64,000 nt of DNA, taken from positions 1 through 64,000 of the forward strand of contig NZ_LMNG01000029.1 in assembly GCF_001423295.1 (NCBI RefSeq). Reading direction: 5' to 3'. Position 1 is the first letter of the stretch. Every line of letters starts with the position of its first letter. The notes below the pieces were generated by a model. That model searched no databases, was not told the DNA's origin, and saw only the letters and a program-made list of their open reading frames with translations. The position numbers and the translations under genes are program-made. Below are positions 1 to 64,000 of the stretch, piece by piece. This stretch comes from Methylobacterium sp. Leaf112. Lineage in GTDB: Bacteria > Pseudomonadota > Alphaproteobacteria > Rhizobiales > Beijerinckiaceae.

Positions 1-36
1 GTGCGTCCGTCAGCCAAAGTGCGTCCGTCAGCCAAA
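1..36. repeat. two-copy 18-bp tandem repeat
   Basis: The unit GTGCGTCCGTCAGCCAAA occurs twice head to tail at the window edge and is followed by a diverged partial copy. The array may continue to the left of the window. No gene can be assigned here. It is the first of several short tandem repeats in this window. Confidence 0.85.
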
Positions 37-134
37 ACTCGTCCATCCGATCCTCCTTCGTCACAAAGGAATCACGGACACTCCTGACAAGCCAAATTTA
101 TGGGTCCGGAGCCTAGTGCTGAGGAAACATTAGC

Positions 135-1016
135 ATGATCGTCGTCACCGGTGGAAATGGCCAGTTGGGAAGAGCGGTCGTCGCTGCGCTGCGCAAGCGT
201 GTCGATCCGACGAGCTTCGTGGCGAGCGTTCGCGATGGGGACAAGGCCGCTGACCTTGTCGCAGATGGCGTAACCATCCGGGGCAACGCCGACTACTCCG
301 ACAGCGATGCCATGGCGCGCGTGTTCGACGGCGCTCGCACGGCCTTGATCATTTCCGGCAACGCTCCGGTCGAAGTACGGCGGCAGCAGCAGCGTAATGC
401 AATCGATGGCGCCAAGCGCGCTGGCGTGCAGCGGATCGTCTATACGAGTGTTCTGGATGCCGCGGTGCCGGACTCGCCTTTCTCGTTCACGGCTGTCCAT
501 CGCGACACGGAGGCTTGCCTCGCCGAGAGCGGGGTCCCGTACACGATTGCGCGCCACACGGCTTACGCTGAATTGAACCTGCTGTTCGCGAAGGGAGCCC
601 TCGCGACGGGGAAGCTCTCGATGCCAACAGGGGATGGACGGGTGGCGTTCGCAACCCGTGCCGATCTCGCCGGAGCGCTGTCCGCCCTTCTCGCATCGGA
701 GGAACACACGGCAGGGATCTACACGCTGACTGGGCCGGCCGCCCACTCCTACGCCGAGGTTGCCACAGCCTTGTCGGAGTCGGTTGGCCGCACGATCCCG
801 CACGATGATTGTTCCCCTGAAGCGTATGCGGCGGGGCTTACGGCCGCCGGTCTGCCGCCGTTCTTGGTTGAGGGCATGGTTGGCATGGCCGAGGCTGTTC
901 GGCGGGGTCTTTATGCCGAAGTGTCTCAGGACATTCGTCTTCTTGCGGGGCAAGCCCCTGAAGACGGTCTGACGATCCTGCGGCGGGTGGCACCCACCCT
1001 GATCCGAGCCGCATAG
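135..1016 (+). CDS. NmrA/QOR2-like NAD(P)-binding SDR-type oxidoreductase
   Basis: An atypical short-chain dehydrogenase of 293 residues. The N-terminal Rossmann dinucleotide motif TGGNGQLG (residues 5-12) binds NAD(P)H. The rest follows the NmrA/quinone-oxidoreductase-2 (YtfG) pattern: a segment reading QRIVYTSVLDA near residue 100, then an HRDTEACLAESGVPYTIAR stretch, with no classical YxxxK catalytic pair. Such proteins reduce quinones or act as redox sensors in the cytosol; the substrate here is unknown. The start is set by GAGGAAAC about 10 bases upstream of the ATG. It is probably monocistronic or loosely paired with the DsbA-family gene 90 bp downstream, which suggests a redox-stress context. 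Family call is firm; function is inferred. Confidence 0.85.
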   Translation: MIVVTGGNGQLGRAVVAALRKRVDPTSFVASVRDGDKAADLVADGVTIRGNADYSDSDAMARVFDGARTALIISGNAPVEVRRQQQRNAIDGAKRAGVQRIVYTSVLDAAVPDSPFSFTAVHRDTEACLAESGVPYTIARHTAYAELNLLFAKGALATGKLSMPTGDGRVAFATRADLAGALSALLASEEHTAGIYTLTGPAAHSYAEVATALSESVGRTIPHDDCSPEAYAAGLTAAGLPPFLVEGMVGMAEAVRRGLYAEVSQDIRLLAGQAPEDGLTILRRVAPTLIRAA

Positions 1017-1105
1017 CAGCCCCGCAGGTCATCCTCCCGGCGCATGCTCGCATGTAGGGGCCGGGGGGCGACTTCTTTCAGAAACAGACAGAGGCAGCAT
1101 ACGCC

Positions 1106-1798
1106 ATGGACCCCACGACGACGATCCATGAGGATGGACGAAGGTCAGACCCCATCCTCCACTATTTCTACGATCCGCTGTGTGGCTGGTGTTACGCCTC
1201 GGAGCCGCTCATCGAGATTGCCCGGCAGATCGCCGACCTGCGGATCGAACTTCACGGCGGAGGTTTGATCCCGGAACCAGTCCGGTTGCCGGAAGCGAAG
1301 CGCAAGCAGGTTCGGGTCGCTGATGCGCGCATTCACGACCTGACGGGTCAGGTGTTCGGCCCGGCCTATCTCGACGATCTTCTCGACCATCCCGACGCGA
1401 TTTGGCACTCGCCGCCGACAATCGCGGCGGTGATGGCTGCGGAAGCGATAGCAAAGGACAAGGCTTTCCCAATGATCGCCGCGATCCAAAGGGCCCACTA
1501 CGTTCATGGGCGACGTGTCGTCGATCCGGATACCCTTGCTGAACTTGCTCAAAGCATCGGGCTGGATGAAAGCGCGTTCCGCAAGCGATATGCGTCAGCA
1601 TTCGTTGCCGAACACATCGAAGATTCACGTGGGATGATGCGCCGGTTCGGCTTGCATGGTTTTCCGACATTCCTCCTAGAAATTTCGGGTCAATTTGTCC
1701 GGCTTCAGCATGAGCCACTCTATGGCAAGCCCGACGAATTCAAGAAGCTAGTTACCTTGTTCATGACGGAACTCGGGCTGACGCGTTCGGTCAGTTGA
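1106..1798 (+). CDS. DsbA-family (FrnE-like) thioredoxin-fold oxidoreductase
   Basis: A 230-residue DsbA-family protein. The redox motif C-G-W-C lies at residues 26-29 in the context YDPLCGWCYA. The cis-proline loop opposite the active site is visible as GFPT near residue 190, and the intervening helical insertion matches the family. There is no signal peptide, so it should act in the cytoplasm, like FrnE and 2-hydroxychromene-2-carboxylate isomerase relatives, and not as a periplasmic DsbA. An AGAGGC element precedes the ATG. It lies 90 bp after the NmrA-like gene on the same strand. Likely roles are thiol-disulfide exchange or glutathione-linked isomerisation; the sequence alone cannot separate these. 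Confidence 0.85.
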   Translation: MDPTTTIHEDGRRSDPILHYFYDPLCGWCYASEPLIEIARQIADLRIELHGGGLIPEPVRLPEAKRKQVRVADARIHDLTGQVFGPAYLDDLLDHPDAIWHSPPTIAAVMAAEAIAKDKAFPMIAAIQRAHYVHGRRVVDPDTLAELAQSIGLDESAFRKRYASAFVAEHIEDSRGMMRRFGLHGFPTFLLEISGQFVRLQHEPLYGKPDEFKKLVTLFMTELGLTRSVS

Positions 1799-2102
1799 TG
1801 ATTTACATAGTGGCAACTTGCCGCCAGAGACAAATCCGAACGGCAAAAAAATTGTGCTCCACCGGTCTCTCCCCGCTGCTGAGTGTCCGCTCTCTAAATC
1901 GACGTGAAAGCTTCTCTTTGACGAAGTTGGATCGCGAGCAGCCCTTGGGACAATCGGCCAGGTTGGGTTCTGATCCTGAATTCGTTCGCGCTTGCACGCC
2001 GACGCGAACTGATCCAGGCCTCGTCGATGACGCACAGTATCGACGCAGAACCGGAGACCATGCGTGCAAAACCGGCTTAGGGGCTTTGGCGGAGACACGA
2101 CC
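1799..2102. other. intergenic stretch, nothing recognised
   Basis: About 300 bp between the DsbA-family gene and the methyltransferase. The open frames here have no family features. The only feature seen is the GGAG ribosome-binding site for the downstream GTG start. Confidence 0.5.
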
Positions 2103-2798
2103 GTGACGGCCTGGGTCGATCTCGACAGCACCCCGATTCCCGGTGGGCGGGAGACCCTGCACCTGCGCCGCTGGGGCGAGGCCTACTCGATCCAGGTCGG
2201 CACGGCCGAACTGATGACCGATCAGGATCGCGGATCGGAGCAGGCGCTCGCCACCCTCCCGTGCGGGCGGCTGGCGGAGAGGCCGGCCCCACGCATCCTC
2301 ATCGGCGGCCTCGGCATGGGTTTCACCCTGCGGGCCGCCCTCGACGTGCTGGGCCCCCGGGCCGAAGTGGTGGTCGCCGAACTCGTGCCCGGCGTCGTCG
2401 CCTGGGCGCGGGGCATCCTCGCGCACCTGCACGGGGCCAGCCTCGACGACCCCCGGGTCAGACTCGTCGAAGCGGACGTGAACCGCCTGATCCAGTCGGG
2501 CCCGGCGCGGTACGACGCGATCCTCCTCGACGTCGACAACGGCCCGAAGGGCATGACCCGGCGCTCCAACGACCGGCTCTACGATGTCTGGGGGTTGAGG
2601 CGGGCGCATTATGCCCTGCGGCCCGGCGGCCTCCTGGCGGTGTGGTCGGGCAGCCCGGACCGCCGCTTCAAGGCGCGGCTGAAGCGCTGCGGCTTTTCCG
2701 TGGAAGAGATCCGCTTCCCCGCCCATCCGGGCGGCCGCCGCCACGTGCTGTGGATCGCCGCGCGGGTGGAGGCGGAGGCCGCTGCGTCCGTTCCCTGA
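2103..2798 (+). CDS. spermidine-synthase-like SAM-dependent methyltransferase (paralogue 1)
   Basis: A 231-residue class I AdoMet-fold protein of the spermidine synthase-like group. Motif I is [16 protein letters not shown], followed by VVAELVPGVVAW (acidic residue of strand 2) and [12 protein letters not shown] (motif IV). True spermidine synthases also carry an N-terminal beta-hairpin domain and a DTDP-type active site, which is shortened here, so polyamine synthesis is not assured. The GTG start at 2103 is preferred over an upstream ATG because GGAG sits 9 bases before it and because the length then matches the paralogue at 46.3-47.0 kb, which shares the same motif order. Cytosolic. No operon partner is apparent. 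Confidence 0.8.
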   Translation: MTAWVDLDSTPIPGGRETLHLRRWGEAYSIQVGTAELMTDQDRGSEQALATLPCGRLAERPAPRILIGGLGMGFTLRAALDVLGPRAEVVVAELVPGVVAWARGILAHLHGASLDDPRVRLVEADVNRLIQSGPARYDAILLDVDNGPKGMTRRSNDRLYDVWGLRRAHYALRPGGLLAVWSGSPDRRFKARLKRCGFSVEEIRFPAHPGGRRHVLWIAARVEAEAAASVP

Positions 2799-2854
2799 AG
2801 CCGGCCAACGAGGTCGGCTCCGGGTACGGCCGTCGAGGAACCCCGGGCGGTCCC

Positions 2855-2956
2855 TCAGAACACGAAGTCGATGGCGGTGCGGTTCCGGACGCCGACCAGG
2901 TCGATGGCGAAGTCCGCCCGGACATCGCCGTCCCGATCGCCCCCGATCAGCGTCGC
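2855..2956 (-). pseudogene. remnant C-terminus of an RTX/hemolysin-type calcium-binding protein
   Basis: Reading the minus strand into a stop at 2855-2857 gives about 33 residues ending in GDVRADFAIDLVGVRNRTA then IDFVF. This is the hallmark end of large secreted RTX proteins: a G-D-G-x-A-D-F-x-I-x-L-x-G repeat and a terminal hydrophobic DFVF-type type I secretion signal. Upstream of this piece the frame loses the family pattern, and no start is near. It therefore looks like the tail left after deletion of a much larger gene. Assignment rests on pattern recognition over a short stretch. Confidence 0.45.
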
Positions 2957-3027
2957 GCATGAGCGCCTCTGGCTCACGCGAACGTGCGGCTTGGTCGGAG
3001 GCGTTCGGCGGACGTCCGACACGGATG

Positions 3028-3054
3028 GGAACCGGAGACGCCTTGATTTTTGTT
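3028..3054 (+). promoter_or_regulatory. weak general-stress-like promoter candidate upstream of katG
   Basis: GGAAC at 3028-3032 is followed by TGTT at 3051-3054. The 18-base spacing is one longer than the usual 16-17 of alphaproteobacterial EcfG promoters. It lies about 130 bp before the katG start. Low confidence; listed because three better-spaced copies occur elsewhere in the window. Confidence 0.2.
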
Positions 3055-3186
3055 AAAGACGCCTGATTTCGCTGGCAGTGTCGGGTCGCGCAAGAGTTGC
3101 TTTCGCATGGGGGATCGCACGCCTCACGGCGCCGGCGACGGCCCGATCCGTCCGGTGGCACCGGCCCTGCGCCGAGGGAAACGTTG

Positions 3187-5508
3187 ATGAACGAGATGAC
3201 GACGGACAAGACCAACACCGACTCGTACCCGATGGAGGGCAAGTGCCCGTTCGGAGGTGACCGCATCGGCGGGGCGCTCGGCACCCGTCCGGCCCTGGAG
3301 AACTGGTATCCGCACCGCCTGAGGGTCGAACTCCTGCATCAGAACGGGCTCGCGGCCGATCCGCTCGGGCCGGATTTCGATTATGCCGCCGCCTTCGGGA
3401 GCATCGACCTCGACGCCCTCAAGGGCGACATCAAGCAGTTCCTGACCTCGTCGGTGGCGTGGTGGCCGTCCGATTACGGCAATTACGGCCCGCAGATGGT
3501 CCGCATGGCCTGGCACTCGGCCGGCACCTACCGCATCGCGGACGGGCGCGGCGGTGCCGGCACCGGGATGCAGCGGTTCGCGCCGATCTCGAGCTGGTGG
3601 GACAACGGCAACACCGACAAGTCGCGTCGCCTGCTGCAGCCGATCAAGCACAAGTACGGCAACGCGCTGTCCTGGGCCGACCTGATGGTGCTCACCGGCA
3701 ATTGCGCCCTGGAGATCATGGGTCTGCCGACCTACGGGTTCGCCGGCGGGCGCCTCGACGCCTGGGAGGCGGACAACGCCACCTACTGGGGGCCGGAGGT
3801 CGTCGAGATGGGTACGGTCTCGAGCTTCGACGAGATGGTCAACCGCGACCAGCGCTGGCGGGGCCGGAACGGCGACGCCGATTACGACCTGGAGAACCCC
3901 CTCGCCGCCTCCCACCAGGCGCTGATCTACGTGAACCCGGAAGGGCCCTACGCGAACGGCGACCCGCAGGGCTCGGCCAACGACATCCGGACGACGTTCA
4001 CCCGCATGGCCATGAACGACGAGGAGACCGTGGCGCTCATCGCCGGCGGCCATGCCTTCGGCAAGAGCCACGGCATGACCCCCGCCAAGGAGATCGGGCC
4101 GCCGCCGGAGATGGCGCCCATGGAGGCGATGGGGCTGGGCTGGAACAACCCGAAGGGCACCGGCTCGGGCAAGGACACCATGACCAACGGCATCGAGGGC
4201 AGCTGGACCCCCGATCCGACCCGGTGGGACAACGCCTACCTGGAGAACCTCTTCAAGTTCGACTGGGAGCAGACCAAGAGCCCGGCCGGCGCCCTGCAAT
4301 GGACCCCGAAGGATCCGAACGCGCCGAAGACCCCCGACGCCCATGTCGCCGGACAGATGCATCCCCTGATGATGATGACCTCCGACATCGCCCTGAAGGT
4401 CGACCCGGCGTACCGCAAGGTCTGCGAGAAGTTCCTGGGCGACTTCGACGCCTTCACGCAGGCCTTCTCCAAGGCATGGTACAAGCTCACCCACCGCGAC
4501 ATGGGGCCCAGGCACCGCTACCTCGGCCCGGAGGCGACCCTCGAGGACGGCCTGCTGTGGCAGGACCCGATTCCGGAGGCCGCCTACAGCCCCATCGGCG
4601 AGCCCGAGATCGCCGCCCTGAAGCAGGCGATCCTGGCCACGAACCTCTCGGTCTCGGACCTCGCCTTCACGGCCTTCTCGGCGGCCTCGACCTACCGCGA
4701 CAGCGACAAGCGCGGGGGCGCCAACGGTGGCCGCCTCGCCCTGAGCCCCCAGAAGGATTGGGCGGTGAACCGCCGGGCCGCGCCGGTGGTCGAGGCGCTC
4801 CGCGGCGTCATGACCACGTTCAACGGCGGCCGCAGCGACGGCAAGCAGGTTTCGCTCGCCGACCTCATCGTGCTCGCCGGCTGCGTCGCCGTGGAGAAGG
4901 CGGCTGGGGATGCCGGGGTCGCGACGCGGGTGCCGTTCACGCCCGGCCGGGTCGACACCACGCAGGCGCTGACCGACATCGAGATGTTCACGTGGCTGAA
5001 GCCCGTCGTGGACGGCTTCCGCAACTACGTCGACGACGGGTTCGACGCGATGGCGCAGCGTTTGGCGCCGGAGGAGATGTTCCTCGACAAGGCCAACCTG
5101 CTGACGCTGACCGCCCCCGAATGGGTGGTGCTGACGGGCGGCCTGCGTGCTCTCAACGCCAATCACGACGGGTCGAACCGGGGCATCTTCACGGACCGGG
5201 TCGGCGTGCTGACGACGGACTTCTTCCGGACCCTGACCGACACGAACCTGGTTTGGGAGAAGACGGACGCGGCCGGGACGGCCTTCACGCTCAAGGACCG
5301 CGAAACCCGCCAGGCGAAGTTCGAGGCGACGCGCAACGATCTCGTGTTCGGATCGAACGCGCAGCTGCGCAACATCGCCGATGCCTATGCGGGCAGCGAC
5401 GGCCAGAGCCGGTTCGTGGCGGATTTCGTGGCGGTCTGGGACAAGGTGATGATGCTCGACCGGTACGACGTGAAGGGCCACCGGCGTTACGGGCCCATGG
5501 CTGCCTGA
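3187..5508 (+). CDS. katG: catalase-peroxidase KatG
   Basis: A bifunctional haem enzyme that breaks down hydrogen peroxide (catalase) and oxidises donors (peroxidase). The distal triad R106-W109-H110 lies in [14 protein letters not shown], and the proximal haem ligand H289 lies in AGGHAFGK. The residues of the Trp-Tyr-Met crosslink needed for catalase activity are W109, Y248 (YVNPEGP) and M274. Both tandem peroxidase-like halves are complete. At 773 residues it is slightly longer than typical KatG (about 730), mostly at the N-terminus. The ATG at 3187 has GAGGGA upstream and is preferred over an upstream in-frame start at 3097. Monocistronic, followed by a strong inverted repeat. Regulation by peroxide or general stress is inferred only. 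Confidence 0.97.
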
Positions 5509-5899
5509 GGGAGGGCCGCCTGACCGACGAACGGCCGGTAGACAGCCCGTCCCACCGTCCGGTGGGACGGGGGCACCGCGAGGGCGGCTCGGCGCAGGAG
5601 CGCCGTCCCCTCCGTCGGTGCGATCCGTCGGGGTCCCGCGCTCAGGCGAGGAGGAGGGCGTCCCCACCGGCGGGTCCGACGGCTGGATGCCCGGGGAAAC
5701 GCCCGCTTCTCCGCACGGCCGTCCGAACGCAGCTCGGCCATACCCCACGCCACCCAGGCGAAGAGCGGACCGGCGGATGTCGACCCATGCCAGACGCCCG
5801 GACCATCCACGTCTCTTCCTGGAAGCCGTCGTTCTTCGGCCGTCCGGTAAATCCGCTTGACGCACTCTTCTGTGGTGTGCGCCATCTCTGTTCGACGCT
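5509..5899. other. intergenic stretch downstream of katG
   Basis: About 390 bp between convergent katG and the methyltransferase. Apart from the 12-bp inverted repeat at 5546-5571 no feature was recognised. A minus-strand open frame of about 130 codons here has no family features and no good ribosome-binding site. Confidence 0.4.
5546..5571. terminator. perfect 12-bp inverted repeat after katG
   Basis: CCCGTCCCACCG at 5546-5557 pairs perfectly with CGGTGGGACGGG at 5560-5571 across a 2-base centre. It lies 38 bp past the katG stop. No T-run follows, so it may be a factor-independent hairpin of limited strength, an mRNA 3'-end stabiliser, or a protein-binding palindrome. Confidence 0.45.
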
Positions 5900-6796
5900 C
5901 TAAGTCGCGTCGCTTCCAAGCAGCGCGGCGGTCGTGCGATGTCGCTCAAGTTCGTTGCGTAGGTAATTGATTCCGCCCTCCTGCAACCTGCGCAGTGTGT
6001 CTGGATCGGTCTCCCGATCCCGGCGCATGGAGACGAAGAACTCGAAGCCGCCTGGCTCGACCCCCGACACCCGGTTCATGACAAACGGTAACAGCCCGAG
6101 TCGTGTCGCTCCCGCGACCAAGTCAAGAAACGAACGCGACGTTACCACCCAACAATGGGCGGGCACGTAAGCTCCGGACTGCGCCCGAGCCGCCTCCGCG
6201 CGGGCGTGCACCAGGCCTGCATCGCCGGCCATGCGCGGCGCATGCGCAGCATCCTCGCCATTCCAAATTTGTTCGGGTGTGATCGATCGGACCTCGGAGG
6301 CGTGGGCGAACACCTGCCGTGGACTCGGTCGCGTCAGGCCCATTAGGTCCGCCTCGACCAGTTCGGCCAAGGTGCTCACCGGCCGTGTAGCGTCGCAGGT
6401 AAAGCGCTTGTCCGGCAGGGACAGGTTAAGCACCCCGCCCGGGCGCAACGCCGTGTGGATGCCGCGCAGCCACCCGAGCAGGTCGGGTACGTAATGGCCA
6501 ACCTGACTAGCAATGGCGAAGTCGTAGCCGTCCCGGCCGAGCACATCGACGAGGGCACCCGAGTTGCTCCAAGCGCGGTCGATCGGCGCCGTCCCAGGTT
6601 GGCCGGCTCCCGCATCGAGATCGCGGTCGACGTAAGTGATGCGAAGCCCGTCGGGCAGCGGCGTCGGGTTGTTGGACGGGCCGAACTCAAGGCCGCGCCC
6701 TTCGGGAAGACCGATGTCGTGCGTCAGCCGGGCTAAGCGCCTGTCAGAGGCCCGGCGTGACAGGAAGGCGTCGAGTGAGAGGGAGCCGGGTCGCAC
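5900..6796 (-). CDS. SAM-dependent methyltransferase (class I, glycan-associated type)
   Basis: A 298-residue class I methyltransferase with a GTG start. Visible motifs are GLEFGPSNNPTPLP (a variant of motif I), ITYVDRDLD (acidic residue of strand 2), DFAIASQVGHYVPDLLGWL (post-I/motif IV region) and [20 protein letters not shown]. This pattern is common in methyltransferases encoded with glycosyltransferases or cell-surface genes; the acceptor is unknown. It starts 41 bp after the end of the Hint-domain gene on the same strand, so the two are probably cotranscribed. A ribosome-binding site is only weakly visible (AGGGAG about 14 bases upstream), so the start could lie a few codons away. Confidence 0.75.
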   Translation of the reverse strand: MRPGSLSLDAFLSRRASDRRLARLTHDIGLPEGRGLEFGPSNNPTPLPDGLRITYVDRDLDAGAGQPGTAPIDRAWSNSGALVDVLGRDGYDFAIASQVGHYVPDLLGWLRGIHTALRPGGVLNLSLPDKRFTCDATRPVSTLAELVEADLMGLTRPSPRQVFAHASEVRSITPEQIWNGEDAAHAPRMAGDAGLVHARAEAARAQSGAYVPAHCWVVTSRSFLDLVAGATRLGLLPFVMNRVSGVEPGGFEFFVSMRRDRETDPDTLRRLQEGGINYLRNELERHRTTAALLGSDAT

Positions 6797-6837
6797 GTCC
6801 GCGTCTCAGCTCCCTTGCAACTCCGGCGTCCTTCGGC

Positions 6838-7857
6838 TCAGGCGACGAGTGCTGCGAGCCCGTCGCGTGCGTCCCAAGCACTGTGCGCGCTCAGTTCCGC
6901 CGCGAAGACCGTATCGAGCCGCGCCCGCTCCGCCTCGACGAGGGGACCGTCGACCGCCACCGGACGGCAGCGGCCAGCCAGGCCTGGTGCTACGAAGTCG
7001 GGGTTGTGCAGGGCGTGGTCGGAGCCGTCGACAAAGAACGGGCGGTCGCCCCCGTCGATGTAGCTCTCGGCCGGCAGACCTTCGGCGAGCAGGATGTCGT
7101 GGGTCTCGAGCTCGACGTGCCAGTAGGTGACGCTCGTGGCCGGCTCGCGGACGATGGTGGTGCCGTTGATCAAGCACATGATCGGTACGAGCACGCCGCT
7201 CTCGTTTTCGCTATCCGCCCCGACGAGGACGGGATGACCCGCTGACAGACGGAGATCCCGGGCGGGCAAACCAAGGCCGAATGCACCGGCGCGCACCCGG
7301 ATCGGCTGCTGATCATGGAGCAGCGGCTGGCCGGTGCCCTTGAGTTCGCGGTGTCCAATCCAGATGACCGCGCGCGCAACGCCGGAGACGGTCACGGCGA
7401 GGTCGCCAACGCGCATATTCTCGACAGCTACTTCGCCGCGCGTCGTACGGATCAGCGTGCCGGTCGTGAAGCAGACGGGCGCTACATAATCACCCAAGGC
7501 GCCGTTCGAGTCGGCCGTGAAGCGCGTTCTGGTTGCCGATCCAGATCCAAACACCTGGGAATTTGAGAGGATCAAGCGGGTCGACCCTGCACCGGTACCC
7601 GTTTGCGAACTGGTGAACTGGACCATAGATCCATTGTCGTACTGGGTCGCGTAGAACGTCGAAGTGGAAGGAGTCGTAGATCCTGGCAGAGTTCCAGTAA
7701 CTGTAATGGGGTCTCCGACTGCATTGACCGTTCCATTTACAGTCAAAGGACTGGTCGTAGCGTCATCGACCTGAAATGTTGCAGACGGTGCGCCATCATC
7801 CGTTCCAGCAAAGCCAGTCTGGAATACGGTGTTACGGAATACGAGCGGCAAAGCCAT
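6838..7857 (-). CDS. Hint-domain (intein/hedgehog-type) protein
   Basis: A 339-residue protein in two parts. Residues 1-130 are Thr/Ser/Gly/Asp-rich and beta-rich with low complexity, like a surface or secreted adhesin segment. From about residue 133 a Hint domain begins at CFTTGTLIRTTRGEVAVENM, continues through RVGDLAVTVSG and WIGHREL, and then LRLSAGHPVLV, which is the intein block B-like histidine region. This architecture (PF13403-type Hint_2) is widespread in alphaproteobacterial exported proteins and is thought to self-cleave or autoprocess. No classical signal peptide is seen, which would fit type I export. GGGAGGACATC precedes the ATG. It is the first gene of a likely two-gene unit with the methyltransferase. 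Activity is not proven by sequence. Confidence 0.8.
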   Translation of the reverse strand: MALPLVFRNTVFQTGFAGTDDGAPSATFQVDDATTSPLTVNGTVNAVGDPITVTGTLPGSTTPSTSTFYATQYDNGSMVQFTSSQTGTGAGSTRLILSNSQVFGSGSATRTRFTADSNGALGDYVAPVCFTTGTLIRTTRGEVAVENMRVGDLAVTVSGVARAVIWIGHRELKGTGQPLLHDQQPIRVRAGAFGLGLPARDLRLSAGHPVLVGADSENESGVLVPIMCLINGTTIVREPATSVTYWHVELETHDILLAEGLPAESYIDGGDRPFFVDGSDHALHNPDFVAPGLAGRCRPVAVDGPLVEAERARLDTVFAAELSAHSAWDARDGLAALVA

Positions 7858-8399
7858 AGTGATGTCCTCCCAGATTTTTGATTATTAAATAAACTGATTT
7901 GTACTCATCGCTTCAAATAAACGCGCTTCAGAGACGAGATCTCATTCAATATTCATCACAAAACCCGTTAGATAGATATTTTCAAAGCGGCCGAGCACGT
8001 TGTCCTGTCATGACAGAAACGTACGACTTCATAAAGTTCGGAAAGGCCATTCTAAGAAATCAAACTGGTCGCAGCTTGAGAAGCGTTGAATGCGTTGCGC
8101 ACAAGCAACAATTCTTCCAATCCAGTTGGCGATTTAGGCAGAATAAGAACGTCGTGCCGGGATATTTTGGCAAAATCGATTTCCGTTTTTGAAGATCGCC
8201 TCTGCTTAAGAAGATCGACTCTTTTCCTGCAGATAGCCATCGAGGCTATCGAGGTCGCAGTGAGCCGCACCTGCTGAAGTGGTCCACCCTTTGGTATGGG
8301 CTGTTGGGGCTGTGGAGTTGACCCACTTTGAGGTCCATGGCCTATGCAAAATCTTGGGTTGTGACAGCTTGGCCGGTGAAGGCCCGAGGCGTGAAGCTG

Positions 8400-8480
8400 C
8401 ACATGGCGTATGAGGTTGGTCGGCGTTGTAGAGGCCCTGCATTCCTCAATGAGTTTACATGCATCGGCTGCATCGAAATG
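8400..8480 (-). pseudogene. frameshifted IS3-type transposase C-terminal remnant
   Basis: On the minus strand one frame reads HFDAADACKLIEECR. After a shift of frame it continues LYNADQPHTPC. Together these resemble the C-terminal integrase-core end of IS3-family transposases, of the general form W-F-x-x-L-x-x-A-x-x-x-I-E-x-W-R-x-x-Y-N-x-x-R-P-H-x-x-L-G. No intact start, upstream catalytic region or terminal inverted repeats were found, so this would be a decayed fragment. Recognition by eye only. Confidence 0.4.
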
Positions 8481-8983
8481 CGCTTGCTGAAAGTTGATTG
8501 AGCCGATTCAAGTCCAGATTTGTTGGAAGCTCGTCGAATGGCAGCTTCCTACGAAATGGAATGGAAAGCAGACAGGCAGGAAACCACCCGACCCAGTCGC
8601 AGAGCGGCCAGCCAGCCCCCGACCCGACTTTGCCGGATAAGCCGCTCTCCGCCATCCGCCGGAAGCGGTCGTGCGTCGATCGTGAGGGGGGCAGCGGCGC
8701 CACATCGGCGGGCCTTCGCCCGTGAGCGGGAGAGGGGCCGCCTTTGCTGAAAGGGTGAGCCCCGATGCGGGCGGCCCCGATCTCGTCGGGTCGACACCGT
8801 CGGCTCGTCCGGGGTCGAGATCCGACTCCGCGGCGTCCTGGTGGATGACCTGAAACTTCGCGCCGACCCGTTCCGTACCGACGCGAGAGGATAGGATCGC
8901 GCCCAGGCAAAAGCCTTGATGTGAGCGCGGGATGACTCTTGCAAGATCATCAGAGTATCGGAAAGTAATTCTTCGTTCTTTCG

Positions 8984-9008
8984 GGAACAACGATACAATC
9001 ATGCTGTT
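8984..9008 (+). promoter_or_regulatory. EcfG/general-stress-type promoter candidate
   Basis: GGAAC (8984-8988) - 16 bases - TGTT (9005-9008), 45 bp before the ATG of the Met-rich peptide gene. Alphaproteobacterial general-stress promoters are GGAAC-N16/17-CGTT, or GGAAC-N18/19-TT in looser form. This copy differs only at the first base of the -10 element. Confidence 0.45.
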
Positions 9009-9053
9009 GTCTCGTGGGTTGGATAAGATGTTCACCTCCACAGGAGATCACAC

Positions 9054-9287
9054 ATGAAGACGTTCACCCTTGCGCTGACCGCCTTGACCGCCCTCGGCGG
9101 CATCGCCCTCGCCGCCGGTTCGGCCACGGCCGCCCCGATGTCCGTCAACGGCCTTCAGTCCGAGAGCGGCGTCACCCAGGTCCGCATGGACCGCAGTGAG
9201 CGGATGATGATGAAGAAGCGCATGATGCGGAAGAACATGATGAAGCGCCGCATGATGAAGAACCGGATGATGAACCGCGGCATGTGA
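9054..9287 (+). CDS. secreted Met/Lys/Arg-rich pentad-repeat peptide
   Basis: A 77-residue protein with a clear Sec signal peptide: MKTFT, a hydrophobic core, then an Ala-rich cleavage region near residue 26 (SATAAP). After a short linker the last 30 residues are almost only Met and basic residues. They follow a five-residue period: KRMMR, KNMMK, RRMMK, NRMMN. The DNA shows the matching 15-bp period. The family resembles periplasmic MxK-type pentapeptide-repeat proteins, but I cannot assign a function. Met pairs suggest soft-metal (copper or silver) binding or a methionine-sulfoxide sink; the strong positive charge suggests binding to membranes or DNA. CAGGAGATCAC is an excellent ribosome-binding site. 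A stress-type promoter candidate lies upstream and an imperfect hairpin downstream. Confidence 0.8.
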   Translation: MKTFTLALTALTALGGIALAAGSATAAPMSVNGLQSESGVTQVRMDRSERMMMKKRMMRKNMMKRRMMKNRMMNRGM

Positions 9288-9308
9288 TCTCGAATACGCG
9301 ACGCTTTC

Positions 9309-9332
9309 GGAGGTCCCGACGCAGGGGCCTCC
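9309..9332 (+). terminator. imperfect hairpin after the Met-rich peptide gene
   Basis: GGAGGTCCC (9309-9317) pairs with GGGGCCTCC (9324-9332) with a single G-T wobble and a 6-base loop. It is 21 bp past the stop codon. No T-run follows, so termination strength is uncertain. Confidence 0.4.
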
Positions 9333-9423
9333 ACCCCGACGGCCACGACTTCGAAGAAGACCGTTTGGCTCGCAACCGACCCGCTCTACGTCCGGGATCG
9401 GCGACGTCGAGCGTCGCCGAAGG

Positions 9424-9564
9424 ATGTACAGGCATCCCGTGGTCGTCCGCATCACGCAGTGGGTCGATGCGGTGTGCCTTCTGGCCCTGCGCACGAGCGG
9501 CCTCCGGGTCTTCAACGCTCACCCGGCCCTGTACTGGGGCAACGTCTCGACCTTCGACAGCCAG
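9424..9564 (+). pseudogene. truncated N-terminus of a cytochrome b561-type membrane subunit
   Basis: The first 47 codons read as the start of a di-haem cytochrome b subunit of the thiosulfate-reductase/sulfite-oxidase anchor kind. It begins MYRHPVVVRITQWVDAV, a first transmembrane segment bearing the R-I-T-x-W motif, then SGLRVFNAHPALYWGN. After about residue 47 the frame loses all family resemblance, with no further transmembrane helices and none of the later haem histidines. The gene is therefore truncated, probably by deletion. No molybdopterin oxidoreductase partner lies nearby, which fits decay. Confidence 0.55.
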
Positions 9565-10083
9565 ATCACCCGACGAGGTCCTACGGCGAGCCGGCCGGGG
9601 GCGCCCGACCGCGCCGTGGAAACCGGCCGATCCGATAGCCGGGAGACACGTTCCGCGCGCATCCGGCTTCGATCCGAGCCGCCCCCTATGACGAAGCGGC
9701 GCGTCTGCGCCGGGACGAGGCGGCCGGGCGGCATGACCGCGTCGACGAGGCAGCGGGCGAGCCGTTCCGGCGGTTCCACGTGCAGTCGAAGGGCCTTGGG
9801 AGAGGGACGCCGTTTCGACCCGAGAGGGCCAAGCCCGGCGCCTCGTCGGTCGGCTCTCAGGCCAGTTGGCGATACGGCCCGTGCGCTCACGGCCAGCCGC
9901 GATGCCCCCGCCCGGAGGCGCGGGATGCGTCAGGTTTCCGCCGCGCGCAGCCATCCAGGCCCGTCGGGAGACGGCGGCGCCCGGCCCGGCGAAGCCGCCC
10001 GGCCGAAGCATTCCACGTCTCTCCGGCCGCGAGCGATTCCTGGCACGAGCACGGCAAGGCGGCGCGATGGCCGGCCGTGACGC

Positions 10084-10353
10084 TCAGTAGCTGTAGCTGC
10101 GCTGGTTGTAGCCGCCGCCGCGCTGCTGGACGCGGGAGCCGTAGTCGATCTCGCGCTCGCGCCGGGCCTTGCGGTTGGCGAGATAGCGCCCGCCGAGACA
10201 GCCCGCCACGGCACCGACGACGCCGCGCTCGGCGAGGTAATGGCCGGCGAGGCCGCCGATGATCGCGCCCTTGATGCAGCCCTTGGCCTCGGCCGCGCCG
10301 GCGCTCACCAGGGTGGCGAGGGCGACGGCCGACAGGGTCGAAACGATCCGCAT
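10084..10353 (-). CDS. small exported glycine-zipper protein
   Basis: An 89-residue protein. An N-terminal Sec signal peptide (MRIVSTLSAVALATLVSAGA, cleavage near AEA-KG) is followed by a glycine-zipper stretch, GAIIGGLAGHYLAERGVVGA then VAGCLGGRYLA, that resembles the membrane-inserting part of outer-membrane Rcp/17-kDa-type proteins. A basic tail, ARREREIDYGSR, ends in Gly/Tyr/Ser-rich sequence. Two cysteines flank the zipper. GGAGGATCACC immediately precedes the ATG at 10353, which rules out the longer in-frame start at 10437. A GGAAC-N17-TGTT promoter candidate lies just upstream. Likely an envelope stress or structural protein; the exact role is unknown. Confidence 0.8.
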   Translation of the reverse strand: MRIVSTLSAVALATLVSAGAAEAKGCIKGAIIGGLAGHYLAERGVVGAVAGCLGGRYLANRKARREREIDYGSRVQQRGGGYNQRSYSY

Positions 10354-10381
10354 GGTGATCCTCCACGATTGCGGAGGATGA

Positions 10382-10407
10382 AACACCGTCACGCTCCACC
10401 CCGTTCC
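10382..10407 (-). promoter_or_regulatory. EcfG/general-stress-type promoter candidate
   Basis: On the minus strand GGAAC (10407-10403) is followed after 17 bases by TGTT (10385-10382), which places the start site about 20 bases before the glycine-zipper start codon region. Same motif and spacing class as at 8984-9008 and 12162-12186. Confidence 0.4.
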
Positions 10408-10462
10408 GGGACGCCGCTCACTTCGTTCACGCCGCAATGCGGCCCGTCGACAAACTCAGAAA

Positions 10463-10523
10463 GGGGTCAGGCCGCGACGCGGCCTGCGAGAAGTCAAATC
10501 GGGGTCAGGCCGCGACGCGGCCT
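10463..10523. repeat. 23-bp direct repeat duplicating the glcD 3' end
   Basis: GGGGTCAGGCCGCGACGCGG followed by CCT occurs at 10463-10485 and again at 10501-10523. The second copy contains the last codons and stop of glcD; the first lies just downstream in the non-coding strand direction. Each copy contains the palindrome GGCCGCG-A-CGCGGCC, so the duplication also doubles a hairpin at the transcript end, which may act as a terminator. Confidence 0.8.
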
Positions 10524-11938
10524 TCCAGGGGGAACACCTTGGCGGGGTTCATGAGCCAGCCGGGGTCGAACACGTTCTTCACCCGCATCTGCTGGTCGAG
10601 ATCGGCTTGTCCGTACTGGAAGCGCATGAGCTCGCGCTTCTCGATGCCGACGCCGTGTTCCCCCGTGAGGCAGCCGCCGACCTCGACGCAGAGCTTGAGG
10701 ATGGCGTCGCCCGCGGCCTCGGCCTTCTGGAGTTCGCCCGGCTTGTTGATGTCGAACAGGATCAAGGGGTGGAGGTTGCCGTCGCCGGCATGGAACACGT
10801 TGGCGACCCGCAGGCCGTGGCCGGCGCAGATGGCGCCGATGCGCTCGAGCACCAGGGGCAGCTGGCCGGTGGGAATGGTGCCGTCCATGCAGATGTAGTC
10901 GGAGATGCGGCCCGTGGCACCAAAGGCGGACTTGCGGCCCTTCCAGATGGCGGCGGACTCGCCCTCCGACTTCGACACCCGCAGGCTCGTCGGGCGGAAA
11001 TCCTCCGCGATGGCGACGATGCGGGCGAGCATGGCCTCGCACTCGGCGTCCGAGCCCTCGACCTCGATGATCAGCATGGCCTCGGCGTCGCGCGGGTAAC
11101 CAGCCTGGGCGAAATCCTCCGTGATGAGGATCGCCTCGCGGTCCATGTACTCCATCGCCACCGGGATGATGCCGGCGGCGATGATGGCGGCGGTGCAGGC
11201 GCCCGCATCCTCCACGGAGGCGAAGCCCAGAAGCGCCGGGCGCGCGCCCTCGGCACCGCGCAGGATGCGGACGGTGGCCTCCGTGACGATGCCGAGCTGC
11301 CCTTCCGAGCCGCAGACGAGGCCGAGCAGGTCGTAGCCGCCGGAATCGAGGTGCTCGCCGCCGATCTCCACCACGGTGCCGTCGTTCATCACCAGGGTGA
11401 CGCCGAGAAGGTTGTTGGTGGTGACTCCGTATTTGAGGCAATGCGCCCCGCCGGAATTCATCGCGATGTTGCCCGCGATGGTGCAGGCGAGCTGGCTCGA
11501 CGGGTCGGGGGCGTAGAAGAAGCCCTCGTGGGAGACCGCCCCCGAGATGGCCAGGTTGGTGATGCCGGATTCCACCCGCGCCGTGCGGTTCTCGTAGCTG
11601 ATGTCGAGGATGCGGTTCATCTTGGCCACCCCGAGGATGATGGCGTCTTCCTGGGCGATGGCACCGCCGGCGAGCGAGGTGCCGGCGCCGCGCGGCACCA
11701 CCCGCACGCCGTTGGCGTGGCAATACGCCATCACGGCCGAGACCTCTGCGGTGGTGGAGGGCAGGACCACGGCGAGCGGCATTTTGCGATAGGCCGTCAG
11801 CCCGTCGGTCTCGAAGGCGCGGCGCTCGTCCTCGGTGGTCACCAGGGCCTCGGCCGCCACCAGGGGGCGCAGCCCTTCGATGATCGCGTCGCGGCGGGCG
11901 ACGATGCCGGCATCCGGCACGGGAAAGGCGATGGTCAT
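10505..11938 (-). CDS. glcD: FAD-linked glycolate oxidase subunit GlcD
   Basis: A 477-residue FAD-binding oxidase of the VAO/GlcD family that oxidises glycolate or a related 2-hydroxy acid to the 2-oxo acid. The PP-loop FAD site is VVPRGAGTSLAGGAI (about residues 79-93), followed by SGITNLAISGAV and PDPSSQLACTIAGNIAMNSG, where FAD contacts lie. The C-terminal substrate domain has HAGDGNLHPLILFD and GGCLTGEHGVGIEKR, both diagnostic. Length is normal for GlcD (about 480-500). The usual partners glcE and glcF are not next to it in this window: the next gene on the same strand is the unrelated glycine-zipper gene. It may therefore work with distant subunits or be a stand-alone D-lactate/2-hydroxyglutarate-type relative. 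Confidence 0.93.
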   Translation of the reverse strand: MTIAFPVPDAGIVARRDAIIEGLRPLVAAEALVTTEDERRAFETDGLTAYRKMPLAVVLPSTTAEVSAVMAYCHANGVRVVPRGAGTSLAGGAIAQEDAIILGVAKMNRILDISYENRTARVESGITNLAISGAVSHEGFFYAPDPSSQLACTIAGNIAMNSGGAHCLKYGVTTNNLLGVTLVMNDGTVVEIGGEHLDSGGYDLLGLVCGSEGQLGIVTEATVRILRGAEGARPALLGFASVEDAGACTAAIIAAGIIPVAMEYMDREAILITEDFAQAGYPRDAEAMLIIEVEGSDAECEAMLARIVAIAEDFRPTSLRVSKSEGESAAIWKGRKSAFGATGRISDYICMDGTIPTGQLPLVLERIGAICAGHGLRVANVFHAGDGNLHPLILFDINKPGELQKAEAAGDAILKLCVEVGGCLTGEHGVGIEKRELMRFQYGQADLDQQMRVKNVFDPGWLMNPAKVFPLEGRVAA

Positions 11939-12249
11939 CTCGGGTCCTTCGGGCGTTCCTCGGGGACGGTCGGCGCCGGGTCTTCAGCCCACGCTCAGCT
12001 TGGACGGCGTAGACCGGCGATGCGGTCGGAGCAGTCTTCGAGGGACGACGCTACAGCCAAAGCCACGCCCTTCCCAGGGGCTTCGCGCCGGGGTCGGGGA
12101 CGGGTCGACGGCGCCGGCCCGGCGAAGCTTCGTTTCGCCGCAGACGCCATCGGACGGACTGGAACGTTTTCACCCTTGATCTGTTCTAAAGGACCAAGCT
12201 CTGCCATAAGCCGGGGTGGCCCAAAACCGCCCCTCAGGAGGAAACAAGA
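11939..12249. other. divergent promoter region between glcD and the cytochrome c gene
   Basis: About 310 bp between divergent starts. It holds the GGAAC-N16-TGTT candidate for the cytochrome gene. No small gene is supported; otherwise nothing was recognised. Confidence 0.5.
12162..12186 (+). promoter_or_regulatory. EcfG/general-stress-type promoter candidate
   Basis: GGAAC (12162-12166), 16 bases, then TGTT (12183-12186), about 64 bp before the cytochrome c start codon. Same form as the two other candidates in the 9-10.4 kb region. Confidence 0.4.
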
Positions 12250-12612
12250 ATGCGTCATCTCATCCTCGGCGTCGCCCTCGCGCTCGTGCTCCCTCTCTCC
12301 GCCCACGCCGAAGGCGATGCGGCCGCCGGCGAGAAGGCGTTCGCCCCCTGCAAGGCCTGCCACAACTTCGAGAAGAACGGCGTCGGCCCGACCCTGAAGG
12401 GTGTCGTCGGCGCGAAGGCCGGCGAAGGTGCCGACGGCTACGCCTTCTCGGCGGCCATGAAGGGCTCCGGCATCACCTGGGACGAGGCCAACCTGCACGA
12501 GTGGCTGACCGACCCGAAGAAGAAGATCCCCGGCACCAAGATGGTCTTCCCCGGCGTCAAGGACCCGAAGAAGGTCGACGACATCATCGCCTACCTCAAG
12601 ACCAAGTCCTGA
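12250..12612 (+). CDS. class I c-type cytochrome (cytochrome c2/c550-like)
   Basis: A 120-residue periplasmic electron carrier. A Sec signal peptide ([20 protein letters not shown]) is cleaved before EGDAAAG. The single covalent haem site is CKACH at about residues 36-40 with His as axial ligand. The sixth ligand is the Met in [10 protein letters not shown] near the C-terminus. The fold signature [15 protein letters not shown] and a final DDIIAYLKT helix match mitochondrial-type cytochromes c. GGAGGAAACAAG precedes the ATG. It likely shuttles electrons to a terminal oxidase or from a periplasmic dehydrogenase; the partner is unknown. The stop codon sits inside an 18-bp tandem repeat. Confidence 0.95.
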
Positions 12613-12654
12613 TCCGAGACCAAGTCCTGATCCGAGACCAAGTCCTGATCCGAG
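12601..12654 (+). repeat. three-copy 18-bp tandem repeat across the cytochrome c stop codon
   Basis: ACCAAGTCCTGATCCGAG occurs three times exactly (12601, 12619, 12637), followed by a diverged partial copy. The first copy encodes the last codons and stop of the cytochrome; the other two are duplicated non-coding copies, each repeating the stop codon. Confidence 0.95.
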
Positions 12655-12714
12655 ACCAAATCCAAATCCCGAGCCCGGCCCGCCACCGGCGGGTCGGTTC
12701 GCCGAGGCAGATCG

Positions 12715-13317
12715 TCAGGAAGCCGTCCCCGCCCCCGCGGGGGCGGCTTTTCCTTTGCCGGCCCGCGTCTCGGGTCGCGCCCGGCCGGGGGCGGCGGACG
12801 TTCCCTCGCCTTCGCCCAGGCGCTCGTGCAGGGCGCCGCGCAGGGTCACCAGGACGTCGAGGAGCGCCCGGCGCCCATCGAGATCGAGGCCGGTGAGGCC
12901 GCCGGCCTCGTGCGGCACGCAGTCCATCCGGCCCTTCAGGTCCCGGCCCTTCTCCGTGAGGAAGATGCTCACCTGGCGCTCGTCGGCCCGGTCGCGGGCG
13001 CGGCGGACATGGCCCGACGCCTCCAGGCGCTTGAGTAGCGGCGTCAGGGTGCCCGAATCGAGGAACAGACGGGTGCCGATCTCCTTGACCGTCACGCCCT
13101 CCTGCTCCCACAGCACGAGGAGCACGAGGTATTGCGGGTAGGTCAGGTCGTGGGCGGCGAGGAGCGCGCGGTAAGCCCGGCCGAAGGCGTGCGCCGCCGC
13201 GTAGACGGCAAAGCACAATTGCCCGTCGAGGCTCTGCGCCGCGGACGGGGCCGCCGGGACTTCTAGAGAGAGCGGGACATCCTCTCGGCCGGACATGCGG
13301 CGACTTTCCATTTCCAT
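12715..13317 (-). CDS. ohrR: MarR-family organic-peroxide repressor OhrR
   Basis: A 200-residue MarR/OhrR regulator that senses organic hydroperoxides and represses ohr. The peroxide-reactive cysteine is C35 in [14 protein letters not shown], the conserved position of Gram-negative OhrR. The winged helix-turn-helix reads [20 protein letters not shown], then [20 protein letters not shown], and the wing [17 protein letters not shown]. The protein has about 45 extra C-terminal residues rich in Gly, Ala and Arg beyond the usual 150. The start could be the ATG at 13317 or the in-frame ATG at 13296, which has a GGAAAG element. Divergent from ohr, with three palindromes between. Autoregulation is expected from the family. 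Confidence 0.9.
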
Positions 13318-13412
13318 GCGTGACCCATCGCACCGTTGGTGGGGACGGAACCGGTTCCCGGTGCCGCCCTTTCCCCAGGGCGCGACGAGCGCCCATCTTA
13401 GGCGGAACTCAT

Positions 13413-13498
13413 ATTGCGCACAATCGACCGTCGCGGCACCGCAACCGGGTTGCGCGCAATCGATATTTGTGCGACATGAAAAATAGATTGCGCGCAAT
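13413..13498. promoter_or_regulatory. three OhrR-operator-like palindromes in the ohrR-ohr intergenic region
   Basis: ATTGCGCACAAT (13413-13424), GTTGCGCGCAAT (13449-13460) and ATTGCGCGCAAT (13487-13498) share one palindromic core, TTGCGCGCAA. Their centres are 36 and 38 bp apart. The third is perfect and extends to GATTGCGCGCAATC. Position between divergent ohrR and ohr makes them likely OhrR binding sites; this is inference from position and symmetry. Confidence 0.7.
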
Positions 13499-13545
13499 CG
13501 AATTGGCGTGCCGTCACGGCCATCAGCCCAACGAGGAGACCGATC

Positions 13546-13968
13546 ATGCAGGCACTCTACACCGCACGCGCCCACGCCACCGGCGGCCGCGAGGGCTCCG
13601 CCGCCAGCGACAATGGGGCCGTCGACGTGACGCTCACCACCCCGAAGGAGCTCGGCGGCAACGGCGCCCCCGGCGCCAATCCGGAGCAGCTCTTCGCAGC
13701 CGGCTACGCCGCCTGCTTCCTCGGCGCGATCAAGTTCGTGGCCGCCCAGGACAAGGTGAAGATCGCCGAGGATTCGAAGGTCGAGTCCACCGTCGGCATC
13801 GGCAAGCGCGACGACGGCACGGGCTTCGGCCTCGTGGTCACCCTCAAGGCGACCCTGCCGGGCGTCGACCCAGCCGTGGCGCAGGATCTCGTGAAGCGCG
13901 CCGACGTGGTGTGCCCGTACTCGCACGCCACCCGCGGCAACATCCAGGTCGACATCTCGGCCGCCTGA
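13546..13968 (+). CDS. ohr: organic hydroperoxide resistance protein Ohr
   Basis: A 140-residue thiol peroxidase of the OsmC/Ohr family that reduces organic hydroperoxides and fatty-acid peroxides in the cytosol, using dihydrolipoyl thiols as reductant. The peroxidatic cysteine is C57 in GYAACFLGA, the resolving cysteine is C123 in [13 protein letters not shown], and the catalytic Arg/Glu pair is R15 and E47 (NPEQLF). The terminal RGNIQVDI is typical of Ohr and not OsmC. Length is standard. GAGGAGACC precedes the ATG. It is transcribed divergently from ohrR and followed by a strong 13-bp hairpin. Induction through C35 of OhrR is expected. Confidence 0.97.
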
Positions 13969-14001
13969 TCCCGTCCCCGCGGACGGACCCGGTGATGCCA
14001 T

Positions 14002-14032
14002 GCGACCCCCTCGGACCTTCCGAGGGGGTCGC
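14002..14032. terminator. perfect 13-bp hairpin between ohr and cysA
   Basis: GCGACCCCCTCGG (14002-14014) and CCGAGGGGGTCGC (14020-14032) flank a 5-base loop. It lies between the convergent ends of ohr and cysA, so it can serve both strands. No clear T-run. Confidence 0.65.
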
Positions 14033-14052
14033 CGTCGTGTCCGGAACCCCGG

Positions 14053-15099
14053 TCAGCCGGCGAAGACGTGCCCGGCGAGGATGCGCAGGCCGACGGGGCG
14101 GCCGGCGGGCAGGCGGGCGGTGTCGGAGGCCTCCACCACCACGGTCTTGCCCTCGGGGCGGTCGACCTCGATGCGCTGGCGGCCCTGGCTGCGGTAGGAC
14201 GAGCGCACGGTGCCGTGCAGGTGCGCCTCGTGGCTTTCCGCGAACTGGAGCTGCCAGGGACGGGCGTAGAGCTTGACCGGGCCGACGAGGCCGGGGGGCG
14301 CCGCCACGGGGGTGAGCCGGCCGTCGACCCGGACCTGGCCGCCCTGGGCGATGGCCTCGACCTCGATGGTGTCGCCGAGGAACTTCAGGACGGTGGCCGA
14401 GACCGGCGCCTCCTGCACCTCGTCGGGCGTCCCGATCTGCTCCAGGCGCCCTCGCGACAGGACAGCGACCCGGTCGGAGAGTTCGAGGGCCTCGTCCTGA
14501 TCGTGGGTGACGAAGATCGTGGTCTGGCCGGTGCGGTCGTGGATCTCGCGCAGCCAGCGCCGCAGATCTTTTCGGACTTGCGCGTCGAGGGCGCCGAACG
14601 GCTCGTCGAGGAGCAGCACCCGGGGCTCGACGGCGAGCGCCCGGGCGAGCGCGATGCGCTGGCGCTGGCCGCCCGAGAGCTGGGAGGGATAGCGGTCGGC
14701 GAAGCCCGACAGCTTGATGAGATCGAGGAGATCGCCGACCCGGCGCTTGATCTCGACTTTGCTGGGTCGGTCGGCGCGTTTCCGAGCATTCAGCCCGTAG
14801 GCGATGTTGTCGGCGACGCTCATGTGCTTGAACAGGGCGTAGTGCTGGAACACGAAGCCGACGGCCCGCTGCTGCACGGGGAGCCGCGTCGCGTCCTCGG
14901 CGCCGAACACGATGCGGCCGCGGTCGGGGAAGTCGAGGCCCGCGATGATGCGCAGCAGCGTGGTCTTGCCCGAGCCCGAGGGCCCGAGGAGCGCCAACAA
15001 TTCGCCCGCCCGCACGTCGAGGGAGAGGTCGTGCAGGACCGCGGCCGTGTCGAAGGTCTTCGACAGGTTCTCGACCCGGATGGCGGTGGAGCCCTTCAC
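14053..15099 (-). CDS. cysA: sulfate/thiosulfate ABC transporter ATPase CysA
   Basis: The 348-residue cytoplasmic ATPase that powers sulfate import. Walker A is GPSGSGKT, the Q-loop [20 protein letters not shown] is typical of CysA, the signature is LSGGQRQR, Walker B is [13 protein letters not shown] and the switch histidine is in [10 protein letters not shown]. The C-terminal third is a TOBE-like regulatory domain. The GTG at 15099 is chosen because it lies 4 bases after the cysW stop and gives the family's usual length. The longer open frame reads into cysW. Last gene of sbp-cysT-cysW-cysA. Confidence 0.95.
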
Positions 15100-15103
15100 C
15101 GGT

Positions 15104-15982
15104 TCAGTGCCGGCGGCCGGACGCCGCGATGTCGCCGGCGTAGCGCCATTCGAGGAGGGATTTGAGGCCGAGGGTGACAAGAGCGAGACCGGCAAGGAGG
15201 GAGGCGACGGCGAAAGAGGCAACGAAGTTGTACTCATTGTAGAGGATCTCCACGTGGAGCGGCAGCGTGTTGGTGAGGCCCCGGATGTGGCCCGAGACCA
15301 CCGAGACTGCGCCGAATTCACCCATCGCGCGGGCGTTGCAGAGGAGCACGCTGTAGAGGAGCCCCCAGCGGATGTTGGGCAGCGTCACCGTCCGGAAGGC
15401 GTGCCAGCCGGACGCGCCCAGGGTCAACGCGGCCTCCTCCTCGGCGGTGCCCTGCTCCTGCATGAGCGGGATGAGCTGGCGGGCGACGAACGGAAAGGTG
15501 ACGAAGATCGTCGCCAGCACGATGCCGGGCACCGCGAAGATGATCTGGATGTCGTGCTCGATCAGCCACGGCCCGATCAGCCCCTGGGAGCCGAAGACGA
15601 GGACGTAGATCAGCCCCGAGACCACCGGCGAGACCGAGAACGGCAGGTCGATGAGGGTGATGAGCAGGTTCTTGCCCCGGAACTCGAACTTGGCGATGGC
15701 CCACGAGGCCACGACGCCGAAGACGAGGTTGAACGGTACGGCGATGGCGGCCGTGATCAGGGTCAGGCGGATGGCCGCGTGGGCGTCGGCCTCGTGGAAG
15801 GCGGCTAGATAGGCGTCCCAGCCCTTTGCGAAGGCCTGGACGAACACCGTCGCCAGGGGCAGCACCAGGAACAGGGCGAGGAAGACGATCGCCACGGCGA
15901 TGAGGAGGCCGCGCACGAGGCCGCCCTCGGTGACGACGCTGGCCGGCTGCTGCCTCGGCAGGTCGGTTGCGATCTCAGACAT
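15104..15982 (-). CDS. cysW: sulfate ABC transporter permease CysW
   Basis: A 292-residue inner-membrane permease with about six transmembrane segments, starting with [20 protein letters not shown]. The cytoplasmic EAA loop that contacts CysA is visible as [20 protein letters not shown]. Conserved family stretches include [30 protein letters not shown] and [17 protein letters not shown]. It forms a heterodimer with CysT and overlaps it by 8 bases, which implies translational coupling. The product ends with a short polar tail just before the cysA GTG. Confidence 0.95.
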
Positions 15983-16832
15983 AGCCGAATCTCCTGCGGC
16001 TCCAGGCCTGGATGAGGTTGATGGCGAGCAGGGTCACGAACGAGATGCCGAGCATGATCGTCGCGATGGCGCAGGCGCCGCCGTAATCGAATTCCGAGAG
16101 CTTGATGACGATGAGGAGCGGCGCGATCTCGGAGACGTAGGGCAGGTTGCCGGCGATGAAGATGATCGAGCCGTACTCGCCGACGCCCCGCGCGAAGGCG
16201 AGGGCGAAGCCCGTCAGCACGGCCGGGATCAGGGGCGGCAGCACCACCCGGGTCAGGGTGTGGAAGCGGCCCGCCCCGAGGGTGGCCGAGGCCTCCTCGA
16301 TCTCCTTGTCGATCTCGACGATGAGGGGCTGCACCGTCCGCACGGCGAACGGAAGGCCGATGAATACCATGGCGATGTAGATGCCCACCGGAGTGTAGGC
16401 GGCCTGGATGCCGAGCTTCGCCAGTTGCTCGCCGACGAGGCCGTTCGGCGCATAGAGGGAAGCCAGCGCGATGCCCGCGACGGCGGTGGGCAGGGCGAAG
16501 GGCAGGTCCACCACCGCGTCGACGAGCCTGCGGCCGGGAAAGTCGTAGCGCGTCAGCACCCAGGCGACGAGGAAGCCGAAGAGCGAGGCGGTGAGCGCCG
16601 CCAGGGCCGAGATGCCGAAGCTGACGCGGAGCGCCGAGGCCACGCGCGGATCGGTGGCGACCTCCCAGATCCCCGAGAGCCCGAGCCCGGAGGCGCGCAC
16701 CACCAGGGCGGCTAGCGGCAGCAGCACGATGAGGCTGAGGCAGGTGAGGGTGTAGCCCAGCGTCAGGCCGAAGCCGGGAATGACGCTCGGTTGGCGGAAG
16801 CGCCGTCGCGGGCGGAGGGGTGGGGAGGCCAT
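15975..16832 (-). CDS. cysT: sulfate ABC transporter permease CysT (CysU)
   Basis: The 285-residue partner permease of CysW. After a basic N-terminus comes [20 protein letters not shown], the first membrane span typical of CysT, then [40 protein letters not shown] and the EAA loop [36 protein letters not shown] is another CysT hallmark. Its 3' end overlaps cysW by 8 bases. It starts 108 bp after the binding-protein gene, with a 9-bp hairpin in the gap that could lower expression of the membrane part relative to the binding protein. Confidence 0.95.
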
Positions 16833-16858
16833 GGGCTCGTCCGGGCGTCTCGAGAGGT

Positions 16859-16883
16859 CTCCTCCCCGGCGGGCGGGGAGGAG
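16859..16883 (-). terminator. hairpin between the sulfate-binding protein and permease genes
   Basis: CTCCTCCCC (16859-16867) and GGGGAGGAG (16875-16883) form a perfect 9-bp stem with a 7-base loop. In ABC operons a hairpin after the binding-protein gene commonly stabilises or partly terminates the message, giving more binding protein than permease. A similar CCTCCCC/GGGGAGG stem follows rlmN, so it may also be a dispersed intergenic repeat. Confidence 0.45.
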
Positions 16884-16940
16884 GGGCCCCTGTTCAGGCC
16901 AGGCCCGTTGGGCGAAGCCGGTTCAGGGAAGAAGGAGCGG

Positions 16941-18014
16941 TTACCGCCCGGCCTTGCTCAGCTGGTCGAACAGGCCGCCGTTGTCGAAGTTCTTCTTCTG
17001 GATATCGTCCCAGTTGCCCTGCAGATCCTCGATCTTGAACAGCTTCAGCTCGGGCAGCTCTGCGAGATGCTCGGGCTTGGCGGCGGCGCGGTTGAGGGGC
17101 CGGTAATGGTGCTTGGCGAAGATCGCCTGGGCGGCATCCGAGTAGAGGAACTGCAGGTAAGCTTCCGCCTGCTTGCGGGTTCCCTTCTTGTCGACGTTGG
17201 CGTCCACGAGGGCGACGGGCGGCTCGGCGTAGATCGAGGTCGGCGGCACCACCACGTCGAACTTGTCGCGGCCGAATTCCTCGAACACGAGGTAGGCCTC
17301 GTTCTCCCAGGTCGGCAGCACGTCGCCGAGGCCGCGCTGGGCGAAGGTCACCGTGGAGCCGCGGGCGCCCGTGTCGAGGACGGGGACGTTCTTGTAGAGC
17401 TCGCCCACGAAGGCGTTGGCCTTGTCGACGTCCTTGCCGTCCTTCTCGTAGGCGTAGCCCCAGGCGGCGAGGAAGTTCCAGCGGCCGCCGGCCGAGGTCT
17501 TCGGGTTGGGGGTGATGACCTTGACGTCGGGCTTGACGAGGTCGCCCCAGTCCTTGACGCCCTTCGGATTGCCCTTGCGCACGAGGAACACCACCGTCGA
17601 GGTGTAGGGCAGGCCGGCGTTGGGCAGCTTCGTGCGCCAGTCGGCGGGAATCTTCTTCGACAGCCGGGAAATGGCATCGATGTCGGAGGGGATGCCGAGG
17701 GTCACCACGTCGGCCGGGATGCCGTCGATCACCGTGCGGGCCTGGGAGCCGGAGCCGCCATGCGAGGCGCGCACGGTCACGGTCTCGCCGGTCTTGGCCT
17801 TCCAGTCGGCACTGAACGCGGCGTTGATGTCCTTGTAGAGCTCGCGGGTCGGATCGTAGGAGACGTTGAGCAATTCGCTGTCGGCGCGAGCGGGTCCCGC
17901 CGGGGAGACAGGTCCCGTCAGGAAGACGGGCCCGGCCAGCAGCAGGGCGGTGGCGAGGCAGGCGGACAGAGCCAGGCTTCGACGGCTTCGGGTCTGGTGG
18001 GTCTCGCTCGACAT
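16941..18014 (-). CDS. sbp: periplasmic sulfate-binding protein
   Basis: A 357-residue periplasmic binding protein. The signal peptide runs from SRRSLALSACLATALLLAG to about ARADS. The mature part starts LLNVSYDPTRELYKDINAAF, which matches Sbp (CysP usually has SSYD at this point). SHGGSGSQARTVIDGIPADV, NPKTSAGGRWNFLAAWGYAY and TFAQRGLGDVLPTWENEAYL are sulfate-contact regions. The first ATG with a good ribosome-binding site (AGAGGCG) is at 18014; an upstream in-frame ATG at 18077 is not preferred. First gene of the importer operon; a TTCGTT/AACGAA palindrome lies 70-90 bp upstream. Confidence 0.95.
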   Translation of the reverse strand: MSSETHQTRSRRSLALSACLATALLLAGPVFLTGPVSPAGPARADSELLNVSYDPTRELYKDINAAFSADWKAKTGETVTVRASHGGSGSQARTVIDGIPADVVTLGIPSDIDAISRLSKKIPADWRTKLPNAGLPYTSTVVFLVRKGNPKGVKDWGDLVKPDVKVITPNPKTSAGGRWNFLAAWGYAYEKDGKDVDKANAFVGELYKNVPVLDTGARGSTVTFAQRGLGDVLPTWENEAYLVFEEFGRDKFDVVVPPTSIYAEPPVALVDANVDKKGTRKQAEAYLQFLYSDAAQAIFAKHHYRPLNRAAAKPEHLAELPELKLFKIEDLQGNWDDIQKKNFDNGGLFDQLSKAGR

Positions 18015-18086
18015 CTGTCGCCTCTTGATAACGGGCCGTTCTGGATCCCGGAGCCGATCACGGGTCGTCCGGTCCACGGCAAGGTT

Positions 18087-18104
18087 TTCGTTCTATATAA
18101 CGAA
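18087..18104. promoter_or_regulatory. palindromic operator candidate upstream of the sulfate operon
   Basis: TTCGTT-CTATAT-AACGAA is a perfect 6-6 inverted repeat in a short A+T-rich island. On the minus strand TTGACA (18113-18108) directly precedes it, which fits a -35 element with the palindrome in the promoter spacer. That arrangement suggests repression by a sulfur-responsive regulator. The regulator is not identifiable here. Confidence 0.5.
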
Positions 18105-18250
18105 CGATGTCAACCAGCCTGCCCGTACCGTTTCCCGGGGACAAGGCTCCGGGAGATGGGAATTCCCATGTTTGGGTCAAGCTTCGGGGGAGACGGAAAA
18201 GGTCGTTTTCCGCACACCGGCATCGGGAGCAAGTTCGTTCTCCGCGCAAG

Positions 18251-18273
18251 TGTTCTTCAAGAAGAACATTTTT
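18251..18273 (+). terminator. palindrome followed by T-run
   Basis: TGTTCTTC-AA-GAAGAACA is followed directly by TTTTT. It has the form of a weak intrinsic terminator, but no gene clearly ends before it on this strand. It could also be an operator or leader element of the GGDEF-EAL gene. Confidence 0.35.
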
Positions 18274-18534
18274 AGTCGTCAGGCGCCGTTTTTCGTCGGC
18301 GTTCCCGCCCGGAACCGACTCGTACCAGCGCCGCCCCGCCGTGGATCGCCGCGAGGTCGACCCGCGGGGCAGGCGGCCGCGATCCATCCGGGCTCGGGCT
18401 CGTGCGGCGATCGCGTCCGATGGCGTTCCGTTCACCGAAGCGGGCGCTTAACGATCCTTCAAAGGACTCGCGCGCAGGGTGCACCGTCCCTTTCCGGCGG
18501 AGGGTGGACGCTGAACGGAAACGGGACCTTCCGA

Positions 18535-21081
18535 ATGCCAAGTCCCACTTCGGGCTCAAGTCCCACTTCGGGCGTAAGTCCCATCTCGGGCTCAAGTCGC
18601 ACTTCGAGTTCAAGTCCCACTCCGGGCTCACGCGCGTTGTCGCACCGCGGGGCCACCCTCCGGGCGGCCGTCACCGGTCTCGCCACCGGCGTCTCGGCGC
18701 GGAGCCGGGACGCGACCTTCGAGGCCGCCGGCTTCGACGCCCCTGCGGCACGGGACGCGGCGTCCGCCCGGTACAGGATCGCGACCGCGACGGGGCAGCT
18801 CGAGGAAACGCTTCACCTCAGCGTGCATATCGGCCTGACGCACGTGGTCGTCGTCGCCACGGTCCTGCTGCTGTTCTGGAACAAGGCCTCCGACGCCTAC
18901 CTGCTCGCCCTGTGCGCCGGCGTCGTCCTACCCTCCGCCGCCTTCATCGCCGGCGCCTCCCTCTATCGCCGCGAAGCGTCGTCCGCGGCGCGCGTCGAGA
19001 AGGGGCAGACGACCGTCCGGCTCCTCGCCCTGTGCCTCGGCCTCGCCTGGGCGACGATGCCGATGGCCCTGTTCGTACGGGCCGATCCCGACCACGGCAC
19101 CTACGTGGTCGCCGTGTGCGCCGGGCTGATGGCGACCGCCTATGCCCTCGGACCGATCCGCCATGTGGCGACCCTGTTCGCCGTGCCCGTGGTCATCGGC
19201 GGATTCCTCGCGCTGGCGGCGCGCGGCGACGACGTCGCCCGCGTCCTCGCGGTCCTGTTCGTGATCTACGCCGGCTTCATCCTGTTCACCGCCAGACGGA
19301 TGGCGCACGTGTCCATGGGGCGCATCGTCGATCGCGTCCGGGTCGCCGAGCAGAACGAGACCATCGGCCTCCTCCTCAACGATTTCACCGAGAATGCCAG
19401 CGAGTGGCTGTGGGAAACCGATCCCGACGGCCGGTTGCAGAACGTTTCGCAGCGCCTCGGCGAGATTTCGGGAAGATCCCCGACGCGGCTCCGGGACGCC
19501 CCGTTCGAGACGCTGTTCCGCGACGCGGAGATGTCCACGGCCGCCCCGGGCGCCGCCGCCGCGGAACTCGTCGCCCTCGTGGCCGGGCGCCAGGCGTTCC
19601 GCGAGCGCGTCGTCGAGGTGACCCTCGGCGGGACGCCGCAATGGTGGCGGCTGAGCGGCAAGCCGCTCTACGACCGGTCGGGCGGTTTTCTCGGTTTTCG
19701 CGGGATCGGCGTCGACATCACCGTCGCGCGCCAGTCCGAGGCCCGGATCGCCTACCTGGCGAGCTACGATTCCCTGACGGGCCTCGCCAACCGGGCCCTG
19801 TTCCAGGATCTCGCCTCGATGGAATGCGAGCGCGCGGAGCGGACGGGCCAGCCCTGTGCCCTGCTCTACCTCGACCTCGACGGATTCAAGATCGTCAACG
19901 ACACCTTCGGCCATGCCCTCGGCGATGCGCTGCTGACCGGCGTCGCCACGCGGCTGAGCGCCCTCGCCCGGCCCGGCGACCTCGTCGCGCGCCTCGGGGG
20001 CGACGAGTTCGCCATCCTGCATCCCTGCGCCGACGCGGACGATGCCTTCGCCCTCGCCCGCACGGTGATCGGGCAGGTGAGCCTCCCCTACCTCATCGAC
20101 GGCGTGCAGGTGGAGATCGGGGTGAGCATCGGGATCGCGCTGGCCCCGAACGATGCCACGACGCCCGAGGCCCTGCTGGGCCGGGCGGACCTCGCCCTCT
20201 ACCGGGCCAAGGCCGCCGGCCGAGGCGAGGTGTCGGAATTCACCCCCGATCTCGAAGCGTCGGTGCTGAAGCGCCGGGACCTCGAAGTCGACCTCAAGCG
20301 CGCCATCGCCCAGGGTGAGCTGAGCCTGCACTACCAGCCCCTCGTCGGCCTCGCCCGGGGGGAGGTCCGCGGCTTCGAGGCCCTCCTGCGCTGGACCCGC
20401 AATCCCGGCGGCCCGGTCTCGCCGGCCGACTTCATTCCCGTCGCCGAGGCCTCGGGCCTCATCGCGGTGATCGGGCATTGGGTGCTGCACGAGGCCTGCC
20501 GGGAGGCGGCGCGGTGGCCCGAGCCGATCCGCATCGCCGTCAACATCTCGCCGACGCAGTTCCGGCACGCCGATTTCGTCCTCGACGTGTTCCAGGCCCT
20601 GGAGGCCAGCGGCCTCGCGCCCGACCGCCTCGAACTCGAGATCACCGAGTCGGTGTTCTTCGAGATGAACGGCACCACCGTGTCGAACCTGAAGGAACTG
20701 CGCGGGCTCGGCGTGCGCATCGCGCTCGACGATTTCGGCACCGGCTACTCGTCCCTGAGCTACCTGATCCGGTTCCCCGTCGACAAGATCAAGATCGACC
20801 GCTCGTTCATCAACGAGATGGGCACCCGGCACGAATGCCTGGCGATCATCGAGGCGATCCTGACGCTCGCGGCCAAGCTGTCCATCACCGTCACGGCCGA
20901 GGGCGTCGAGACCGTCGAGCAGGCGGCCATGCTGCGGGCGCGCCACTGCGACGACATCCAGGGCTTCCTGTTCAGTCCGGGCCGCCCGAGCGCCGAGATC
21001 GGCGGCCTCATCGCAACCCTGCCCCACCGCTTCCAGGCGATCTTCTCCGACGAAATCACGGACGCGCGCGTCGCCGCATAG
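18535..21081 (+). CDS. membrane-bound PAS-GGDEF-EAL cyclic-di-GMP enzyme
   Basis: An 848-residue dual-domain protein. Order: Ser/Pro/Thr/Gly hexapeptide repeats (residues 2-32), about six transmembrane segments (100-255), PAS/PAC sensor (280-400), GGDEF domain (405-570) and EAL domain (585-835). The cyclase signature GGDEF is at 488-492, and an intact inhibitory site RPGD lies five residues before it. EAL residues look complete: FEALLRW, VNISPTQF, LELEITES, IALDDFGTGYSSLSY, VDKIKIDRSF and TAEGVET. It may make or break c-di-GMP depending on the membrane/PAS signal. The start is uncertain: the frame is open upstream, but ATG 18535 is the first in-frame ATG before clear protein features. A Shine-Dalgarno site is weak. 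Confidence 0.88.
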   Translation: MPSPTSGSSPTSGVSPISGSSRTSSSSPTPGSRALSHRGATLRAAVTGLATGVSARSRDATFEAAGFDAPAARDAASARYRIATATGQLEETLHLSVHIGLTHVVVVATVLLLFWNKASDAYLLALCAGVVLPSAAFIAGASLYRREASSAARVEKGQTTVRLLALCLGLAWATMPMALFVRADPDHGTYVVAVCAGLMATAYALGPIRHVATLFAVPVVIGGFLALAARGDDVARVLAVLFVIYAGFILFTARRMAHVSMGRIVDRVRVAEQNETIGLLLNDFTENASEWLWETDPDGRLQNVSQRLGEISGRSPTRLRDAPFETLFRDAEMSTAAPGAAAAELVALVAGRQAFRERVVEVTLGGTPQWWRLSGKPLYDRSGGFLGFRGIGVDITVARQSEARIAYLASYDSLTGLANRALFQDLASMECERAERTGQPCALLYLDLDGFKIVNDTFGHALGDALLTGVATRLSALARPGDLVARLGGDEFAILHPCADADDAFALARTVIGQVSLPYLIDGVQVEIGVSIGIALAPNDATTPEALLGRADLALYRAKAAGRGEVSEFTPDLEASVLKRRDLEVDLKRAIAQGELSLHYQPLVGLARGEVRGFEALLRWTRNPGGPVSPADFIPVAEASGLIAVIGHWVLHEACREAARWPEPIRIAVNISPTQFRHADFVLDVFQALEASGLAPDRLELEITESVFFEMNGTTVSNLKELRGLGVRIALDDFGTGYSSLSYLIRFPVDKIKIDRSFINEMGTRHECLAIIEAILTLAAKLSITVTAEGVETVEQAAMLRARHCDDIQGFLFSPGRPSAEIGGLIATLPHRFQAIFSDEITDARVAA
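18539..18628 (+). repeat. five-copy 18-bp coding tandem repeat
   Basis: Five 18-bp units of the form CAAGTCCCACTTCGGGCT (copies 1 and 2 nearly identical, 3-5 diverged) encode the hexapeptide repeat S-P-T-S-G-S at the extreme N-terminus of the GGDEF-EAL protein. Copy-number change would keep the reading frame. Confidence 0.9.
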
Positions 21082-21198
21082 GCTTTTCCAGCGCACAGGA
21101 GGCGGGCTCACCGCACGGGAAGACCCTGCGATCGATCTTAAACGAAGCCGGGACGCTATCGTACGGCAACACCGCAGCATCTCCTGCGTTGGTCGGAC

Positions 21199-21435
21199 AT
21201 GCCGCGCTTCTTCATCAACATCCGTGATGGTGACTGTCTCATCGAAGACGAGGAAGGAAGCCTCCTGCCCGATGTCGAGGCTGCCTGTCATGAAGCTCTG
21301 CTGGCCGCGCGCGACATTCTCTCCTCGAAGCTTCGGGCTGGCGAGGAAGTGAACGGTCAGGTCTTCGAGATTACGGACGAGGACCGCGTCGTGCGGGCCT
21401 CGTTTCCGCTGCGAGACGTCCTGAAGCGCAAATAG
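21199..21435 (+). CDS. DUF6894 family small protein
   Basis: A 78-residue soluble protein that starts MPRFFINIRDGDCLIEDEEG and continues LPDVEAACHEALLAARDIL. This is the standard pattern of the DUF6894 family, which is found in many copies in Rhizobiales and has no known function. Acidic, no signal peptide or membrane segment. It follows the GGDEF-EAL gene by 117 bp on the same strand. The family call is good; nothing can be said about the role. Confidence 0.8.
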   Translation: MPRFFINIRDGDCLIEDEEGSLLPDVEAACHEALLAARDILSSKLRAGEEVNGQVFEITDEDRVVRASFPLRDVLKRK

Positions 21436-21469
21436 CCTGGCCTGTAGCCTGCAAGTGAGCCCGAGCACG

Positions 21470-21685
21470 ATGACAGCGTCCGCATCCCGTATCTGGACGC
21501 CCCGCTCCGGGCCGGGCCATCGGAGCCCGTTCCGGACGGGCGTCGACCGTGCCCTGGCCGACGCGTTTCCCCTGGCCGACGGCACGGACCTGCCGCACCG
21601 GATCGCGACGGCGCTGGTCCGCCTGGAGGATGCCCTGCGCGAGGGGGCGGGCGACCCGCCGCCGACGCGGCCCGAACGCAGCTGA
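21470..21685 (+). CDS. hypothetical small protein
   Basis: A 71-residue frame starting MTASASRIWTPRSG. The central part, DRALADAFPLADGTDLPHRI then ATALVRLEDALREG, could form two amphipathic helices. No family recognised, no signal peptide. It begins 35 bp after the DUF6894 gene. A ribosome-binding site is not obvious, and an in-frame GTG at 21455 is an alternative start. It may not be a real gene. Confidence 0.35.
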   Translation: MTASASRIWTPRSGPGHRSPFRTGVDRALADAFPLADGTDLPHRIATALVRLEDALREGAGDPPPTRPERS

Positions 21686-21744
21686 CCAATCCGTCCGAGC
21701 CGCGACGGGGCGCAAGGCACGGCCCGCGAGTCACGCGGAGCAAG

Positions 21745-23079
21745 TCACGCGATGTCTGCGGCGCGATCCGGCGCCGCCCCGCCGCGCACCATCGCGGCGA
21801 CCTCCGCGCCCGCGCGCAGGCCCTCGGCGTAGGCGCCCCCGGCGGTCCCCCATTGCAGGCGCGACAGGGCCTCGCCGGCGAACCAGATCCGCTCGCCCAC
21901 GGGGGCGTGCAGGCTCAAGCGGGCGCCGGCATGGCCCGGCGGCACCACCGCCCAGGAGCCGCGCGACCAGGGGTCGTGGCGCCATTCGCTGACCACCGGG
22001 ATCGACAGGTCGTGCAGGGCGCGGGCGCCGAAATGCTGTTCCAGCGCCCTCCGGACCAACCGCCGCACCCCGTCCGGGCCGGCGCGGCGCGCGTCGAGGG
22101 ACGCCGCCATGGGCGCGTCGAGCTCGAAGTAGTGGAACGGCGTGCCGTCGATGCGGGTGAGAAGCCCCGGAACCGGAAAAGGCCCGCCGACGAGGCTGGC
22201 GAGGCGGTCGGCGCCCCGGAACGGGCAGGACGGCCAGTGCAGCACCGCGTGCTCGTAGATGCCGACGGAGAACCCCGCGATGGCCGCGGCCACGGCCGGC
22301 GGCAGGGCCGGGGTGAACAGGGTCGCGTCCCGCAGGATCATGGTGGGAATCGTCACGATCACGGCGCGGGCCGTGCGGACGCCGCCATCCGCCAGGGCGA
22401 CGCGCACCCCCGACCCGGCCCAGTCGATCCCCGTCACCGGGCTGTCGAGGGCGATGGGCAACCCCTGGGCGAGGCGGGCGAGGTAGCCGCCGTAGCCGCC
22501 GGCGATGAAGCGGTTGTCGCCGTACTCCATGCTGGGGAAGTCCTGCAGCGAGACCGCGTCGAGGGGCCGGCCCGAGACGAGGCCGTGCACCAGTTCCACC
22601 CGGCGGCCCCAGGGGCCGAGCCCCGGCGGCAGGGCGCCGGCGGCGGGGCGGTCCGGTCCGCCGCGCGCCGCACCGTCGCTCATGGCCCGATCGGCCGCCG
22701 CGAAGGCGCGCCCGAGGGCGGCCGCTTCGGACGGACGGCCGGCGCGGCGTCCGACCCGGACATGGCTCGCCTGCGCGGCGATCCGCAGGGGCTCGCCGCG
22801 GGCCTCGCCGAGGCGCACGAGGGGATTGATCGGCCCCGCATGGAGCCAGTGGGCGCCGAGATCTACGGCGTGGCCGCGCAGGGCGGCCGTTGCCACCCGC
22901 CCGCCGACCCGGCCGCGCGCTTCCAGCACCGCCACCGCGACCCCGGCCTGCGTCAGCGCCCGCGCCGCCGCGATCCCGGCCGCCCCTGCGCCGATGACGA
23001 TCACCTCCGCGGCGGCCGGCAGGGGCGCGAGGCGCGGCGCGATGCTGGGCGGCAGGCTGTCGTGCTCGGGTCTGCGCAT
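21745..23079 (-). CDS. flavin-containing amine oxidase
   Basis: A 444-residue FAD-dependent amine oxidase of the monoamine-oxidase/polyamine-oxidase superfamily. The FAD-binding dinucleotide fold is VIVIGAGAAGIAAARALTQA, then VLEARGRVGGRV (the GG motif that contacts FAD) and LGAHWLHAGP. The C-terminal FAD contact is RIWFAGEALSRLQWGTAGGA. No signal peptide, so cytosolic or peripheral. The substrate could be a primary amine, polyamine or amino acid; the sequence does not decide. It follows the Kelch gene by 67 bp on the same strand, and the two are probably one transcript. The ATG at 23079 is the first that keeps the FAD motif near the N-terminus. Confidence 0.9.
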   Translation of the reverse strand: MRRPEHDSLPPSIAPRLAPLPAAAEVIVIGAGAAGIAAARALTQAGVAVAVLEARGRVGGRVATAALRGHAVDLGAHWLHAGPINPLVRLGEARGEPLRIAAQASHVRVGRRAGRPSEAAALGRAFAAADRAMSDGAARGGPDRPAAGALPPGLGPWGRRVELVHGLVSGRPLDAVSLQDFPSMEYGDNRFIAGGYGGYLARLAQGLPIALDSPVTGIDWAGSGVRVALADGGVRTARAVIVTIPTMILRDATLFTPALPPAVAAAIAGFSVGIYEHAVLHWPSCPFRGADRLASLVGGPFPVPGLLTRIDGTPFHYFELDAPMAASLDARRAGPDGVRRLVRRALEQHFGARALHDLSIPVVSEWRHDPWSRGSWAVVPPGHAGARLSLHAPVGERIWFAGEALSRLQWGTAGGAYAEGLRAGAEVAAMVRGGAAPDRAADIA

Positions 23080-23146
23080 GGTCGGGTCCGGGGCTCGCTC
23101 GGCTGTCGGCCTATCAGAGGCCGGCGATGCGCGGCAACGCGCAGCG

Positions 23147-24163
23147 TCAGCGCCGCGCCCCGTCGCCGAGGTCGAGGACCTCGACGAGGCTCGAGCGGTC
23201 GCCCCCCGGTTTCGGGCTGCCCACCAGGGTGTGGATGCGCCCATTCGCCACGATGGCGCCGAAGCCGTGGCGCGGGGTGGGCAGGGGGGCGTGCCGGGTC
23301 CAGACATCCCGCGCCGGATCGTAGGCCTCGACGGCGCCGAAGGTGCGGGCGTCCGATTCGCCGCCCATGACGAAGATCCGTCCGCCGAGCACCGCCGCCG
23401 CGGCCCCGCTCCGGGCCGTCGGCATCGGCGCCCCCGTGCGCCAGGCGTCGGCGGCCGGGTCGTAGATCTCGGTCACGGTGCGGTTGCGGGCGGGGTCGCC
23501 GTCGATCCGCCCGCCGATGGCGACGAGGCGGCCGTCCACGGCCTGGACGGCGAGGTGGTCGCGCCGGGTCGGCAGGGCGGCGGCCTCGGTCCAGCGGTCG
23601 CGCGCCGGGTCGTAGACCGCATGGCCGGCCGCGTTGCCGCCGCCCGAGACGCTGCCGCCGACCACGTGGATGCGGTCGCCGATCGCCACCGCGCCCCCTG
23701 CCGCCCGGGCGCTCGGCATCGGCGCGCGCGGGCTCCAGGCATCGGCCTTCGGATCGTAGGCCCAGACCCGGTCGCTCGCCCGCCAGCCTGCGCCGTAGCC
23801 GCCGAAGACGTAGACCCGGTCCCCGAACCCCGCCGCCATGGCGTGGTGGATCGGCGTCGGGAACGCCGCCCCCGTCCGCCATGCGCCGGTGGCCGGATCG
23901 TGGATGAGGAGGCCGGTGGCCCCGTTGTAGTCGCCGATCACGTAGGCGAGGCCCGCCAGCGCGGCGACGGCCACCTCCGAGCGCGGGGCGGGGGCCGGCG
24001 CGGCGGCCCGCCAGGTGCCTGACCCCTCCGGCCCCCCTGCCCCCAGGCGCTCATGGGTGCCCACGGCCTCATGGGTGCCCACGGCCTCATGGGTGCCCAC
24101 GGCCTCATGCGCGCTCGCGGACATCGTGGCCGCGAGGATCAGGACGGCGAGGAAGGCACGCAT
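23147..24163 (-). CDS. exported Kelch-repeat beta-propeller protein
   Basis: A 338-residue protein. A signal peptide (MRAFLAVLILAATMSASA) is followed by three direct copies of the hexapeptide HEAVGT and then six or so Kelch blades. Each blade has the double glycine and spaced Tyr/Trp of the family: YVFGGYGAGWRASDRVWAYD, IHVVGGSVSGGGNAAGHAVY and IFVMGGESDARTFGAVEAYD are examples. It folds as a beta-propeller in the periplasm or outside the cell. Galactose-oxidase-type copper ligands are not evident, so a binding role is more likely than catalysis. Cotranscription with the downstream amine oxidase is likely, although that partner lacks an export signal. Confidence 0.88.
   Translation of the reverse strand: MRAFLAVLILAATMSASAHEAVGTHEAVGTHEAVGTHERLGAGGPEGSGTWRAAAPAPAPRSEVAVAALAGLAYVIGDYNGATGLLIHDPATGAWRTGAAFPTPIHHAMAAGFGDRVYVFGGYGAGWRASDRVWAYDPKADAWSPRAPMPSARAAGGAVAIGDRIHVVGGSVSGGGNAAGHAVYDPARDRWTEAAALPTRRDHLAVQAVDGRLVAIGGRIDGDPARNRTVTEIYDPAADAWRTGAPMPTARSGAAAAVLGGRIFVMGGESDARTFGAVEAYDPARDVWTRHAPLPTPRHGFGAIVANGRIHTLVGSPKPGGDRSSLVEVLDLGDGARR
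24051..24104 (-). repeat. three-copy 18-bp coding tandem repeat in the Kelch gene
   Basis: TCATGGGTGCCCACGGCC occurs three times exactly (24051, 24069, 24087), plus a partial fourth. On the coding strand it encodes A-V-G-T-H-E repeats just after the predicted signal-peptide cleavage site. His and Glu in each unit could bind metal. Confidence 0.95.
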
Positions 24164-24362
24164 GGCGTCGGTTCCGGCTGGGCTCCGGGGACGAACGCGC
24201 AGGGCGGCCTAAGGCTGCCGGACGCGGACCGTGTGCGGCGGCACCCTTGCATCCACCCGCCCGCGCCGCCAGAACCGTGCCGGCAGAACCTTCGGGACGT
24301 GCGTGCGGGAACGGCGCCCGCGCCGGACGAGCCGACACGAAGACGGGATTCGAGACACGGTC

Positions 24363-25079
24363 ATGCTGTTCAAGGCCGCCTTCGCCGCCCTCCGGCAGGT
24401 CTTCTCGCCGCCCCTGCGGGCGATCCTGTGGAAGTCCCTCGGGCTGACCGTCGGCCTGCTCATCGTGGTCTGGGCCGGGCTCACCCGGGCGATCAACTGG
24501 TTCCTGTCCCAGCACCACCTCTCGGTGGACTATCCGTTCCTCGACACCCTGGCGGTGTTCTTCGCCGGGGCCGGCCTGTTCGTGGGGCTCGCCTACGTGA
24601 TGCCGGCCATCTCGATCCTGGTGGCCGGCTTCTTCCTCGACGACGCGGCCGAGATCGTCGAGCGCACGGACTTTCCCCACGATCCGCCGGGCACCGCCCT
24701 GCCGCTCGGCCGGGCGATGCTCTACGCCGTGCGCTTCGCCGGCCTCGCCCTCCTGGTGAACCTCGTCGCCCTGATCCTGTTCTTCGTGCCGGGCGTGAAC
24801 CTCGTGGCGTTCTTCGGCGCCAACGCCTACCTGCTCTCGCGCGAGTATTTCGAGCTCGCCGCCGGGCGCTTCCGGCCCATGGACGAGGCCGGGGCCATGC
24901 GCCGCCATTACGGGCCGACCACCCTCACGGCCGGCGCGTTGCTCGCCGGCCTGATGGTGGTGCCGGTCCTCAACCTCCTCACGCCGCTGTTCGGCATCGC
25001 CCTGATGGTCCACGTCCACAAGGGCCTGAGCCGGCGCACCCCCCTCGCCCCGCCCGAGGCGCCCGCGCGCCTGCGCTGA
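24363..25079 (+). CDS. EI24/CysZ-like membrane protein
   Basis: A 238-residue integral membrane protein of the EI24 domain family, which includes the sulfate permease CysZ. Four main hydrophobic regions are seen: SLGLTVGLLIVVWAGL, FFAGAGLFVGLAYVMPAISI, FAGLALLVNLVALILFFVPG and AGALLAGLMVVPVLNLLTPL. The motif GVNLVAFFGANAYLLSREYF is typical of the alphaproteobacterial members. The ATG at 24363 is the start that leaves a short N-terminus before the first amphipathic helix; an earlier in-frame ATG at 24231 would add an atypical basic leader. Sulfate transport is possible, and the sbp-cys importer lies 6 kb away, but they are not in one operon. Confidence 0.8.
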   Translation: MLFKAAFAALRQVFSPPLRAILWKSLGLTVGLLIVVWAGLTRAINWFLSQHHLSVDYPFLDTLAVFFAGAGLFVGLAYVMPAISILVAGFFLDDAAEIVERTDFPHDPPGTALPLGRAMLYAVRFAGLALLVNLVALILFFVPGVNLVAFFGANAYLLSREYFELAAGRFRPMDEAGAMRRHYGPTTLTAGALLAGLMVVPVLNLLTPLFGIALMVHVHKGLSRRTPLAPPEAPARLR

Positions 25080-25280
25080 AGCGCCCCCGGGTGACAGGCC
25101 GGCGGTTTTCGTCGGCATCCGGCTCCCCCAGGGCCCGGAACTGTTCTAGATAGTCCCCCGTCGAAGCCTGCCGGTTGAAGCCTGCCGGTTCCGGCACCCG
25201 TCCAGGACCGGCGCGGACCCGTGACCCGATCGGGGCACGGCCAGGCGCACCGGGGCCGCTTTTCGAGACGTTTGAGAGCG

Positions 25281-26423
25281 ATGACCGGCTTCGAGACCCT
25301 TCCCCTCACCCGCCCCGACGCCCAGCTCGTCACGGTGTTCGGCGGCTCCGGCTTCCTCGGCCGCCACGTGGTCCGGGCGCTGGCCAAGCGCGGCTACCGC
25401 ATCCGGGTCGCCGTGCGCCGGCCCGACCTCGCCCTGTTCCTCCAGCCGCTGGGCAAGGTCGGCCAGATCGTCGCCGTGCAGGCGAACCTGCGCTACCCCG
25501 AATCCATCGCGGCGGCGGTCCACGGCGCGGACGTGGTGGTCAACCTCGTGGGCATCCTGCAGGAGACCGGGCGCCAGAGCTTCGCCAAGCTCCAGGCCGA
25601 GGGCGCCGGCGAGATCGCCCGCGCGGCCGCCGCCGTCGGGGCGCCCCTCGTCCACGTCTCGGCCATCGGGGCCGATGCCGGCTCGCCGTCGGCCTATGCC
25701 CGCACCAAGGCGCTGGGCGAGGCCCGCATCGGGGAGGCGGGAGGCGAGCACGTGATCCTGCGCCCGTCCCTGGTGTTCGGCCCGGGCGACAGCTTCTTCA
25801 ACCGCTTCGCGTCCCTGGCCCGGGTCCTGCCGGTGCTGCCGCTCGCCGGGGCCCGGAGCCGATTCCAGCCGGTCTATGTCGGCGACGTCGCCGAGGCGGT
25901 GACCCGGGCGGTGGAGGGCCGCGTACCGGCCGGACGGGTGTACGAGCTCGGCGGCCCGGAGGTCGCCACCCTGGAGGCCATCGTGCGCTACATGCTCACG
26001 GTGATCATGCGCCGCCGCAAGGTGCTCGATCTACCCCTGCCCGTCGCCCGCCTCCAGGCCCGCGCCCTCGAGATCGTCGACACCCTCACCCTCGGCCTCC
26101 TGCCGGATTCCCTCAAGCTCACCCGCGATCAGGTCACCCTGCTCCAGTCCGACAACGTCGTCTCGGAGGCGGCCAAGGCGGAGGGACGCACCCTGGAGGG
26201 CATCGGCCTCCAGCCCACCACCATGGAGGCGGTGGTGCCGGGCTATCTCTGGCGCTTCCGCACCGCCGGCCAGTTCGCCAAGCCCCGCGTCGCGGTGGAA
26301 TCCGAGGTCCCCGAGACCCTGGCCCCGGTGCCCTACGCGCCCTCGAAGCCGAGCGGGCCGGCGCTGGGCCCCGACGCCAGCCAGCCGAGCCGGATGGGCA
26401 CCCGCTGGGGCACCCGCGGCTGA
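25281..26423 (+). CDS. NDUFA9-like NAD(P)-binding atypical SDR (complex I-associated type)
   Basis: A 380-residue extended atypical SDR. The Rossmann motif VTVFGGSGFLGRHVVRALAK matches NDUFA9/39-kDa complex I subunit homologues. Further family signs are VVVNLVGILQETGRQSFAKL, VHVSAIGADAGSPSAYARTK (degenerate Y-x-x-x-K) and RPSLVFGPGDSFFNRFASLA. The C-terminal 80 residues hold a membrane-associating helix and a Pro-rich tail. In alphaproteobacteria these proteins are linked to complex I or to membrane lipid/quinone metabolism; the activity is uncertain. The ATG at 25281 is preferred over an upstream in-frame ATG at 25221. crcB starts 13 bp downstream, probably on the same transcript. Confidence 0.85.
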   Translation: MTGFETLPLTRPDAQLVTVFGGSGFLGRHVVRALAKRGYRIRVAVRRPDLALFLQPLGKVGQIVAVQANLRYPESIAAAVHGADVVVNLVGILQETGRQSFAKLQAEGAGEIARAAAAVGAPLVHVSAIGADAGSPSAYARTKALGEARIGEAGGEHVILRPSLVFGPGDSFFNRFASLARVLPVLPLAGARSRFQPVYVGDVAEAVTRAVEGRVPAGRVYELGGPEVATLEAIVRYMLTVIMRRRKVLDLPLPVARLQARALEIVDTLTLGLLPDSLKLTRDQVTLLQSDNVVSEAAKAEGRTLEGIGLQPTTMEAVVPGYLWRFRTAGQFAKPRVAVESEVPETLAPVPYAPSKPSGPALGPDASQPSRMGTRWGTRG

Positions 26424-26436
26424 GACGGCGCGCCCC

Positions 26437-26817
26437 GTGAGCGTCGCGGTGGGGTTCCTCCTCGTCTTCCTCGGCTCGGGCCTCGGCGGCATGGCCCGCC
26501 ACGGCGTCGGCCTTGCGGCCGTGCGCCTCGGCCAGGGCTTTCCCTTCGGAACCCTCGCCATCAACATCCTGGGCTCGGCCCTGATGGGGGTGCTGGTGGG
26601 CTGGTACGCCCTGCGCGGCGGCAGCCAGCCCCTGCGGCTGTTCCTCGCCACCGGGGTGCTCGGCGGCTTCACCACCTTTTCGACCTTCGCCCTCGACGGG
26701 GTCTTCCTCCTGCAGCGCGGGGAGAATGCCGCCGCCCTCGCCTACATCTTCGGCTCCGTCGGGATCGGCCTCGGCGGCCTCCTGCTGGGACTCCTGGCCA
26801 TGCGAACGCTGCTGTAG
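26437..26817 (+). CDS. crcB: fluoride channel CrcB (Fluc)
   Basis: A 126-residue four-helix membrane protein that exports fluoride as an antiparallel dimer. Diagnostic residues are GGMARHGVG in helix 1, FPFGTLAINILGSALMG (the conserved Asn) and GGFTTFSTFALD in helix 3, which carries the Phe-box and the sodium site. GTG start. It follows the NDUFA9-like gene by 13 bp, so no separate fluoride riboswitch is present upstream. Confidence 0.95.
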   Translation: MSVAVGFLLVFLGSGLGGMARHGVGLAAVRLGQGFPFGTLAINILGSALMGVLVGWYALRGGSQPLRLFLATGVLGGFTTFSTFALDGVFLLQRGENAAALAYIFGSVGIGLGGLLLGLLAMRTLL

Positions 26818-27079
26818 CGGGCGGTCACCGCGCTCGATCTTTTTTCGTCGTCCCCGTTTGTCGTCTCCCGTCCGCCGTCCCTTCGCGGGCCGACGCAGCA
26901 AACCCATGCCCGCGCTCGGATTTTACCGAAGACCTGGAATTGATCCAAATCGAAGCTGGGTCTTTTAGGCTCGAAGCATCGATTTATACGCATTCCAATG
27001 TTTCCCAATACGATTGAAATCCATCTTGTTGCACTGCATTGCTGTCATCGTCGATTCGGCAACGGGCAGGGAGGCGACG

Positions 27080-27244
27080 ATGATGGAACGGGCACTGGAT
27101 TGGGTCCGGGGCTATGCGCAGCTCGCCTGGTGGGACGGCTCCTGCATCGACCTGCGCCTGCACCGCCTGACCGACTTCATCGATTTCGTCGCCACCGCCC
27201 CGGATCCGGTCGCGGCCCACATCCGCCGGAGGACGCCTGCGTGA
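27080..27244 (+). CDS. hypothetical 54-residue protein
   Basis: A short frame starting MMERALDWVRGYAQLAWWDG and ending HIRRRTPA. GGGAGGCGACG directly before the ATG is a strong ribosome-binding site and sets the start, excluding an upstream in-frame ATG at 27014. Mixed helix with many Trp/Leu, Asp-rich centre (DLRLHRLTDFIDFVATAP), no signal peptide. No family recognised. The stop overlaps the start of the next gene as GTGA, which implies translational coupling. Confidence 0.6.
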   Translation: MMERALDWVRGYAQLAWWDGSCIDLRLHRLTDFIDFVATAPDPVAAHIRRRTPA

Positions 27245-27576
27245 ACCCCCGCCTCAACGCCGACCCCGCCCCTCACGCCTGCGCCGAGGCGGCTTCGGCC
27301 GAGGACACCCTGGACGAGTCCCTGCGCCGGGCGTTCTGGCAGAGCCTCAACCGGGCGCCGCTGCCGGCCATGCAGGCCCTCGAAACGGCGGCCCGGACCC
27401 TCGGCGCCCTCTACCGGCAGGTGGCCCGGGCCCACGAGCAGCCCGGCGGATGCGGGTGCGGCTGGGAGCCCGACCCCGATTGCGACCTCATCGTCCTCGA
27501 GGCCAACCTCGCCGCCGCCCTGCTTCATCCGCCGCAGCCGGATCTCCTGCGCATGCCGGCCGCCGGATCCGCCTGA
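27241..27576 (+). CDS. hypothetical Cys-containing protein, coupled to the previous gene
   Basis: A 111-residue protein begun by the GTG that overlaps the previous stop by four bases. The middle is helical (LDESLRRAFWQSLNRAPLPA, then METAARTLGALYRQVARAHE-like sequence). A compact cysteine motif follows, GGCGCGWEPDPDCDL, which could hold a metal or form disulfides. No signal peptide. No family recognised. The GTGA overlap and the good ribosome-binding site of the upstream gene argue that both are real and made together, possibly as partners. Confidence 0.6.
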   Translation: MNPRLNADPAPHACAEAASAEDTLDESLRRAFWQSLNRAPLPAMQALETAARTLGALYRQVARAHEQPGGCGCGWEPDPDCDLIVLEANLAAALLHPPQPDLLRMPAAGSA

Positions 27577-27722
27577 CGCGACGCGGGCGGGGCGGGCCGC
27601 CCGCGGATCCGAACTGCGCGCGGGTACCGCTTCCACACCCAAGGTCCCTTCCTCACTCAAGGTTACCCTTTCCTCACACACCGTGGCGGATCATGGCCGC
27701 AGGCACTGGGAAGGGGCGCGGC

Positions 27723-27881
27723 ATGGACGGATTCTATCGCGGCATCGAGGTATCCCTGCTCGGGTTCAGCCTACTTCTCGGGCTCGGCGCCATCCTGCTT
27801 CCGTCCTCGCCCGGTGGCCTGCCGGGCGACGCACAGGTCGCCGTCACCCTTCCGATGATCACCGTGACGGCGAATCCCTGA
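27723..27881 (+). CDS. small single-span membrane protein
   Basis: A 52-residue frame starting MDGFYRGIEVSLLGFSLLLG with one transmembrane helix (EVSLLGFSLLLGLGAILLPS) and a short exposed C-terminus, PMITVTANP. AAGGGG precedes the ATG at good spacing; an in-frame ATG ten codons earlier lacks one. No family recognised. The C-terminal end is reminiscent of the ITVTAN-type ends of exported Methylobacterium small proteins, but that is only an impression. Confidence 0.5.
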   Translation: MDGFYRGIEVSLLGFSLLLGLGAILLPSSPGGLPGDAQVAVTLPMITVTANP

Positions 27882-28052
27882 GCCGGCGAAGCCTGGTCTT
27901 GGGGCGAACGACACTTTTCTGCCACCGGGGCGCCTGAATTCCTGCAACCCTTCCGGCCCGCCGCGACTTGATCTGTCGTAGCGAGAGCGGCCTTCGCGGC
28001 CGTTCCGAACGGTGGTCGAGGGTACCGAGCGGTGCGCGGTCAGGATTCAGAT

Positions 28053-28313
28053 ATGTCGGTCTTTCACACACGGCTGTCCGCCATGGCCGCGGGCGCCCTG
28101 TTCGTCACGTGCGTCGGCCTTTCCGGCGCCCAGGCGGCGCCCGCCGCGAACCAGGGTTCGTCCGAGGCGTCTGCTCTTCCCAACCGTCCGATCACGGCCG
28201 TCGCGGCCATGACCGAGGGGGACGACGACCTGACGAATTGCAGCCGTTCGCGCCGCCGCCTCTGGGTCGATGGCGAGGGCTGGATCGTCCGGCGGGTCAC
28301 CACCTGCCGCTGA
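28053..28313 (+). CDS. small exported hypothetical protein
   Basis: An 86-residue protein with a clear Sec signal peptide (MSVFHTRLSAMAAGALFVTC, cleavage near AQA-AP). The mature part is short, with an acidic patch (MTEGDDDLTNC) followed by RSRRRLWVDGEGWIVRRVTT and a final Cys-Arg, so the two cysteines may form a disulfide. Small basic exported proteins of this shape are common in Methylobacterium; the role is unknown. An in-frame ATG seven codons upstream is possible. A 7-bp hairpin begins at the base after the stop. Confidence 0.65.
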   Translation: MSVFHTRLSAMAAGALFVTCVGLSGAQAAPAANQGSSEASALPNRPITAVAAMTEGDDDLTNCSRSRRRLWVDGEGWIVRRVTTCR

Positions 28314-28332
28314 GCGACCCCGCGAGGGTCGC
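28314..28332 (+). terminator. hairpin immediately after the small exported protein gene
   Basis: GCGACCC (28314-28320) and GGGTCGC (28326-28332) form a perfect 7-bp stem with a 5-base loop directly at the stop codon. No T-run. Confidence 0.45.
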
Positions 28333-28510
28333 GGACCGGAGGACGACGCGATCCCCCGTGGATCGGACCCGCCGCGAGGCGGGTTTCCTCGTCGGGCCGA
28401 GGCCTACGCACTCTTCCCCTCCCCCACCCGCCGGAACGCCGGGGCGGTCCGGCGGTTTGTGCCTCATGATGCCGGCCAGGAACGAGGCCCCGTTGCGGAG
28501 TGCGCCACCG

Positions 28511-28966
28511 ATGATCACGCGTCTCAAGGCGACCCTGCTGGGAGCCGCCCTCTCGTGCGCGACCTTCGCCGGCGCGCAGGCACAGGCGATCTACGGCGAC
28601 GTCGGGCCGGGCTACGGCTACGCCGGCTCCGCGATCCGGGGCGACTATGTCGGCGCACCCCTCACCCGGTTTCCGCGGCCCGACCAGATCGTCCCGAGCG
28701 CCTGGGGCTACGGCACCTACGGCGTCCCCACCGTCTCGGGCATCCACCCTGCGCCCGTCGGAACGCCCACCGTCTACGTGATCGAATCGCCTGCACCCAC
28801 CGCCCGCGCGACCGCAAAAGCGCGTACGACGGCAGGACCACGGGTGCTCGCACGCGACCGCGCGAGCCGGTTCGCCCCGGCGCCGTCCGCCACGCCATAC
28901 GCGTCGGCCGGGGGCGCACGCGTCGTGCCCGTGAGCGTACCGGCCCGGCAGGCAACGTTGCGCTGA
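28511..28966 (+). CDS. exported Gly/Tyr/Pro-rich hypothetical protein
   Basis: A 151-residue protein. The signal peptide is MITRLKATLLGAALSCATFA, with cleavage near AQA-IYG. The mature N-terminus is rich in Gly and Tyr (GDVGPGYGYAGSAIRGDYVG). The rest is low-complexity Ala/Arg/Pro/Thr (ATAKARTTAGPRVLARDRAS), basic and probably disordered. No family recognised. A GGAG element sits about 13 bases upstream of ATG 28511; an in-frame ATG at 28466 would give a long non-hydrophobic leader and is disfavoured. Confidence 0.6.
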   Translation: MITRLKATLLGAALSCATFAGAQAQAIYGDVGPGYGYAGSAIRGDYVGAPLTRFPRPDQIVPSAWGYGTYGVPTVSGIHPAPVGTPTVYVIESPAPTARATAKARTTAGPRVLARDRASRFAPAPSATPYASAGGARVVPVSVPARQATLR

Positions 28967-29052
28967 GCTTGGCGAAGCATCGCGGGCGGCGAGAAAACTT
29001 GGCAACAATTTAATCTCTCGGCGATACCTTCCGAAAACGTGAGGGGCACGCC

Positions 29053-29949
29053 ATGCATATTGTTCTCGTCGACACCAGCCGCGTCGTTCTCAAGATGATC
29101 GCCGCCCTGCTCGAGCCCAACGGGCATACGGTCACGGCCTTCACGAACTCCAGCGAGGCCCTGGATTTCGTCGAGACCACACAATCCGTACGCGTCCTGA
29201 TCACCAGCCTCGAAGTCAGGCCCCTCAGCGGCCTCGAACTGTGTTGGTCCGCCCGTCTGCTGGCGGAGGCCAATCGGCCTCTGTACGTGATCACCATGTC
29301 CTCGGCGCGCAACGCCCGAAACCTTGCCGAAGCCCTCGACAGCGGCGCCGACGACTTCATCGAGAAGCCGCCCGGCCCCGAGGAGCTCCACGCCCGGCTC
29401 CGCGCCGCCGACCGGCTCACCACCATGCAGAGCGAGCTGATCCGCCTGGCCCAGACGGATTCGCTCACCGGCCTGCTCAACCGCCGCGCCTTCTACCAGC
29501 GCGCCCGCGAGGCGGCCGACCGGGCCGGCAACCACGGCAAGATGTCGGCGATCCTCCTCGACATCGATCACTTCAAGCGCATCAACGACGAGTACGGCCA
29601 CGATGTCGGCGATGCGGCGATCCAGGCCGTCGCCCGCGAGATCGGCACCGAGGGCATCGTCGGGCGCCTCGGCGGGGAGGAGTTCGGCATCGTCCTGCCG
29701 CATCGTCCGGCGGCGGAAGCGGAGCCCCTCGCCGGGCGCCTGCGCCGGGGAATCGAGGCCCTGCGCATCCGCGGGGCGCGCGCACCGATCCGGCTCACCT
29801 GCAGCTTCGGCGTCAGCGACTGGATCGAGGCCGACACGGTGGAGGGCCTGGTCAAGCGCGCCGACATCGCACTCTACGAAGCCAAGTCCACGGGCCGCAA
29901 CCGCGTGGTCACCGCGACCTCCGACCTGATCCTCGCCCGCGCCGGCTGA
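29053..29949 (+). CDS. diguanylate cyclase with a degenerate receiver domain
   Basis: A 298-residue PleD-like protein. Residues 1-120 form a receiver fold, but the phosphoacceptor Asp is replaced by Ser (about residue 52, RVLITSLEV), and the usual N-terminal acidic pair is reduced to D7. The conserved Lys (EKPPGP) remains. The GGDEF domain (135-290) has the active signature RLGGEEFGIV and the metal-binding DIDHFKRINDEYGHDVGD. An inhibitory RxxD site is missing at the expected position. It should make c-di-GMP but not respond to phosphorylation in the standard way, perhaps through dimerisation with another receiver. It sits just before a LuxR-type regulator whose receiver also looks degenerate. 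Confidence 0.9.
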   Translation: MHIVLVDTSRVVLKMIAALLEPNGHTVTAFTNSSEALDFVETTQSVRVLITSLEVRPLSGLELCWSARLLAEANRPLYVITMSSARNARNLAEALDSGADDFIEKPPGPEELHARLRAADRLTTMQSELIRLAQTDSLTGLLNRRAFYQRAREAADRAGNHGKMSAILLDIDHFKRINDEYGHDVGDAAIQAVAREIGTEGIVGRLGGEEFGIVLPHRPAAEAEPLAGRLRRGIEALRIRGARAPIRLTCSFGVSDWIEADTVEGLVKRADIALYEAKSTGRNRVVTATSDLILARAG

Positions 29950-30162
29950 TCCTCCTCTCCCATCGGGACTCCGGCCTGTACCGCCGCGAGACAGCGGCGT
30001 ACGGCATCCTGCGGAGTCATCGTCACCGGCATCGCCCGGCCCCTCCGCGCTGATCTTGAAATCACACAAGACATGGTAAACAGAAGCCTGGAACAGATCT
30101 TGAAGTGAACCTTCGCAGTACTGCCGCGGTGTCTCGTGGTGGCACATGAGGGGGATTGCGGC

Positions 30163-30834
30163 ATGCATCAGGCCGTTGGAGTATTGATCGTCGATGAGCC
30201 GCACGGGCTGCAGCCGAGCTTTCGGGCGGCCCTCGAGCACGAACCGACCCTGCACACGGTGAGCGAAGCGGACCTGTCCCGCGGCGGATCGGACGTGCCG
30301 GGGGCCAATGTCGCCCTCGTGGTCGTCGGCGACGGGGATCCCGAAGGCGGGGTGGCGCGGATCGGCGGTCTGCGGGCCCGGTGTCCCGGCCTCAAGATCG
30401 TCGCCGCCTTCGAGACCCTGGACGCCGCCGCGATGGCGCGGCTGGTCGCGGCCGGCACCGACATGTTCGTCGCCCGCACCGCCTCCGCCCGGGTCGTCTG
30501 CGCCGCCATCCTGGCCCTGGCCGGCCTGGACGCGCCGGCGCAGGGTATGGCCCCCACCGACGGCCTGACCCCGCGCGAGGCGGAGATCCTGCGGTTCCTC
30601 AGTGCCGGGTTCAGCAACAAGGAAGTGGCCCGCCGCCTCGGCCTCAGCGTCCGCACCGTGGAGACCCACCGGCTCAACCTGCGCCGCAAGACCCAGACCG
30701 GTCGCCTCAAGGACCTCGTCGCCCTGGCCCGCCAGCTCGGTCTCGCCCCCGTTACGGACACCGAGGGATCCACCCCCGTGCGCCGCACGGCCGGCCCGTC
30801 CACGGGCCAGTTCGCCCTCCCGGCCGGCTTCTGA
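30163..30834 (+). CDS. LuxR/NarL-type regulator with degenerate receiver
   Basis: A 223-residue transcription factor. The C-terminal LuxR helix-turn-helix is clear: LTPREAEILRFLSAGFSNKE, then VARRLGLSVRTVETHR. The N-terminal 115 residues have the size and alternating pattern of a receiver (VLIVDEP at the start), but the strand-3 position that should hold the phosphoacceptor reads VALVVVGDGD, with Val at the aligned site. Phosphorylation is therefore doubtful. GAGGGG before the ATG at 30163 sets the start; an upstream in-frame GTG at 30136 is less likely. It converges with the cydA-like gene, the stops being 2 bp apart. Confidence 0.82.
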   Translation: MHQAVGVLIVDEPHGLQPSFRAALEHEPTLHTVSEADLSRGGSDVPGANVALVVVGDGDPEGGVARIGGLRARCPGLKIVAAFETLDAAAMARLVAAGTDMFVARTASARVVCAAILALAGLDAPAQGMAPTDGLTPREAEILRFLSAGFSNKEVARRLGLSVRTVETHRLNLRRKTQTGRLKDLVALARQLGLAPVTDTEGSTPVRRTAGPSTGQFALPAGF

Positions 30835-30836
30835 CG

Positions 30837-32243
30837 CTACGCCCGAACCGTTTCGTCGAGCGCCGAGAGTGGCCGCTTGGGTTTCCGCGCGACATCCTCG
30901 CCGCGGACCGCCTCCTCCAGGGGCTCCGGGCCTTTGCGCAGGAGCTTGGCGAGGTAGTACGAGCCGAACCCGAAGATGATCGCGTAGGCGACGAGGAATG
31001 CGACGAGGGAGGTGGTGACCGCGTTGACCGTGAGCGGCGAGTGCGCGTCCGCCGTGCGCATCTGCCCGTAGACGATGTAGGGCTGGCGCCCGATCTCGGC
31101 GGTGAACCAGCCGAACAGCACGGCGCCGAATCCGGACGGCGTCATCAGCATCGCGGCATTCAGGAACCAGCGGTTGGTGTAGAGGGTGCCGCGCCAGCGA
31201 AGGTACAGGCTCCAGAGGCTCAGGCCGAGCATCGCCAGCCCGATGGCGACCATGATGCGGAACGAGTAGAACACCGGCCAGACCGGCGGCCGCTGATCGG
31301 GCGGCACGTCCTTCAGGCCCGGCACCACGCCGGAGAAGTCGTGGGTGAGGATGAAGGAGCCGAGCTTCGGGATACCGATCTCGAAATCGTTGCGCTCCTC
31401 CTTCATGTTCGGGATCGCGAACAGCAGCAGCGGCATGTTGGCCTGCCGGTCCCAGTTCGCCTCGATGGCCGCGAGCTTCGTCGGCTGGTGCTTGAGCACG
31501 GCGAGCCCGTGTGAGTCACCGATCATGATCTGCAGCGGCGTGCAGATCACCGCGAACCACAGGGCCATGGACAGGGAGACACGCGCCCCGGCTACCTTGG
31601 CCGGCGGCTCCTTCCGCCCGCGAAGAATCATCCAGGCCGACATGCCCGCCACCGCGAAGGCCGTGGTGAGGAAGCAGCCCATCACCATGTGGGCGTAGCG
31701 GATCGGGAAGGACGGGTTGAAGATCACCTGCCACCAGTCGGTGGCCACCGCCCGGCCGTTCTCGACGATGAAGCCGGCAGGCGTCTGCATCCAGGAATTG
31801 GCCGACAGGATCCAGAAGGCCGAGATCAGGGTGCCGATGGCGACCATGCAGGTGGAGACGAAGTGCAGGCGGTCCCCCACCCGCTCCCAGCCGAACAGCA
31901 TGATTCCGAGGAAGCCCGCCTCGAGGAAGAACGCGGTAATCACCTCGTACTGGATCAGCGGCCCGAGCACGTTGCCGGTGAAGTCGGCGTAGCGCGACCA
32001 GTTGGTGCCGAGCTGGTAGCTCATGACGATGCCGGACACGACGCCGAGGCCGAACGACACCGCGAAGACCTTCACCCAGAAGCGGTAGAGGTTCCGGTAC
32101 AGGGGGTTGCCGGTCCACAACCACTGGCCTTCGAGGCGGGCGAGGAAACTCGCCAGCCCGATGGTGAAGGCCGGAAAGATGATGTGGAAGGCCATGGTGA
32201 AGCCGAACTGAATCCGCGAAAGCAGAAGCGCATCGACATCCAT
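30837..32243 (-). CDS. cydA: cytochrome bd-type (CioA-like) quinol oxidase subunit I
   Basis: A 468-residue integral membrane subunit I of the bd family, which oxidises quinol and reduces oxygen to water. The N-terminal haem ligand is H20 in FTMAFHIIFPAFTIGL. YEVITAFFLEAGFLGIMLFG carries the acidic residues near haem b595/d. IRYAHMVMGCF carries the second His, and FYSFRIMVAIG the Met ligand. The Q-loop is short, as in cyanide-insensitive CioA types. The near-universal GRQPW signature reads GRQPY here. Subunit II (cydB) should lie directly downstream but is absent: the convergent luxR gene ends 2 bp away. It may pair with a distant CydB or act in another role. Confidence 0.92.
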   Translation of the reverse strand: MDVDALLLSRIQFGFTMAFHIIFPAFTIGLASFLARLEGQWLWTGNPLYRNLYRFWVKVFAVSFGLGVVSGIVMSYQLGTNWSRYADFTGNVLGPLIQYEVITAFFLEAGFLGIMLFGWERVGDRLHFVSTCMVAIGTLISAFWILSANSWMQTPAGFIVENGRAVATDWWQVIFNPSFPIRYAHMVMGCFLTTAFAVAGMSAWMILRGRKEPPAKVAGARVSLSMALWFAVICTPLQIMIGDSHGLAVLKHQPTKLAAIEANWDRQANMPLLLFAIPNMKEERNDFEIGIPKLGSFILTHDFSGVVPGLKDVPPDQRPPVWPVFYSFRIMVAIGLAMLGLSLWSLYLRWRGTLYTNRWFLNAAMLMTPSGFGAVLFGWFTAEIGRQPYIVYGQMRTADAHSPLTVNAVTTSLVAFLVAYAIIFGFGSYYLAKLLRKGPEPLEEAVRGEDVARKPKRPLSALDETVRA

Positions 32244-32377
32244 GGATCATCCTCCCGTCCGGCCCGCGTCCCCCGGCGGGACTTGTCCGGAAGGACAGGC
32301 CCGGGAGAACTTGCTCGAATCGGTCTACTCTACTGTAAATTCGCGCGCGCGGCGCGGCTTGGTCGCAGCCCTCGGCT

Positions 32378-33388
32378 TCAGGCGCGCGGGAGCCGACGGC
32401 GCGGACCGCGCGCCAGGGCGAGCGCACCGACGAGACCCACGGCGGCGAGACCGCCGAGGCCGGCCAGCATCCAGTCGCGCTCGCGGCTGGTCCAATACTC
32501 GCTGCGCGTGGTTTCCGTACGGTCGCCGAAGCGCCCGTCGATGCGGGCCGGTCCCGGAACGGGCTCGAACAGATTGCCGGGTTTGTCCGCAGCCGGTGCG
32601 TCCGTGAGTTGGGCGTCCCACATGCTGGCGGCCTTGGAATCGGCGAAGCCGGGCGCGATCACCTGCGCGGCATGCATCATCAGCACGCTGCGACCGACCC
32701 AGACGTCCCGTTGCGGCTTCGCCGCCGTGGACACGATGGCCTCGGCGCACAGGCGCGGGTCGTAGACCGGGTCGGGGGCGTATTGGCCATGGCCCGTGCG
32801 GTTGCGGGCCCAGTTGAATTGCGGCGTGTTGACCGCCGGCAGGTAGACGATGCTCAGGGAGACCGCGACCCGGTCGTGGATGAGCTCGCACCGCAGGGCA
32901 TCGGTGAAGCCGGTGACGGCGAACTTCGCGGCGCAGTACGGAGCCTGGAGCGGTGCGGCCCGGATGGCGAGGCCCGAGGACACCTGAAGGATGGCGCCGC
33001 GGTTGCGCGGCTTCATGAACCGCAGGGCCGCGAGCGTCCCGTAGACCTGGCTGAGATAAGTCACCTCGGTGACGCGCCGGTACTCCGCGGGGGTGATCCG
33101 GTCGGCCGGATTCACGATGGTCGCCATGGCGTTGTTGACCCAGGCGTCGATGGGGCCGAGTTCGCGCTCCACCCGCTCGGCCGCCCCCGCGACGGCCTCG
33201 GCATCCGCGACATCGGCCGCGATGGCGAGCACCGGCCGGCCATGGGCCTTGAGAAGGGCCTCCGTTTCCGACAGGCGATCCGGATCGCGGGCGATGACGG
33301 CCACCGCCCAGCCGCGCTTGGCGAACAGCTCCGCCGTCGCCAGCCCGATGCCGGCGGTCCCGCCCGTGACGACCGCGATGCGTGCCAT
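32378..33388 (-). CDS. SDR-family oxidoreductase with C-terminal membrane anchor
   Basis: A 336-residue classical short-chain dehydrogenase. Cofactor motif VVTGGTAGIGLATAELFAKR, structural motif DAWVNNAMATI (NNAG-like), catalytic Ser in ILQVSSGLAIRAAP, catalytic Tyr and Lys in APYCAAKFAVTGF. The C-terminal 60 residues are unusual: a Trp/Arg-rich linker then a hydrophobic helix, WMLAGLGGLAAVGLVGALAL, and a short basic tail. The catalytic part would therefore be anchored on the inner membrane. The substrate is unknown. It lies 134 bp upstream of the cydA-like gene on the same strand. The ATG at 33388 begins directly with the cofactor strand. Confidence 0.9.
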   Translation of the reverse strand: MARIAVVTGGTAGIGLATAELFAKRGWAVAVIARDPDRLSETEALLKAHGRPVLAIAADVADAEAVAGAAERVERELGPIDAWVNNAMATIVNPADRITPAEYRRVTEVTYLSQVYGTLAALRFMKPRNRGAILQVSSGLAIRAAPLQAPYCAAKFAVTGFTDALRCELIHDRVAVSLSIVYLPAVNTPQFNWARNRTGHGQYAPDPVYDPRLCAEAIVSTAAKPQRDVWVGRSVLMMHAAQVIAPGFADSKAASMWDAQLTDAPAADKPGNLFEPVPGPARIDGRFGDRTETTRSEYWTSRERDWMLAGLGGLAAVGLVGALALARGPRRRLPRA

Positions 33389-33521
33389 GCTATCCAAAAA
33401 TCCAGATCCGTCCGGCGAGCCTGCCGGGACGCGTCCTCGGCAACGGACGTGTTCGAATCCGGTTGCGGAGGGAGGTCCGTGCCCAAACGACACGTCTTCG
33501 CGGCAGCGGTCGGGATGGGTC

Positions 33522-34790
33522 TCAGGCGGTGGGCCGGTCGGCCGTCCCGGCATCGGGGGCCTTCGACCGGGATTTCGTGCGCCTTTCGGAGCCGGACGCC
33601 GTGTCCCGTCCGTTCGATTTCGCCCTGCCGACGGACTTGGTCGCGGCCTTAGATTTGGCCTGGGAGCTGGCCTTGGTCTTACGCGTGGCCGTCCTGACCG
33701 GCGTTGCCTTGCTCACCCTGGCGAGCCGGGCCTGGAGCAGCCCCAGCACGGCCGCCTCCTCGGGCTTCAGGCGCGTAAGGTCGTCGCGCAGCTCGTCCGC
33801 GACGGCGTGCTTCACCTGCAGCAGCAGGTCGCCCTCGAGGTAGCCGTCGAGCACCTGGGGGTGGATGTAGCACTTGCGGCAGATGGTCGGCGTGTTGCCG
33901 AGCCGGCTCGCCACGCTCTCGATGGCCGTCCGAAGGTTCTTCTTGGCGGCGGCCTGGCTGTCGAACGCCTCGAATTCCTGCAGCGCCAGGGCGGCCAGCA
34001 CCGTGCCGGCCCAGGTGCGGAAATCCTTGGCGGTGACCGGCTGGCCGGTGATCTCGCGCAGGTACGCGTTCACGTCGGCCGAGGTCACGTCGCGGATGGC
34101 GCCGTCCGCGTCGCGGTACTGGAACAGCTCCTGGCCGGGCAGATCCTGGCAGGCCTTGACGATCCGGGCCACGCGCCGGTCCTTCACGCCGAGGTCCCAG
34201 GTCTTGCCGCTCTTGCCCTTGAACCGGAAGGTGAGCTTGGCGCCGGCGATCGTGGCGTGCCGGTCGCGCAGGGTGGTGAGACCGAAGCTCTTGTTGGTGC
34301 GGGCGTAATCGTCGTTGCCCACCCGAATGAGCGTGGTCTCCAGAAGATGCACCACCGTCGCCAGCACCTTTTCGCGGGGCAGGCCGGCCTTGCCCATGTC
34401 GGCGTCGACGCGGGCGCGCAGGCCCGGCAGCACGTCGGCGAAGGTCATGATGTGCTCGAACTTGGTCTGGTCCCGGGCGGCGCGGAAGTCGGCGTGGTAG
34501 CGGTACTGCTTGCGCCCCTTGGCGTCGCGCCCCGTCGCCTGGATGTGGCCGTTGGCGCGCGCGCAGATCCACACGTCGGTGTAGGCGGGCGGGATGGCGA
34601 GCGCCCGGATGCGGGCCAGGGTCTTCGCGTCGCGCACCGGGGCGCCCTTGGGGTCGCGGTAGGCGAAGCCCGTGCCGCTCCGGCGGCGGGTCAGCCCCGG
34701 CGTGGACTCGTCGACATAGGCGAGGCCCGCCTCCTCGGCCGCGTCGCGCGGATCGGCGACGGTGCCGTCCTCGTCCCGATCCGACGTCAT
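33522..34790 (-). CDS. type IB DNA topoisomerase
   Basis: A 422-residue poxvirus/bacterial-type topoisomerase IB that relaxes supercoiled DNA through a 3'-phosphotyrosine intermediate. The N-terminal clamp has TGFAYRDPKGAPVRDAKTLA and IPPAYTDVWICARANGHIQA. The catalytic core has VGNDDYARTNKSFGLTTLR, KGKSGKTWDLGVKDRRVARI and DFRTWAGTVLAA. The active-site tyrosine is Y308 in TICRKCYIHPQVL. A Lys/Arg/Ser/Ala-rich tail of about 60 residues (from residue 360) is disordered and may add DNA binding. The ATG at 34790 is chosen by homology; the open frame extends upstream without family features. Confidence 0.95.
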   Translation of the reverse strand: MTSDRDEDGTVADPRDAAEEAGLAYVDESTPGLTRRRSGTGFAYRDPKGAPVRDAKTLARIRALAIPPAYTDVWICARANGHIQATGRDAKGRKQYRYHADFRAARDQTKFEHIMTFADVLPGLRARVDADMGKAGLPREKVLATVVHLLETTLIRVGNDDYARTNKSFGLTTLRDRHATIAGAKLTFRFKGKSGKTWDLGVKDRRVARIVKACQDLPGQELFQYRDADGAIRDVTSADVNAYLREITGQPVTAKDFRTWAGTVLAALALQEFEAFDSQAAAKKNLRTAIESVASRLGNTPTICRKCYIHPQVLDGYLEGDLLLQVKHAVADELRDDLTRLKPEEAAVLGLLQARLARVSKATPVRTATRKTKASSQAKSKAATKSVGRAKSNGRDTASGSERRTKSRSKAPDAGTADRPTA

Positions 34791-34866
34791 GCGCAACGCT
34801 CCCCCGGATGATTTCGTGAGGCGACAACCGGTGGCCGGGCCGCTCCGTTCCGGGCGCGACATCGCG

Positions 34867-35289
34867 CTACAGCCAGCGCTCCATGACGATGCGCGGGACC
34901 GCGTTCCAGCCGAGGCCGGCGTAGAAGTCGCGCACGGGCGTGTTGGTCTCGCGGATCATGAGCTGTGCCTTGGGAATCTTCCGCACCCGCAGCCACTCTT
35001 CCCCGGCCGCCACCATGGCCCGGCCGTGGCCCCGGCCCCGCGCCTCGGCCGCGACGTAGTAGAGCCAGCCGCGATGGCCGTCGTGGCCGACCATCACGCT
35101 CGCGGCGACGCGCCCGTCCGGCGTGACGCCGACGAGGACGTCGGAGTTCGGACGCCCGGCGGCGCGGTCGAGATCCGCGTCCGGATCGTTGTGCGGCACC
35201 ACGAGGCCGCAGGCGCGCCACAGGGCGATCACCGCCGCGTGGTCGTCGGCCCGGAACGGCCGGATCGTCAGGCTCTCGGTCGTGTCCAT
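34867..35289 (-). CDS. GNAT acetyltransferase, YpeA-like
   Basis: A 140-residue GNAT-fold N-acetyltransferase close to YpeA in layout. It starts with LTIRPFRADDHAAVIALWRA, has ASVMVGHDGHRGWLYYVAAE and the acetyl-CoA P-loop ARGRGHGRAMV, and ends DFYAGLGWNAVPRIVMERWL. Cytosolic; the acceptor is unknown. The ATG at 35289 has GAGGA seven bases upstream. That ribosome-binding site lies in the proximal unit of a 16-bp tandem repeat, so copy number or unit sequence could change translation. The next gene is divergent. Confidence 0.88.
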   Translation of the reverse strand: MDTTESLTIRPFRADDHAAVIALWRACGLVVPHNDPDADLDRAAGRPNSDVLVGVTPDGRVAASVMVGHDGHRGWLYYVAAEARGRGHGRAMVAAGEEWLRVRKIPKAQLMIRETNTPVRDFYAGLGWNAVPRIVMERWL

Positions 35290-35290
35290 G

Positions 35291-35346
35291 GTCTTGTCCT
35301 CGTGCGGTCTTGTCCTAGTGCGGTCTTGTCCTAGTGCGGTCTTGCC
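35291..35346 (-). repeat. 16-bp tandem repeat carrying the GNAT ribosome-binding site
   Basis: Units begin at 35291, 35307 and 35323, with a partial at 35339. On the coding strand each reads CGCAC(T or G)AGGACAAGAC. Only the copy next to the ATG has G at the variable base and so makes GAGGA; the others have TAGGA. Confidence 0.95.
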
Positions 35347-35380
35347 TTTCTGCGCGGTGAGGCATGCTACAGGCTGAGGA

Positions 35381-36532
35381 ATGGATACGCCGCCCCACCT
35401 GCCCCACGCGCGAAAAACCCTGGTCTTCGTGGTCACCGAGGACTGGTTCTTCGCCTCGCACTTCCTGCCCCTGGCGCGGGCGGCCGTCGCCATGGGTCTC
35501 ACCGTGGCGGTGGTGACGCGGGTGCGCGATCACCGCGCGCCCATCGAGGCCACGGGTGCGCGGGTGGTCCACCTGGAGGCCGAGCGCTCAAGCCTCAACC
35601 CCATGGCGGCGGGGTACGCGGCGGGCCAGCTCGCCGGTATCCTCAAGGCGTTGCGGGCCGACATCGTCCACTGCATCGCGCTCCGCGCCATCCTGGTCGG
35701 CGGCACCGCGGCCGCCATGGCGGGCATCCCCGCCCGGGTCTACGCGGTGACCGGCCTCGGGCTCCTCGGCGCCCGCGCCGATGCCACCGGCCGGCTGTCG
35801 CGCCTGGCGCTGCGCGGCCTCATCCGGGGACCGCTCGCCTCGAAGCGAACCCGGTTCCTGTTCGAGAATCCCGACGACGCCCGGGCGCTCGGCCTCGACC
35901 CGGCCGACACCGCCGTCACCCTCGTCGGCGGGGCCGGCGTCGATCCCGAGGCCTTCACGCCCCGACCCCTGCCGCCGACCCCGCCCCTGCGGGTCGCCCT
36001 GGTGGCCCGGATGCTGTGGTCGAAGGGCGTCGATACGGCCGTGGAGGCTGTGCGCCGCGCCCGCGCCGACGGGGTGGCGGTGGAGCTCTCCCTCTACGGC
36101 GCGCCAGACCCCTCGAACCGCCGGGCGATCCCCGAGGCGACGCTCCGGGACTGGTCGCGCGACGGGATCGCGTGGCACGGGCCCACCGCCGACGTCGCCG
36201 GGGCCTACGCCGCCCACCACGCCGCCTGCCTGCCCTCGCGGGGCGGCGAGGGCCTGCCCCGCACCCTGCTGGAGGCGGCCGCCTGCGGGCGCGCGCTCCT
36301 CACCACCGACGTGCCGGGCTGCCGCTCCCTGGTGGGCGACGGACTCGAAGGTTTCGTCGTCCCGCCCGACGATTCCGCGGCGCTGGCCGCCGCCCTCGCG
36401 CGCCTCGCCGCCGATCCGGGACTCGTGGTGCGGATGGGCGAAGCGGCACGCGACCGCATCCGGGCGGGGGACTTCACGGAAGCGGCCGTGGCCGGCGCCG
36501 TCTGTGCGATCTACGCGGAGCTCTCGGCATGA
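35381..36532 (+). CDS. family 4 glycosyltransferase
   Basis: A 383-residue GT-B-fold retaining glycosyltransferase. The N-terminal half has FVVTEDWFFASHFLPLARAA, a variant of the acceptor-side G-loop region, and ADIVHCIALRAILVGGTAAA. The C-terminal donor domain has RVALVARMLWSKGVDTAVEA (phosphate-binding) and LPSRGGEGLPRTLLEAAACG, which holds the E-x7-E motif of GT4 enzymes. No signal peptide; probably at the cytoplasmic face of the membrane, building a lipid-linked or capsular glycan. Its stop overlaps the methyltransferase start as ATGA, so the two are coupled. Specific sugar not deducible. Confidence 0.9.
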   Translation: MDTPPHLPHARKTLVFVVTEDWFFASHFLPLARAAVAMGLTVAVVTRVRDHRAPIEATGARVVHLEAERSSLNPMAAGYAAGQLAGILKALRADIVHCIALRAILVGGTAAAMAGIPARVYAVTGLGLLGARADATGRLSRLALRGLIRGPLASKRTRFLFENPDDARALGLDPADTAVTLVGGAGVDPEAFTPRPLPPTPPLRVALVARMLWSKGVDTAVEAVRRARADGVAVELSLYGAPDPSNRRAIPEATLRDWSRDGIAWHGPTADVAGAYAAHHAACLPSRGGEGLPRTLLEAAACGRALLTTDVPGCRSLVGDGLEGFVVPPDDSAALAAALARLAADPGLVVRMGEAARDRIRAGDFTEAAVAGAVCAIYAELSA

Positions 36533-37188
36533 TCGCCTCGCCCGATCCCCTCGCCTTCATCCGTGAAAACACCCGGCTGCTGCCGGTGCCCCACGCGCCC
36601 GAGATCGTGCTGCATGTCGCCGACGAGGCCACCGCCCTGTGGCAGAAGACCGAGGACGAGCTCGAGGCCATCGGCCTGCCGCCGCCGTTCTGGGCCTTCG
36701 CCTGGGCGGGCGGCCAGGCGCTCGCCCGCTACATCCTCGACAACCCCGAGCTCGTCTCCGGGCGCCGCGTCCTCGATTTCGCCTCGGGCTCCGGACTCGT
36801 CGCCATCGCGGCGGCGAAAGCCGGGGCGATCCACGTGACGGCGAGCGACCTCGACGGGTTCGCGATCCCCGCCATCGGGCTCAACGCGGCGGCCAACGGC
36901 GTCGCCGACCGGATCGAGGCGGTGCGGGACGACCTCATCGGCTCCGATCCCGGCAGCGCCGTCGTGCTCGCCGCCGACATCTTCTACGAATGCGACCTCG
37001 CTGGGCGCGTCACCGCGTGGCTGGCCGGGCTGCATGCGCGCGGCGCCACCGTGCTGGTGGGCGATCCCGGTCGGTCCTACCTGCCGCGCGACCGGCTCGA
37101 ACGGCTCGCCACCTACGCGGTGCCGGTGAGCCGGTCCCTGGAGGATGCCGAGATCAAGCAGAGCAGCGTCTGGCGCTTCATCGCCTGA
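36529..37188 (+). CDS. class I methyltransferase, EtfB-lysine methyltransferase-like
   Basis: A 219-residue AdoMet-dependent methyltransferase. It begins FIRENTRLLPVPHAPEIVLH and continues GLPPPFWAFAWAGGQALARY and RVLDFASGSGLVAIAAAKAG (motif I). This layout matches the METTL20-type methyltransferase of alphaproteobacteria that modifies lysines on the beta subunit of electron-transfer flavoprotein; PrmA-like enzymes are the alternative. VVLAADIFYECDLAGRVTAW fits the motif IV position. It overlaps the glycosyltransferase by four bases (ATGA) and converges with the next gene, whose 3' end overlaps by 11 bases. The assignment of substrate is from memory of the family, not proven. Confidence 0.8.
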   Translation: MIASPDPLAFIRENTRLLPVPHAPEIVLHVADEATALWQKTEDELEAIGLPPPFWAFAWAGGQALARYILDNPELVSGRRVLDFASGSGLVAIAAAKAGAIHVTASDLDGFAIPAIGLNAAANGVADRIEAVRDDLIGSDPGSAVVLAADIFYECDLAGRVTAWLAGLHARGATVLVGDPGRSYLPRDRLERLATYAVPVSRSLEDAEIKQSSVWRFIA

Positions 37189-37864
37189 CGGCCTTCGGCA
37201 TCACGGCGCGCAAGGCCAGGTGCGTCGGCCCGCACAGGGCGAGCGGAATGCCGACGACGAGGAGGCCGAACCAGGCGTAAGGCGACATCCAGGTCTGTGC
37301 GGCGGTGTCGCTCATGCCCCAGACGTAGTTGATGTTGACAGGGGTGAGGCCGGGATCGGGGCGCGGCGCTGGCATGGCGAAGAAGCAGACCGCCAGCACC
37401 ACCACGGCGAGGCCCGACCACGCCGCCCAGGCGCGGCGGTCGTAGCCGAGGCGGCAGACGAGATAGATCAGCAGGAACGGCAGCCAGCCGTGGAACAGCG
37501 ACAGGCCGCGCAGGAAGAGCGAATTCTCGGACTTGAACATGTAGTCGGTCATGCCGGTGATCGGCAGGCCGAACAGGCCGGCGGTGAAATCCGCCACCCA
37601 GATCACCTGCGGCGCCAGGATGCCGACGGCGCCCATGGAGATGGGCAGCGCGCGCTCGGTCCAGATCCCCCAGAGGGTCAGGATCAGGGCGATGTCGCAG
37701 AAGTAGAGGAAGTTCGTCGGCCCGTAATACCACCCGTAGGTCGGCACCAGCACGGCCATGAAAGCCGTGTAGGCGAGCTTGAGGGCCATCGGCAGGCGCT
37801 GGCGTGCCCCTTCGGAGGACGCCAGCGCACTGTCCCAGGGGGCCGGCGAGAGGGAAGCGCTCAT
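37178..37864 (-). CDS. conserved seven-span membrane protein, unknown function
   Basis: A 228-residue integral membrane protein with about seven hydrophobic segments. Recognisable stretches are YGPTNFLYFCDIALILTLWG and SLFHGWLPFLLIYLVCRLGY, which recur in uncharacterised membrane proteins of soil bacteria. The end is basic (MPKAVRR). No catalytic motif and no named family that I can give with confidence. Its 3' end overlaps the 3' end of the convergent methyltransferase by 11 bases. It is followed on the same strand, upstream, by the doxX gene at 128 bp. Confidence 0.7.
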   Translation of the reverse strand: MSASLSPAPWDSALASSEGARQRLPMALKLAYTAFMAVLVPTYGWYYGPTNFLYFCDIALILTLWGIWTERALPISMGAVGILAPQVIWVADFTAGLFGLPITGMTDYMFKSENSLFLRGLSLFHGWLPFLLIYLVCRLGYDRRAWAAWSGLAVVVLAVCFFAMPAPRPDPGLTPVNINYVWGMSDTAAQTWMSPYAWFGLLVVGIPLALCGPTHLALRAVMPKAVRR

Positions 37865-37992
37865 GGTCTGAAGGTCCGTCCGGCCCCGATCGGCCCGGTG
37901 TCAGGACGATGCCGTGCCGGCGCCGCCGGGGCGGTGACGAACGGCACAGCTTACGTTGGGAAGGGCGCGATCAGAACCAGCCGCGGCGCTTG

Positions 37993-38400
37993 TTAGAACC
38001 GGCCGCGGCGCTGGGCGTCGAGGCTCCACGGGCCGGCGCCGGCGGCGGCGAGGTAGAGGAACACGAAGCAGAACAGGATCGCCGCGTCGCCGCCGTTGAG
38101 GGCGGGAAACGGGCTCTTCGGCGCATGGGCCATGAAGTAGGCCACCGCCATCTGGCCCGACAGGACGAACGCCACCGGCCGGGTGAACAGGCCGAGCACG
38201 ATCAGCGCGCCGCCGACGAGTTCGAGCAGGCCCGCCATCCCGATCAGGGAGACCAGTTCCGGCGCGCCGCCGCCACCCATGCGTGCGGGAAAGCCGAGGA
38301 GCTTCTGCGTCCCGTGGGCGAGGAACAGCAGCCCCGCCATGATGCGCAGGACGCTGAGCAGGCGCGGGGCCCAGGTGACCGAGAGGGCGTTGGTGTTCAT
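37993..38400 (-). CDS. DoxX family membrane protein
   Basis: A 135-residue four-span membrane protein of the DoxX/SURF4 family. It begins with a short polar stretch, then RLLSVLRIMAGLLFLAHGTQ and KLLGF, the family hallmark, then GMAGLLELVGGALIVLGLFT and AVAYFMAHAPKSPFPALNGG. DoxX proteins have been linked to redox balance and to quinone-dependent thiosulfate oxidation; the actual reaction here is unknown. The ATG at 38400 gives the family length. Confidence 0.9.
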   Translation of the reverse strand: MNTNALSVTWAPRLLSVLRIMAGLLFLAHGTQKLLGFPARMGGGGAPELVSLIGMAGLLELVGGALIVLGLFTRPVAFVLSGQMAVAYFMAHAPKSPFPALNGGDAAILFCFVFLYLAAAGAGPWSLDAQRRGRF

Positions 38401-38560
38401 GCGGTGACGTGCTCCGAGGAACGCCTCGGGACCCGAGGCGAGGGAGCCCCGCATCGAGCACGAATCGTACGGTGCGTCGATCCACCCCGGCGGCACCGGC
38501 GGGCGTCCGCGAACCGGACCGTGCCGGGCGGCACGGAAGAGGGCGCGCGGGGGCGCCGGT

Positions 38561-38641
38561 TCAGTCGGCCGCGACGGCGACGAGGGAGAACAGGGCCGCC
38601 AACAGGACATTGCCGGCGACGACGAGAGCGAGGACGAGCAT
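38561..38641 (-). CDS. possible 26-residue hydrophobic membrane peptide
   Basis: A very short frame, starting MLVLALVVAGNVLLAALFSL and ending VAVAAD with a stop, would form a single transmembrane helix with an acidic C-terminus. It resembles the size of accessory peptides of membrane complexes (KdpF or CydX class), but no partner gene is adjacent. The ribosome-binding site is weak. High GC favours chance hydrophobic frames, so this stays tentative. Confidence 0.25.
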   Translation of the reverse strand: MLVLALVVAGNVLLAALFSLVAVAAD

Positions 38642-38813
38642 GGCGATGGAATCTTAGGCTTCGAGGACCGGGACGCCAGCCTTACGGCCACGCTTCTGGC
38701 CGGTTCATGAACGCCACGGCCCGGCCGACCCGGCAATGCGGAACGGCGTGAATCAATTGCTCCTGTGCCTGCTCCAGCGCCGTGTCCCGGGGACACCGTC
38801 GGGGCGAGCGATG

Positions 38814-39020
38814 CTAACCGATCTTGCCGAGCCGAATCAGCAACGCTTCGATCCGCTCGCCCACGGGTTCGGCCGGATCCGCCGGATAGAAGGCCCGCAG
38901 GGTGTGGCCGAGGTGGCGCCGGACGTGCGGTGCCAGGGCTGGCGGACGGCGCACCGAACCCGCCTCCGTCGCAGCCGCGGCATGGGAGCCATGAGATCGT
39001 TCGCCGTGCGTCTCGGGCAT
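38814..39020 (-). CDS. NepR-like anti-sigma factor
   Basis: A 68-residue protein. The C-terminal half reads HVRRHLGHTLRAFYPADPAE then PVGERIEALLIRLGK. This fits the NepR pattern (two helices: I-G-x-x-L-R-x-x-Y and P-V-P-x-R-F-x-x-L-L-x-x-L). NepR proteins hold the general-stress sigma factor EcfG inactive and are released by phosphorylated PhyR. The N-terminal 30 residues are polar and disordered, as in true NepR. The ATG at 39020 is chosen because GAGAGGGGG lies 8 bases upstream; an in-frame ATG at 39050 lacks one. No phyR, ecfG or histidine kinase lies nearby, so it is an orphan paralogue. The match is by eye. Confidence 0.65.
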   Translation of the reverse strand: MPETHGERSHGSHAAAATEAGSVRRPPALAPHVRRHLGHTLRAFYPADPAEPVGERIEALLIRLGKIG

Positions 39021-39313
39021 TCGAAAAGCCCCCTCTCGCCGCGTCGTCACGACGGCACCGGATCGGCGTGGTCGGACCCGGCGAAGATCGCACAGCAGGG
39101 TTAAGGATGCGTTTCCGGCGATCGGCCACCGGTCCGCCGCGACTCGGGCGACAGGCGCGAAATAAAAGCGTGACCGTTGGATCGAAGAGAAATGGCGCGG
39201 TGCCAGAGACTTGCGTCCGCCCCCCCATTCCGACGCGGCCCGCCGCCCGTTTTCGCGCCGCTGTCAAGTGGTAGACGTCGGCATCGCGGCTGGTTTACAT
39301 CTTTTACTCAGGC

Positions 39314-39592
39314 ATGAGCACTCCCTACGCTCAGCCACCTCGCAGTCTGGATGAGGTCAAATTGAGTGGCATGCAAAGTATTGCAATGACCGAACGCGAG
39401 CGGGATACAGTGATCGCTGCGCTGCGGTATTATCAATTCTATCGTTTGCAGGGAAATCCATTTAATCCGCAGCAGGATCATTTGATCGACGCCATCGCCG
39501 GGCATTCCGGCGAGGCCCTGGACTTGGCCGCCATCGACGACCTCTGTGCCGGCCTCAACGGCAACAAGCACGCCCTCAGCGCAGCCGCCTGA
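39314..39592 (+). CDS. hypothetical 92-residue protein
   Basis: A soluble protein with the centre MTERERDTVIAALRYYQFYR, then LQGNPFNPQQDHLIDAIAGH and a final DLAAIDDLCAGLNGNKHAL. The pattern (a helical ALRYYQ segment followed by an LDxxxIDxLC end) recurs in small alphaproteobacterial proteins of unknown role. The 5' third has lower GC than its neighbours. The ATG at 39314 has a poor ribosome-binding site; the in-frame ATG at 39371 is an alternative. Confidence 0.55.
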   Translation: MSTPYAQPPRSLDEVKLSGMQSIAMTERERDTVIAALRYYQFYRLQGNPFNPQQDHLIDAIAGHSGEALDLAAIDDLCAGLNGNKHALSAAA

Positions 39593-39679
39593 GGGGTGCC
39601 GCCCGGCCCGGCGTCTCGTCGGACGAGACGCCGGGCCTCGCGTGCGGAGCCCGCCCGTCCGGGCCGCTCCGCCGCCCGC

Positions 39680-40081
39680 TCAAGGGGCCGCGTCGAGCTG
39701 CTGCCTGGCGCGCCCGAGGGCCTCCCTGCAACCCTTGGCGTCGCCCTTGCCATCGGCGGTGCGGGCCTCGTCGAGGGCGACCTTGGCCTGCATCGCCTTG
39801 TCGCCGCCCTTGCCGGCCTCGGCCGACTTCTCCGGCGGCGTCGTGGGGTGCGTGCTCGGATTGCCGCCGGACGCCCCTCCCTCGCCGCCGCGCGCGCCGG
39901 CATCGGCCTGGCCGCTCGTGGAGGCCGAGATCGACTCCTTGGCCTGATTCTTCACCTTGCCCTCGAGGGCCGCGATTTCGTCCGCGCAGGGCGAGGCGTG
40001 GGCTTGGCTCACCGCACCCGCGAGGGTCGCGGCGAGGAGGCCGGCGGCGAGCCAGGCGGGTCGTGTCGTGTTCGATGGCAT
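39680..40081 (-). CDS. exported Ala/Gly-rich hypothetical protein
   Basis: A 133-residue protein with a Sec signal peptide (PAWLAAGLLAATLAGAVSQA, cleavage near HA-SPCADE). The mature part has two helical ends, EIAALEGKVKNQAKESI and KVALDEARTADGKGDAKGCR, joined by a disordered Gly/Ser/Pro linker. Two cysteines, one at each end, might pair. The C-terminal helix (REALGRARQQLDAAP) is typical of small periplasmic proteins of unknown function. No family recognised. Confidence 0.6.
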   Translation of the reverse strand: MPSNTTRPAWLAAGLLAATLAGAVSQAHASPCADEIAALEGKVKNQAKESISASTSGQADAGARGGEGGASGGNPSTHPTTPPEKSAEAGKGGDKAMQAKVALDEARTADGKGDAKGCREALGRARQQLDAAP

Positions 40082-40329
40082 CGTCGAATCGAATCCCGAT
40101 ACAGCAGGGAGGCGCCGAAGCGGCGGCCTCTTCCCCGGGTCAACCCGCCGGGAGGCGGGACGGCTCCGGCCCGGATGGCGGAACCACCGTTTTTCGTCGC
40201 GCCCGACCATGAAAAAGGGGTGCCGCGCGATGCGACACCCCCGTTTCTCGTGCTGTCCATCGTCGTGAAGCCCCCGGAGAGGCACCGGCCCAGGGCCGGG
40301 TTCGTCGCGGCGCCCCGAGGGGCGTCCGC

Positions 40330-42669
40330 TCAGGCGCTGAGCTGGTCGCGGATCGGCAGTTGTCGGATGCGACGGCCCGTGGCCGCGAAGATCGCGTTGG
40401 CGATGGCGGGGGCGACCGGCGGCACGCCCGGCTCGCCGACGCCGCCCAGCGGCCCCGAGAAGTTCGGGTTCGGCAGCAGGTGGACGTGGATCTCCTTCGG
40501 GGCGGCGTCGATGCGGGTGATCTCGTAGCCGTCGAAGTTGTTCTGCTGGGCGCGGCCGTCCTTGAACGTGATCTCGGCCGAGAGCGCGAGGCCCATCCCC
40601 ATGACCACGGCGCCTTCCATCTGCGACCGGATGCGCTCCGGGTTCACCTGCGGTCCGCAATCGACGGCGATGTCGACGCGCTTGACCACGACCTCGCCCT
40701 TGGCCCCGACCTCCACCTCGGCGGCGACCGCCGTGTGGGTGACGAAGCTGTAGTGACCGGCGATGCCGAGCCCGGTGTTCTTCGCCATCTTGCGGCCCCA
40801 GCCGATGCCCTTGGCCGCCGCCTCGATGACCCCGCGCAGGCGTGCCGTGTCGATGGGGTAGCGGGCCGGGTCCTCGCCGTAGTTCCAGACATCGCCGAGC
40901 GTCGTCGGATCGATCTTGCGATCGGGGCCGATGAGGGCGAGCAGGTACTCCTTCGGGTCACGCCCCGCCGCATGCGCCAACTCGTTCACGAACGACTGGA
41001 TCGCGAAGGCGTGCGGGATGTTCGAGACCGAGCGGAACCAGCCGATGCGCACGTGCGCGTCGGCCGCCGGGTTCTCGAGACGGATGTTGGGTACGGCGAA
41101 CGGCGTGTTGGTGAGGCCCATGCCGAGCTCGAACGGGAGTTCGTTCTTGGCGCCCGCCGCGAAGATCGACCCGATGGTGGGGGCCGCCGAACGGTGGAGC
41201 CAAGCCACCGGCATGCCCTTGTCGTCGAGGCCGGCTTCCAGGCGCTCCACCGAGATGGTGTGGTAGTAGCCGTGGTGCAGGTCGTCCTCACGGGTCCAGG
41301 TCAGCTTCACCGGGGCGCCGTCCACGGCCTGGGAGCACAGGGCCGCTTCGAGCACGTAATCCGGCTTCGACTTGCGGCCGAAACCGCCGCCGAGCAGGGT
41401 CTGGTTGACCCGCACCTTGTCGGCCGCGAGATTCAACTTCTTCGCCAGCCGGTCGTGGGTCGCCTGCGGCGCCTGGGTGCAGGCCCAGGCCTCGCAGAAA
41501 CCGTCCTTGATCCGCACCACGGCGGCCGGCGGCTCCATCGGGGCCTGGACGAGGTGGGGCACGAAGTATTCGGCCTCGACCCGCTTCTTGGCCTTCGCCA
41601 TCGCGCCGTCGACGTCGCCCTGGTTGCGCACGACCTTGCCGGGGGCACGCACCGCCTTCTCCAGCTCGCCCCGGAAGGCGACGGAGTCGTAGGAGGCATT
41701 GGGGCCGTCGTCCCAGGTCACTTTGAGGGCCTCGCGGGCCTTCATGGCCGCCCAGGTGTTTTTCGCGATGACCGCGACGCCGCCAAGCGGCTGGAACTCG
41801 ACCGGTGCCTCCGGGGCGTCGATCTTGAAGATCTTGACGACGCCCGGGACTTTCTTGGCCTCGGTGTCGTCGTAGCTCACCACCTTGCCGCCGAAGACCG
41901 GCGGGCGGGCGACGAGGGCGTAGAGCATCCCGTCGATCTTGGTGTCGAGGCCGTAGACGGCCTTGCCCGTGGTGATGTCGCGGTTGTCGACGAGGCCGAT
42001 CTTGCCCTTGCCGATGTACTTGAAGTCCTTCGAATCCTTGAGCGTCACGGATTCGCGGGCCGGCACCGGCAGTTCGGCCGCTGCCGCCGCGATCTCGCCG
42101 TAGCCGAGGCTGCGCTTGGATTTGGCGTGGGTGACGACGTGGTTCTCGGCCTTCACTTCCGAGACCGGCACGTTCCATTGCTTGGCGGCGGCCTGGACCA
42201 GCATCAGGCGGGCGGCGGCCCCGGCGTGGCGCAGGTGCTGGAAGAAGTGGCGGAGCGAGCGCGACCCGTCCGTGTCCTGGTTGCCGAAGCGGGTCTCGTC
42301 GCCCCAGGCCTGGGCGACCTTCACCTTGTCCCAGGTGGCTTCGAGTTCGTCGGCGACCACGAAGGCGATGGAGGTGCGAACCCCCTGGCCCATCTCGGCG
42401 CGGTGGCAGGTCACCGTCACGGTGCCGTCGGGGGCGATGGCGACGAACACCTTGGGGTCGTCCTGCCACCCGTGCGGCATGGCATCGGCGCCGAATTTTT
42501 TCGGCTCGTTCGCCTTGTCCTCGGCTTTCGCCGAATCACGCCACGACAGGGCGAGCACCAGGGCACCCATGCCGCCCAGCATGGCGCGGCGGCTGACATT
42601 GGCGAGGGCCGTCGGGGCGGTGTCTTGGGTCGCGGTGGCTTCCGCCATCATCTTCGAATCGTGGATCAC
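40330..42669 (-). CDS. molybdopterin-binding large subunit, xanthine-oxidase family (IorB/aldehyde dehydrogenase-like)
   Basis: A 779-residue molybdenum hydroxylase large subunit of the isoquinoline-1-oxidoreductase/membrane aldehyde dehydrogenase type. A twin-arginine-like leader, [18 protein letters not shown], suggests folded export. Mo-cofactor regions include [40 protein letters not shown] and the catalytic Glu in [20 protein letters not shown]. The domain is the duplicated form found in IorB. The GTG at 42669 overlaps the small-subunit stop as GTGA, which proves coupling. Electrons would pass through the small subunit's two 2Fe-2S clusters. Substrate could be an aldehyde or N-heterocycle. 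No cytochrome subunit is adjacent. Confidence 0.92.
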
Positions 42670-43145
42670 AGGCGCTCTCCCTTGGCGGCGGGGGCAGCCT
42701 GGCCGGCGGCCTGATGGATGGCGGCGCGGATGCGCGGGTAGGTGCCGCAGCGGCACAGGTTGCCGCTCATGGCCTCGTCGATCTGTGCGTCCGTGGGCTT
42801 CGGGGTATCGGTGAGGAGCGAGGCGGCCTGCATCATCTGCCCGCACTGGCAATAGCCGCACTGGGCGACGTTGAGGTCGCGCCAGGCCGTCTGGACCGGG
42901 TGGTTGCCGTCGGGGGACAGGCCCTCGATGGTGACGACGGCCTGACCCTCGGCGGCCGAGACCGGCGTGACGCAGCCGCGCACGGCGGTGCCGCCGACAT
43001 GGATGGTACAGGCGCCGCACAGCGCCTGGCCGCAGCCGAACTTGGTGCCGGTGAGACCGACCTCGTCGCGCAGGTACCACAGCAGCGGCATGTCGGGATC
43101 GCCGTCGAAGCTGCGTTCAGCCCCGTTCACGGTGAGTTTGATCAT
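42666..43145 (-). CDS. 2Fe-2S small subunit of the molybdenum hydroxylase (IorA-like)
   Basis: A 159-residue ferredoxin-like subunit with two 2Fe-2S clusters. The plant-type cluster uses the cysteines in [15 protein letters not shown] and the later Cys of GCVTP. The C-terminal four-helix cluster uses [11 protein letters not shown] and [11 protein letters not shown]. It begins [16 protein letters not shown], as IorA and XdhA-type subunits do. It carries electrons from the Mo site of the large subunit to an outside acceptor. It has no export signal of its own and would ride with the Tat-type large subunit. The stop overlaps the start of the large subunit. Confidence 0.95.
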
Positions 43146-43535
43146 TGGTCTGTCCTATCCTGAATCGGGCGATTCCGGCGGTCGTGGACCGTCGGGCCGC
43201 CCGTCTGGGTCGCGTGGTCGGCGTCCGGGCACGCGATCCGTGTCGCGGTCCCGCATCGATCGCTCGCGCGGAGAGCCCCGGCTTCCTGCAGGAACGGCAA
43301 CCGCCACCGGACGGCAGCGGCATGGGCGGCGCGGCGGGCGCGACGTCGTTCTTCGGAATGAGACCAATTAAATGCAGCGCGTGCTGCAGTGCAACGCCGG
43401 AGGTCCGATCCGGCTCCCTGACCGGGACGATCCGGCACTATGGATGTGCGTTGGCGCACAAACTGCACCCGCGCCGCTGCGACCGCGGGCCGCGATCGCA
43501 CGTGAGGGGCGGTGCGTGGGGCGGCGATCGCGGTC
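43146..43535. other. intergenic stretch, nothing recognised
   Basis: About 390 bp between the zapE 3' end and the start of the molybdenum hydroxylase operon. Open frames on both strands lack family features. It presumably contains the promoter for the hydroxylase genes; no clear elements were identified. Confidence 0.4.
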
Positions 43536-44765
43536 TCAGGTCTCGACCAGACCCGCGCTCGATCCCGACGCCTCCGAATCCCCAGCCCCGTGCGGCAGGG
43601 CGAGATACTCCGAAGAACGCATCTCGATGAGGCGCGACACCGTGCGGTCGAACTCGAAGGCCTCGCGGCCGTCGGTGGCCGTGTAGAGTCCCGGCGGCTC
43701 GGCCGCCGCCGAGGCGACGAGCTTCACGTGGGCATCGTAGAGGGTGTCGACCAGGGTGATGAAGCGCTTGGCCTCGTTGCGGGTCTCCGCGCTCATCACC
43801 GGGATGTCGGCGAGGATCACCGTGTGGAAGGCCCGTGCCACGGCCATGTAGTCGGAGGCCCCGAGCGGCTGCGCGCAGAGATCCGCGAAGGTGAAGCGCG
43901 CCACGCCCGCCGCCTCTTCCGGCACCGGCACGTCCCGCCCCTTCACCCGCACGGTGGCGGGCCTGCCCCGGGCCTTGCCCGTGAGACCCTTGAAGGCGCG
44001 AGCGAGGGCCGCCTCGGCCTCCGCGTCCGCGGGCACGTGATAGACCGAGGCGCCCCCGAGCTTCTCCAGCCGGAAATCCGTGCGCGAATCGAGGCGCAGG
44101 ACGTCGACGCGGTTCTTCAGCTCGGCGACGAAGGGCAGGAACAGGGCCCGGTTGAGGCCGCCCTCGTAGAGCCGGTCGGGCTCGACGTTGGAGGTCGCCA
44201 CCACGGTGACACCCCGCTTGAACAGGGCGTCGAACAGGCGCCCCAGGATCATCGCGTCGGCGATGTCGGTGACGGTGAACTCGTCGAAGCACAGCAGGGT
44301 CGCCTCGTCGGCCAGCGCGTCGGCCACCACGGGGATCGGATCGTCGCCCTTCGCCGTGCCGGCCTTGAGGGCTTGGCGGTGGGCGTGGATGCGCTCGTGC
44401 GCGTCGGCGAGGAAGCCGTGGAAGTGCACCCGGCGCTTCGGGCCGGGTGCCGCCTCGTGGAACAGGTCCATCAGCATGGTCTTGCCCCGGCCGACGGAGC
44501 CCCAGATGTAGAGGCCCTTCGGCACGGCGGCCGGATCCGCCTTGCGCCCGAACAGCCAGCCCAGCGCGCTGCCCTTGCGGGCGCGCCGGCGCCGGCCGAG
44601 TTCCTGCGCCAGACCGTCCAGCGCCCGCACGAGGTGGACCTGCGCCGGGTCGCGCTCGATGGCGCCCGACGCCACCAGGGCCTCGTAGCGCTCGAAGACC
44701 GGACCGGGGGAGACCGCGCCCGAACGGGCGTGATCGGACGGCGCCACGGGGGCTGATGAACTCAC
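43536..44765 (-). CDS. zapE: cell-division ATPase ZapE (AFG1-like)
   Basis: A 409-residue AFG1/ZapE P-loop ATPase that associates with the FtsZ ring and affects constriction under stress. Walker A is IWGSVGRGKTMLMDLFHEA, followed by HFHGFLADAHERIHAHRQ, Walker B is LLCFDEFTVTDIADAMILGR, and VTVVATSNVEPDRLYEGGLN is a typical AFG1 stretch. FADLCAQPLGASDYMAVARA then FHTVILADIPVM is also diagnostic. The GTG at 44765 has GAGG upstream. In rhizobia zapE is often near TCA-cycle genes, but here it is flanked by a hydroxylase and a GNAT. Confidence 0.93.
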   Translation of the reverse strand: MSSSAPVAPSDHARSGAVSPGPVFERYEALVASGAIERDPAQVHLVRALDGLAQELGRRRRARKGSALGWLFGRKADPAAVPKGLYIWGSVGRGKTMLMDLFHEAAPGPKRRVHFHGFLADAHERIHAHRQALKAGTAKGDDPIPVVADALADEATLLCFDEFTVTDIADAMILGRLFDALFKRGVTVVATSNVEPDRLYEGGLNRALFLPFVAELKNRVDVLRLDSRTDFRLEKLGGASVYHVPADAEAEAALARAFKGLTGKARGRPATVRVKGRDVPVPEEAAGVARFTFADLCAQPLGASDYMAVARAFHTVILADIPVMSAETRNEAKRFITLVDTLYDAHVKLVASAAAEPPGLYTATDGREAFEFDRTVSRLIEMRSSEYLALPHGAGDSEASGSSAGLVET

Positions 44766-45002
44766 GACGGTAAGCCTCGACGCAGGGGCCGGGACCGGGA
44801 CGGGCGGCCCGCACGATCCGGGTCTGCCGCGCGTTCGGGGCCGGATCAAGCAGGGTGATTGGTATGCCAGCGACAGGGCCGGCATGACGTTTTGCTGCAT
44901 TGCACAAATCGGGTGGCGATGCCACATCTGCCCGGCCTTGAGGGAGGCAACGCCCGGATTCCGGCGCGCCGCGGCGCGCCCTCACGCCGGAGAGGCATCA
45001 CC

Positions 45003-45611
45003 ATGCCCGAGCCCCGAATGCCCGAATCCCGAACACGCGAACCCCGATCGGAACCGCGCGCCCTGCACCCCGTCATCCGCCGCCTGTGGCCGAGCGATGC
45101 CGCGGCGGTGGAGGCCTACTTCCTGCGCCTCGATCCGGAGACCCGCGCCAACCGCTTCATGGGCACCTTGAGCGACGCGGCCGCCCTGGCCTATGCGCGC
45201 CGGGCCCTGAGGATCGACGGCGTGGTGTTCGGCGGGTTCGTCGACGGCACCCTGCGGGCCCTCGGTGAGCTGCGACCGACCCGGGCGCCGCCGTCGCGCT
45301 ACCGGCTCGGCGCCGAGGCGGAGGCCGCCTTCGCGGTGGAGCGCGGCTACCGGCGCAACGGCCTCGGACACGCCCTGTTTCGCCGAATCGCCGGGGCGGC
45401 GCGCAATCGCGGCGTACGCGACCTGCGGGTGCGCTGCCTCAGCCGGAACCGGCCGATGCAGAACCTCGCCCTCCGGGTCGGCGCCGACCTACGGATGGCG
45501 GACGGGGAGGCCGAGGGGGCGCTTCACCTCGCCCGGCCGACGCCCGTCTCCCTGTGGCAGGAGAGCGTCACCGAGGCGTTCGACTTCACCCTGGCGCTCG
45601 CCGCCGCGTGA
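45003..45611 (+). CDS. GNAT-family acetyltransferase
   Basis: A 202-residue GNAT protein. The N-terminus is a short repetitive Pro/Arg/Glu stretch, MPEPRMPESRTREPRSEPR. The fold starts at HPVIRRLWPSDAAAVEAYFL; the conserved acetyl-CoA loop reads ERGYRRNGLGHALFRRIAGA. VRDLRVRCLSRNRPMQNLAL and the end of the domain match single-domain cousins of protein-lysine acetyltransferases (Pat-like C-terminus). The acceptor is unknown. GGAGAGGCATCACC precedes the ATG. Divergent from zapE. Confidence 0.85.
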   Translation: MPEPRMPESRTREPRSEPRALHPVIRRLWPSDAAAVEAYFLRLDPETRANRFMGTLSDAAALAYARRALRIDGVVFGGFVDGTLRALGELRPTRAPPSRYRLGAEAEAAFAVERGYRRNGLGHALFRRIAGAARNRGVRDLRVRCLSRNRPMQNLALRVGADLRMADGEAEGALHLARPTPVSLWQESVTEAFDFTLALAAA

Positions 45612-45651
45612 GGCCACACTGGTGATCACGCTTTCGAGAGTGGCTCCCGCC

Positions 45652-45951
45652 ATGCGCCCCACCCTGTTCGCCACCGCCGTCCTGCTCGTTTCCTCCGGCC
45701 AAGGGTTCGGCCAGCCGCGGCCGGCCATGCCGGAGATGATCTGTGCCGAGGCGGCCGGCCTCGTCGCCCGCACGGGCGCCATCGTGCTCACGACGGGGCC
45801 GTTCACCTACGCCCGGTTCGTGCGCGACGGCGGCTTCTGCCCCCTGCCGGAAACGACGCGGCCGGCCTTCGAGCTGACGCGCGACACGCCGCGCTGCTTC
45901 GTCGGCTACACCTGCCACGACCGCTTCACCGAGGGCGGCGGCCGCGAATAG
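45652..45951 (+). CDS. small exported cysteine-containing protein
   Basis: A 99-residue protein with a signal peptide (MRPTLFATAVLLVSSGQGFG). The mature part has four Cys: MICAEAAGLVARTGAIVLTT, GGFCPLPET, and PRCFVGYTCHDRF. The pattern (C early, then C-P, then C-x5-C) suggests two disulfides in a small periplasmic domain. Similar small proteins are widely found in Rhizobiales but have no function I know. It follows the GNAT gene by about 40 bp and may be cotranscribed. Confidence 0.65.
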   Translation: MRPTLFATAVLLVSSGQGFGQPRPAMPEMICAEAAGLVARTGAIVLTTGPFTYARFVRDGGFCPLPETTRPAFELTRDTPRCFVGYTCHDRFTEGGGRE

Positions 45952-46066
45952 GCATCGCAGTCCCGACAGGACGCGTCACGGCCAAGCTGCCATGTTGCGG
46001 CCAAGCCCCGTGCCGATGCTGGCGGCGACGCCCCGCGGGGGGGGCCGGCACCGAGGGGCCACACGC

Positions 46067-46267
46067 ATGAGCACCAGCGATCACGTCGCGCGCCAGCCCG
46101 GCGACCTGCGCCTGCAGCGCTCCGTCGCCGACACCCTGCGGACCATCGCGGCGGCCTGCGCCGAGCGCGACGCCCCTCCGGTCAAGGCGGCCCGGCGCGA
46201 GCTCGCCGCAATCTACGGCGCCACGCGCCTGAGCCGCCGCCGCGACGGCCTGCGCGCCACGGGCTGA
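46067..46267 (+). CDS. hypothetical 66-residue protein
   Basis: A short basic helical protein starting [20 protein letters not shown] and containing [26 protein letters not shown] lies at good distance before the ATG at 46067, which favours this start over an upstream ATG at 45992. No family recognised. It ends 1 bp before the convergent end of the spermidine-synthase-like gene. Confidence 0.45.
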
Positions 46268-46268
46268 T

Positions 46269-46970
46269 CTATTTCGCCCGCTCCGGCCGCACGGCGAGCC
46301 AGATCGTGTGGCGGGCGCCCCGCCCCCGCCCAGCCCGCACGGACACCGCTTCCACGGTGAACCCGGCGCGGACGAGGCGCTGGGTGAAGGCCGGATCGGG
46401 ATGGGCCGACCACACGGCGAGCACGCCGCCGGGGCGCAGGGCGTTGCGCGCCGCAGCCAGCCCGCCCACGTCGTAGAGCCGGTCGTTCTCCGCCCGGGTC
46501 AGCCCCTCGGGGCCGTTGTCGACATCGAGAAGGATCGCGTCGAAGGCCAGCGCAGAGGACCGGATCAGGGCGGCGACATCGGCCTCCCGCGCCTCGACCC
46601 GGGGATCGGACAGGGCATCGGCGGAGATGTGGGCCAGGGGGCCGCGCCCCCAGGCGAGCACCGCCGGCACCAGTTCGGCCACCACCAGCCGCGCATCCGG
46701 CCCCAGGGCGTCCAGGGCCGCCCGCAGGGTGAAGCCCATGCCGAAGCCGCCGATGAGGACCTTCGCCCCGGCCCGTCCGCCGATCCGCGCCGCCGTCAAG
46801 GTCGCCAGCGCCTCCTCCGAGCCGCTGAGGCGGCTGTTCATCAGGTCGTTGCGGCCGATCCGGATGAGGAATTCATGGCCGCGCTGGAGCAGACGCAGCT
46901 CGTCGGTGGTGCCCGGGATCGGGGCGGTGTCGAGGGCGACCCAGGGAATCACGGCGAACCTCGCAGGCAT
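46269..46970 (-). CDS. spermidine-synthase-like SAM-dependent methyltransferase (paralogue 2)
   Basis: A 233-residue paralogue of the protein at 2.1-2.8 kb. It starts [20 protein letters not shown] and has [20 protein letters not shown] (motif I), [40 protein letters not shown] and [20 protein letters not shown]. The same motif order and near-equal length show one family, with moderate divergence. Real spermidine synthases are larger (about 285 residues) and have a complete aminopropyl-acceptor pocket, so the product may be something else. It is divergent from rlmN, with a 138-bp shared promoter region. The open frame upstream is a shadow. Confidence 0.82.
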
Positions 46971-47108
46971 CGAACAGGCGTTGCGCCCGGTACCACACCC
47001 GGCGCACCCCGCCCAACCCGGTGCACGCCGGCCATGCCGCACCCGTATTCGCCTTCGCCGCGCCGATCGCCTATATCGGACCGATTCCAGATCGAAGGTT
47101 CCAAGACC

Positions 47109-48410
47109 ATGGCGACGGCGTCGTTCGACACCGCCCGGGGCGACGCGAGCGCCGCCCCCGCAATCGAGAAGCTGCCCGAGTTCGCGCCGGAGACGACGCC
47201 CCTCGGCGGCCCCCTCGGGCGGTCCTCCCTCGTCGGCCTGACCCGGGACGACCTCAAGGCGCGGCTTGGCGCCATCGGCGTGTCCGAGCGCGAGCAGCGC
47301 ATGCGGTCGGGCCAGATCTGGCACTGGGTCAACGTGCGCGGCGCCAAGCACTTCGACGACATGACCAATGTCGGTAAGGGCCTGAAGGCGGATCTGGCGC
47401 GCGCCTACACCCTCGACCGGCCGGAGGTGATCACCGAGCAGGTCTCGCGGGACGGCACCCGCAAGTGGCTCATGCGCATGGCGCCGACGGGCAAGCACGA
47501 CCACAATCGCGGCGCCGAGATCGAGTGCGTCTACATTCCCGGCCGGGGCCGGGGCACCCTCTGTGTCTCGAGCCAGGTCGGCTGCACCCTCACCTGCTCG
47601 TTCTGCCACACGGGCACCCAGCGCCTCGTGCGCAACCTGACGGCGGCCGAGATCGTCGCGCAGGTGGTGGTGGCGCGCGACCACCTCAACGACTGGGCCG
47701 GGCAGAACCCGACGCCGGCCGGGGCCGACGAGGTCCGCCGCGCGGTGACCAACATCGTGTTCATGGGCATGGGCGAGCCCCTCTACAACATCGACAACGT
47801 CATCGATTCCGTCGGCGTCATGGCCGACCAGGAGGGCCTGGGCCTGTCGCGCCGGCGCATCACCGTCTCGACCTCCGGCGTGGTGCCGCAGATGCAGCGC
47901 CTCGGCACCGACGCCCACGCCATGCTGGCCATCTCGCTTCACGCCGTGCGCGACGATCTTCGCGATACCCTGGTGCCGCTCAACCGCAAGTATCCGCTGG
48001 CCGAACTCATCGCCGCCTGCCGCAACTATCCGGGCCTCAACAACGCCCGGCGCATCACCTTCGAGTACGTGATGCTGAAAGGCATCAACGACACCGACGC
48101 CGATGCCCGCGAGCTGGTGCGTCTGCTCCAGGGCATTCCGGCCAAGATCAACCTCATCCCGTTCAACCCCTGGCCCGGCAGCGTCTACGAATGCTCCGAC
48201 TGGGAGCGCATCGAGCGCTTCTCCGAGATCGTCTACGACGCCGGCTACGCGTCCCCCGTGCGCACCCCGCGCGGCCGCGACATCCTCGCCGCCTGCGGTC
48301 AGCTCAAGAGCGAGACCGAGAAGCTGCGCGCCCGCGCCCGGATGATGCTGGAGGACGGGATCGGCGCCGAGGGCGTCTACGCGGGCGCCGACGACGGCGA
48401 CGACGATTGA
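47109..48410 (+). CDS. rlmN: 23S rRNA/tRNA adenine-C2 methyltransferase RlmN
   Basis: A 433-residue radical-SAM enzyme that methylates C2 of A2503 in 23S rRNA and A37 in some tRNAs. The 4Fe-4S motif C-x3-C-x2-C is in [39 protein letters not shown] and [20 protein letters not shown] are RlmN hallmarks. The catalytic pair includes the later Cys in [17 protein letters not shown]. It is about 40-50 residues longer than E. coli RlmN, from an N-terminal acidic leader and a C-terminal acidic tail (ADDGDDD). The ATG at 47109 is taken as start. It is followed by a GC-rich hairpin. Confidence 0.97.
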
Positions 48411-48424
48411 TGGCCTGACACCCC

Positions 48425-48443
48425 CCTCCCCCTTGTGGGGAGG
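48425..48443 (+). terminator. GC-rich hairpin after rlmN
   Basis: CCTCCCC (48425-48431) and GGGGAGG (48437-48443) with a 5-base loop. This stem is like the one between sbp and cysT and resembles a stem-loop that recurs between genes in alphaproteobacteria. It may be a dispersed repeat rather than a strict terminator. Confidence 0.4.
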
Positions 48444-48480
48444 AGGGCCGCGTTTCCAACACATCCAAGAGGGCGTCACC

Positions 48481-48969
48481 ATGCGGTTCCTCGGCCGCGT
48501 CTTCGTCGGATGCCTCGCCCTGCTCCTGGCGATCCCGTGCGGCGCGTTCGTCCTCGGGCTGGGAGCCATGCTCGATCCGGTCTCACGCGACGTGCTCGGG
48601 AGCCTCGGGCTCGCCGGCCTGTTCGAGGGGCTGAACGACCTCGCCTCCGGAATCGGCCCCGAGACGATTCTGTTCGCCCTCGCCGCCTTCGCCCGCGCCC
48701 TGTTCCTCCTCCTCGTGCTGCCGCCCGTCGCCCTGGCGGTGATCGGCGAGACCCTGAACTGGCGGTCCGCCGCCTGGTACGGCGCCGGCACGGGCCTCCT
48801 CACGGCGCTCGTGCCGTGGCTCGCCCGGTCCGCGGCCCGCGCCGGCGACACGCAGGCCTTCGCCCAGGAGGGTCGCATCACCGCCATCCTGTTTCTCACG
48901 GGCGCGGCCTCGGGCCTCGTCTATTGGCTGGTGGCGGGCCGCTTCGGCCCGCGCGACGGAGCCGTGTGA
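48481..48969 (+). CDS. hypothetical four-span membrane protein
   Basis: A 162-residue membrane protein with about four transmembrane segments: VFVGCLALLLAIPCGAFVLG, AFARALFLLLVLPPVALAVI, AWYGAGTGLLTALVPWLARS and RITAILFLTGAASGLVYWLV. Its N-terminus is short and basic. No family recognised; similar genes sit next to rlmN in relatives, but I cannot name a function. The stop is directly followed by the ggt start codon, so the two are cotranscribed. Confidence 0.7.
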   Translation: MRFLGRVFVGCLALLLAIPCGAFVLGLGAMLDPVSRDVLGSLGLAGLFEGLNDLASGIGPETILFALAAFARALFLLLVLPPVALAVIGETLNWRSAAWYGAGTGLLTALVPWLARSAARAGDTQAFAQEGRITAILFLTGAASGLVYWLVAGRFGPRDGAV

Positions 48970-50700
48970 ATGCGCCGCCAGACCCCAGTCCTCGCCCTCT
49001 GCATCCTGCTCGGCCTCCCCCACGCGGCGTGGGCTCAGGCGGATTCCTCGCCGATCCAGTCGGACACCGCCCGGATGCTGCCGGTACTGGCCGCGCACGG
49101 CATGGTCTCCTCGCAGGAGGCGCGGGCGACGCGGGTCGGCGTCGCGATCCTCAAGGCCGGCGGCAACGCCGTCGACGCCGCCGTGGCCGTGGGCTTCGCG
49201 CTGGCCGTCACCCTGCCGCGCGCGGGCAACCTCGGCGGCGGCGGCTTCATGATGGTGCATCGGGCGAGCCCCGCCGAGACCGTGGCCATCGACTACCGCG
49301 AGACCGCCCCGGCGGCGGCCCGCGCCGACATGTTCCTCGACGCGCGGGGCGAGCCCGACCACGCCGCCTCCACCCGCACGGGCAAGGCGGTCGGCGTGCC
49401 CGGCACCGTGCGGGGCTTGGCCGAGGCGCACCGGCTCTACGGGTCGGGCCGCTTCACCCTCGCCGACCTCGTCGCCCCGGCCGAGCGGCTGGCCCGCGAG
49501 GGCATCGACGTCGAGGCCGGCCTCGCCGATTCCCTGCCCCGCGCCGTCGACCTGCTCGGGCGCTGGCCGTCGAGCCGAGCGATCTTCTTTGCCGGCGACA
49601 GACCACTCCGTTGCGGCGAGCGGCTGGTGCAGACCGACCTCGCCGCAACGCTGCGGGCCATCGCCAAGGACGGCCCCGACGCGTTCCACACCGGCCCCAT
49701 CGCGGTGGCCATCGCGCGGGCCGTTCAGGAGGCCGGCGGCGTCGTGACGGCGGAGGACTTAGCCGCCTACCGACCGGTGATCCGCCAACCCGTGCGCGGC
49801 ACCTATCGGGGCCTGTCCATCGCATCGATGCCGCCCCCGAGTTCGGGGGGGATCCACCTCATCGAGATCCTCAACATGCTTGAGGGCTTCGATCTCGCCC
49901 GGATGGGGGCGGGCAGCGCCGACGCGATCCACACCCTCGCCGAGTCGATGAAGCCGGCCTATGCCGACCGGGCCACCTGGCTCGGCGACCCGGCGCGGTC
50001 GCAGATCCCCGTCGAGGGGCTGACGGCCAAATCCTACGCCGAGGGGTTGCGCGCGGCCATCGACCCGGCCCGCGCCCGTCCGGCGGCGGAGGTAAAGGCC
50101 GGCGATCCCCTCCCCCACGAGTCCGACCAGACCACGCATTTCTCGGTGATGGATGCCGAGGGCAACGCGGTCTCGAACACCACCACCCTGAACTTTTCCT
50201 ACGGGATGGGCCTCGTCGCCCCCGGCACCGGGGTGCTGCTCAACAACGAGATGGACGACTTTTCCGCCAAGACCGGGGCGCTCAACGCCTATGGCCTCGT
50301 CGGCGGCAAGGCCAACGCCGTGGCGCCGGGCGCCCGGCCCCTGTCCTCCATGACGCCGGCCTTCGTGTTCCGGGACGGCAAGCTGCTCCTCGTGACGGGG
50401 AGTCCGGGCGGCAGCCGCATCATCTCGACGGTACTGCAGACCATCGTCAACGTGGTCGATTTCCGCATGAACCTGCTGCAGGCGGTGGCGGCTCCGCGCA
50501 TCCACCACCAGTGGCGCCCGGACGTGCTCACGGTGGAGGAAGGCGTCTCGCCCGACACCCTCGCGATCCTGCGGGCGCGCGGCCACCGGGTGGTGGTGGC
50601 GCCGGCCTCGGGCTCGGCCAATTCGGTGATGACCGCGGACGGGCTCGTGGCCGGAGCGGCCGACCCCCGCCAGCGCGGCACCCTGGCGGAGGGGTACTGA
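48970..50700 (+). CDS. ggt: gamma-glutamyltransferase
   Basis: A 576-residue periplasmic N-terminal nucleophile hydrolase that cleaves gamma-glutamyl bonds of glutathione. The signal peptide is RQTPVLALCILLGLPHAAWA. The proenzyme self-cleaves before T388 in SDQTTHFSVMDAEGNAV, which becomes the catalytic Thr. The large-subunit motifs LKAGGNAVDAAVAVGFALAV and LGGGGFMMVHR bind the glutamyl carboxylate (with the Arg of DYRETAP), and PLSSMTPAFVF is in the small subunit. It directly abuts the preceding membrane-protein gene. It converges with rpoN, 11 bp apart. Confidence 0.96.
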   Translation: MRRQTPVLALCILLGLPHAAWAQADSSPIQSDTARMLPVLAAHGMVSSQEARATRVGVAILKAGGNAVDAAVAVGFALAVTLPRAGNLGGGGFMMVHRASPAETVAIDYRETAPAAARADMFLDARGEPDHAASTRTGKAVGVPGTVRGLAEAHRLYGSGRFTLADLVAPAERLAREGIDVEAGLADSLPRAVDLLGRWPSSRAIFFAGDRPLRCGERLVQTDLAATLRAIAKDGPDAFHTGPIAVAIARAVQEAGGVVTAEDLAAYRPVIRQPVRGTYRGLSIASMPPPSSGGIHLIEILNMLEGFDLARMGAGSADAIHTLAESMKPAYADRATWLGDPARSQIPVEGLTAKSYAEGLRAAIDPARARPAAEVKAGDPLPHESDQTTHFSVMDAEGNAVSNTTTLNFSYGMGLVAPGTGVLLNNEMDDFSAKTGALNAYGLVGGKANAVAPGARPLSSMTPAFVFRDGKLLLVTGSPGGSRIISTVLQTIVNVVDFRMNLLQAVAAPRIHHQWRPDVLTVEEGVSPDTLAILRARGHRVVVAPASGSANSVMTADGLVAGAADPRQRGTLAEGY

Positions 50701-50711
50701 GGGGGACTCCC

Positions 50712-52283
50712 CTACCGCGCGTAGGCGAAATGCTCACGCCTGCGCTCGATGGAGGAGGGAATCCGTAGGGATTCCCGGTACTTCGCCACCGTGCGGCGGG
50801 CGATGTCGATGCCCTCGTCGCGCAGTTTCTGCACCAGGGCGTCGTCGGAGAGCACGTCGCTGCGGGCCTCGCCGTCGACGAGCTGCTTGATCCGGTGGCG
50901 CACGGCCTCCGAGGAATGCGCGGCGGTGCCGGCGGCGCCCGGAATGGCGGCCGTGAAGAAGTACTTCATCTCCAGGGTGCCCCGGCTCGTGCCGATGGAC
51001 TTGTTCGAGGTCACCCGCGAGACGGTGGATTCGTGCATGCCGATGGCCTCGGCGACGGTCTTGAGGTTGAGGGGGCGCAGGTGCGCGACCCCGTGCAGGA
51101 AGAACGCGTCCTGCTGGCGCACGATTTCGGAGGCGACCTTGAGGATGGTGCGGGCGCGCTGCTCTAGGCTGCGGGTGAGCCAGTTCGCCGTCTGCAGGCA
51201 TTCAGACAGGAACGCCTTGTCGCCCTCGGCCTGCGCCCCGCGCGAGACGCGGGCGTAGTAGCTCTGGTTCACCAGAACGCGCGGCAGGGCCTCGGCGTTC
51301 AATTCCACCAGCCATGACCCGTCGGGGGCGGCGCGCACGAACACGTCGGGGATCAGCACCTCGACGGCCCGGGCCCCGAAGGCGCGGCCGGGCTTCGGGT
51401 CGAGGCGGCGCAGCTCGGCCAGCATGTCGACGAGGTCCTCGTCGTCGACGCCGCAGAGGCGCCGGAGCGAGGCGAAATCGCGCTTGGCCACGAGGTCGAG
51501 GCGCGAGACCAGGGCCTGCATCGCCGGATCGAACCGGTCGCGGTCGCGCAGCTGCAGGGCGAGGCATTCGGCGAGGTCGCGGGCGGCGATGCCGGCCGGC
51601 TCGAAGCTCTGCACCAGTTTCAGCACGCGCGCGACGGTGTCGAGGGACGTGCCGAGCCGCTCGGCGAGGTCGTCGATGGATTCGCGGCAGTAGCCGGCGT
51701 CGTCCACGGCATCGATGAGGAAGCCGGCGATGAGACGGTCGGCCGGATCGCGGGTGGCGAGGTCGAGCTGGGCGACCAGATGCTCGCGCAGGGACGTCTC
51801 GGAGGTGAGGGTCGCTTCGAAATCCGGGGCCTCGCCGTCGAAGGAGCCTCCGGTGTTGCCGTAGGGTGCCGGTGTCAGGGACAGCATGTCGCCCGACGCG
51901 GCCTCGCGGGCATGGGTGGGGTTCTCGTCCGCGAACACGTTGTCGAGGCGGGTGTCGAGGGCGCCCTCCATGTCGGCGCCGCTCGCCGTCAGGGTGGTGG
52001 CGATCCAGGGCTCTTCGCCACCCTCGAAATCGCCGCCGTCGAAATCGCCCCCCTCCTCGCCCTGGCGGTCGACGGAGGATTCGGACGGGGTCTCGCCGGG
52101 GGTACGCTCGTCCCCGGTCTCGCCCTCGGCGCGTTCGAGGAGCGGATTGCGCTCGAGTTCCGCGTCCACATAGGCGGTGAGGTCGAGATGGGAGAGTTGA
52201 AGGAGCTTGATCGCCTGCAGGAGCTGAGGCGTCATCACCAGGGCTTGGCCCTGGCGCATTTCCAGCCGTTGCACCAGACTCAT
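50712..52283 (-). CDS. rpoN: RNA polymerase sigma-54 factor RpoN
   Basis: A 523-residue sigma-54. Region I (residues 1-50) is Gln/Leu-rich (LEMRQGQALVMTPQLLQAIK), contacting activators. Region II is acidic (EEGGDFDGGDFEGGEEPW). The core-binding and HTH part is in LRPLNLKTVAEAIGMHESTV and SRVTSNKSIGTSRGTLEMKY. The RpoN box ARRTVAKYRE near the C-terminus recognises the -24 element. The ATG at 52283 is chosen because MSLVQRLEMRQGQALVMTP is the usual start. It follows lptB in the usual rhizobial order, but hpf and ptsN, the usual downstream genes, are not here: ggt ends 11 bp away. Confidence 0.97.
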   Translation of the reverse strand: MSLVQRLEMRQGQALVMTPQLLQAIKLLQLSHLDLTAYVDAELERNPLLERAEGETGDERTPGETPSESSVDRQGEEGGDFDGGDFEGGEEPWIATTLTASGADMEGALDTRLDNVFADENPTHAREAASGDMLSLTPAPYGNTGGSFDGEAPDFEATLTSETSLREHLVAQLDLATRDPADRLIAGFLIDAVDDAGYCRESIDDLAERLGTSLDTVARVLKLVQSFEPAGIAARDLAECLALQLRDRDRFDPAMQALVSRLDLVAKRDFASLRRLCGVDDEDLVDMLAELRRLDPKPGRAFGARAVEVLIPDVFVRAAPDGSWLVELNAEALPRVLVNQSYYARVSRGAQAEGDKAFLSECLQTANWLTRSLEQRARTILKVASEIVRQQDAFFLHGVAHLRPLNLKTVAEAIGMHESTVSRVTSNKSIGTSRGTLEMKYFFTAAIPGAAGTAAHSSEAVRHRIKQLVDGEARSDVLSDDALVQKLRDEGIDIARRTVAKYRESLRIPSSIERRREHFAYAR

Positions 52284-52598
52284 GGTAAGGTCCCGATCCC
52301 CGAGTCGCACCTCCGCTCGGCGGCGCGCGGCAGCGCGGGCCGAACTTCGGCATCAATCTTGCTTCTTTTTACCGTTTCGAGGTTTAGCCCCAACCTGCGC
52401 CCACGTCAAAGTGTGTTGGGTGCTCGGTGCCTAAAAATTGCCCAGCCGCCCGCACGCGCCGTCGCGGCGTGGTGTCAGCATCACATCGGGGCGGTAACGA
52501 AAGCCTTCCCGGACGCGGCGGACGACGCGTCTCGGATGGGGCGAAATGGGCCGTCGCGGGGCCGCACTCGGTTCGGGGGCCGTTTCAGCGAACCCGGC
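52284..52598. other. rpoN upstream region
   Basis: About 315 bp between lptB and rpoN. It includes an A+T-rich patch near 52365-52440 that could hold the rpoN promoter. No gene or clear signal identified. Confidence 0.4.
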
Positions 52599-53429
<831 letters not shown>

Positions 53430-53443
53430 CGGCGACGCGGCGC

Positions 53444-54181
53444 TCAATTCGCCTGCGCCCGGGGCCTGGCCGCCTCGGCGGGCTTGCCGTCCGCCGGTTT
53501 CTGGACAGCCTTGGCCGCGGCGGGGGGCGTCGCGCAGCCCTTGCCGGTCTTCGGGCCGTCCTCCTTCTGCGGCACGAACAGGGCCGAGACCCGGCCGCCG
53601 GCCACGGGGTCCATGTTCGCCCGGCCGGTGTTCATGTCGTAGACGAGGCGCGAGCCGCGGGTCACATTCTGGCACTGGCTGAGCACGACGTTGCCGGTGA
53701 CCACGATGCGCTTGGCCTCCTGGTCGAACACGGCGTTGTCGCCCGTCGCGACCTGGTCCTTCTGCACCACGGTGATGGGGCCGGCGCACTCGACGCGCTG
53801 GATGCCGTTCTCGCCCATCCCGCCGGCGGGTTTTTCCGAGGCCTCGGCCGTGTCGGCGGCCGGCTCCCGGGCCGCGTCCCCCTTCTTGTCGTCTTTCTTG
53901 CCCCGCTTGTACCGCACGGTCATGCTGGAACAGCGGATGGTGCTGTCGCCCTGCACGGCCACCACGTTGCCGGCGAAGACGGCCTTGTTCTCGCGGTCGA
54001 ACACGTCGAGGCGGTCGGCGTCGATCTTGATCGGCTCCTTGCCGCCGCCGCCGAGATTGCCGAGGCCGCCGGCGGGCTTCTCCTTCTTCGGAGCGGGGGC
54101 GGCCGTCTGCGCACCGGCCGACACCGCGAGGGCGAGACCGGCGGCGAGGGCCGCCCAGCCGACGGACCGCAGGGCGATCAC
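53444..54181 (-). CDS. lptA: LPS transport periplasmic protein LptA
   Basis: A 245-residue periplasmic bridge protein of the OstA/LptA family. A signal peptide (SVGWAALAAGLALAVSAGA) follows a GTG start. The beta-jellyroll core is seen in IKIDADRLDVFDRENKAVFA then GNVVAVQGDSTIRCSSMTVR, followed by RVECAGPITVVQKDQVATGD and RIVVTGNVVLSQCQNVTRGS. A Lys/Asp/Glu-rich insert and a Pro/Ala C-terminal tail make it longer than E. coli LptA (185). The GTG overlaps the lptC stop by four bases (GTGA), implying coupling. Confidence 0.92.
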   Translation of the reverse strand: MIALRSVGWAALAAGLALAVSAGAQTAAPAPKKEKPAGGLGNLGGGGKEPIKIDADRLDVFDRENKAVFAGNVVAVQGDSTIRCSSMTVRYKRGKKDDKKGDAAREPAADTAEASEKPAGGMGENGIQRVECAGPITVVQKDQVATGDNAVFDQEAKRIVVTGNVVLSQCQNVTRGSRLVYDMNTGRANMDPVAGGRVSALFVPQKEDGPKTGKGCATPPAAAKAVQKPADGKPAEAARPRAQAN

Positions 54182-54933
54182 GGGCGGGACTCCCCATCCG
54201 TCGGCTCGGCCGCGGAGGTGAGGACGCGGGGGGGCTTGGCGGGTTTGTCCGGCCTGTCGAGTTCGTGCAGCACCGTGTGGACGTTGCCCACGAAGGAGAT
54301 GACGTGGCCGCTGTCGGTGACGTCGAGGGTATCGGCCACCACGGTGCCGCTCGGGATCGTCACCGTGACGGTCTCGTTCGACTTGACCGTGCCGGCCTTG
54401 AAATCGACGGCGGCCGACTTCAGGCGGATCTCCTCGCCCTTGTCGGTCCAGATCCGGATGTCCTGCTCCAGGGTCAGGGCTTCCCGGGCCGTGTCGAACA
54501 GGCCCGACGCCGCCTCGAGATGGGCGCGGCCGCCCTTGTCGTCGGTGTTGAGGCGGCCCTTCATGGCCTGCAATTCGATGAGGGTCGGCTTGCGCACGTC
54601 CTGGAACGCCGCCGTGGCCGTGACCTCGTAGCCGCGCTCGCCCTGGCGGAAGCCGGACAGGCGCGGGCTCTCCATCTTCACCTTGGTGCCGGACAGGCTG
54701 ACGGGGCCGACGCTCACGCCCGGCAGGCTCGTGCCGAACGGATTGAACAGGACGGCCGCGAGGGCCAGCACCGCCGTGCCGGCCACCAGGGGGATGACCC
54801 GCCGCAGGGTTCGGACGCGGGTGCTGTGGCTGCGGGCGCGCGCATGGGCGCGGGTGCGGCGCGCATCGGCGCGCGGGCCGCCGGATGTCTCGGTCTCGAT
54901 GGCCTCGCCCACCTGCATGACAGTCCCAAACAT
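54178..54933 (-). CDS. lptC: LPS export protein LptC
   Basis: A 251-residue bitopic inner-membrane protein that hands LPS from LptBFG to LptA. An N-terminal basic, Arg/Ala-rich segment (RRTRAHARARSHSTRVRTLR) precedes one transmembrane helix (VIPLVAGTAVLALAAVLFNP). The periplasmic LptC/DUF1239 domain follows, with KVKMESPRLSGFRQGERGYE and IELQAMKGRLNTDDKGGRAH, LEAASGLFDTAREALTLEQD. The start could be the ATG at 54933 or one five codons on. First gene of lptC-lptA-lptB. Confidence 0.9.
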   Translation of the reverse strand: MFGTVMQVGEAIETETSGGPRADARRTRAHARARSHSTRVRTLRRVIPLVAGTAVLALAAVLFNPFGTSLPGVSVGPVSLSGTKVKMESPRLSGFRQGERGYEVTATAAFQDVRKPTLIELQAMKGRLNTDDKGGRAHLEAASGLFDTAREALTLEQDIRIWTDKGEEIRLKSAAVDFKAGTVKSNETVTVTIPSGTVVADTLDVTDSGHVISFVGNVHTVLHELDRPDKPAKPPRVLTSAAEPTDGESRP

Positions 54934-55060
54934 GCCGCCGGATGCGCGCGGGCCATGGCGAAGTTATGACCACCCCGTTGCCAAATCATCAAGGGCGCCC
55001 GCACGCCCGGCCGCGCTCATGTGCGAGGACGCACCGCCCCATGGAAGCGAGGCCCTGTCC

Positions 55061-55114
55061 AAGACGAAGGCTCGGCGAAGACAGAGACTTGCCGAAGACG
55101 AAGGCTCGGCGAAG
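55061..55114. repeat. 20-bp direct repeat in the lptC upstream region
   Basis: AAGACGAAGGCTCGGCGAAG occurs at 55061-55080 and 55095-55114, with a diverged partial copy between. It lies just past the rnd 3' end and upstream of lptC on the same strand. Confidence 0.85.
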
Positions 55115-55121
55115 AATTCCG

Positions 55122-55748
55122 TCAGGTGTGGGCGAAGATGTCGGTCTCCGGCCAGCCGGCGAGGTCGAGGCGAGCGCGGGTCGGCAGGAAGTCGAAGCAG
55201 GCCTGGGCCATCTCCGTCCGCCCCTCGCGGGCCAGCATCGCGTCGAGGCGGCCACGGGCGGCGTGGAGATAGAGGACGTCGGAGGCCGCGTAGTCGATCT
55301 GCGCCTGACTCAGGGTCTCGGCGCCCCAGTCGGAGGATTGCTGCTGCTTCGACAGGTCGACGCCGACGAGTTCGCGGACCACATCCTTGAGCCCATGGCG
55401 GTCGGTGTAGGTCCGCGCGAGCTTCGAGGCGATCTTGGTGCAGTAGACCGGGGCAGGCATCACCCCGAGCGCGTTGAACAGCACGGCGAGGTCGAACCGG
55501 CCGAAATGGAAGATCTTGAGGGTGCCGGGATCGCCCATCACCCGGGCGAGGACCTCCGGCACCGGGCCGCCGGGGATGATCTGCACCACGTCGGCGCTGC
55601 CGTCCCCCCGCGAGATCTGAACCACGCAGAGCCGGTCCCGGTGCGGGTTCAGCCCGAGGGTCTCCGTGTCGATGGCGATGGCGGGGCCGGCGACGTAATC
55701 GGCGGGCAGGTCGCCACGATGGACGCGCACGAGGGGTTGGGGCGGCAT
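55122..55748 (-). CDS. rnd: ribonuclease D-type 3'-5' exonuclease
   Basis: A 208-residue DEDDy exonuclease that trims RNA 3' ends such as tRNA precursors. Exo I is AIAIDTETLGLNPHRDRLCV (D and E metal ligands), Exo II is IFHFGRFDLAVLFNALGV, and Exo III is IDYAASDVLYLHAARGRLDA with the catalytic Tyr. It lacks the C-terminal HRDC domain of E. coli RNase D, as is normal for the short alphaproteobacterial form. Upstream of lptC on the same strand, the common rhizobial order. Confidence 0.93.
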   Translation of the reverse strand: MPPQPLVRVHRGDLPADYVAGPAIAIDTETLGLNPHRDRLCVVQISRGDGSADVVQIIPGGPVPEVLARVMGDPGTLKIFHFGRFDLAVLFNALGVMPAPVYCTKIASKLARTYTDRHGLKDVVRELVGVDLSKQQQSSDWGAETLSQAQIDYAASDVLYLHAARGRLDAMLAREGRTEMAQACFDFLPTRARLDLAGWPETDIFAHT

Positions 55749-55848
55749 GGGGGACTTCGCGGATGGAGACAGACGGCTCCGCGCGTAACACCCGGCCCCC
55801 GGGCGGACAAGCGCGGCGGATACCCGATCCGCCGCGCGCCATGAGCGC

Positions 55849-56280
55849 TTACTTCTGCTTGGCGATCACCTTGTCCTTGATACCGTCGTAGACGCCCTGC
55901 GACAGGACCTTCTTCGAGACGAGCTCGTCCTTGCCGCGATAGGGCCGGCCCTTGACGATGGCGGCGGCGCGGGCCGCGCCGATGCCCGGCAGGGCATCGA
56001 GTTCGGCGGGACTGGCGCTGTTGAGGTCGATGAGGGCGGCCTTGCCCGTCTCGTGCTTGCCCGTCTCGGCCTTGCCCGACTCGGGCTGGGCGGCCGTCGT
56101 CGGCGCCTTCGGCGGCGTGACGGTGGGGGGAGTGGGATTCGAGGGCGCCGGCACCGCCGGGGCAGGCTTCGTCGTGGGGATTGTGGGGCTCGGGGCAGAA
56201 GGGCTCGGAGCCTGCGCCAGTGCGGGAACGGTGGCGAGGCCGGCCAGGACGACGAGGCTGCGAAGAAGGGATGACGGCAT
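55849..56280 (-). CDS. ComEA-like exported helix-hairpin-helix protein
   Basis: A 143-residue protein. Signal peptide MPSSLLRSLVVLAGLATVPA, then a Pro/Ala/Thr-rich disordered linker (residues 22-80). The C-terminal ComEA-type helix-hairpin-helix reads ALIDLNSASPAELDALPGIG, then AARAAAIVKGRPYRGKDELV. ComEA domains bind DNA non-specifically in the periplasm during DNA uptake; whether this one takes part in transformation or is a general nucleic-acid binder is unknown. It sits upstream of rnd on the same strand. Confidence 0.88.
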   Translation of the reverse strand: MPSSLLRSLVVLAGLATVPALAQAPSPSAPSPTIPTTKPAPAVPAPSNPTPPTVTPPKAPTTAAQPESGKAETGKHETGKAALIDLNSASPAELDALPGIGAARAAAIVKGRPYRGKDELVSKKVLSQGVYDGIKDKVIAKQK

Positions 56281-56675
56281 GGGACACTCCCGGGTCGATG
56301 GCGTGATCGCGGTGCCGCGCCAACCTTCGAAGACCTAGACAAACGCGGTTGAACCGCCGCTTAACGATGCGACTGCGCCGCGCAGGCCTTGGTTAACGAT
56401 GCGACTGCGCCGCGCAGGCCTTGGTTAACGATGCGACTGCGCCGCGCAGGCCTTGGCGGAACGCCGGATCACCGCGCGAGATCTTGATCCGTACGCTTTT
56501 CCGCCCGTATCGCCGCGGCGGAGACCGGCTCCACTTTTCCGCCCGGTGCCCTAGCCAGGACGACCGCGCGCGGCTATAAGCCCGGCCTCGAATCTCCGTT
56601 TGAACACGGTGCCGAGGCGTCCTCCCGGAGGGGGATCGCCTGAGGCGCCCTTTTTGCCATCGACAGGATCATCCC
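56281..56675. other. rpmF upstream region with tandem repeat
   Basis: About 395 bp between divergent comEA-like and rpmF genes. It holds the triple 32-bp repeat at 56361-56456; the remainder should contain both promoters, but no clear elements were seen. Confidence 0.5.
56361..56456. repeat. three exact copies of a 32-bp tandem repeat
   Basis: The unit begins TTAACGATGCGACTGCGCCG and ends CGCAGGCCTTGG. Exact copies start at 56361, 56393 and 56425 with no spacer. The unit contains GTTAAC-like junctions at each boundary. Perfect identity suggests a recent duplication. It lies between divergent promoters. Confidence 0.97.
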
Positions 56676-56864
56676 ATGGCCGTTCCGAAGCGCAAGACCT
56701 CCCCCTCGCGGCGCGGCATGCGCCGGTCCGCCGACGCCCTCAAGGCTCCGACCTACGTCGCCGACAAGGATTCGGGCGAGCTGCGCCGTCCCCACCACAT
56801 CGACCTGAAGACTGGCATGTACCGCGGCCGTCAGGTCCTCAAGGTGAAGTCGGCCGAGGCCTGA
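56676..56864 (+). CDS. rpmF: 50S ribosomal protein L32
   Basis: A 62-residue ribosomal protein of the large subunit. It begins [20 protein letters not shown], the universal L32 start, and goes on to [20 protein letters not shown]. It belongs to the cysteine-free form (no zinc ribbon), as in many alphaproteobacteria. Monocistronic, with an intrinsic terminator about 110 bp downstream. Its place next to phaR fits Methylobacteriaceae and Rhizobiales order. Confidence 0.97.
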
Positions 56865-56975
56865 ACCCGACGCCGCGCCCTCGGGCGGGATGGCCGCTCC
56901 GGCGGCCCGGGTTCGACGGACCGCGCCCGTGGACCAGGTCTGACGGAAGACCGGTTCCGACGGAGCGCGAACAGA

Positions 56976-57005
56976 CCGTGCCCTGCGAGAGCGGGCGCGG
57001 TTTTT
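56976..57005 (+). terminator. intrinsic terminator downstream of rpmF
   Basis: CCGTGCCC (56976-56983) pairs with GGGCGCGG (56993-57000), with one G-T pair and a 9-base loop, and is followed by TTTTT (57001-57005). This is the clearest rho-independent terminator in the window. Confidence 0.8.
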
Positions 57006-57021
57006 CGTATTGGACCGATGA

Positions 57022-57270
57022 TCAGGCGATGCGTCGACCCGCAGCCGCATAGGTGGCCGCGGCCAGGCGCGTCCGCTCCAGCCGTGCGGGGCGCATGGCC
57101 GGGTCGGCGCTGACGAGAAGGTGGGTGAGGAAACCCGCATTCGCCCGTGCGGAAGCGACTCGCCGGAAGCCCTGCGCTTCGACGCCGCCGGGAATCACCA
57201 CGAGATCGTAGACCGGCGCCTGTTCCGTTTCCGGACGTCGGCCTGTTCCAGATCGCCCCATCGCATCCAT
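57022..57270 (-). CDS. conserved hypothetical small protein
   Basis: An 82-residue protein with the core VYDLVVIPGGVEAQGFRRVA then ARANAGFLTHLLVSADPAMR. The C-terminal AGFLTHLLxxxxxxPxxRxxRR-type pattern recurs in small rhizobial proteins of unknown function. No signal peptide. The ATG at 57270 or the in-frame ATG three codons later may be used; a short GGGA lies upstream. It converges with rpmF and follows phaR on the same strand. Confidence 0.55.
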   Translation of the reverse strand: MDAMGRSGTGRRPETEQAPVYDLVVIPGGVEAQGFRRVASARANAGFLTHLLVSADPAMRPARLERTRLAAATYAAAGRRIA

Positions 57271-57356
57271 TCCCGTGTGAACCGGGGTGAGATGCGCAAG
57301 AGGTGGGCCGACGTTAACGGTTCGTCAACCTTTCATCCTGGGGCGGCGGCGGGACC

Positions 57357-57971
57357 CTACTTCTTCGAGAGATCCTCGAGGCGCGACTGCATCTCGGCCA
57401 TCTGGCGCTTGAGATCGTCGAGGTCGGCCCCCGTGGGCGTCGGAACCGCCGCCTGCGCCGGGCGCGGCGCGGCGGAGGGGTGCGAGCCCATGCCCGAGAG
57501 GGGACCCGTGCCGAAGGTCGTGAACATCTTCATGGCGTCGCCGAAGAAGCTCATGTTGGCCCGCACCTGCTCCTCCATGGCGTTCTGGAACACCGTGGGG
57601 GCGAAGCTCTGGGTCATCTTCTCGCGCAGACCGTCCTGGTCGCGGGCGAAGTTGGCCATGGAGAATTCGAGGAAGCTCGGCACCATGGTGCGCATGCTGT
57701 CGCCGTAGAAGCGAATGAGCTGGCGCAGGAACGCGACCGGCAGCAGGTTGTCGTCGCCGGCCTTGTTCTCCTGCTCGAAGATGATCTGGGTGAGCACCGA
57801 GCGGGTGATGTCGTCGCCCGAACGGGCGTCGTAGACGAGGAAGTCCTCACCGTTCTGGACCATCGTCGAGAGATCCTCGAGGGTGACGTAGGTCGAGGTG
57901 CCGGTATGGTAGAGGCGCCGGTTGGCGTACTTCTTGATAACGGTGTGGTTGGACTTACCGTTGTCCGCCAT
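57357..57971 (-). CDS. phaR: polyhydroxyalkanoate synthesis repressor PhaR
   Basis: A 204-residue DNA- and PHB-binding regulator that represses phasin and other PHB genes and leaves DNA when polymer appears. The N-terminal DNA-binding domain is VIKKYANRRLYHTGTSTYVT then LEDLSTMVQNGEDFLVYDAR. The PHB-accumulation regulatory domain follows, with RSVLTQIIFEQENKAGDDNL and LPVAFLRQLIRFYGDSMRTM. A C-terminal coiled coil (DLDDLKRQMAEMQSRLEDLS) ends the protein. Divergent from phaA with a 328-bp intergenic region. Confidence 0.97.
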   Translation of the reverse strand: MADNGKSNHTVIKKYANRRLYHTGTSTYVTLEDLSTMVQNGEDFLVYDARSGDDITRSVLTQIIFEQENKAGDDNLLPVAFLRQLIRFYGDSMRTMVPSFLEFSMANFARDQDGLREKMTQSFAPTVFQNAMEEQVRANMSFFGDAMKMFTTFGTGPLSGMGSHPSAAPRPAQAAVPTPTGADLDDLKRQMAEMQSRLEDLSKK

Positions 57972-58299
57972 CTCTGGGGGCCTCTCCCAACGCGATCATG
58001 CAGGTCGCTCGATCCTTGCGGCTCGATCTTCGACGACGCACACGGAGCCGTGAACACTCCAGATCCGCCTGGATTCATCTTAAAGCGTTCGCCCGCCGAC
58101 GAAAACACCTATCTGACCGCCGTCCACGCGGAATAGTGCCGGTCTCCGCACCCACGGGTATGACAGAGCCTCCGCGTCCTCGCCAAAGCGCCTTGACTTC
58201 GCGGGGTCGTGGGCTTTCATCCGATGGCAACGGCACAAGGCGCGCACGCTCACCCGTAAGCGACAACGCAGCGCCGGCCGGCATGAGGAGAACGTCACC
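57972..58299. other. phaR-phaA divergent regulatory region
   Basis: 328 bp between divergent phaR and phaA, likely with both promoters. A TTGACT element at 58193 is the best -35 candidate for phaA. No gene is supported here. Confidence 0.5.
58193..58221 (+). promoter_or_regulatory. sigma-70-type promoter candidate for phaA
   Basis: TTGACT (58193-58198) and a poor -10 such as TTTCAT or TTCATC about 16-17 bases later. About 80 bp before the phaA start. Moderate at best. Confidence 0.35.
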
Positions 58300-59481
58300 A
58301 TGGCAGCAGAAGATATCGTCATCGTCGGAGCGGCCCGCACCGCCGTCGGTTCGTTCGGCGGCGCCTTCAACACCGTACCCGCCCATGACCTCGGGGCCGT
58401 GGCGATCAAGGCCGCCCTGGAGCGGGCCGGCGTCTCCCCCGACGACGTGGACGAGGTGATCTTCGGTCAGGTGCTCACCGCCGGCGCCGGACAGAACCCG
58501 GCCCGCCAGGCCGCCATCAAGGCCGGCATCCCCGAGAAGGCCACGGCCTGGGGCGTCAACCAGGTTTGCGGCTCGGGGCTTCGCACCGTCGCCCTCGGCA
58601 TGCAGCAGATCGCCAACGGCGACGCCACGGTCATCGTGGCCGGCGGCCAGGAATCGATGTCGCTCTCCCCCCACGCGCAGTACCTGCGCGGCGGCCAGAA
58701 GATGGGCGACGTCAAGCTCGTCGACACCATGATCAAGGACGGCCTGTGGGACGCCTTCAACGGCTACCACATGGGTACCACCGCCGAGAACGTGGCCCAG
58801 GCCTTCCAGCTCACCCGCGAGCAGCAGGACGAGTTCGCGACGAAGTCGCAGAACAAGGCCGAGGCCGCCCGCAAGGAAGGCCGCTTCAAGGACGAGATCT
58901 GCCCCGTCACCGTGCCGGGCCGCAAGGGCGACACCATCGTCGACACCGACGAGTACATCCGTGACGGCGCCACCATCGAGGCGATGGCCAAGCTCAAGCC
59001 CGCCTTCTCGAAGGACGGCACCGTGACGGCCGCCAACGCTTCGGGCCTCAACGACGGCGCCGCCGCCATCGTGCTGATGTCCGCCTCCGAGGCCGAGCGC
59101 CGGGGCATCACGCCGCTCGCCCGCATCGTGTCCTGGGCCACCGCCGGCGTCGACCCGAAGGTGATGGGCACCGGCCCGATCCCGGCCTCGCGCAAGGCCC
59201 TGGACAAGGCCGGCTGGACGCCGTCCGACCTCGACCTGATCGAGGCCAACGAGGCCTTCGCCGCCCAGGCGCTCGCCGTGAACAAGGACATGGGCTGGGA
59301 CACCGACAAGGTGAACGTCAACGGCGGCGCCATCGCCATCGGCCACCCCATCGGCGCCTCCGGCGCCCGCGTCCTCGTCACCCTGCTGCACGAGCTCAAG
59401 CGCCGCGACGCCAAGAAGGGTCTCGCCACCCTGTGCATCGGCGGCGGCATGGGCGTCGCCATGTGCATCGAGCGCGTCTGA
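58300..59481 (+). CDS. phaA: acetyl-CoA acetyltransferase (beta-ketothiolase) PhaA
   Basis: A 393-residue biosynthetic thiolase that condenses two acetyl-CoA to acetoacetyl-CoA, the first PHB step. The acyl-accepting Cys is C90 in [18 protein letters not shown]. The [18 protein letters not shown] motif, [20 protein letters not shown] (catalytic His) and the second Cys in [14 protein letters not shown] are all present. GAGGAGAACGTCACC precedes the ATG. phaB follows by 135 bp, with a strong terminator-like hairpin in between. Confidence 0.97.
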
Positions 59482-59491
59482 TCGCACGGCC

Positions 59492-59523
59492 TTGCGGCGC
59501 CATAATTCTTGATGGCGCCGCAA
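59492..59523 (+). terminator. terminator-like hairpin between phaA and phaB
   Basis: TTGCGGCGCCAT (59492-59503) pairs perfectly with ATGGCGCCGCAA (59512-59523) across an 8-base loop and is followed by ATTTAAAT. It lies 10 bp after the phaA stop and could reduce or split transcription of phaB. Confidence 0.7.
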
Positions 59524-59616
59524 ATTTAAATGGGTCGCGTGCCGGCTGCCTCGCCAGCTAAAGCCGCGCACGACCCACTCGCGAACCTGCCAAAAAAACA
59601 CGAACCGGAGGATATC

Positions 59617-60345
59617 ATGGCTCAAGAACGCGTCGCCCTCGTCACGGGTGGAACGCGCGGCATCGGTGCCGCCATCTCGAAGGGCCTTCAGGCCAAGGGC
59701 TACAAGGTCGCCGCCAATTACGGCGGCAACGACGAAGCCGCCAACGCCTTCAAGGCCGAGACCGGCATTCCGGTCTTCAAGTTCGATGTCGGCGATTACG
59801 CCGCCTGCGAGGCCGGCATCAAGCAGATCGAATCGGACGTCGGCCCCATCGACATCCTGGTGAACAACGCCGGCATCACCCGCGACGGCGCGTTCCACAA
59901 GATGAGCTTCGAGAAGTGGCAGGCGGTCATCAAGACCAACCTCGATTCGATGTTCACCTGCACGCGTCCGCTCATCGAAGGCATGCGTTCGCGCAACTTC
60001 GGCCGCATCATCCTGATCTCGTCGATCAACGGCCAGAAGGGCCAGGCCGGCCAGACCAACTACTCGGCCGCCAAGGCCGGCGTCATCGGCTTCGCCAAGG
60101 CGCTCGCCCAGGAGAGCGCCGGCAAGGGCATCACCGTCAACGTGATCGCGCCGGGCTACGTCGCGACCGAGATGGTGATGGCGGTGGCGGAGGACATCCG
60201 CAACAAGATCATCTCCACGATCCCCGTCGGCCGCCTCGGCGAGGCCGAGGAGATCGCCCGCGCGGTGGAGTACCTCGCGGCGGAAGATTCGGGCTTCGTC
60301 ACCGGCTCGACGCTCACCATCAACGGCGGCCAGTACATCGCCTGA
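59617..60345 (+). CDS. phaB: acetoacetyl-CoA reductase PhaB
   Basis: A 242-residue NADPH-dependent SDR that reduces acetoacetyl-CoA to (R)-3-hydroxybutyryl-CoA, the second PHB step. Cofactor motif VTGGTRGIGAAISKGLQAKG, structural DILVNNAGITRDGAFHKM, catalytic Ser in ILISSINGQKGQAGQTNYSA, with Tyr and Lys in NYSAAKAGVIGFAKALA. GGAGGATATC directly before the ATG at 59617 fixes the start; a longer in-frame frame is not used. A strong hairpin follows. Confidence 0.97.
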   Translation: MAQERVALVTGGTRGIGAAISKGLQAKGYKVAANYGGNDEAANAFKAETGIPVFKFDVGDYAACEAGIKQIESDVGPIDILVNNAGITRDGAFHKMSFEKWQAVIKTNLDSMFTCTRPLIEGMRSRNFGRIILISSINGQKGQAGQTNYSAAKAGVIGFAKALAQESAGKGITVNVIAPGYVATEMVMAVAEDIRNKIISTIPVGRLGEAEEIARAVEYLAAEDSGFVTGSTLTINGGQYIA

Positions 60346-60355
60346 TCCGGCTCCC

Positions 60356-60383
60356 GCGCGGCTTCCCCGAGGGGGAGCCGCGC
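60356..60383. terminator. hairpin between phaB and the glycerophosphodiesterase gene
   Basis: GCGCGGCTTCCC (60356-60367) pairs with GGGGAGCCGCGC (60372-60383) with one G-T pair and a 4-base loop. It lies between convergent genes and can act on both. No T-run. Confidence 0.6.
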
Positions 60384-60386
60384 CCC

Positions 60387-61616
60387 TCACTCGATCCCCA
60401 TGCAGTTGGCGTAGAACGTCGTCGTCGCCGGCCAGTCCGAGAAGACCCCCGTCACACCCACGTCCCGGTACAGGACGTCGAGGAGGGCGAGCACGTCGCC
60501 GTCCCGCTCGATCAGCGGCCGGATGGACTTGTAGTAGTATCCGCCCCCGCCCTTCAGCGGTCCCGAGCGCTCCAACGACCAGGTGATCAGATCGAGGCCG
60601 GCGGCCTTCGCCGCGCGCGCGTAGGCGGACGGCTCGATGCCCCCGCCGGCCCCCACCCGCACCAGCATCCAGAGCGGCGGCGCCAGCGTGCGCAGGCCGA
60701 GGGCGGCGAGGTCCGCCATGCCGGGTTTCCAGCTCGCGGGCGTCTCGGGGTCGAAGCCCGGATCGGTCTCGTCGCGGTTGTCGAGCCAAAGCGCCTGCCG
60801 GCCGAAGTCCGGCTCCGCCTCCAGCCAATACAGGATGTCCCGCAGCTGGAAACTCTGCGGCCGGACGTCGGCGGCCGGCACCCCCGCCTGGCGGTAGGCA
60901 TCGATCATCGCCTGCGCGTACTGATCCTGAGTGTAGCCCCCGAACGGCATCGCGACCTCGGGCGCCTTCAGTTCCGGGATGAACCGGCGCCCCAGGGATT
61001 TCACCAGGACGATGTACTCGCCGTGGGTCATCGGGGTGCCGGTGGTGGCGTAGAGGTCCGTACGCCAGCGCGGGGTGGCGTTCATGTAGGCGGCGCGGGT
61101 CGTGGCCTCCGCGTCGAAGGCGTCCATCTTTCCGTTCAGGGTCCGGAACTCGGCCAGCGTCAGGTCGCTGGTGCAGCAGCGCGCGCTCGCCTTGCGCCCG
61201 GTGGCGGGATCGGCCGGTTGGAAGTCGCGGCTGCATTTCGCCGCGAGTTCGGGCCGCGCCAGGATGTCGGTGGTGGTGTGGAGGTCGCACTGCGCATGCC
61301 GGCAGACCAGGTGCCGGTCCCGCGTGAAGACGACGTCGCATTCGATCGAACCGGCCCCCATGCGGGCCGCCGCGCGGACGCCCTCCCGGGTGTGCTCGGG
61401 AAATTGCAGCGGGGCGCCTCGATGCGCGATCGAGAAGGCGCGGGCCGTGTAGGTTCTGTCGGAACCGCAGGCCCGAAGGCGATCCTGCACCGGGCCGGGC
61501 TTCATGCTGTCGACGAGGTAGAACGGACGCGGTCCGATCTGAGCGATCTCGCCGGCGCGCGCCTCGCCACCGGACAGCCCGGCGAGGAGCGCCGCTCCCA
61601 GGATGATGCTCCGCAT
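60387..61616 (-). CDS. periplasmic glycerophosphodiester phosphodiesterase
   Basis: A 409-residue GDPD/GlpQ-type enzyme that hydrolyses deacylated phospholipids to glycerol-3-phosphate and an alcohol. Signal peptide [20 protein letters not shown]. Catalytic elements: [20 protein letters not shown] (H-R-G), [20 protein letters not shown] (E and D metal ligands) and [25 protein letters not shown] is the third metal site. It is longer than E. coli GlpQ (358) due to a Cys-containing insert near residues 115-150. Converges with phaB; divergent from the YddG-like gene. Confidence 0.93.
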
Positions 61617-61786
61617 GGCTCTCTGCGCTCCACGCTTCGTTCACACCGGTATCGAGCGGTAGCCCGGAACCGTGACCGGCCCGTGAAAGACTGGTGGCGC
61701 ACCGATGTTGCCTTTCGGCGTGCCGGCGTGGAACAGGGGCCTCCGCGCGCGCCACCCCGGCCCTTCCAAGTCCACCCCGGCCCTCC

Positions 61787-62656
61787 ATGTCCACCGCGAC
61801 TCTTCTTGGCTTCGGCGCGATCCTGCTGTGGTCGCTGCTCGCCCTGCTGACGGCGCTGTCGGGGGCGGTACCGCCGTTCCAGCTCGCCGCGATGACCTTC
61901 GCCATCGGGGGACTCGCGGGCTGCGCCAGCTGGATCGTGCGTCCGCCGGGTCTTCGTGCCCTGCGTCAACCCTGGCCGGTCTGGCTCCTCGGCATCGGCG
62001 GCCTGTTCGGCTACCATTCCCTCTACTTCGCCGCGCTGCGCCTCGCGCCGCCGGCGGAAGCCGGCCTGATCAACTATCTCTGGCCCCTGCTCATCGTGCT
62101 CCTGTCGGCGCAGATGCCGGGCGCGGCCGGCCTGCGCGCCGGGCATCTCGTCGGCGCCGCCCTGGGCTTGGCCGGCGTCGTGGCCCTGTTCGCCGGGCGG
62201 GGCGGCCTCGATTTCCAGCCCGGGGCACTGCCCGGCTACCTCGCGGCTCTGGCGGCCGCCTTCGTCTGGTCGGCCTATTCCGTGCTCTCCGCGCGGGTCG
62301 GCGCGGTGCCGACGGACGCGGTGGCGGGCTTCTGCCTCGGCACCGCCGCCCTGAGCCTCGCCTGCCATTGGGCCTTCGAGACGACGCTGTGGCCGGTGGG
62401 CGCCGTGCAATGGGGCGCAGTCCTCGCCCTCGGCCTCGGCCCCGTGGGCGCCGCCTTCTACCTCTGGGACGTCGGCGTGAAGCGGGGCGACCTTCGGCTC
62501 CTCGGCGTCGCCGCCTATGCGGCGCCCGTGCTCTCGACCATCACCCTCGTGGCCGGCGGCTACGCGGACCCGAGCCCGGCCCTTGGACTGGCCTGCGCCC
62601 TCATCATCCTGGGCGCCGGGATCGCCGTCCGGGCCTCGCGGGCCGGCGACCGTTAG
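61787..62656 (+). CDS. DMT-superfamily exporter, YddG-like
   Basis: A 289-residue ten-span EamA-type transporter. LLGFGAILLWSLLALLTALS is the first span, AEAGLINYLWPLLIVLLSAQ matches the core of YddG, YLAALAAAFVWSAYSVLSAR starts the second repeat, and VAAYAAPVLSTITLVAGGYA lies near the end. YddG exports aromatic amino acids and methyl viologen; the true substrate here is unknown. The ATG at 61787 precedes the first span directly. Its stop overlaps the convergent cupin stop by 2 bases. Confidence 0.88.
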   Translation: MSTATLLGFGAILLWSLLALLTALSGAVPPFQLAAMTFAIGGLAGCASWIVRPPGLRALRQPWPVWLLGIGGLFGYHSLYFAALRLAPPAEAGLINYLWPLLIVLLSAQMPGAAGLRAGHLVGAALGLAGVVALFAGRGGLDFQPGALPGYLAALAAAFVWSAYSVLSARVGAVPTDAVAGFCLGTAALSLACHWAFETTLWPVGAVQWGAVLALGLGPVGAAFYLWDVGVKRGDLRLLGVAAYAAPVLSTITLVAGGYADPSPALGLACALIILGAGIAVRASRAGDR

Positions 62657-63135
62657 GTCCGCGGGGTCGGCCGCCAATCCGGGGGAGCCATCTCGAAGCC
62701 GGCGAACTCGAAGGCCGGCGCGACCGTGCAGCCGACCAGCGTCCAGGCCCCGAGGCTCGTGGCCGTCTGCCAATGGCCGGCCGGCACGACGATCTGCGGC
62801 TGCTGCCCGCGCGCGAGGTCGGGCCCGAGATAGGCCGCCGTCGCGTCGTGCCCGTTGGGGCTCTGGGTGATCACCAGCGGCGCGCCGGCGTGCCAGTGCC
62901 AGATCTCGGCGGCATCGACCCGGTGCCACTCCGAGACCTCGCCCGTATCGAGCAGGTAATAGATCGCGCTGCCGACGGAGCGCCCGTCGATGGTGCGGGC
63001 ATCGCGAAAGGTCTCGCGGTAATGCCCGCCCTCCGGGTGCGGGGCCAACCGCAAGCGGGCGATGATTTCGGCGGCGGTCGGGCCGCCCGGTCCAGGGCCC
63101 ATGGGCATTCCGTTCTGTTGCGGGTGAGACGGCAT
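62653..63135 (-). CDS. DUF985 cupin-fold protein
   Basis: A 160-residue single-domain cupin of the DUF985/YML079 type. The hallmark LRLAPHPEGGHYRETFRDAR comes first, then RSVGSAIYYLLDTGEVSEWH, AAEIWHWHAGAPLVITQSPN and PAGHWQTATSLGAWTLVGCT. Metal-binding His residues of true cupins are partly kept. The family has no firm enzymatic role (a dihydropyran- or sugar-isomerase-like function is possible). Its ATG overlaps the stop of the upstream gene by one base (TGATG). Confidence 0.88.
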   Translation of the reverse strand: MPSHPQQNGMPMGPGPGGPTAAEIIARLRLAPHPEGGHYRETFRDARTIDGRSVGSAIYYLLDTGEVSEWHRVDAAEIWHWHAGAPLVITQSPNGHDATAAYLGPDLARGQQPQIVVPAGHWQTATSLGAWTLVGCTVAPAFEFAGFEMAPPDWRPTPRT

Positions 63136-63878
63136 CAGGGCTCCAGGGCCGAGGCCGGCAGCCGCATCCCCGGAGGGGCTTCGGGCGCCGTCTTCGGACG
63201 GGCCTTGGGCTTGGTGCCCGGGTTGGATCTGGCCACGGGAGCCGCCTTGACGGTCGGCGCCTCGCCGCAGGACTGGAAGGCGAGCTGTGCCAGGGGCTGG
63301 CCCGCCTCCGAGACGATGTTGAGGGTGTCGGGCAGGGGCGTCGGGGTCGGGTCCCAGCGGATGGTCCCACCCTTCGCCCCCTCCAGGGCGGCGGGCGCGC
63401 CGCCCCGGCGCAGGGCGTACAGGTCCGGCCCGTAGGCGGTCGCGACCTTGCCGGCGATGACGACCTGCAGCACCCGCGCCGTCTCCGGCGTCAGCGGCAG
63501 CAGGGGGTTCTCGACCACGATGAGCCCGGTCCGGGTGACCCAGACGGAGAAGTTCTTCGGTCCCTCGTAGAGGGCGGCCTTCTCCCCGCAGGCGACGGTG
63601 AGGTCCGCACGCGGGGCGGGTGGCGGCGCCGCCGGCGTGAGGGTCTCCGGTGCGCTGGCGGCGGGCGGCGGCGCGACCGGCTTCGGCTTGGCCGGCGCGA
63701 CCTTGCGGGGCACCGTCTTTCGCACCGGGGCGGCGGCGGCCGGTTCGTCCGGCGCCGGCTCCTGAGCCGCGGCGGCGTGCGTCCAGGCGGCGAGGAGCGC
63801 GGCGAGGGCCAGGCGGGCCGCAGGACCCGAGCGGGTCGTGGGGGTCGGGCGGGTGGGACGCATCCGCGGATCCGTCAT
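63135..63878 (-). CDS. exported Pro/Ala-rich protein, unknown function
   Basis: A 247-residue protein. The signal peptide is AARLALAALLAAWTHAAAA. A Lys/Pro/Ala-rich linker (residues 38-90) follows, then a globular part with YEGPKNFSVWVTRTGLIVVE, NPLLPLTPETARVLQVVIAG and PLPDTLNIVSEAGQPLAQLA. Two cysteines (LTVACGEK and AFQSCGE) may pair. No family recognised. The ATG overlaps the stop of the gene before it as ATGA, and its stop overlaps the cupin start as TGATG, so the three genes form a tightly coupled unit. Confidence 0.65.
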   Translation of the reverse strand: MTDPRMRPTRPTPTTRSGPAARLALAALLAAWTHAAAAQEPAPDEPAAAAPVRKTVPRKVAPAKPKPVAPPPAASAPETLTPAAPPPAPRADLTVACGEKAALYEGPKNFSVWVTRTGLIVVENPLLPLTPETARVLQVVIAGKVATAYGPDLYALRRGGAPAALEGAKGGTIRWDPTPTPLPDTLNIVSEAGQPLAQLAFQSCGEAPTVKAAPVARSNPGTKPKARPKTAPEAPPGMRLPASALEP

Positions 63879-64000
63879 CGGGTGCCGTCGCCGGGAGGCA
63901 GGCGCCGGACATCTGGTTGCGGCTCGATGGGCAGGATCGTCGCGGAACGGTCGATGGGGCTGGTCCGGGGCGTTTGCAGGCTGCGCATCAGGGTCTCCTC
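63875..64000 (-). CDS. partial or very short coding region at the window edge
   Basis: Minus-strand frame ending ...IEPQPDVRRLPPGDGTR at a TGA that overlaps the next ATG as ATGA. It may be the C-terminus of a longer gene that continues beyond the window. Alternatively an internal ATG at 63988, preceded by GAGGAG, would give a 37-residue protein, MRSLQTPRTSPIDRSATILP and so on. The overlap supports translation; the product is unknown. Confidence 0.45.
   Translation of the reverse strand, partial: EETLMRSLQTPRTSPIDRSATILPIEPQPDVRRLPPGDGTR

Follow-up and report, generated by a model that had tools for sequence, protein, structure and literature searches.

Methylobacterium species are typical of sunlit leaf surfaces. 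In the genome of Methylobacterium sp. Leaf112, a short gene encodes a peptide that ends in a run of methionine pairs set among basic residues, and the locus raises the question of what so much methionine is for and which partners it works with. We analyzed the gene within the first 64,000 nucleotides of contig NZ_LMNG01000029.1 (the window) and compared it with related loci in 111 genomes of the genus and 248 genomes of the family. The argument refers to the following features of the window.

8984..9008 (+): promoter-like element GGAAC-N16-TGTT, located 70 nt upstream of the ATG and resembling the EcfG-type motif except for one base in the -10 box
9042..9046 (+): ribosome-binding site, AGGAG
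9054..9287 (+): gene for the Met-pair preprotein, 77 residues, ATG start
9054..9131 (+): probable Sec-type signal peptide of about 26 residues, with putative cleavage between SATA and AP
9201..9284 (+): 28-residue tail with five MMxxx pentads
9379..9597 (+): truncated cytochrome b561 remnant, 59% identical over residues 7-79 of 293

The peptide gene, its homologues and its promoter region

The sequence-only reading had described a Met-rich preprotein of 77 residues with a strict basic-basic-Met-Met-basic period. The preprotein is real, and its C-terminal 28 residues (RMMMKKRMMRKNMMKRRMMKNRMMNRGM) hold 12 Met and 12 Lys or Arg, with five Met pairs spaced exactly five residues apart and spacers that are mostly basic. 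Shuffling these 28 residues 200,000 times produced a period-5 run of five pairs in 6 cases; with Met runs kept as blocks, it did so in 151 of 200,000. The N terminus is a hydrophobic leader that extends to the SATA-AP junction and suggests that the peptide is probably exported; the mature form would comprise 50-52 residues, depending on the cleavage point, including 14 Met, 14 Lys or Arg, 3 Asp or Glu, and neither His nor Cys. A dN/dS of 0.15-0.41 against eight close homologues (L003-L010) supports coding on the + strand; antisense ORFs are open as well, both here and in several of the relatives.

Lack of pentad conservation in relatives had been named beforehand as one result that would refute the reading; the pentads are in fact conserved. 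In 39 distinct homologues (49 locus records, in which some places occur twice, e.g. L006 = L032; L002 and L026 are outside this count) each peptide carries 4 to 7 Met-pair units, and the spacing between pairs is exactly 5 in 140 of 169 cases, so that the number varies and the phase is kept. The three-residue spacers are Lys or Arg at 404 of 447 positions, the remainder being Gln, His, Asn, Glu, Ser, and Gly; the register proposed earlier is thus right, but it is not strict. Some homologues contain His, unlike the window peptide. In the tails of 58 distinct homologues we counted 771 Met and 2 Leu (in L051 and L026), where the tail start was set by motif and falls too early in L090, adding one Val and two Ala. 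Selection therefore seemingly acts on sulfur and not on mere hydrophobicity.

A protein search finds the peptide in 101 of the 111 Methylobacterium genomes, yet no family in the catalogues searched matches it above threshold: NCBIfam has no match at E<=1, PHROGs none, and Pfam gives sub-threshold matches only (Neuropeptide_S, DUF4148). Searches of PDB sequences and of PLSDB plasmids returned no usable match and no match, respectively, and the literature matches listed, as excerpted, contain no description of this Methylobacterium peptide. All 22 loci listed in the related-locus search are titled Methylobacterium. A profile of the peptide matches 36 of the 248 family genomes at E<=0.001, of which 16 belong to Methylobacterium, 6 to genus g41 (best match 4.8e-16), and 14 to others, the last all weak (6.6e-8 or worse). 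The own genome holds a second copy (G000:C12:324476-324700; L002, L078) that is 46% identical, has MMRN/MERR repeats, and by our reading of the sequence lies directly after a PhoH-like ORF with no cytochrome b561; the PhoH-linked arrangement recurs in G058 (L111). A third, weak match to the profile lies at G000:C11:55019-55225 (-) with an E-value of 8.9e-7.

The promoter-like element also recurs. For the 58 distinct peptides (62 distinct upstream regions), 51 of 62 regions have GGAAC at a distance of 50-80 nt from the start, and 26 of 62 have GGAAC-N16/17-[CT]GTT no more than 120 nt from it. In the set filtered for RMMM, which among L003-L031 drops L026 (RMML) and also leaves out the divergent L002, the counts are 36 of 37 and 23 of 37, respectively. 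In controls, GGAAC was present in 476 of 20,000 random 25-mers and the full motif in 6 of 5000 random 120-mers. In the other 11 of 62 upstream regions GGAAC is absent or displaced; these include the PhoH-linked copies, in which the element is missing. None of the six class-B peptides checked is preceded by the full motif. The M. extorquens EcfG consensus is given in the excerpted source as GAAC-N16,17-C/GGTT (PMC4814048) and that of Sphingomonas, likewise from an excerpt, as GGAAC-N17-20-GTT (PMC6599016); against the consensus sequences so quoted, the TGTT of the window departs from the former at one base and agrees with the latter. The motif matches make general-stress control of the peptide gene plausible.

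Around this region, 8566-9000 includes about 380-435 nt that are 75-78% conserved in L003, L005, L008, L009, and L010, with no Rfam match. The segment 8260-8451, within or next to a low-GC patch, shares 73% identity with a stretch lying about 4.6 kb downstream from the Leaf465 homologue (L035:4808-5002) and is possibly an insertion-element relic. A protein with a Hint domain (PF13403) is encoded at 6838-7857 (-). Tandem repeats elsewhere in the window comprise an 18-bp repeat of 3.6 copies with 97% matches where a cytochrome c ORF ends (12599-12663) and two perfect arrays, 18 bp x 3.3 at 24050-24109 and 32 bp x 3.0 at 56361-56456.

The redox operon of relatives and its decay in the window

Many relatives have a three-gene unit in which the peptide gene comes first, followed by genes for a cytochrome b561 (PF01292, 1.5e-23) and an MsrP-like molybdopterin enzyme (PF00174, 3.1e-34). 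The best NCBIfam model for the third gene is MsrP (NF003767; 1.2e-27, 97 bits), below the cut-off of 207, and among PDB sequences the gene product is closest to 1xdq (1.6e-16), which is titled 'Bacterial Sulfite Oxidase' and which we take to be E. coli YedY/MsrP. The enzyme has the molybdopterin-binding domain with the Cys, its CVEGW aligning with the CVEAW both of 1xdq and of the MsrP of the own genome. An AlphaFold model of the enzyme (13 aligned rows) had a mean pLDDT of 31.2 and gave no usable fold. At E<=1e-60, 12 of the 248 family genomes contain the enzyme, and two of those 12 belong to other genera.

By the listed coordinates, 58 of 61 class-A cytochrome matches (57 best rows and four fragments) are directly preceded by the peptide, at a distance of no more than 400 nt; of the three without an MM peptide, two begin at contig base 2 or 3, and the remaining one (G106) is preceded by a Met-rich peptide of a different kind. 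Conversely, among the best 100 peptide matches a cytochrome is listed downstream in 58 and absent from the listing in 42, the window included. In the DNA of the window and eight others of these 42 (L099-L103, L108-L110), a piece of cytochrome is present in the window and in L101 (G085:C81), where it sits at the contig end; the remaining seven have none.

Of 65 enzymes tried, 60 could be read, and in all of these the two Mo-domain halves are separated by an acidic stretch of 18-77 residues with a net charge of -3 to -15; in class-A enzymes it spans 58-64 residues, with a mean net charge of -8.6 over 15 rows, two of which (L035 and L106) are one place. The MsrP of the own genome aligns with gaps here. 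Docking of the basic peptide on the enzyme is suggested because of this stretch. In related loci the mean net charge is -11.1 where a peptide is present (20 loci) versus -7.0 where none was found (25 loci, so that the stretch also occurs in its absence), a contrast with a Mann-Whitney p of 3e-5 that is not corrected for relatedness.

Related cytochrome/Mo pairs, roughly 60-75% identical, occur elsewhere in these genomes, several of them next to an ORF that reads as aspartate carbamoyltransferase-like. In 24 of 50 such loci an exported-looking ORF of at least 12% Met lies within 1 kb upstream; 22 of these belong to one family, one is a variant (L083), and one is of the MM type (L085, also included in the adjacency count above). 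With MM-type ORFs set aside, no such ORF was found in 600 random stretches. The other 26 pairs, including both loci outside the genus, have no Met-rich ORF upstream. Between the commoner second family and the MM peptide, BLASTP shows no significant resemblance (E 4.9). Because dissimilar Met-rich peptides precede the same kind of redox pair, methionine supply and reductase appear to belong together, and we regard this as the strongest argument for the link.

In the window the operon is broken. The DNA resembles that of relatives beyond the peptide stop codon to about 9560, after which the similarity fades; about 70 codons of the cytochrome are left, in an alignment with a 4-nt gap, and the remnant reads ITQWVD where most relatives have ITHWVN, the His of which presumably binds heme. 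No gene for the MsrP-like enzyme follows, and the best counterpart in the own genome is 44% identical over a part. Two relatives are in a similar state: at G084:C147 an intact peptide stands beside a cytochrome remnant of 122 residues with three stops, and at G066:C192 beside a remnant of 99 residues with one stop. The G084 genome also has an intact operon, located on a different contig. The own genome encodes a separate full MsrP (420.6 bits), one PF01794 protein, and two more distant cytochrome/Mo pairs; a scan for Met-rich ORFs around those two pairs found only a 47-residue ORF without a leader.

Two other accounts of the conserved DNA were considered. An RNA in the DNA conserved past the peptide stop was rejected, the region being the 5' end of the cytochrome gene; Rfam gave no match over 7850-10500. 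A mobile locus, suggested by about 550 nt common to many relatives, is not needed because the shared block ends at the break of the window operon. Synonymous divergence from L003-L010 is 0.04-0.15 for the peptide gene and 0.27-0.61 for the cytochrome fragment at 9424-9558; the lower value for the peptide gene could come from gene conversion or from constraint at the DNA level.

The decay bears on whether the window copy still functions. It might be a relic heading for loss, an account that is compatible with a sink role for the family and that would suit the truncated partner cytochrome and a dN/dS of 0.68 against the close homologue L035, a value drawn from few changes (two synonymous and five others). 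The ORF, pentads, ribosome site, and GGAAC element of the window are all intact, however, and peptides have stayed intact beside the decayed cytochromes of G084 and G066. We consider it unlikely that the copy is functionless.

Weighing the possible functions

The operon with a predicted methionine-repair enzyme in many relatives makes oxidant scavenging outside the inner membrane the most likely function, and we think it probable that the peptide is a sacrificial, re-reducible methionine sink for envelope oxidants. From the sequence alone, three functions had been guessed at: metal chelation, scavenging of oxidants, and membrane disruption. Scavenging gains strong contextual support from the MsrP-like operons, from the other Met-rich peptides on redox pairs, and from the near-absence of Leu in the tails. 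Membrane disruption is disfavored, and a cationic membrane-active or antimicrobial peptide is highly improbable: 14 Lys or Arg, probable export, and the mild hydrophobicity of Met would fit such a role, but there is no amphipathic helix signal (helical moment 0.14, reached by 76% of shuffles), mean hydrophobicity is low (-0.69), an aliphatic residue hardly ever replaces Met, and the operon partner in many relatives is a reductase.

A periplasmic buffer for Cu(I) or Ag(I), in which thioether pairs would chelate the metal and an MsrP-like enzyme would keep the ligands reduced under copper stress, is a more serious contender. It could draw on the Met pairs and their MxxxM spacing, on the His of some homologues, and on the MsrPQ repair of the copper chaperone CusF, which in the excerpted account ties metal binding to Met repair (PMC9302797). 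The window peptide, however, is strongly positive and has no His or Cys, and we judge this function unlikely. It is very unlikely that the peptide is a structural or ligand-binding basic peptide, directed at lipopolysaccharide, nucleic acid, or another polyanion, with its Met incidental; although the spacers are 90% Lys or Arg and some copies have no adjoining cytochrome, Met is the best kept residue, and the dissimilar peptides beside the same redox pair are also Met-rich.

As a sink for oxidants, the peptide would act in the periplasm after export, its Met pairs consuming strong oxidants, hypochlorous acid-like ones among them, that would otherwise attack envelope proteins. Where relatives keep the complete operon, its MsrP-like molybdenum enzyme would convert the resulting methionine sulfoxides back into methionine, with electrons passing from the quinone pool through cytochrome b561, and the acidic insert of the enzyme may dock the basic peptide. 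In the window genome, where the partner pair has decayed, the peptide would either serve a single time or be regenerated in trans by MsrP and MsrQ-like proteins whose genes lie elsewhere. A broader proposal seems to us evenly poised, namely that Methylobacterium has an envelope methionine-cycling class of its own, built on a quinol-fed cytochrome b561 and an MsrP-like enzyme whose acidic stretch serves for docking, with at least two basic, Met-rich sponge peptides of independent origin. A sponge gene could then persist after loss of its dedicated reductase, with housekeeping MsrP/MsrQ recharging the peptide in trans. If this holds, sacrificial methionine peptides would form a recurrent, convergently built layer of envelope defense in the genus, and the MM peptide would be a simple repeat for studying what Met spacing and charge contribute to scavenging and repair.

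Comparison with known systems

The nearest family model and the nearest solved sequence relative of the third operon gene are both E. coli MsrP (YedY), from which it differs in scoring below the MsrP cut-off and in carrying the extra acidic stretch. MrpX of Azospira suillum, which occurs with YedYZ/MsrPQ and SigF/NrsF, is described in PMC4623255 and PMC8315932 as a periplasmic peptide, rich in Met, whose partner is a Met sulfoxide reductase. The pairing of a Met-rich peptide with an enzyme of the Met sulfoxide reductase type is the likeness to the system so described. An operon with genes for MsrP and MsrQ, as in the MrpX type, was not found here: in relatives the enzyme is MsrP-like below the cut-off and the electron carrier is PF01292, not PF01794, and in the window the redox pair is lost. 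The repeat, too, differs in consisting of MM with basic residues and in having no TIGR02953 match, and the promoter element is EcfG-like.

In Brucella, according to the excerpted PMC8315932, the bcrXQP operon joins a Met-rich peptide to a reductase pair and is induced by HOCl under an ECF sigma factor; BcrPQ are homologous to MsrPQ, and BcrX is an MXKDX repeat protein. The excerpt thus describes the same union of Met-rich peptide and reductase pair in one operon as in the Methylobacterium relatives, but with a different repeat and with promoter elements, recognized by BcrS, that are other than those found here.

MxKDx proteins of TIGR02953 (penta_MxKDx) occur in Methylobacterium itself, above the cut-off in 27 of the 111 genus genomes; the own genome is not among them and has no match to the family. 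They likewise carry a period-5 Met repeat behind a leader but, unlike the MM peptide, pair Lys with Asp, and the MM homologue at G081:C23 scores 23.2 bits against a cut-off of 41. In the four TIGR02953 loci examined, neither a cytochrome b561 nor the operon Mo enzyme nor MsrP was found. On these comparisons, our best reading is that the MM peptide would be a sink like MrpX and BcrX, standing outside TIGR02953 and served in relatives by a different redox partner.
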